Shown one piece after another: positions 1 through 21,225 of a stretch of DNA of 21,225 bases. The stretch spans positions 1 through 21,225 of the IMG/VR virus record IMGVR_UViG_3300044635_002211; one strand, written 5' to 3'. The notes below the pieces were generated by a model. It was not told the origin of the DNA and made no database searches. It saw nothing but the letters and a program-made list of their open reading frames with translations. This stretch comes from a virus. Positions within the stretch are counted from its first letter, which is position 1; every line of letters starts with the position of its first letter. The position numbers and the translations under genes are program-made.

Positions 1-1982
1 CTGCTACGACCGTTTTCGTTGACGACCTCAATCGTCTGCGAAAACATCTGCTGCGCTTCAGTACCATGGTCAACGACAAGAAGCAAGCGCTTTTCTGCGA
101 GCAGCCGCAGAACCTCCATGACCTGCTCCGTCTCCGCCGCCGGAAGACCCACGAAGGGCTCGTCGAGAATCAGCCATCCAGCCTCAAGACCCGTGCGGCG
201 CCCCAGCACCTGAGCCACCGCCAGATCCAGCGCCAGCTGAATGGCCGTCACCTGACCGCCGCTGAAGACCCGCATCCAAGCGCCGGTGATCTCATGGCCA
301 TGGCTGCGGAAGACGGGGCTGATGACCTTCTGCTGCTTTTTGGAAGTCGCCGAGGGCTTGGTCGACGACAGCTGCAGGCTGACATGTGCAACATTTGGCA
401 TCAGTGCCAACAGACGATTGGTCTCGCCGCTGATTTCTTCCAGCACCTCGTCGAAGATGGCGCCAAGAAAGCCCTTGGGGCCGATGAGGGCGCGGAAGTC
501 GTCCTCAGCCTTCATGTCGCCGAGGGCTTGGTCGAGAGCGTTTTGTGCCTGAGCCAGATCCGACTGGTGACGAGCGATCAGGGCCACGAGGGACTTGCGG
601 TGCTCGATGACTCCAGCATCGGCCCTTGCCTGAGTCAGCTTTTCCTGAGCCTCGGCGCGTTCAGCCTCCAAGGCGCTAAGCCGGCGGTCGACATCCACAC
701 GAGCAGTCGCAACCAGGGCATCGGCGGCGGCGCTGTTTTCCAGAGCCTTCTGACGTTGCGTCAGCTGCAGCTGTTCGTAGCGCTGCCTCAGGGCCGTGCG
801 CATCTTCTGCAGCTGCGACAGATCGGGCTGCGGAGGCGGCTGCGGCTTTTCTTGCATCACAGACATCTCGGCGACAACCGCCTCCTGCGCCGCAATCCGC
901 TTCCTCAAGGCATCGAGGCTGCTGGTGCGATCGGACTCTTCTTCGTGGTCATGCCACGCCTGATGACAGGTTGGGCAGACGCCAGACATCAGCGACTGCA
1001 GTTCTTCGACCTTGGTTGACTCCTGTCGCCGCAGAGCCGCAAGGTCAGCCTCCGCCTTGGCCAGCTTCGTAGAAGCCGACGACCACGCCTGTGTGGCCTG
1101 CATGTAGGCGGCATTGGCAGTCGACCACTCCTTCTTCGTCGCCGCCTCCTGTTGATCCACCGCCTTCAGGCGCGACTCAAACTGGGCGACGAGGGGGTCG
1201 GCGGGCAAGGGGGCTCGCAGAGCCGCGACCTGCTCCTGCACCTCGGGCGTCAGCTGAAGTGGCTGCTTCTGCAGTGCCGAGATTTCTGCGCTCTTGGCGG
1301 CAACGGCTGCGGCGGCATGTTCAACCGCCTGTCGTGCCGCCTCAGAAGCAATCCGGACGGCGTCCTGCGCCGCTTCCAGATCATCGATCGATGCCGCGCC
1401 GTCGCCTATCTGCGTCTTCGCCTGCTGTAGGCTGCCGGTGATCGAGGCGACGCGCGTAGCCGCTGTCTCCTTGGCCGCCTGCAGCTTCGGCGTCTTCTCC
1501 TGACTCTCGTCGAAAGCCTTCTCCAAGGCATCGAGCCCAAGGACGCCAGACAAGAAACTCTTCTTCTCAGCGTCGCCAAGAGACAGAAAGAAAGACCCGC
1601 CATTCTGTGGCCGATAAGTGAGCGGCAACAACCATTCAAGGTCTTTGACGCCAAGAATCGACGGCAGCATTTCCATGGCCTTTTCAGCGCCATCGATTGT
1701 CAGGGACTGGGTCTCGCCGCGGCGAATAACGATGTCCTTTTCATCCGCCGCAAGCCGCAGCGACACACGCCGGCAGCCATCTCCGTGCCACGACTTCAGC
1801 TGCGTTGCGGGGACGGGGCATATGCCGATGGCGTCGTAGATGGCCATGAAGAGACTGGATTTGCCGGCGCCGGAGCCATTACCGCGCACCAGAACAAGTC
1901 CCGCTTCTGGTAAAAGAACCCCAGCCGGCTCCACATAGCTACGGAATCGGCTGAGTTCAAGGCTTTTGATTTTGAGGTGCAT
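1..1982 (-). CDS. SbcC/Rad50-like recombination ATPase (T4 gp46-like), partial at left edge
   Basis: This is the ATPase subunit of a phage Mre11-Rad50 (SbcCD, T4 gp46/gp47) complex that processes DNA ends for recombination. It starts at the ATG at 1980-1982, and 660 codons are visible with no stop before the window edge. Seen in order: a short N-terminal strand, Walker A GNGSGAGKSS (Lys41), a long Ala/Glu/Gln-rich region typical of a coiled coil, a zinc hook CPTC (Cys336 and Cys339, bases 966-977), a second coiled arm, the ABC signature FSGGQ (573-577), Walker B LILDEP (Asp607, Glu608) and a switch His in VVDHG (His639). All motifs of the family are intact; only the extreme C-terminus is missing. 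The gene is last of the leftward unit, 31 bases after the zinc-ribbon gene. Its probable partner nuclease lies on the other strand at 8412-9398. The large plus-strand frames here are antisense shadows. Confidence 0.93.
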   Translation of the reverse strand, partial: MHLKIKSLELSRFRSYVEPAGVLLPEAGLVLVRGNGSGAGKSSLFMAIYDAIGICPVPATQLKSWHGDGCRRVSLRLAADEKDIVIRRGETQSLTIDGAEKAMEMLPSILGVKDLEWLLPLTYRPQNGGSFFLSLGDAEKKSFLSGVLGLDALEKAFDESQEKTPKLQAAKETAATRVASITGSLQQAKTQIGDGAASIDDLEAAQDAVRIASEAARQAVEHAAAAVAAKSAEISALQKQPLQLTPEVQEQVAALRAPLPADPLVAQFESRLKAVDQQEAATKKEWSTANAAYMQATQAWSSASTKLAKAEADLAALRRQESTKVEELQSLMSGVCPTCHQAWHDHEEESDRTSSLDALRKRIAAQEAVVAEMSVMQEKPQPPPQPDLSQLQKMRTALRQRYEQLQLTQRQKALENSAAADALVATARVDVDRRLSALEAERAEAQEKLTQARADAGVIEHRKSLVALIARHQSDLAQAQNALDQALGDMKAEDDFRALIGPKGFLGAIFDEVLEEISGETNRLLALMPNVAHVSLQLSSTKPSATSKKQQKVISPVFRSHGHEITGAWMRVFSGGQVTAIQLALDLAVAQVLGRRTGLEAGWLILDEPFVGLPAAETEQVMEVLRLLAEKRLLLVVDHGTEAQQMFSQTIEVVNENGRS

Positions 1983-2013
1983 CGTTGGCTACTAGCACTC
2001 TCGTTTGGGGGCG

Positions 2014-2295
2014 TCAACCTTCCCCGGCCCGTCGCCCCGACCACGTCTCAACGCTGGCATCGGTCTCAACATGACTGATTTTTTCTCGATGCAGTCGCGG
2101 CTGATCGACGACCCGTTCAACGGGTCGAGTCATGGCGCCGTTGTCTAGCGTCTCCATTACCGCTACTCCCGGCCCCTTAGGCGCTCGCACCATTTCGGAT
2201 TTACACTTGGGGCAGAGCTGGGACTCTGGGGGCTTGGCGCGGATTCTTTCATGATCCGCGCCGCATTCCGGACAGCGATAACGATAGACCGGCAT
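2014..2295 (-). CDS. FmdB-type small zinc-ribbon protein
   Basis: This is a 93-residue protein whose first 35 residues form a zinc ribbon: MPVYRYRCPECG followed by CPKC, i.e. two CxxC knuckles about 18 residues apart. This is the layout of the FmdB/CxxC_CxxC_SSSS family of putative regulators. The remaining 55 residues are polar, Arg/Glu-rich and probably disordered, with no recognisable domain. The ATG at 2293-2295 follows the chaperonin stop by one base, so translation is probably coupled to the chaperonin; the Shine-Dalgarno sequence is weak. The function is unknown. Such ribbons bind zinc and often contact nucleic acid or protein partners. The family call rests on the N-terminus only. Confidence 0.75.
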   Translation of the reverse strand: MPVYRYRCPECGADHERIRAKPPESQLCPKCKSEMVRAPKGPGVAVMETLDNGAMTRPVERVVDQPRLHREKISHVETDASVETWSGRRAGEG

Positions 2296-2296
2296 A

Positions 2297-4156
2297 TCAG
2301 GCTCTTTCGTCCGCGGGGTTTACATTGGCGGTACGCTCAAAAGCGGCAGCGGCGCGAGCCTCAGTGCGCTCTAAATCGGAATCGCGGTGGAAAACCACCG
2401 TCCCCCCAAGAGTCCCCAACAGACTAGCGATCGACAGGCTATTACGCAGGGCCTCCAAGACCGCCGGCAGTGCATCCACGATGCCTTCTTGCAGGGCGGG
2501 CACGGTTTTGCCGCTCGCTACGTCCACGATCGTTGCCGACTCAAGGCTTTCTTCGGGATTCTCGCAAAGAGCTTTGGCGTTGGCACTCACTGCCTTCATC
2601 GCTTCTTCGCATTCAATGGCATTGTAGCCGGCGTTGGTCAGGAGTCGGCGCAGCGGCTCTTCCAGCGACGGAATCAGGATCTGCTCAAGGATGCCCATGG
2701 GGTCCTCAGCGGCTCGCAGCGCCGCGCAGAGGTAGAGGAAGGTCCAACCGCCGCCTGGCAGCGCGCCCGTCTTCAAGGCACCGCGGACGGCACAGACGGC
2801 GTCTTCGGCGCGATCGCGTTTCTCCTTGAGTTCACCATTGCTGGCGCCGAGGCAACGCAACCGCGCGATGCCGCCAGTCAGCCGCGCGATGCGTTCCTGA
2901 ATCAGCATGCGGTCGAGTTCGCTGGCACCGCTCTGGGCCGCCTGCTGGCGCAAGGCATCCATGCGTTCGATCAGCCGCGCCTCAGTGCCCTCGTCTTCCG
3001 GAACGCCGATCAGCGTCGAGCGGAAGCGGTACATTTCAAGATGCCGGATGCCGCGACATCGAACGCGCGTGCCACGTTCGTCGCTTTCGTCGATCATCGG
3101 CGCACCGAAGTCCTCCAGCTGGCACTTGTCGACAGGGCTATTGAGAGGGTCAAAGATGCGAGCGCCTGTGACCGCCGCCATATCCTCCAGAAAACCGCGT
3201 TGACCATTGAGCTGTGGCGACATGGGCACCATCAACGGAACGATCTTGATAGTGTTGGGCTCGTTGAAGTTGATGGCAAGGTGACCTAGAACGCTTTCGC
3301 TGAATCCCGCCGCCACCACCACCACGTTGTGATTGTAGCCCAGCGAAACGTACTTTTCGCTGATCATCTGTAGGGCCGGGAAAAGGGTCTGAAACTCTGT
3401 GATGCGGCCATCGAAGAGCACGAAGACAGGCTCATCGAGCACGACTCGCTGGTTGGCGACGTCGTTGAGGAAGCGCGAGTAGAACCGCGCCATCGAGTCT
3501 TCGTACCCCATCTGAATCGGGTAGCCGCTGATCTTCTCGACGTCGTAGCCGCTGGGTCCAGAGGATTCAACGATGGTTACGTTGCCGTCATCGCCCGTGA
3601 TCTCAAATGCTCGCGATACTGCGTCTGCCAGATCTGCGTCGCCATTGGCCGATGTGGCAGCGATCTGCTTTAGCAAGCGCTGTCCGTCTTCAGACGCTGA
3701 ATCGACGGGAATGGCCAGATCACGAATCATCGGCTCCAACGAGTCGTTGAAAACGCGCTGGAGGCTACGGACCACGCGCTGCGGCGAGACCTTGGGGTTG
3801 TTGCGCGTGAAGTTGAGGGTGTGCCGGACAATCGCCTCAGACAGCACCGTCGCCGTCGTTGTACCGTCACCGGCCTCGGAGGCCGTGCGAATGCTGGCGT
3901 CGCGCGCCGTCTCCATGATGGCATGAGCCACGGGATCGGCAAAGCCGAGGCTGCGGTAGACCGTGACGCCGTCCTTGGTGACGAACGGCGGCAGGTCTTC
4001 CTGTCGCTCGATGAGAACCTGTTGGCCGCCGGGGCCAAGTGTGGCGCCGACGATCTCGGAGACGCGAGACATCGTCTCAAGGATCGTCGACTCCAGTCGC
4101 TTGCCCTTCGGCGTAACGTTTTTGGCAACAGACTTGACTTTCTGGTAGCTGGTCAT
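2297..4156 (-). CDS. GroEL-like phage chaperonin (Cpn60)
   Basis: This is a 619-residue group I-type chaperonin that would form ATP-driven folding rings in the host cytoplasm, probably for phage structural proteins. ATP-site signatures are intact: GATLGPGG (37-44), TKDGVTV with Asp62 (equivalent of GroEL Asp52), GDGTTTATVL with Asp97 (equivalent of Asp87), the KEKRDRAEDAV segment with Asp452 (equivalent of Asp398) and LPGGG (466-470). The C-terminal equatorial segment GIVDALPAVLEALRNSLS also fits. It is about 70 residues longer than E. coli GroEL, with extra length around residues 340-420, and it lacks the Gly-Gly-Met tail. The start ATG (4154-4156) has AGGAGA about nine bases upstream. It is second in the leftward unit. 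Phage chaperonins such as that of phage EL are known to work without a co-chaperonin; a candidate GroES-like gene at 8052 is described separately. Confidence 0.96.
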   Translation of the reverse strand: MTSYQKVKSVAKNVTPKGKRLESTILETMSRVSEIVGATLGPGGQQVLIERQEDLPPFVTKDGVTVYRSLGFADPVAHAIMETARDASIRTASEAGDGTTTATVLSEAIVRHTLNFTRNNPKVSPQRVVRSLQRVFNDSLEPMIRDLAIPVDSASEDGQRLLKQIAATSANGDADLADAVSRAFEITGDDGNVTIVESSGPSGYDVEKISGYPIQMGYEDSMARFYSRFLNDVANQRVVLDEPVFVLFDGRITEFQTLFPALQMISEKYVSLGYNHNVVVVAAGFSESVLGHLAINFNEPNTIKIVPLMVPMSPQLNGQRGFLEDMAAVTGARIFDPLNSPVDKCQLEDFGAPMIDESDERGTRVRCRGIRHLEMYRFRSTLIGVPEDEGTEARLIERMDALRQQAAQSGASELDRMLIQERIARLTGGIARLRCLGASNGELKEKRDRAEDAVCAVRGALKTGALPGGGWTFLYLCAALRAAEDPMGILEQILIPSLEEPLRRLLTNAGYNAIECEEAMKAVSANAKALCENPEESLESATIVDVASGKTVPALQEGIVDALPAVLEALRNSLSIASLLGTLGGTVVFHRDSDLERTEARAAAAFERTANVNPADERA

Positions 4157-4212
4157 GGGCTTAGTTCTCCTGCGACTTCTCGCGACTCATAGCATAGCCC
4201 ATTCCCAACACC

Positions 4213-4509
4213 TCAGAACAACTTCATTTGCTTGCTCTCAAGATCCCTGATCTCTTTCTCCTTGGCGACGGCCTCGGCCAGCATCGTGTCTCTGTCGGCG
4301 CCATAGACCAAACACTTGAGGGTGTAGCCACTGGGCAGGACGGGAGCGCCAGAGGGCGAGAAGGCGATCGGCTGCGCCTTGGCTTTGTCTGACAAAAACG
4401 ACAAATCGTCGATTGCGTCGTCGATGTAAGACTCCGCGTCGTAAGCATCGACAGCCAAAACCGGATACTCGATTTCAAACTTCACTACATACAGGCGCTT
4501 GTGAATCAT
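4213..4509 (-). CDS. hypothetical protein, first gene of leftward unit
   Basis: This is a 98-residue protein that I do not recognise. I chose the ATG at 4507-4509 because GGAGG lies just upstream on the minus strand; a longer in-frame start (4590) has no such support and would add a basic, unconvincing N-terminus. The protein begins with a strand-rich stretch (KRLYVVKFEIEYPVLAVDAY), followed by an acidic helix (DAESYIDDAIDDLSFLSD) and a charged C-terminal helix ending KQMKLF. No signal peptide or membrane segment is visible. The AESYIDDAI-type helix after a beta strand resembles small phage proteins of unknown role. It lies 56 bases upstream of the chaperonin gene and is nearest the leftward promoter. 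Confidence 0.7.
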   Translation of the reverse strand: MIHKRLYVVKFEIEYPVLAVDAYDAESYIDDAIDDLSFLSDKAKAQPIAFSPSGAPVLPSGYTLKCLVYGADRDTMLAEAVAKEKEIRDLESKQMKLF

Positions 4510-4655
4510 GTCTGCCTCCAGCCGCTGAGCCTGCAGGCGACGTGGCGTTCTGTCAAGGACTTTTTTTGAGAAGACAGCAGGCAAAGACAAATGCTATCGC
4601 GCGCGCGTTACTGACGCCTTCAGCTGAAGGAATCAGTTGAAAGCCCAACTAAAAT

Positions 4656-4680
4656 CCGCCGAGGCGCCAGCCGTCGGCGG
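4656..4680. repeat. GC-rich hairpin CCGCCGA/TCGGCGG
   Basis: A perfect 7-base stem (4656-4662 with 4674-4680) encloses an 11-base loop that contains the palindrome GGCGCC. On the minus strand it would lie at the very 5' end of the leftward transcript and is followed by ATTTT. It could be a 5' stabilising hairpin, a weak attenuator or an operator. There is no proper U-tract on the plus strand. Confidence 0.45.
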
Positions 4681-4686
4681 CACTAT

Positions 4687-4716
4687 ATTATAAATAATCA
4701 ACCAATGCATCATCAA
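4687..4716 (-). promoter_or_regulatory. sigma70-type promoter for leftward unit
   Basis: Read on the minus strand, the sequence has a -35 TTGATG (4711-4716), an 18-base spacer and a perfect -10 TATAAT (4687-4692). Transcription would begin near 4680. This gives a leader of about 170 bases that contains the GC hairpin before the first leftward gene at 4509. The match and position, at the only divergent boundary in the window, make this a good promoter for the chaperonin/SbcC unit, probably read by host RNA polymerase. Confidence 0.6.
4689..4696 (+). promoter_or_regulatory. TATAAATA element, possible T4-late-type promoter
   Basis: The plus strand has an exact TATAAATA, the consensus of T4 late promoters, which are recognised by the small sigma factor gp55 without a -35 box. 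It lies upstream of the rightward unit that itself encodes a divergent sigma factor (6943-8034). It overlaps the leftward TATAAT on the other strand and sits in AT-rich DNA, so chance occurrence is possible. The implied leader is about 180 bases. Confidence 0.3.
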
Positions 4717-4778
4717 TGATTTATCTAATGAAACTTTCCTATTTATTAGTAACTAAAGAAGGGTTCCGCGCATGGACT

Positions 4779-4800
4779 TATCGCGCGGCCGCGCGCGATA
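4779..4800. repeat. Near-perfect GC-rich palindrome
   Basis: TATCGCGCGG (4779-4788) is followed at once by CCGCGCGCGATA (4789-4800). This is an inverted repeat that is perfect except for one extra GC dinucleotide in the right half. It lies about 85 bases before the first rightward gene, in the leader of any transcript starting in the AT-rich core. It may be an operator or a structured leader element. It contains a NotI-type GCGGCCGC octamer. Confidence 0.5.
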
Positions 4801-4884
4801 GCACAAGACTTCGCGGGGTAGGCCCAGGAGCCGGATCAGGTTATTTTGTGCTATGGATTGTTGACGTGATTGCAGGAGGCCGGC

Positions 4885-5460
4885 GTGTTGATTGGTTTTT
4901 TGGGAATCCCTTCATCTGGAAAAACGACATTGGCGGCTATGACGTTCGTAGAACTCAAGAAAATGGGAGTGTGTGCGGAGTTTGTTGTGGAGATCGCTCG
5001 CGGATACATTGCCTTGAAAAGAAGGCAATCCCCAAAAGATGTAGTTTTGACTGATGAAGATCAGGCACAAATCATGCTTCATCAAGCTGAAGCCGAAAAC
5101 CTGATGAATGATCAGAGGGTTATTGTCGTTAGTGACTCATCTCCTCTCAACTCGCTGCTGTATTTGACAGATTCAACATTTGCTGAAGTCCTTGATACTC
5201 CAATGACAATGAAGTTGATTCAAGGCTACGACATGCTTGTAGTGTGTCACGAACCCGATGGTCCGATCGTCAAGGACCTCAATCGTCTTCATGGAGAAGA
5301 AAGCCGCCGCGCCCTGACGGCGCGGCTAAAAGAGATGGTGGATTTTATCCAAAAGAAGACCCCTACTCTTCCTCTTGTTGAGCGCCAGTTTCACGAGGAC
5401 CTCGCAACTCTGATTGCATTCAAAGCAGTTGATACTTTCTATGCAGCAAAAGACCAATGA
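4885..5460 (+). CDS. P-loop NTPase (AAA/nucleotide-kinase-like), 191 residues
   Basis: This is a small cytoplasmic P-loop protein. Walker A is GIPSSGKTT at residues 7-15, directly after a hydrophobic first strand. A later strand VIVVSDSSPLNSLLY resembles the Walker B/Asp strand of NadR- or AAA_28-type ATPases and small-molecule kinases, and DMLVVCHEP is a further core strand. The start is a choice: the GTG at 4885 has AGGAGG (4874-4879) five bases upstream, whereas an earlier in-frame TTG at 4870 would place that sequence inside the gene. It is first in the rightward unit and overlaps the helicase by four bases (ATGA). The substrate cannot be told from sequence; a kinase of a nucleoside or cofactor, or an accessory ATPase for the helicase, are both possible. 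Confidence 0.75.
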   Translation: MLIGFLGIPSSGKTTLAAMTFVELKKMGVCAEFVVEIARGYIALKRRQSPKDVVLTDEDQAQIMLHQAEAENLMNDQRVIVVSDSSPLNSLLYLTDSTFAEVLDTPMTMKLIQGYDMLVVCHEPDGPIVKDLNRLHGEESRRALTARLKEMVDFIQKKTPTLPLVERQFHEDLATLIAFKAVDTFYAAKDQ

Positions 5461-6956
5461 TTATCCTCAGAACCTACTCTCCTTGTCGTACTCGCATTGA
5501 AGGATTGCCGCCTGCCGGCTGCAGGGAGCGACTGCAAGTTGAATCCGCTTTGTCTTATAAAGACAAGAAAGCCGTCTTCGCGCTCAAGCGTTTCAAGAAC
5601 AGTGCCTGGCTGCGACAAAACATCATTGAGTCCAGAGGCGAGGAAGCGTACCTGGAAGAGCTGCGGAAGCTGAAGGAGCAACAGAACGGCAGCTGTTTGC
5701 TTTCTGGAGATGAAACCTACAGCGGCCTCGGCCCTCGTCTGCAGTCTATCCTCGGCTGTCAGCTGATAAATGAAGTCGAATACCCTGATCGCGAGTTGAT
5801 TCCCTGGGATAATCAACCTAAAAACGCCCTTCGTGACTACCAACGAGAAGCCGTTGAGAAGCTACTGGCAGCCCGTCATGGCGCAGTCGAGTTGGCTACG
5901 GGTCTTGGCAAGTCGACCATCATCCTCTACCTTGTGAAGGCTCTGGGTCTGCCGACGGTCGTCATGGCGCCATCGCGATCCATCGCCAACCAGCTGTATG
6001 CTGACTTCCGGTATGCTCTCGGCGGCAAGAGAGTTGGCTTCTTTGGTGATGGCAAGAAGGACTGCAGCAAGCTGGTGACCATCGCCATCGCCGCCAGTCT
6101 CGTCCGAGTCGATCCCGGCAGCCAGCACTGGGAAGCCTTCCAGAAGAAGCAGGTGTTCATTGCCGATGAAAGTCACCTGACGCCAGCAGCCACCCTGCAG
6201 CAGGTTTGCTTCGGCTTGCTGGCCAACGCCCCCTATCGCCTGTTCTTCTCAGCCACGCAGATGCGCAACGACGGCCTCGACGTGGTGCTGGAGGGCATCA
6301 CGGGGCCCGTGACGATGCGCATGTCGACGAGGGAGGGCATTGACGGTGGTTTTCTGGCCAAGCCCCACTTCCGGGTCGTGCCGGTTGAAAGCGAAGATGA
6401 CTATAGGTCTCAGGACATCATGCGCCTTCATCGCCATCACTTTGTGAACAATCGTCGGCTGGCGAAGGCGGCCGCGACTCTAGCCAATATGACCGTCGAT
6501 CGCCTAAAGACGCCTTGCCTCATCCTCATCGACGAACTGCCTCAGTTCAGTCACATCCTGCCACATCTGCGCCACAAAGTGGCGCTGGCGCATGCCGCCG
6601 ACGGCAAGAAGGCAAAAGAAGACATTCCCGCCGGCTACCAGTCTTCTGATGTCGATGCGCTTGTCAAAGATTTCAACGCCGGCAACCTGCCAATCCTCGT
6701 TGGTACTTCATGTGTATCTACTGGCACGGATTTTACTAAAGTCGGGCATGTTATTTATATGGTAGGCGGTGGATCGGAGATTGCCCTCAGACAAGCTATT
6801 GGTCGTGGTACACGCAAGCCGGAAGGCAAGTCGTCTTTCATCTTTACCGATTTTGATGTCGTAGATGTCCCGGAACTACACCGCCAGGCCGATGCTCGCA
6901 GGATGGTCTATGCCGATATCTGGGAACCAGCTGTCGAGGTTCATGTCAATGTCTAA
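5457..6956 (+). CDS. Superfamily 2 DNA helicase (UvsW-like)
   Basis: This is a 499-residue SF2 helicase likely to act in branch migration, fork reversal or recombination-dependent replication, as T4 UvsW does. Motifs in order: LRDYQREAV (Q/0 motif), ATGLGKST (Walker A, Lys152), ADESH (Walker B, DESH at 237-240), FSAT near 265, VSTGTD (motif V) and QAIGRGTRK (motif VI, Gln446 to Arg453). A roughly 120-residue N-terminal region before the Q motif corresponds in position to the small N-terminal domain of UvsW. The ATG overlaps the stop of the P-loop gene as ATGA, so translation is probably coupled. It lies close to SbcC/SbcD, in keeping with a recombination module. Assignment to SF2 is firm; the UvsW subfamily is inferred from context and architecture. 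Confidence 0.92.
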   Translation: MIILRTYSPCRTRIEGLPPAGCRERLQVESALSYKDKKAVFALKRFKNSAWLRQNIIESRGEEAYLEELRKLKEQQNGSCLLSGDETYSGLGPRLQSILGCQLINEVEYPDRELIPWDNQPKNALRDYQREAVEKLLAARHGAVELATGLGKSTIILYLVKALGLPTVVMAPSRSIANQLYADFRYALGGKRVGFFGDGKKDCSKLVTIAIAASLVRVDPGSQHWEAFQKKQVFIADESHLTPAATLQQVCFGLLANAPYRLFFSATQMRNDGLDVVLEGITGPVTMRMSTREGIDGGFLAKPHFRVVPVESEDDYRSQDIMRLHRHHFVNNRRLAKAAATLANMTVDRLKTPCLILIDELPQFSHILPHLRHKVALAHAADGKKAKEDIPAGYQSSDVDALVKDFNAGNLPILVGTSCVSTGTDFTKVGHVIYMVGGGSEIALRQAIGRGTRKPEGKSSFIFTDFDVVDVPELHRQADARRMVYADIWEPAVEVHVNV

Positions 6957-8034
6957 AAAGAATCCCGCCAAGACTCGACCCGAAGAAGACGGCTTTGTGC
7001 AAGTATTTGCGGCGAATGTCGCCAATGCCTTGACGAAGTACGAAAAAATGCCGGTGCGCGATCCAGATGCTTTGCTGCAGCGTCAGACGCAACAAATGAA
7101 TCTGTTGGTAGATTTAGAGGACCGCTGTCGAAAGGCTCTGATTCAGGATGCTCGTGGACTTGGGGTGTACGAACGCTTTGCTGCTTTCATTCGCGAAGAA
7201 AGGCGCAACGCTTTGGCCGCACAACCATACTTTCGTGAACCCGAAGGCATCTTCATAAAAGAAATCTCGCCGGCCATTCGAGACAATGCCGTGCGATCAT
7301 TATTGAGATATCACTTCAACTACGCTTTTGTTGCCTTTGCGCGTAGAATCATCGAAAGAGATTGGGTAGATGGCCTTTCGACGCCTTTTTGGAAACTCAG
7401 CGACGCCTTGATTGCTGCGCGTAGGGAGTTGGTCGAAACCAATCTGCCTTTGGCTATTAGCCGCGCCCGCATGTTCTATGGCAAGACGCCGAAGAGCCAC
7501 ATGGACTACCTCGACTTCGTGCAGTTGGCGGTGGAGGGGCTGTTGGCTGCCATCGACAAGTTCCGGCTCCCATTCCGCCCCGTCTTCCGAAGCGTAGCCA
7601 TTGGCCGCATGACGGCTCTTTTTATTGAACGCTACAGCGAAACGACTCTTCGGTTTTACCCCCTAGATCGCCGACGCATTTATCGTGCCAACAAGGCGCT
7701 TAGGCGCACGCCTCCGGATCAAGTTGATTATGGCGTTTTGGCAGAGTCCGTAAATCAAGGCCTTGAGGAACGCTACCGCACGTCGCCTGAGGATTTGGCG
7801 TGTCTGATGTCGGCGGTTTCCATGCTGTCTGTCGATTGGCAGGAACCGGGAGGTGGCGTCGGTGGATCCGAAGAGGGCCGCACCTTTGGTGATGGCTTAG
7901 CGGCGCCTGAAGAAAACCGTCCCGATCGCAAGGCAGAAGAAAAAGAAAATGGCTTGAGACTGCAGGAGGCCTTGAAATCACTTGACGTTTTGGAGTCGAA
8001 AGTCGTAAAGATGGCAATGGGCCTAGATTTTTGA
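6943..8034 (+). CDS. sigma70-family-like factor lacking region 4.2
   Basis: This is a 363-residue protein with a recognisable sigma region 2 at about residues 160-245: RRELVETNLPLAISRARMF matches the LVEaNLrLV...A segment, DYLDFVQLAVEGLLAAIDKF matches the DLIQEGniGLmkAvdKF core-binding helix, and a basic segment RYSETTLRFYPLDRRRIYR follows. Residues 255-300 may be a region 3 equivalent. The C-terminus LQEALKSLDVLESKVVKMAMG resembles the start of region 4, but the protein stops at GLDF, just before the helix-turn-helix that reads the -35 box. There is no room downstream for it. Two ATGs (6943, 6949) share a GAGG; either overlaps the helicase end. It probably directs host RNA polymerase to phage promoters, perhaps like T4 gp55. 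An anti-host role cannot be excluded. Confidence 0.78.
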   Translation: MSMSKKNPAKTRPEEDGFVQVFAANVANALTKYEKMPVRDPDALLQRQTQQMNLLVDLEDRCRKALIQDARGLGVYERFAAFIREERRNALAAQPYFREPEGIFIKEISPAIRDNAVRSLLRYHFNYAFVAFARRIIERDWVDGLSTPFWKLSDALIAARRELVETNLPLAISRARMFYGKTPKSHMDYLDFVQLAVEGLLAAIDKFRLPFRPVFRSVAIGRMTALFIERYSETTLRFYPLDRRRIYRANKALRRTPPDQVDYGVLAESVNQGLEERYRTSPEDLACLMSAVSMLSVDWQEPGGGVGGSEEGRTFGDGLAAPEENRPDRKAEEKENGLRLQEALKSLDVLESKVVKMAMGLDF

Positions 8035-8051
8035 TTTCTGGAGGAAGAGCC

Positions 8052-8408
8052 ATGGAAGCAGTAAACGGAAACATTGGTGTTTCGCCCTTTCCTGAGCAAA
8101 AGGCCATCAAGCGTATTGGTCCGGCCTTGGCGGTGGGCGGTCACATGACGCTGGTGCGCCTGCGCGTAATCCTTGGTAATGAACGATTCCCGGTGGGGTC
8201 TACCGTTCTGGTTCGCGCCAACCACGCCTCTGCGCCCTGGAGCCGAGAGGTCTTTGAGTTTGAGGGGATTGTTGAGCCATTCGTTTTCATCCCCGAGTCC
8301 GTCGTATCGGTCGTGGAGAAGGCTACCGCGACTAGTGTGCTTATGGCGACGACCGGCGTGGATGTCTCCTCTAAGCCCGCCCCCAACGTCGTTTTTGTGG
8401 CGGGGTAA
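8052..8408 (+). CDS. hypothetical protein, possible GroES-like co-chaperonin
   Basis: This 118-residue beta-rich protein starts at the ATG at 8052, with GGAGGA at 8040-8045; the in-frame TTG at 8031 lies before that site. There is no certain family match. The pattern FPVGSTVLVR followed by FVFIPESVVSVVEK recalls the GroES order 'kVGD.Vlf...' then 'eVLIMSESDILAIVE'. The N-terminal part NIGVSPFPEQKAIKR would be the first strand, and a variable middle would take the place of the mobile loop. The protein is longer than GroES by about 20 residues at the C-terminus. A GroEL-like gene in the same window (2297-4156) makes the idea attractive but does not prove it. It lies between the sigma factor and SbcD genes, three bases before the latter. 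Alternative: an unrelated small phage beta-barrel protein. Confidence 0.4.
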   Translation: MEAVNGNIGVSPFPEQKAIKRIGPALAVGGHMTLVRLRVILGNERFPVGSTVLVRANHASAPWSREVFEFEGIVEPFVFIPESVVSVVEKATATSVLMATTGVDVSSKPAPNVVFVAG

Positions 8409-8411
8409 AAG

Positions 8412-9398
8412 ATGCTCAAGGACTTCATTCTTGTTGGCGACCCACACGTCGTCGTGGAAGAGCTAGATGAGTGCCGCCGGCTGGCGGCTTTCATCTTAGA
8501 AAAACAGCGTCAGCGCCCGCAAGCGACTACGGTGCTGCTTGGCGATCTCTACAATAATCACTCCAACATCCGTGTTGAAGTCCTTGCTTTTTGGGAGAAC
8601 TTCTTTGCACAGGCAAGGAATACGATTGCGATCGTCGGCAATCATGACCGCCCACACCGCGGAGGCGAGGGGGAGCATGCGTTGATGGCACATACGAATG
8701 CCACCGTCGTTGACTTGCCAACAATCATCGATGGCGTCGGCTTCATGCCCTATATGGATACCCCAGAAGCATTTCTTGAGGCCTTGAGTGACTTGGGGGC
8801 AAGATTTGATTTCAAGCATCTTTTCTGTCACCAGACATTTCAGGGCGCTCGATATGAGGCCGGATTCTATGCTCCCGACGGCGTCTCAACGGAAGCTTTG
8901 CCGATTGGCCTTCAGGTCATTTCAGGACACATCCACAGCCCTCAGCGAATCGGGCGAGTGTGGTATCCGGGGGCGCCGCGCTGGCGTTCGATCGCTGATG
9001 CCAACGTGGATCGGTTCATCTATTTGGTTCGGCTTGATGTAACATCAAGCGCCGAGGCAGAAGTAATGGAACGATGGCCGACCGAGACTGCTGGCTGCAT
9101 ACCCATCCGCATCCAGACGGTGACGAACGAGGAAGAGCTAGAGGCTATCGCCCCGGCTCCAGGGTTACGGATTCAGATCCAGGGCGCTGAAGCATTTGTC
9201 AAAGCCGCAGAAAAAAGGCTAAAGGATAGGGGAGTACGCTTCCGGTCTCAAATCGATGGCACCCAAATGTCTTCTCGCGTCAAAGAGTCTGAGGGCATCG
9301 GCACGGCCTTCGGCCACTATCTGGAGGCATTCGAGGCACCTCAGAAAACACCCAAGAACATATTGCGGCAGTTGGTCGCGCAGCGTATCAGCTGGTAG
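8412..9398 (+). CDS. SbcD/Mre11-like nuclease (T4 gp47-like)
   Basis: This is a 328-residue metallophosphoesterase that would pair with the SbcC-like ATPase to resect or trim DNA ends. The metal-binding motifs are all present: GDPH (Asp10, His12), GDLYNNH (Asp45), GNHD (76-79), the His of CHQTF (His140) and GHIH (172-175). The C-terminal third (from about residue 230) carries a second mixed domain and a basic end, consistent with the capping domain and the ATPase-binding tail of this family. The ATG at 8412 lies three bases after the preceding stop. Unusually for an SbcCD pair, the partner gene is not adjacent but on the other strand more than 6 kb away. Confidence 0.93.
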   Translation: MLKDFILVGDPHVVVEELDECRRLAAFILEKQRQRPQATTVLLGDLYNNHSNIRVEVLAFWENFFAQARNTIAIVGNHDRPHRGGEGEHALMAHTNATVVDLPTIIDGVGFMPYMDTPEAFLEALSDLGARFDFKHLFCHQTFQGARYEAGFYAPDGVSTEALPIGLQVISGHIHSPQRIGRVWYPGAPRWRSIADANVDRFIYLVRLDVTSSAEAEVMERWPTETAGCIPIRIQTVTNEEELEAIAPAPGLRIQIQGAEAFVKAAEKRLKDRGVRFRSQIDGTQMSSRVKESEGIGTAFGHYLEAFEAPQKTPKNILRQLVAQRISW

Positions 9399-9409
9399 GA
9401 GTCATCACC

Positions 9410-9766
9410 ATGACCGAAATCAAGCCTACGGCAACCGAACAGCTTCAGGGATTGGCGGCGATCAGCAACATCACCGGCGGCCTCCATGAAGCACAAGTAA
9501 CGCAACTGCGTTTGTATGGATTGGCTTGCTCTAGTGCAGTGCGGGTGTGTGAGATCAGCTGGGACCCCCAAAAACGTGAGATTTTATACTTTTTAGATGT
9601 AGATCAAGAGCTATTGGAAGAAGATTTAGACAAGAGAATCACTTTTCTAAAGCACGCCACTGCAGCTATTATGCGCGGTTGGAATGCCAAAGTACGTTTG
9701 CGTCGTTACGGAACTATGACCCCTGATGTCGCGGAGGTGCTTTATGGCGAATCAACACACGATTGA
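9410..9766 (+). CDS. hypothetical protein
   Basis: This is a 118-residue protein that I do not recognise. The ATG at 9410 has AGGAG at 9397-9401. It begins with a helix-rich segment (TATEQLQGLAAISNITGGLH), then has beta strands (AVRVCEISWDPQKREILYFL) and an acidic helix (DQELLEEDLDKRITFLKHATAAIM) followed by a basic segment KVRLRRYG. No membrane segment or signal peptide is visible. The DNA at 9560-9720 is more AT-rich than the neighbours. It overlaps the small terminase by 23 bases and ends inside that gene. Its position directly upstream of the terminase pair suggests an accessory role in late gene expression or packaging, but nothing specific supports that. Confidence 0.75.
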   Translation: MTEIKPTATEQLQGLAAISNITGGLHEAQVTQLRLYGLACSSAVRVCEISWDPQKREILYFLDVDQELLEEDLDKRITFLKHATAAIMRGWNAKVRLRRYGTMTPDVAEVLYGESTHD

Positions 9767-10475
9767 TGATCAGGACGTAGTTCCTGAGGGCAAGCGCTTT
9801 AGTAAGCGCGAGTGGCGGGCCTACGAGACGCACAAGCACGGACTAGCCAATCCGCGGCCGGGACAAATCGAAAACCAGGTGTCGCCGGTAGACGCCGCAC
9901 AGATGTTTGAGCTTTATTTGCATGGCGGATCCTGCACTCAAATCGAAAAACAATGGCGTAAATATAAGCTTGGAGCGATCGTAAAGGCAGCAATCGAATA
10001 CCAATGGCACGAAAAACGCCAAGAATATCTTGAACATCTTCATAAAGACGCCGTAGAGCGTGGTCGACAAGCAGTAGCTGAGTCCGTGGGGTTTACGGCC
10101 GATCTTTTGGCAGTAGCGCACAAGCGCTGGGGACAAAAGCTGCGTCGATACTTGGCGACTGGGGATGAATCGGAGCTTGATGGTTTCGAGATTCGATCAA
10201 TCGATCAATATCGTAAGGTCGTTCAAACTTTTTTGGAGTTGACGGGCCACAACCCCTCAGAAGTCTTTGCTCGAAAGGGCACGGAAGCTGGTGGCGAAAT
10301 GATGACGGCGGGCACGGTGGGCGGATTAGATTGGGTCTCCGTCGCCTCTTCGGCTAAGTTGCGACCGGAACTGGCGGCGGCCTTATTGTCGTTGGCCGCC
10401 GCTCCTCCGACTCCCGAAGAGAAGCAGGTGTCGGATAAACGCGAGACCATTACGAGCGTTGTCGTTCGGAGGTAG
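9744..10475 (+). CDS. terminase small subunit (putative)
   Basis: This 243-residue protein lies directly upstream of the large terminase. It would bind the packaging site on phage DNA and recruit the motor. The N-terminal 55 residues are polar. Residues about 55-90 (AAQMFELYLHGGSCTQIEKQ onward) form a helix-turn-helix-like segment, followed by long helices (about 90-170) that could form the oligomerisation core. The C-terminal part is Ala/Pro-rich, with a basic end (SVVVRR). The ATG at 9744 was chosen because GGAGG at 9733-9737 precedes it; an upstream in-frame start at 9726 lacks such a site. The stop lies two bases before the large terminase GTG. The identity rests on position, size and the HTH-plus-helices layout rather than on a strong motif. 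Confidence 0.7.
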   Translation: MANQHTIDDQDVVPEGKRFSKREWRAYETHKHGLANPRPGQIENQVSPVDAAQMFELYLHGGSCTQIEKQWRKYKLGAIVKAAIEYQWHEKRQEYLEHLHKDAVERGRQAVAESVGFTADLLAVAHKRWGQKLRRYLATGDESELDGFEIRSIDQYRKVVQTFLELTGHNPSEVFARKGTEAGGEMMTAGTVGGLDWVSVASSAKLRPELAAALLSLAAAPPTPEEKQVSDKRETITSVVVRR

Positions 10476-10477
10476 CT

Positions 10478-12370
10478 GTGCTGTCGCTAAGCCCCGAGGA
10501 TCGTGAAATCATCAAGCATCGCACGGCGTTCATTCGACGAACGACCAAGGAAGACCTGGCTCTGTGGATCGCGGAGTATATTGGTTTAGAGTTTCCGGAT
10601 GTGGTTATTGATCCTGAATCTAAAATCAGCCCCATGGGCTTTATTTGGGAAGTCTATAGCAAGGTCATGAATAATCATGACCCGGAAGTCAACCGCATTC
10701 TCGCCTATGCATCACGCGACAGCGGCAAGACTTTGGCGGCTGCCGTCCTTGAGTTCTTGATGATTGTTCATTTCGATCGCAACGCTGGCCACATGGCGGC
10801 AACGCTTGATCAATCAGCCAAGGCCACGGCCTATGTAGGCAAGTTCTTTAGTCGCCCTTACTTCAGTCGCTTCGTCGTCGGCGACAGCAAGAAAATCAAA
10901 GAGTTCGTACGTTACGAACATCGAGAAACGGCAGAGAACATCACCGAAAAACAATGGGCTGCTTTGCCTCCAATCCAACAGGTTCGTTATGAAGAGCATC
11001 GTAGTAAGCTGGAAATCGTAGTCTGCACCCCCAAGGGCGCCAACTCCCTGCACGTCCCCTACTTTACGACCGACGAGGTGGATCTCGCCAACCCGCAGGC
11101 CTACGAAGAGGCCAAGATGATTCCCACCGCCGATGCACAGGGCCATGCGGCGTTGACGGTTCTCACGTCCACCCGCAAGTACGCCTTTGGTCTCGTGCAG
11201 AAAGAGATTGACGACAGCCAGAAGACGGGGCTGCGAATCCTGCATTGGAACATCCTTGACATCGCCCGGCGCTGCCCGCCGGAACGGCATCTGCCGGAAG
11301 AAGCCAGGGAGCGTGTTTTGGTGGATCATGAGAACATTCGCGTGTATGCGGGATCAGAAATCGACCGCTTGACGGAAGAACAGAAAGCGGAATGCGTAGA
11401 GGAACAGGCCTTCGCTGGCTGCCTCAAGAACTGCTCCCTCTACGCCGTCTGCCGGGGGCGTCTGGCAACGGTTCAGCAGGACCCGAAGTACCCTCAGGCT
11501 TCGTCGATTCACAAGCCGATTGAGCACCTGATCTCGCAGTTCCGAAACGTCGACGCCGAGGTAGCCAAGGCTCAGCTGTTGTGTCGCAAGCCGTCCATGA
11601 GCGGCCTTATCTACCCCTTCTTGGACCGCGAAGTCCACATGAAGAGTCCCAAGCAGATTGCGGACATGGTCGTTGGCGAAGATATTCACCCCGAGACCTT
11701 CTTCAAGGGCCGCGAGACTCAGTTTGTCACGGGTATGGACTTTGGCTATACTCACAACTTCGTTGCCGTGACCGTTGCCGTTGACGGTCGAAGAGCATTT
11801 GTCCTTGATGCCGTAGCGCAATCGGAGATCTTGACGAATCAGCAGATCGCGTTATGCAATGCCAAACTAGGACGCTACGCCTCTGAAGTCTATGCCGATC
11901 CCGAGAACCCACAGGGCGTGAAGGAGTTCAAGGACGCGGGCTGGAATATGCGGAAATGGAGCAAGGGGCCGGGTTCGGTTCTCATGGGTATTGAGATAGT
12001 GCGTTGGATGATTAGACCCCTGATCGGCGAACCCTTATTGTATTTTTTGGCCGACGATTCGATGATTGACTGGATCTTTGGCTGTCTTTCAAAGTATCAC
12101 TGGACAGTTGATGCCGCCGGAAACCCCACAAATGTGCCGGATGAGGCAGACGACGACGCCTGCGACGCACTGCGCTATGGCCTGATGAATCGCTTTCGTA
12201 AGGGGAAAACGACCGTACTATCCTCTGAGCAGACTAAGGCGCCGGAAGCGCGTGGTGCGGGTGCGCGAGAGGTACATCGCCAACAGATTGCAGACCATGT
12301 TGGGGTCAATCTTGGTGTTGATCCGACTAAGCCCGTGAGAAAAGGGCGTTTTTTTATGTCGATAGGGTAA
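10478..12370 (+). CDS. terminase large subunit
   Basis: This is the 630-residue DNA-packaging motor ATPase and nuclease that docks on the portal. ATPase: a Walker A-like SRDSGKT (Lys84) and Walker B FTTDEVD (Asp199, Glu200), followed by a coupling motif LTSTRK. Nuclease of the RNase H fold: GMDFGYTH (Asp421), YADPENPQ (central acidic residue) and ACDALRYG (Asp563). Between the two domains is a cysteine cluster, Cys306, Cys315, Cys319 and Cys325, that could hold a zinc ion. The start is GTG at 10478 with CGGAGG six bases upstream. The C-terminal 70 residues are basic and disordered. A weak terminator-like hairpin lies within the last codons. The neighbours (small terminase, then portal after one gene) support the call. 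Confidence 0.95.
   Translation: MLSLSPEDREIIKHRTAFIRRTTKEDLALWIAEYIGLEFPDVVIDPESKISPMGFIWEVYSKVMNNHDPEVNRILAYASRDSGKTLAAAVLEFLMIVHFDRNAGHMAATLDQSAKATAYVGKFFSRPYFSRFVVGDSKKIKEFVRYEHRETAENITEKQWAALPPIQQVRYEEHRSKLEIVVCTPKGANSLHVPYFTTDEVDLANPQAYEEAKMIPTADAQGHAALTVLTSTRKYAFGLVQKEIDDSQKTGLRILHWNILDIARRCPPERHLPEEARERVLVDHENIRVYAGSEIDRLTEEQKAECVEEQAFAGCLKNCSLYAVCRGRLATVQQDPKYPQASSIHKPIEHLISQFRNVDAEVAKAQLLCRKPSMSGLIYPFLDREVHMKSPKQIADMVVGEDIHPETFFKGRETQFVTGMDFGYTHNFVAVTVAVDGRRAFVLDAVAQSEILTNQQIALCNAKLGRYASEVYADPENPQGVKEFKDAGWNMRKWSKGPGSVLMGIEIVRWMIRPLIGEPLLYFLADDSMIDWIFGCLSKYHWTVDAAGNPTNVPDEADDDACDALRYGLMNRFRKGKTTVLSSEQTKAPEARGAGAREVHRQQIADHVGVNLGVDPTKPVRKGRFFMSIG
12331..12355 (+). terminator. weak rho-independent-like terminator
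   Basis: GCCC (12331-12334) and GGGC (12344-12347) can pair around a nine-base loop. One base later comes a run of seven T (12349-12355). The stem is only four base pairs, so any termination would be partial. It sits in the last codons of the large terminase gene and could lower read-through between packaging and virion genes. Confidence 0.35.
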
Positions 12371-12416
12371 CGCTGTCGACTGAATCTTTCAAGCGCCTTC
12401 GTTTTAGGGGTGAGCC

Positions 12417-13388
12417 ATGCCGAATCTGAAAATGTTGACGTCTATCGTTGCCTTTCGTGACGCCATTCCGGATATCGCCAACCCTCGCCTTCGATATGTC
12501 GACTGGATGCGCTCGCTGAGCATTCAGGATGCCGCCAACCCGCGGTCCGATGCCTACTCACTGGCATCCGGCGAAACTCGCAACCTGTTCAACGGCCAAC
12601 GATCTCTGACGGTGGCTGGTAATACAGTATTTTCGCTTTCTCTTGTTCCCAACGAAACCATCAACTATCGCATCCGTCATACCTCAGGAACTGCCCCCGG
12701 TTTTCGCTCAATCCCGGCCTTTTCGGTTGTGGGCTTTAGTGTAAACTGGACTGTCAACGCCGATCAAACAGTGACGGCGGTGGCGTCTGGTGGATCCTTT
12801 GTCGGTATTTCCGCCGGCGACACCTTGTGGATTCCTGGAAGTGAAGAGGGTGTTACCTCCCCCTTCCTTCTCGCCAACCAGGGGTTCTGGTTGGTGATGT
12901 CTGTTTCGGCCCTGCAGCTGATCTTGCGTCGCACCGGCGATTTCAATGGCATCACACAGGCTGGTGTGTCCATCACCGCCAGCGACCAGATTAGGGCCTT
13001 TTCATCAACGGGCGTTCAGATCGGCGATAAGATTGAACTGCTTTCGGGCTGGGCGAGTGCCAACTTGGGTACTTATGTAATCGTGAACGTTACCAGTCAT
13101 TACATTGACATTCAATCCACAGCTAAGCCATTAGCCGCCGAAGCCTCGGTTTCACCCAATGGCGTTGGCCAGACCATCTATACGTCAGGCAAACGTGTCG
13201 TTTATTTGGAATCAGATCAAGAGATCGTGGTGCGCGCCAATGGCGATGCCGGGAGTCTTTATAAGGTCGCGCCATGGATTGCTGGCGAAGATCCTGGTCA
13301 GTTTCTGTTGACTGGCGCTATTTGGTCTCTGACGGTAGTCAATGCTGGCCAGCAATCCGCAAACATTGTTGTCATTTCCGTGGAGTGA
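12417..13388 (+). CDS. hypothetical virion-like protein between terminase and portal
   Basis: This is a 323-residue protein that I do not recognise by family. It is rich in beta-strand patterns with Ser/Thr/Gly/Val and few charged residues (for example GNTVFSLSLVPNETINYRIR and QQSANIVVISVE), which is the composition of phage structural proteins such as head-fibre, decoration or baseplate parts. A short N-terminal helical part (MPNLKMLTSIVAFRDAIPDI) precedes it. There is no signal peptide, membrane helix or enzymatic motif. The ATG at 12417 is preceded by AGGGGTGAG. The gene is three bases from the portal GTG. Its place between terminase and portal suggests a virion component, but this is inference from context. 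Confidence 0.8.
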   Translation: MPNLKMLTSIVAFRDAIPDIANPRLRYVDWMRSLSIQDAANPRSDAYSLASGETRNLFNGQRSLTVAGNTVFSLSLVPNETINYRIRHTSGTAPGFRSIPAFSVVGFSVNWTVNADQTVTAVASGGSFVGISAGDTLWIPGSEEGVTSPFLLANQGFWLVMSVSALQLILRRTGDFNGITQAGVSITASDQIRAFSSTGVQIGDKIELLSGWASANLGTYVIVNVTSHYIDIQSTAKPLAAEASVSPNGVGQTIYTSGKRVVYLESDQEIVVRANGDAGSLYKVAPWIAGEDPGQFLLTGAIWSLTVVNAGQQSANIVVISVE

Positions 13389-13391
13389 TCG

Positions 13392-15551
13392 GTGACGACT
13401 TCCAATAATCCCACCTCCGCGTATTTTCAAGCGCTGATCAAGTCCGCGACTCCATCCACCGTTGAGTCGAATCGACAACGGCGGCAGGTTCGTTTTACCG
13501 ATCCGTCAATGCCACAGCCCGTATTGACGGTCGAAAAACTTGACGCCCTACCCGAGATTCCCGATGCCGGTCCCGTGATCGGCCATCAGCGCCTGGCTAA
13601 GAGTCTGCAGAATCTGCTCAATGGAGGCGAGACCTCTATTGAACGCCTGGCTTTTGAGGTTGATCCAGGTCAAGTCGGAAGCCATCAAGGGTTATGGCAA
13701 CAGAAGCTGCGAGGTATTCCTGACAGCATTCTCAAGCGCATATCTATCCAGGACAGTCTTGTCGCGTCGATTGTCAATACCCGCGGCAACCACATCGGCT
13801 CTTTTGGTCGGCCGCGGCGCGACCGACACGGCATCGGCTTTGAAATCATACCGCTTCCCGGTATCGAACAGGAACTGAATCCTGAAGAGCAAAAGGCATT
13901 CGACGAACAGATCAAGCGTGCGTCAGAGCTTTTACGTTCTTGTGGACACAAAAAGGGCTGGTCCGATCAAGAACAGATGACGTTCAGCCAATATCTGACG
14001 GTATCTACCAAAAACGCCGTAGTCTTGGGCCGCGTCGCCACCGAAATCATTTGGGTCTACAACGTCCATACCGGGCGACGAGAGTTTCATTCCTTTCGCC
14101 CCATCGATGCCGGTACTATCTATCGCGCCGTACCGATGAACCAGATGGCGGTGGAGCTTCGTGATACCGCGGCGAGATTACTAGAGCGCATCAAACGCAA
14201 GAAGTTGGAGCACGAACCCGATGGTGCCGTGTCAGCGGAAGACATCGCGTGGATTCAGGTATTAGAGGGACAGCCGCGCCAATCGTTTACCGCCGAAGAA
14301 TGCGTTGTTTACAACTTTTATCCAGTAGCCGACGTCGAGTTTCGTGGCTACCCATTATCACCTCTTGATACAGTTATTGCTGCTGTTACTACACACATCA
14401 ATATTACGACACACAATAAGTTGTATTTTCAATCCGGTCGCGCTAGCCGCGGTATTTTGATTATCAAATCCGATGACGTTGATGATGGAATGATCAACGA
14501 CATCAGGCAACAGTTCAATGCCGCAATCAACAGCGTACAAAATAGCTGGCGCGTGCCGGTTCTTGGCGTTGGCGTTGAGGAAAACATTGAATGGGTGTCG
14601 ACAGACGCTAGCCAGCGCGACATGGAGTTTCAGTATCTCAGCGACATGACGGCCCGCATCATTTTGTCGGCCTTTCAGATGTCGCCCGAAGAACTTCCCG
14701 GTTACGCTCACCTTAGCCGCGGCACCAACAACCAGGCTCTGTCTGAAAGCAACCAAGAGTATCTGATGATTGCCCACCGCGACGTGGGCCTGCGCCCGCT
14801 TCTGTTGTCGTGGCAAGATTTCTTGAATGCTCAGATCATGCCATTACTGGCTCCCAATCTCGTTGGCAAATGCGAGATTCGCTTGCTGGGGTTGGATGCA
14901 GAAACAGCAGAAAAAGAGTCTATTCGTCTGCAACAAGATGCGCCACTTCATATGACCTACAACCAGATCCTCAATAAGGTTGAGAAGGATGAGGTACCAC
15001 AAGAACTAGGCGGCGACTTTCCTTTCAACGCCCAGTGGCAGGCAATCGTCGACAAGTATCTCACGGTGGGACAGATCAAGGAGCATTTCTTTGGCCTCAA
15101 GGGGGCGGCTAAGGATCCCGCCCTCGCCTATGTCCGCGATCCTTTCTGGTTTCAGTGGCAGCAACTGCAGATGCAGGCGCAGCAGATGAAGGAACAGGAA
15201 CAGATGCAGCAACAGGCACTGAAGCAGCAATCCGTGCCTGCTGGCGATGCCGCGCCGGGAAGAAACGAGACAAAACAAGCCGAAGCCAGTCAGCAGGCGG
15301 CAGTTGCGGAATCCTCACAGCAGCAATCACAGCAGGCCTCGGAACAGGCTAGCGGTGACTTGACTCGTGGCATCGATCAGGCTTCAGAGATGCTCAAGTC
15401 GGAATCATCGCTGCCGCCATCTAAGCGCAAGCTTTTAGCCCGACACCGCGCTATCGTCGATCGATTCCAAAAGACCTGGGAGGATGACTCGCGTATGGCA
15501 TTGGCCGAGATACAGCGTGCGCTATTGGCAGATGAAGACATCGGAGATTAG
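13392..15551 (+). CDS. portal protein
   Basis: This 719-residue protein forms the dodecameric channel at the special vertex of the head, through which DNA is packed. Portal signatures are seen in the middle: HNKLYFQSGRASRGILIIKS (the strand-helix segment typical of HK97-type portals), then VQNSWRVPVLGVGVEENIEW, and FQMSPEELPGYAHLSRGTNN with the stem/crown helices after it. The C-terminal 150 residues are Gln-rich (MQAQQMKEQEQMQQQ and similar) and end in a charged helix, as many portals do; the length is larger than the 400-550 residues of the simple HK97 family. The start is GTG at 13392 with GGAG upstream at 13382-13385. The gene order terminase, portal, MuF-like, protease is the classic head module order. 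Confidence 0.9.
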   Translation: MTTSNNPTSAYFQALIKSATPSTVESNRQRRQVRFTDPSMPQPVLTVEKLDALPEIPDAGPVIGHQRLAKSLQNLLNGGETSIERLAFEVDPGQVGSHQGLWQQKLRGIPDSILKRISIQDSLVASIVNTRGNHIGSFGRPRRDRHGIGFEIIPLPGIEQELNPEEQKAFDEQIKRASELLRSCGHKKGWSDQEQMTFSQYLTVSTKNAVVLGRVATEIIWVYNVHTGRREFHSFRPIDAGTIYRAVPMNQMAVELRDTAARLLERIKRKKLEHEPDGAVSAEDIAWIQVLEGQPRQSFTAEECVVYNFYPVADVEFRGYPLSPLDTVIAAVTTHINITTHNKLYFQSGRASRGILIIKSDDVDDGMINDIRQQFNAAINSVQNSWRVPVLGVGVEENIEWVSTDASQRDMEFQYLSDMTARIILSAFQMSPEELPGYAHLSRGTNNQALSESNQEYLMIAHRDVGLRPLLLSWQDFLNAQIMPLLAPNLVGKCEIRLLGLDAETAEKESIRLQQDAPLHMTYNQILNKVEKDEVPQELGGDFPFNAQWQAIVDKYLTVGQIKEHFFGLKGAAKDPALAYVRDPFWFQWQQLQMQAQQMKEQEQMQQQALKQQSVPAGDAAPGRNETKQAEASQQAAVAESSQQQSQQASEQASGDLTRGIDQASEMLKSESSLPPSKRKLLARHRAIVDRFQKTWEDDSRMALAEIQRALLADEDIGD

Positions 15552-15553
15552 CC

Positions 15554-16291
15554 GTGAAGAACCAGACGATCGGTCGTATTCAAGACGCCATCGAAAATCT
15601 TTTTGAGCGCATGAAGTCTCGTTTTCTGGGCGTGCGACTGGTAGACAAGACGCTAACGATTACCGCCGATCGACCAGACCTGACGTTGGCGGGCATCGCT
15701 ACCGCCGCCGCAGCCGATGACGGCGCAAAAATGAGCCCCAAGACGCTATTGGGGATCGTCAATATCGCTGGATCGTATATGGATGCCGCCAAAGAACGCG
15801 CAAAGGCTGAGGTCATTCAGTATGTTTTGGCGGCAGAACAAGAGGGTCAGCCTACGGCCAGCGCCTTAGCGGGTAAGCTAACGGATGTCTGGAGTAAGGT
15901 GAGCCGAGACGTCATGCGGATTGCCGACACGGAGACCCAGCGTAGTCGCGCCACGGGGACGCTGGAAGGCATCACGATGCTGAACCTGCAGGCGGGCATC
16001 GATGATCCGACGGTGTTTTTTGTCGTCGTCCGCGACGGCCGGCGCTGCAGTGAATGCACGCGCCTGCATTTGATGCCCGATGGCATTACGCCGCGTGTCT
16101 GGAAGATGTCGGAGGTCGGAACTGGCTATCACACACGCGGCGAGAACAACCCGAAAGTCAATGGGCTTCATCCTCATTGCCGCTGTAGTCTCGCGACACT
16201 AATGCCCGGCTATGGTTTTGACGCCTCTGGCATGGTGCGCTTCGTTGGCCGGGACCACAACGAATACGCCAATCAAAGAAGCAGGTCCTGA
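15554..16291 (+). CDS. MuF-like head morphogenesis protein
   Basis: This 245-residue protein has the C-terminal signature of the Phage_Mu_F family: a Cys pair CSEC (Cys165, Cys168) within DGRRCSECTRLH, then GLHPHCRC (His206, His208, Cys209, Cys211), which probably bind one metal ion. The N-terminal 120 residues are helical and correspond to the portal-associated part of the family. MuF proteins are minor capsid proteins made next to the portal and packaged in small numbers; some carry C-terminal toxin domains, but none is visible here. The start is GTG at 15554 with GGAG at 15543-15546, two bases after the portal stop. The stop codon lies in a 14-base palindrome and abuts the stop of the opposing gene. 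Confidence 0.88.
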   Translation: MKNQTIGRIQDAIENLFERMKSRFLGVRLVDKTLTITADRPDLTLAGIATAAAADDGAKMSPKTLLGIVNIAGSYMDAAKERAKAEVIQYVLAAEQEGQPTASALAGKLTDVWSKVSRDVMRIADTETQRSRATGTLEGITMLNLQAGIDDPTVFFVVVRDGRRCSECTRLHLMPDGITPRVWKMSEVGTGYHTRGENNPKVNGLHPHCRCSLATLMPGYGFDASGMVRFVGRDHNEYANQRSRS

Positions 16292-16298
16292 TCAGGAC
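16285..16298. repeat. 14-base perfect palindrome at convergent stop codons
   Basis: GTCCTGATCAGGAC is a perfect palindrome. Its two central halves supply the TGA stop of the MuF-like gene on the plus strand (16289-16291) and the TGA stop of the small minus-strand gene (16292-16294). There is no T-run on either side, so it is not a standard terminator. It may simply slow both polymerases or be a protein-binding site. Confidence 0.5.
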
Positions 16299-16507
16299 GC
16301 CTTGGCGCGCTTAGTCGCCAAGACCTCCTGCTTGACGGCCATGTGGTAGCAGGCGGCTAATGTCGTCGAGAACTCGGAGACCGGCCCACGGCTTCCCTTT
16401 TCTCTGAAGGAAATGGTACCGTTGGGGCTGATGGTGACCACCAGCGGTCGCCCATTGATGATGACGTTGGTTTCACGGATAACGGGTTTTGTGAGTTGGG
16501 TTGCCAT
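16292..16507 (-). CDS. small leftward hypothetical protein
   Basis: This is a 71-residue protein, the only leftward gene within the head module. It has the look of a true protein. A basic, Thr-rich N-terminus is followed by a beta-hairpin pattern (NVIINGRPLVVTISPNGTISF), a polar turn (REKGSRGPVSEFS) and a C-terminal helix (TLAACYHMAVKQEVLATKRA). The ATG (16505-16507) has GCGAGG five bases upstream on the minus strand, and the stop abuts that of the MuF-like gene. No family is recognised. The layout (two strands, then a helix carrying an A-V-K-Q-E motif) is seen in small regulatory or DNA-associated phage proteins, but this is only a resemblance. A gene against the flow of late transcription may be a later insertion or a regulator of head genes. 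Confidence 0.65.
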   Translation of the reverse strand: MATQLTKPVIRETNVIINGRPLVVTISPNGTISFREKGSRGPVSEFSTTLAACYHMAVKQEVLATKRAKAS

Positions 16508-16515
16508 GACCTCGC

Positions 16516-16544
16516 ATGCTACAGCTACCCCGAGTGGCCGTCAA
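16516..16544 (-). promoter_or_regulatory. possible promoter of the small leftward gene
   Basis: On the minus strand, TTGACG (16539-16544), a 17-base spacer and TAGCAT (16516-16521) resemble a sigma70 promoter. The -10 lies only eight bases before the ATG, so the transcript would be nearly leaderless and the GAGG ribosome site would not be used. This weakens the case. Confidence 0.25.
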
Positions 16545-16559
16545 GAGGAATCTTTGCGG

Positions 16560-16712
16560 TATGCGATTTTTTTGGGAGTTGATCATAATCATACTACCGG
16601 GGAAATCCGCGATCTCCTCTGCCACCACTGCAACGCCGCCATCGGCCATCTGATGGAATCGCCTGAGTTGATGCGTTAGGCAGCAGAATACATCGAAAGG
16701 CATCAAAAATGA
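16560..16712 (+). pseudogene. remnant of an endonuclease VII-type gene
   Basis: The frame contains GVDHNHTTGEIRDLLCHHCN, the core of the T4 endonuclease VII (recombination endonuclease VII) family, with the HNH-like DHNH and the second zinc knuckle CHHC. It is followed by the family's typical helix AAIGHLMESPELMR. The first zinc knuckle (another CxxC before the core) is missing, and so is any sensible N-terminus. An in-frame TAG (16677-16679) interrupts the last helix, which would otherwise continue AAEYIERHQK to a TGA at 16710-16712 that overlaps the ATG of the next gene. TAG serves as a normal stop elsewhere here (for example at 10475 and 15551), so recoding is unlikely. The remnant probably derives from a once complete mobile or resolvase gene. 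A frame from 16413 exists, but its N-terminal part is antisense to the leftward gene. Confidence 0.7.
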
Positions 16713-19700
16713 CTGCGTTGTCTGAAAAAAGCAGCAGGTTGGTGGAAGGCTCTACGGGTCTGGTCATCGATGGTGTTTTCGCCAGCGAAGTCTGGGATTC
16801 CTCCGGTGAGGTGCTTGACATTGCGGGATGCGACATTTCCGAAATGGAAGAGGGGCGCGGTCTCGCCAACTACGAACATCGTAATGACGAGTCGACGGGC
16901 GCCACAAGTCAAGACATCGTAGGTCGCATCATTTATGCGCGCAAGATTTTCAATGAATCTGATTGTGAGGACGAGCGCCAGAAGATGTTCTGGAAGAAGG
17001 TCAAGGTCCCCTTCATCTACGGCATGGTTCGGCTTTATGACGGCGCTGGTCACCTGTCGGCTCAGGGCCTTGCGGCTCAGGTGCGGGACGCGGTGAAGAA
17101 CAAGGAGCAGATCCTTGTTCGGTTCTCGATCGACGGCAGCACATTGGAGCGCGACGGTAATCATCTCAAGCGCACGATCGCCCGCCGCGTTGCCCTGACC
17201 ATCAAGCCCTGCAACAAGACCTGTGACAGCGACCTCGTCGTTGACCCCAACGCCCCCGAGGGCTACGAGAAGAAGCCGAAGAAGCCGCTGGTGGAGTTGG
17301 TGAAGAAGGAACACCCGCTCTACGGCCGCCTCGGCTCCTCAGGCGAGATTGAGCAGGATGCGCCGGAGCAGCAGGCGCTCTGGAAGGCCCTGAAGGCCTC
17401 CAAGGAAGCAAAGCCGGCGGCCAAGAAGTCGGTGCTGCCCAAGGCCCCCAAGCCCCCGGCTCAGTGGGAATCGGAGGACGGCGTCGTCATCCCCCGCGCC
17501 GGCACTCCGGATCGCAGGCGCTGGGATACGGCCTATGAGAAGGCACTGAAGCAGCACTTTGGCGGCGGCAAGCCCATCCAGATCAATGTCGATGAGGCGC
17601 AGAGTCTGAATCCAGTCCGTAACTACGATCGTTACGCCATGTACGTTCAGATGGCGCAGCATGACAGGCTGCCGCCGGCCGTCGTCCGCCGCTCGGGCTC
17701 GGGCTGGGAGATCGTTGACGGCAATCACCGGCACTTTGCGGCCAAGAAGGCGGGCCTGAAGACCATGGACGCCATCGACATCACGGAATCGAAGGCGCGC
17801 AAGAGCGAACAGGAGACGGGCATGAAGAAGGCGATGGATGCGGGCATGGCCACTGGCTCGCCCTCTAGCCTTGTGGGCGGCGCGGCGCTGCAGCGCGAGG
17901 AGTTGGCGAAGAAGCTGGTGAAGCTGGCTCAGGACTACCATGAGTCCAAGGGCTCGATGCGCGACTTCCTCAAGTCTCAGCTGCCGGAAGTCAGCGACCA
18001 CTACCTCGATCACTTCACTGACCTCGCCACCGACATCCGCGCCCGCCTGCGCAAGACTGAGCCGCTGGCGAAGGCGCGCAAGAAGGCGGAAGGTGCTGGC
18101 GCGGAGGCTGCGGCTCCGGTTTCGGAGCCCGCGCCGGCTCCCAAGGCAGCTGCCGCCAAGGCGCCGAGGGCGCCCAAGAAGCCGGCCTTCACCGTTCGCG
18201 GCGAAGGAGTCAAGGCTTCGGGGCTTTCGGGTCCACAGATGGTGTTCAACGAGCACACGGGTCAGCTGAAGACCAAGAATGGCCACTTCAGTCTCTATAA
18301 CCCGGATGCGGATGGCGATTCTGGCGAGAAGTTCCGTCAGGTGTGGAACTCGCCTGAGGTTCGCCGCCAACACGACTACGCTGTCGGCAACTGGGTCAAG
18401 CTGAATCAGGCTCTCAAGCAGGGTCGTTTGCCTGAGGCAGTGCTGGCGACTTCGGTGGCCTTCTCGCAGCTGAGCCCCAACACGCCCGTTCCCGTTCACG
18501 AAATGATGTATTCGATTGACTCAAACACAATCTTGTACCCAGTGGGACAAGAACCCAAGAAGATCAAGGATTTCCGCAAAGGAGATTTGATCTTGGGCGT
18601 AGATTCTTTGGGAAATGTGATTGAAACTGAAGTTTTGGCCCTGCATGATCATGGTGATCTGATGGGCTATGAGATCACGTTTGAAAATGGTTACTCGATC
18701 ACGACTTCCAAGGATCACAAGTTCTTGACTCCTGCTGGCATGATGTCCATTGTGGACGTTGTGCGTTTCGGTGTGGAGGTCGTTTGTGGCAAGGAAGCAG
18801 AAGATCGGTGGCTGGCCAGCGAGATGCGGTCAGGTGTTTCCGACGGAGGTTCAGTTCAAGGCCCATCGAGTCGGTTGTGCGCAGTGCAAGGCGATGCGCC
18901 AGCAAGCACGCGCCGTCTCTGCTCGCGATTGGCATCGAAAAAATCCGGAAGCCGCGGCCCTGCTGCGGGAGAAGGCGATGGCCGCGAGTGCGGAGTGGCG
19001 ACGATTGAATCCGGATCAAGTGGCAGCGGGTCCCAGACGATGGCGCCAGGAGAATCCGGAGGCATGGGCGCAGCATCAAGCCTCGTGCTCTCTGGCGATG
19101 CAGGAGTGGCGACGGGATCATCCGGAGATGACTTCGAGGTTTCTTCGGCTGCTTGCTGCCGGTGCTGCTCGGTATCGGGCGGAGCACCCCGAACACTTCA
19201 TGGAGACAGCGAGGGCGCTGGGGGCGTGGCCGGACAAGCGAGGGAACCGCTCTCTGATGGAGGAGTGGCTTCGGTCTTCTGGTACGCTGACATGGCCGGA
19301 CGCTCAGATCCGTTGTCTTATGGACGAGCGCAAACAGGTGGACTTAGTGTCTCCAGATCACAAGATCTGGGTGGAAGTGGACGGAGTGCACCACTTCTTC
19401 CCGATCACGGCGACACCGGAGTGGCAGGCTCGTTTGGCCAAGACGCAGCTGCGAGACGCGATGTTGAAGGACGAGGCTCTGCGACGCGGCAATGTGACGT
19501 TGATTCGACTTTCCATGGAGTGCTTCAAGACCTGCAAGAGCAAGGAGATGAAGGCCCATTGGTTGGATCTGCTGAATCAGATACTCCAGTCGCCCTCTCC
19601 GGGGGTCTGGTGCTTCGGCGCGTTGTACAAGTCCGTACCGTGGGCATCAGCCGGATGTATGATCTTGAAGTCGCCCACCCTAAGCATAACTTCCTGCTCC

Positions 19701-21225
19701 CCTGCGGGATCGTGACGTCAAACTCCTACCTCCTCGATACCTTCAAGGAAAAGGGGATGGACATCCGCGACGCTCGTTTTGGATCTCCTGAAGTGAAACA
19801 GGATTGGATGTCGCGCGACCAACCCCATGCTTGGCCGCAGTCTTCGCGCGACTACTTCACCCAACAGATCGGCGATCTCGTCACCAATCAGCGTGACTCT
19901 ACCAAAACGGGGCGTCTGGCGGGTGAGCGCACTTCATTCATGCTTGCACACAATAAGTTCGCCAACATGGCACGATACGCTGATGCTCACCAGCACATGA
20001 AGGATCTGGTCTCACGTCACGGCGTTGATGGTCGTTCGGCCGTCGCTGAGTTGATGGGCAACAAGGGCAAAGCGGAGTTGTGGGAAGCGACTCGCAAGCG
20101 GGCGCTCGACAAAGGCAAGCCAGATCCGGGTCCGTTTCAGGGCCTGCACATTCCCGGTCTGGCCCCGAAGACCGCTCGTTTTGCCTACGCCATGCTTGGT
20201 GCCGGCAACTCGTTCGTGCCCGACACTCACTTCAGCCGCCATCTTTTTGGTCTCGACAAGGACAAGGACAAGCAGTCCATTCACCACATCCGAGACGACA
20301 TCTTGTGGAATCACAAGAACAGCGATCTGCTCTCGGCGATGGATCGCTGGTATTACCGCAATCATCCGGCCGTAAAGTTGATGCTTGAGCATCCTGAGTT
20401 TGGTTCTTACTTCAAGGACAATCCAGAGCAGGCAGTGTTCCCTGCCTTCTGGGGTCATTGGCTGTCGATCGCGCCCCATGAGCGGCTGATGGAACACAAG
20501 CGAGCGAACGTCGCTCATAATCAGGCGGCCAGCCATCGTCCGTTGTTCGATGAGGTCCAGCGCCTTTTGCAGGATCCGAAGGAGTCGCAGCAAACAGTTC
20601 CGGCCCGCGCAACGCCGCTGCCGGAATCGCCGGCGCCTCAGTCGAATCTGCGTTTTGGCTTCAAGAAGTCCGAGGAGTCGGGTCCGCTTATCGACCCGCG
20701 GCTGGCAGCGGCCCTTGTTCGTCACTGGATCAACCACCACGGCGAGGAAGAGGCTTCGTTCCGCTACTACTCGCAGTTGCTGCCGCTGCTGATGCACGGC
20801 TCGGAGAACGAGGACCCCATCCTCAAGGCCGAGAAGCTGTCAGTCGAAGTCCGCAACGCCGCGGCGCGTCTGAAGAAGGCCAACGGAAACCCTACTGAAG
20901 CCGCGCCGACGAGGGGCGAAGACCCCGCTGACTCGTCGCGGCATTCGCTGGGTTTGGCGCTGGAAAAGGATCTGGTTGAGCGCAACACCAAGCACATTGC
21001 TCCCGTCAAGGTCTCGGCCGCCGACGGCAGCGATCGCATCAACAATACGCCAGAGCAGAAGGCGTTGATCGACGGCGTGGACCTGAGCCGGAACCTGAAG
21101 GCCAAGCCTGTTCACGCCACTGAGTCGCTGACATCGCCAACACAGATGTGGATTCCGCATCCCGATGACAAGCGGTTGGTGCTTGTGAAGCATGGCCACG
21201 AGTGGTCGTATCCGCACATGGGGGC
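16709..21225 (+). CDS. giant fusion protein: protease-like, ParB-like, HhH-GPD-like; interrupted by an intein; partial
   Basis: A single open frame of 1505 codons runs off the right edge. Residues 1-195 resemble phage prohead maturation proteases: His57 in NYEHRND and Ser140 in VRFSIDGS are candidate catalytic residues, and the position after portal and MuF fits. Residues about 270-360 carry a ParB/sulfiredoxin-like segment (NPVRNYDRYAMYVQMA, then IVDGNHRHFAAKKAG, about 337-341). Ala/Lys/Pro-rich linkers separate the parts. Residues 602-1005 are an intein. After removal of the intein, SQLSPNTPVPVHEMMY joins SYLLDTF; further on, IPGLAPKTARFAYAMLG and PDTHFSRHLFG (Asp1172) resemble the hairpin and catalytic-Asp segment of HhH-GPD DNA glycosylases. 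The start ATG has AAGG upstream. Codon use is strongly GC3-rich apart from the intein. The product is probably a virion or prohead protein; domain functions are inferred. Confidence 0.8.
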   Translation, partial: MTALSEKSSRLVEGSTGLVIDGVFASEVWDSSGEVLDIAGCDISEMEEGRGLANYEHRNDESTGATSQDIVGRIIYARKIFNESDCEDERQKMFWKKVKVPFIYGMVRLYDGAGHLSAQGLAAQVRDAVKNKEQILVRFSIDGSTLERDGNHLKRTIARRVALTIKPCNKTCDSDLVVDPNAPEGYEKKPKKPLVELVKKEHPLYGRLGSSGEIEQDAPEQQALWKALKASKEAKPAAKKSVLPKAPKPPAQWESEDGVVIPRAGTPDRRRWDTAYEKALKQHFGGGKPIQINVDEAQSLNPVRNYDRYAMYVQMAQHDRLPPAVVRRSGSGWEIVDGNHRHFAAKKAGLKTMDAIDITESKARKSEQETGMKKAMDAGMATGSPSSLVGGAALQREELAKKLVKLAQDYHESKGSMRDFLKSQLPEVSDHYLDHFTDLATDIRARLRKTEPLAKARKKAEGAGAEAAAPVSEPAPAPKAAAAKAPRAPKKPAFTVRGEGVKASGLSGPQMVFNEHTGQLKTKNGHFSLYNPDADGDSGEKFRQVWNSPEVRRQHDYAVGNWVKLNQALKQGRLPEAVLATSVAFSQLSPNTPVPVHEMMYSIDSNTILYPVGQEPKKIKDFRKGDLILGVDSLGNVIETEVLALHDHGDLMGYEITFENGYSITTSKDHKFLTPAGMMSIVDVVRFGVEVVCGKEAEDRWLASEMRSGVSDGGSVQGPSSRLCAVQGDAPASTRRLCSRLASKKSGSRGPAAGEGDGRECGVATIESGSSGSGSQTMAPGESGGMGAASSLVLSGDAGVATGSSGDDFEVSSAACCRCCSVSGGAPRTLHGDSEGAGGVAGQAREPLSDGGVASVFWYADMAGRSDPLSYGRAQTGGLSVSRSQDLGGSGRSAPLLPDHGDTGVAGSFGQDAAARRDVEGRGSATRQCDVDSTFHGVLQDLQEQGDEGPLVGSAESDTPVALSGGLVLRRVVQVRTVGISRMYDLEVAHPKHNFLLPCGIVTSNSYLLDTFKEKGMDIRDARFGSPEVKQDWMSRDQPHAWPQSSRDYFTQQIGDLVTNQRDSTKTGRLAGERTSFMLAHNKFANMARYADAHQHMKDLVSRHGVDGRSAVAELMGNKGKAELWEATRKRALDKGKPDPGPFQGLHIPGLAPKTARFAYAMLGAGNSFVPDTHFSRHLFGLDKDKDKQSIHHIRDDILWNHKNSDLLSAMDRWYYRNHPAVKLMLEHPEFGSYFKDNPEQAVFPAFWGHWLSIAPHERLMEHKRANVAHNQAASHRPLFDEVQRLLQDPKESQQTVPARATPLPESPAPQSNLRFGFKKSEESGPLIDPRLAAALVRHWINHHGEEEASFRYYSQLLPLLMHGSENEDPILKAEKLSVEVRNAAARLKKANGNPTEAAPTRGEDPADSSRHSLGLALEKDLVERNTKHIAPVKVSAADGSDRINNTPEQKALIDGVDLSRNLKAKPVHATESLTSPTQMWIPHPDDKRLVLVKHGHEWSYPHMG
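18775..18779 (+). promoter_or_regulatory. internal Shine-Dalgarno for the nested endonuclease
   Basis: GGAGG lies six bases before a GTG at 18786 in the +1 frame. This is close to the ideal spacing, and it sits at the junction between the intein N-terminal splicing domain and its linker. It decides the start of the nested gene and argues for separate translation rather than fusion to the intein. Confidence 0.6.
18786..19715 (+). CDS. Vsr/EDxHD-like homing endonuclease nested out of frame in the intein
   Basis: This is a 309-residue protein encoded in the +1 frame relative to the intein. The GTG at 18786 has GGAGG at 18775-18779; its TGA (19713-19715) falls eight bases before the C-terminal splice point. 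Residues 14-34 form a small zinc finger (Cys14, His27, Cys31, Cys34). Residues 49-137 hold five repeats around [WY]-x3-[NH]-P-[ED] (W49, W71, W86, W108, Y130), probably DNA-contacting helices. Residues 155-245 match a Vsr-like nuclease: SLMEEWL (Glu159/160), KQVDLVSP (Asp186), IWVEVDGVHHF (Glu197, Asp199, His202/203) and LRDAMLKDEAL (Asp224). This agrees with the EDxHD homing endonucleases of phage introns and inteins. It would cut intein-less alleles and spread the intein. The last 25 residues, which overlap Hint block F/G, look non-native. Fusion by frameshift is an alternative. Confidence 0.8.
   Translation: MARKQKIGGWPARCGQVFPTEVQFKAHRVGCAQCKAMRQQARAVSARDWHRKNPEAAALLREKAMAASAEWRRLNPDQVAAGPRRWRQENPEAWAQHQASCSLAMQEWRRDHPEMTSRFLRLLAAGAARYRAEHPEHFMETARALGAWPDKRGNRSLMEEWLRSSGTLTWPDAQIRCLMDERKQVDLVSPDHKIWVEVDGVHHFFPITATPEWQARLAKTQLRDAMLKDEALRRGNVTLIRLSMECFKTCKSKEMKAHWLDLLNQILQSPSPGVWCFGALYKSVPWASAGCMILKSPTLSITSCSPAGS

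What the first reader, a model, noticed from the sequence alone, without database searches (positions are those of the whole stretch)
18512..19723. A complete homing endonuclease gene nested out of frame inside an intein
Seen in sequence: both Hint halves of the intein share one frame with the flanking exteins, and that frame stays open for all 404 codons. The endonuclease (18786-19715) lies wholly within it in the +1 frame, with its own GGAGG, GTG and TGA. Known: intein endonucleases are normally fused in frame, or are free-standing next to split inteins (the Vsr-like family). Inference: dual coding over about 930 bases, in which the intein frame has been held open as a Gly/Ser/Ala linker, so that endonuclease dose and splicing are uncoupled. 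I know of no described system of this form, though I cannot search. An alternative is a pair of compensating indels or assembly errors at the two edges of a normal in-frame endonuclease.
Basis: partly seen in the sequence, partly recalled or inferred. Interest (0 to 1): 0.95.

Follow-up and report, generated by a model that had tools for sequence, protein, structure and literature searches.

The report
Phage inteins hiding out-of-frame homing endonucleases
Inside a self-splicing protein element of a phage head gene, a complete DNA-cutting gene is written in a second, shifted reading frame over the same ~930 bases, and 21 more phage inteins in three different genes carry the same double-coded layout, which looks like a natural intermediate between ordinary inteins and naturally split ones.

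Summary
The host frame runs open through a 404-codon intein (18512-19723), and a 309-codon endonuclease ORF (18786-19715) lies inside it in the +1 frame. A second contig has the same locus with one mismatch in 7,440 bp and no indel; a relative has the exact empty site. Profile searches found 21 further distinct nested inteins in phage DnaE, sigma-factor-like and prohead-protease genes (GC 0.34-0.63, endonuclease identity down to ~25%), always in the same register. In the first 21 tested (5,561 endonuclease-only codons) the intein frame has 0 stops, the third frame 332; synonymous shuffling expects 254. Over all 22, codons ending in T are absent before AA/AG/GA codons (T:C 0:403, elsewhere 1103:621); split or free-standing relatives show no such depletion. 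The splice domain models as a DnaE-type Hint with a disordered ~220-residue loop, the nuclease as Vsr/I-Bth0305I-like, probably made from its own GTG behind GGAGG. Endonuclease-decayed mini-inteins and related fractured DnaE inteins complete a homing series. Nearest published precedent: ShiLan-type out-of-frame HNH insertions, which lack a splicing domain. New variant of a known kind. Expression, splicing and cleavage are untested.

The parts
16709..21223 (+). Host ORF, prohead-protease-type structural protein, open from ATG through both exteins and the intein (runs off the window)
   Evidence: relative in Myxococcus phage Mx1 annotated 'putative prohead protease'; PHROG head maturation protease E 3.3e-5
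18512..19723 (+). Intein, 404 codons, S1 ... T-S-N|S+1; contiguous (cis-splicing) frame
   Evidence: Pfam Intein_splicing E 8e-6 (below gathering score); empty site in L004 and L005; AF2 model matches NpuDnaE intein 4kl5, E 4.5e-7
18512..18790 (+). Hint N-terminal half (blocks A and B: S1, T-S-K-D-H)
   Evidence: pLDDT ~90 for residues 1-90; conserved across A8
18824..19483 (+). Intein-frame linker: predicted disordered, residues little conserved, kept free of stops
   Evidence: residues 105-324 pLDDT ~30; 0 stops; identity mostly at the synonymous null
19607..19723 (+). Hint C-terminal half, overlapped by the endonuclease C-terminus in the other frame
   Evidence: A4/A10 profiles; AF2
18775..18779 (+). 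GGAGG Shine-Dalgarno-like site, 6 nt before the GTG
   Evidence: same site and spacing in L010 and L019; L017 has it at 9 nt
18786..19715 (+). Nested homing endonuclease gene, 309 codons, +1 frame: N-terminal Cys/His (zinc-finger-like) module, helical repeat region, C-terminal Vsr-like (EDxHD-type) nuclease
   Evidence: A7 alignment; AF2 pLDDT 75.7; VIA-align: Vsr 1cw0 Z 10.5, 1vsr Z 9.4, I-Bth0305I 3r3p Z 8.0
19332..19466 (+). Nuclease core motif KQVDxVSPDHKIWxEVDGxxHF...RDxML in the endonuclease frame
   Evidence: K183 Q184 V185 D186, E197, D199, G200, H203, F204 invariant in A7; still recognisable in nested relatives with 25-35% overall identity

Best explanation
This is a phage intein whose homing endonuclease is encoded out of frame. 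Translation from the host start gives a host-intein precursor; the two Hint halves, joined by a long disordered loop that is only the 'wrong-frame' reading of the endonuclease gene, fold and splice the host protein (inferred from sequence and model). Translation from the internal GTG at 18786, behind its own GGAGG, gives a separate 309-residue Vsr-like (EDxHD-type) endonuclease (inferred), which would cut intein-free alleles such as L004 so that repair copies the whole element in (inferred). The intein frame is kept open by purifying selection (shown): in the +1 register an intein-frame stop arises only where an endonuclease codon ending in T meets one beginning AA, AG or GA, and such a T can always become C without changing the endonuclease. 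The layout is conserved in 22 distinct phage inteins (shown). When the endonuclease decays by deletion, a mini-intein remains (remnants shown).
For: 22 distinct nested inteins, all with the endonuclease at +1. First 21: 5,561 endonuclease-only codons, 0 stops in either frame, 332 in the third, 254 expected by synonymous permutation. T:C before AA/AG/GA 0:403 vs 1103:621 elsewhere, Fisher 5e-151; each member alone P 1.4e-3 to 8e-16; 8 well-separated lineages pooled 6e-50. Relatives outside a contiguous intein: 157:83 vs 316:127, P 0.12, with 19-64 stops each in that frame. A GTG at the same aligned place in 7 of 7 close members although the intein residues there differ, absent in the endonuclease-less L024; SD-like sites before the start in many members. 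Empty alleles. Same locus in a second contig without indels. Structures: Hint and Vsr/I-Bth0305I. Mini-inteins keep remnants of the nested ORF in the +1 frame (L024; L080, L084). No Rfam match, so no sign of an RNA intron.
Against: No protein, transcript, splicing or cleavage data exist. The sigma-gene members L012 and L025 have a weak or no SD before the conserved GTG, and starts are unclear in some deep members. Members share ancestry, so pooled P values overstate independence (the 8-lineage and per-member tests address this in part). The nuclease assignment rests on a 7-sequence AF2 model and remote fold similarity (best Foldseek E 0.068; Pfam DUF559 only at E 0.04).
Confidence: 0.88

Rival explanations
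1. Compensating indels or assembly errors at the two edges of a normal in-frame endonuclease.
Against: Second contig with 1/7,440 mismatches and no gap; 21 other nested inteins in other contigs with the same register; the NNT depletion cannot come from errors.
Confidence: 0.01
2. The intein frame is open by chance because the DNA is GC-rich or the endonuclease codon usage happens to avoid stops.
For: The window is GC-rich and the linker is Gly/Ser-rich.
Against: Members with GC 0.34-0.41 are equally open; synonymous permutation expects 8-18 stops per member and never reached zero in 2,000 permutations for any of 21; free-standing or split relatives are full of stops in that frame.
Confidence: 0.01
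3. The endonuclease is made by programmed ribosomal frameshifting from the Hint-N half, as a host-HintN-endonuclease fusion, rather than by internal initiation.
For: The two frames overlap at the end of Hint-N and the shift is always +1; no expression data.
Against: Conserved GTG at a fixed position with GGAGG or GGAG upstream in several close members, absent in the endonuclease-less L024; other lineages have ATG with AGGAG or GGAG. Slippery motifs were not searched for systematically.
Confidence: 0.07
4. The insertion is not spliced and is carried in the mature protein as a disordered loop, as proposed for the ShiLan domain.
For: Out-of-frame endonuclease insertions without splicing exist in phage methylases (PMC11855218).
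Against: Both Hint halves are conserved down to block B His and the terminal N|S in members 35-45% identical, model as a DnaE-type intein, and most members sit in a replicative polymerase gene.
Confidence: 0.03

Closest known systems
ShiLan-domain type out-of-frame HNH insertions in phage methylases (Arsenault, Gosselin, Gogarten 2025, PMC11855218)
   Same: Complete endonuclease with its own GTG start nested out of frame in a host gene whose own frame stays open; phage; zinc-finger parts; disordered reading in the host frame.
   Different: No intein or intron splicing domain; methylase genes only (plus Pacc40); HNH nuclease; described as the third frame; no RBS reported. Here a Hint intein surrounds a Vsr-like nuclease in +1, in three other genes.
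Fractured genes: split inteins with a free-standing endonuclease between the halves (Dassa et al. 2009, recalled; not held in the library)
   Same: Phage genes, Hint halves flanking a separately translated endonuclease that overlaps them slightly; Vsr-like/EDxHD nuclease family. Relatives L065 and L067 here are of this kind.
   Different: In fractured genes the Hint-N ORF ends in a stop and splicing must be in trans, with many stops between the halves. Here one unbroken frame allows cis-splicing; register +1, not +2 as in L065/L067.
Conventional inteins with in-frame LAGLIDADG or HNH endonucleases
   Same: Hint fold, endonuclease between Hint-N and Hint-C, empty and occupied alleles, decay to mini-inteins.
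   Different: The endonuclease is not part of the intein polypeptide but of a second, overlapping gene.
EDxHD / Vsr-like homing endonucleases (I-Bth0305I)
   Same: Predicted fold of the C-terminal nuclease (3r3p Z 8.0; Vsr Z 9-10) and order of E, D, H, D residues.
   Different: Sequence similarity is not detectable by HMMER in PDB; N-terminal zinc-finger/helical-repeat region; nested location.

Membership tests
Intein (Hint-type) | Hint fold with block A nucleophile, block B His, terminal Asn and +1 nucleophile | tested here: met
   S1, TTSKDH, SN|S; Pfam E 8e-6 (below gathering score); fold match 4kl5 E 4.5e-7
Intein (Hint-type) | Continuous frame with both exteins and precise empty alleles | tested here: met
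   Open 1,505 codons; L004, L005 and Mx1 lack it at the same place
Intein (Hint-type) | Protein splicing activity | not testable with these tools
   needs expression
Conventional endonuclease-containing intein | Endonuclease domain in frame with the splicing domain | tested here: not met
   +1 frame in 22 of 22
Fractured gene / split intein | Intein halves on separate ORFs | tested here: not met
   No stop between the halves; met in relatives L065 and L067
ShiLan-type hidden endonuclease | Out-of-frame endonuclease with the host frame open | tested here: met
ShiLan-type hidden endonuclease | HNH nuclease and no splicing domain | tested here: not met
   Vsr-like nuclease model, Hint domain
EDxHD (Vsr-like) homing endonucleases | Vsr/PD-(D/E)xK fold | tested here: met
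   1cw0 Z 10.5 (rmsd 8.7, 135 aligned), 1vsr Z 9.4 (rmsd 3.6, 123 aligned), 3r3p Z 8.0 (rmsd 2.9, 92 aligned); model of moderate confidence
EDxHD (Vsr-like) homing endonucleases | Catalytic E, D, H, D set | tested here: inconclusive
   E159, D186, H203 invariant in 7 close members, D224 in all but one; not mapped onto the active site
EDxHD (Vsr-like) homing endonucleases | Site-specific DNA cleavage | not testable with these tools
   needs assay

The most novel reading that the evidence does not exclude
Nested out-of-frame endonucleases are the missing step between contiguous inteins and fractured genes: because the endonuclease is already independently translated, a stop or frame change in the linker turns a cis-splicing intein into a natural split intein without harming the endonuclease. 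In the endonuclease tree the fractured DnaE forms sit inside the nested set.
Probability: 0.4. Interest if true: 0.93.

Novelty: new variant of a known kind. Interest (0 to 1): 0.87.

Why it matters
Inteins and their endonucleases are usually described as one in-frame polypeptide, or as split halves with a free endonuclease. This family shows a third arrangement that could let the element tune endonuclease and splicing separately, gives a very clear overlapping-gene signal (0 T in 403 places where T or C would serve the endonuclease equally), and offers a concrete, testable route by which natural split inteins could arise. Its inteins evidently tolerate a long, little-conserved loop, of practical interest for intein engineering. 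Gene callers that allow one gene per locus will miss such endonucleases, so the family is probably under-counted.

Tried and rejected
Bacterial and archaeal genomes: two genome-contig scans found no relative by the tool's criterion. Annotated phages: no endonuclease relative, only remote T4-like Hint-N hits that are fractured genes with unrelated nucleases. RNA intron: no Rfam match. PDB by sequence: none. Selection on linker residues: hydropathy close to synonymous shuffles; intein-frame identity equals the null in 6 of 10 pairs and is modestly above it in four (z 2.3-4.4), which residual nucleotide identity could explain. L016 shares only the helical repeats with the family and is a different nuclease ORF. 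Close pairs were too similar for dN/dS (3 substitutions in all). A first endonuclease alignment (A6) used a wrong frame for L022 and was replaced by A7.

Full report
Observation. The host ORF (16709 onward) is open through a 404-codon intein at 18512-19723, and an endonuclease ORF of 309 codons at 18786-19715 lies wholly inside it in the +1 frame. Its GTG is preceded by GGAGG at 6 nt and its TGA is made by the GTG-ACG of the intein's own ...G-I-V-T-S-N ending, 8 nt before the intein ends.

Not an artefact. IMG/VR contig 3300037520_002447 carries the same locus with one substitution in 7,440 bases and no indel. Contig 3300017766_005733, 84-87% identical in flanking DNA, has the exact empty site HEMMY|SYLLDTF; a 48%-identical protein (L005) and Myxococcus phage Mx1 are also empty there.

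A family. The near-identical phage contig and the empty-site relative each hold another full-length intein, in DnaE, 34-35% identical, and both again carry the endonuclease in +1. Profile scans of IMG/VR with Hint-C and endonuclease alignments raised this to 22 distinct inteins with an intact nested endonuclease: window, L019, L055 (prohead-protease-type gene, one site); L012, L025 (sigma-factor-like gene, one site; assigned by similarity to the window's own gene at 6865-8034, where that site is empty); L009, L010, L017, L041, L042, L043, L054, L056-L062, L064, L066, L086 (DnaE; Pfam DNA_pol3_alpha and finger domains in those tested). GC of the loci runs from 0.34 to 0.63. All 22 have the same register.

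Selection on the intein frame. In the first 21 there are 5,561 endonuclease-only codons with 0 stops in the endonuclease frame, 0 in the intein frame and 332 in the third; permuting synonymous codons within each gene expects 254 intein-frame stops, and no member reached zero in 2,000 permutations. In the +1 register a stop in the intein frame is always NNT followed by AA, AG or GA, so it can be removed by a silent T-to-C change. Over 22 members T:C is 0:403 at such places and 1103:621 elsewhere; each member is significant alone and 8 separate lineages pooled give 6e-50. Five relatives outside a contiguous intein (fractured or free-standing) show no depletion, 157:83 against 316:127. The linker residues show no convincing further constraint: hydropathy lies close to shuffles and identity is at or modestly above a synonymous null.

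Two overlapping folded parts. The endonuclease C-terminus (P-G-V-W-C-x-G-x-L-Y...) is written over the start of Hint-C (L-V-L-R-R-V-V...). A similar P-G-V-x-C-x-G-x-x-Y tail ends the endonuclease of fractured L065, where Hint-C lies further downstream, so this stretch seems to be truly dual-coding, whereas the middle is a folded protein in one frame and a disordered loop in the other.

Products. AF2 gives a Hint domain (pLDDT about 90 for residues 1-90 and 371-400) with residues 105-324 at about 30; the best PDB match is the NpuDnaE intein. The endonuclease model (pLDDT 75.7) has a Cys/His N-terminal module, a helical region and a C-terminal nuclease matching Vsr (Z 10.5 and 9.4) and the I-Bth0305I catalytic domain (Z 8.0). 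No RNA-intron match.

Life cycle. Endonuclease-less mini-inteins L024, L080 and L084 keep remnants of the nested ORF in the +1 frame, and L024 has lost the conserved GTG; L078 is a mini-intein without a long remnant ORF; L070 keeps an open intein with a shortened endonuclease ORF. Relatives L065 and L067 are fractured DnaE genes: Hint-N ends in a stop, the endonuclease follows in +2, and Hint-C is on a separate ORF; for L076 only the Hint-N and endonuclease part was seen. In the endonuclease tree the three sit inside the nested set (sister of L058+L060, 86/87; within a 98/98 clade), but the root is uncertain, so the direction nested-to-fractured is plausible, not shown.

Literature. No paper found in nine searches of the open library describes an intein with an out-of-frame endonuclease. 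The closest is the ShiLan-type insertion (PMC11855218), which has no splicing domain. Dassa et al. 2009 on fractured genes is not held and is cited from memory and from the reference lists of PMC6801210 and PMC10448857. A subscription paper could describe this family; I could not check.

Verdict. A real, conserved and, as far as could be searched, undescribed arrangement: cis-splicing phage inteins with an independently encoded Vsr-like homing endonuclease in an overlapping +1 frame. Shown: anatomy, conservation, selection for an open intein frame. Inferred: independent translation, splicing, cleavage and homing.

Noticed in passing
window 6865-8034: The window's own sigma-factor-like gene (Sigma70_r2, E 0.0035) has the empty version (IERYSETTLRFYP) of the site at which L012 and L025 carry nested inteins.
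   Followed up: partly
L001 and L009 (IMGVR 3300037520_002447): The near-identical phage carries two nested inteins, one in the prohead-protease gene and one in DnaE.
   Followed up: yes
L010 1498-1500; also L042, L043: These DnaE inteins appear to begin with Thr (e.g. YGFNK|TMDQ...); Thr as first residue is unusual for inteins.
   Followed up: no
L005 5841-5896: A related Hint-N begins at another site of the same prohead-protease gene (HWLGIS|CLDQDTIL) but is cut by the contig end.
   Followed up: no
L055, L060, L070 upstream of the nested intein: Each seems to have a second intein C-terminus shortly upstream in the same gene (tandem inteins), e.g. L055 ...VCVTGN|TPVPMQEIMF.
   Followed up: no
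window 2297-4156 (-): Phage-encoded chaperonin (Cpn60_TCP1, E 3e-42).
   Followed up: no
window 16413-16679: Small ORF matching recombination endonuclease VII (E 6e-11) next to the portal/head genes.
   Followed up: no
L017 3102-4163: Here the nested ORF lacks the usual stop before the intein end and reads 49 nt into the C-extein before stopping.
   Followed up: no
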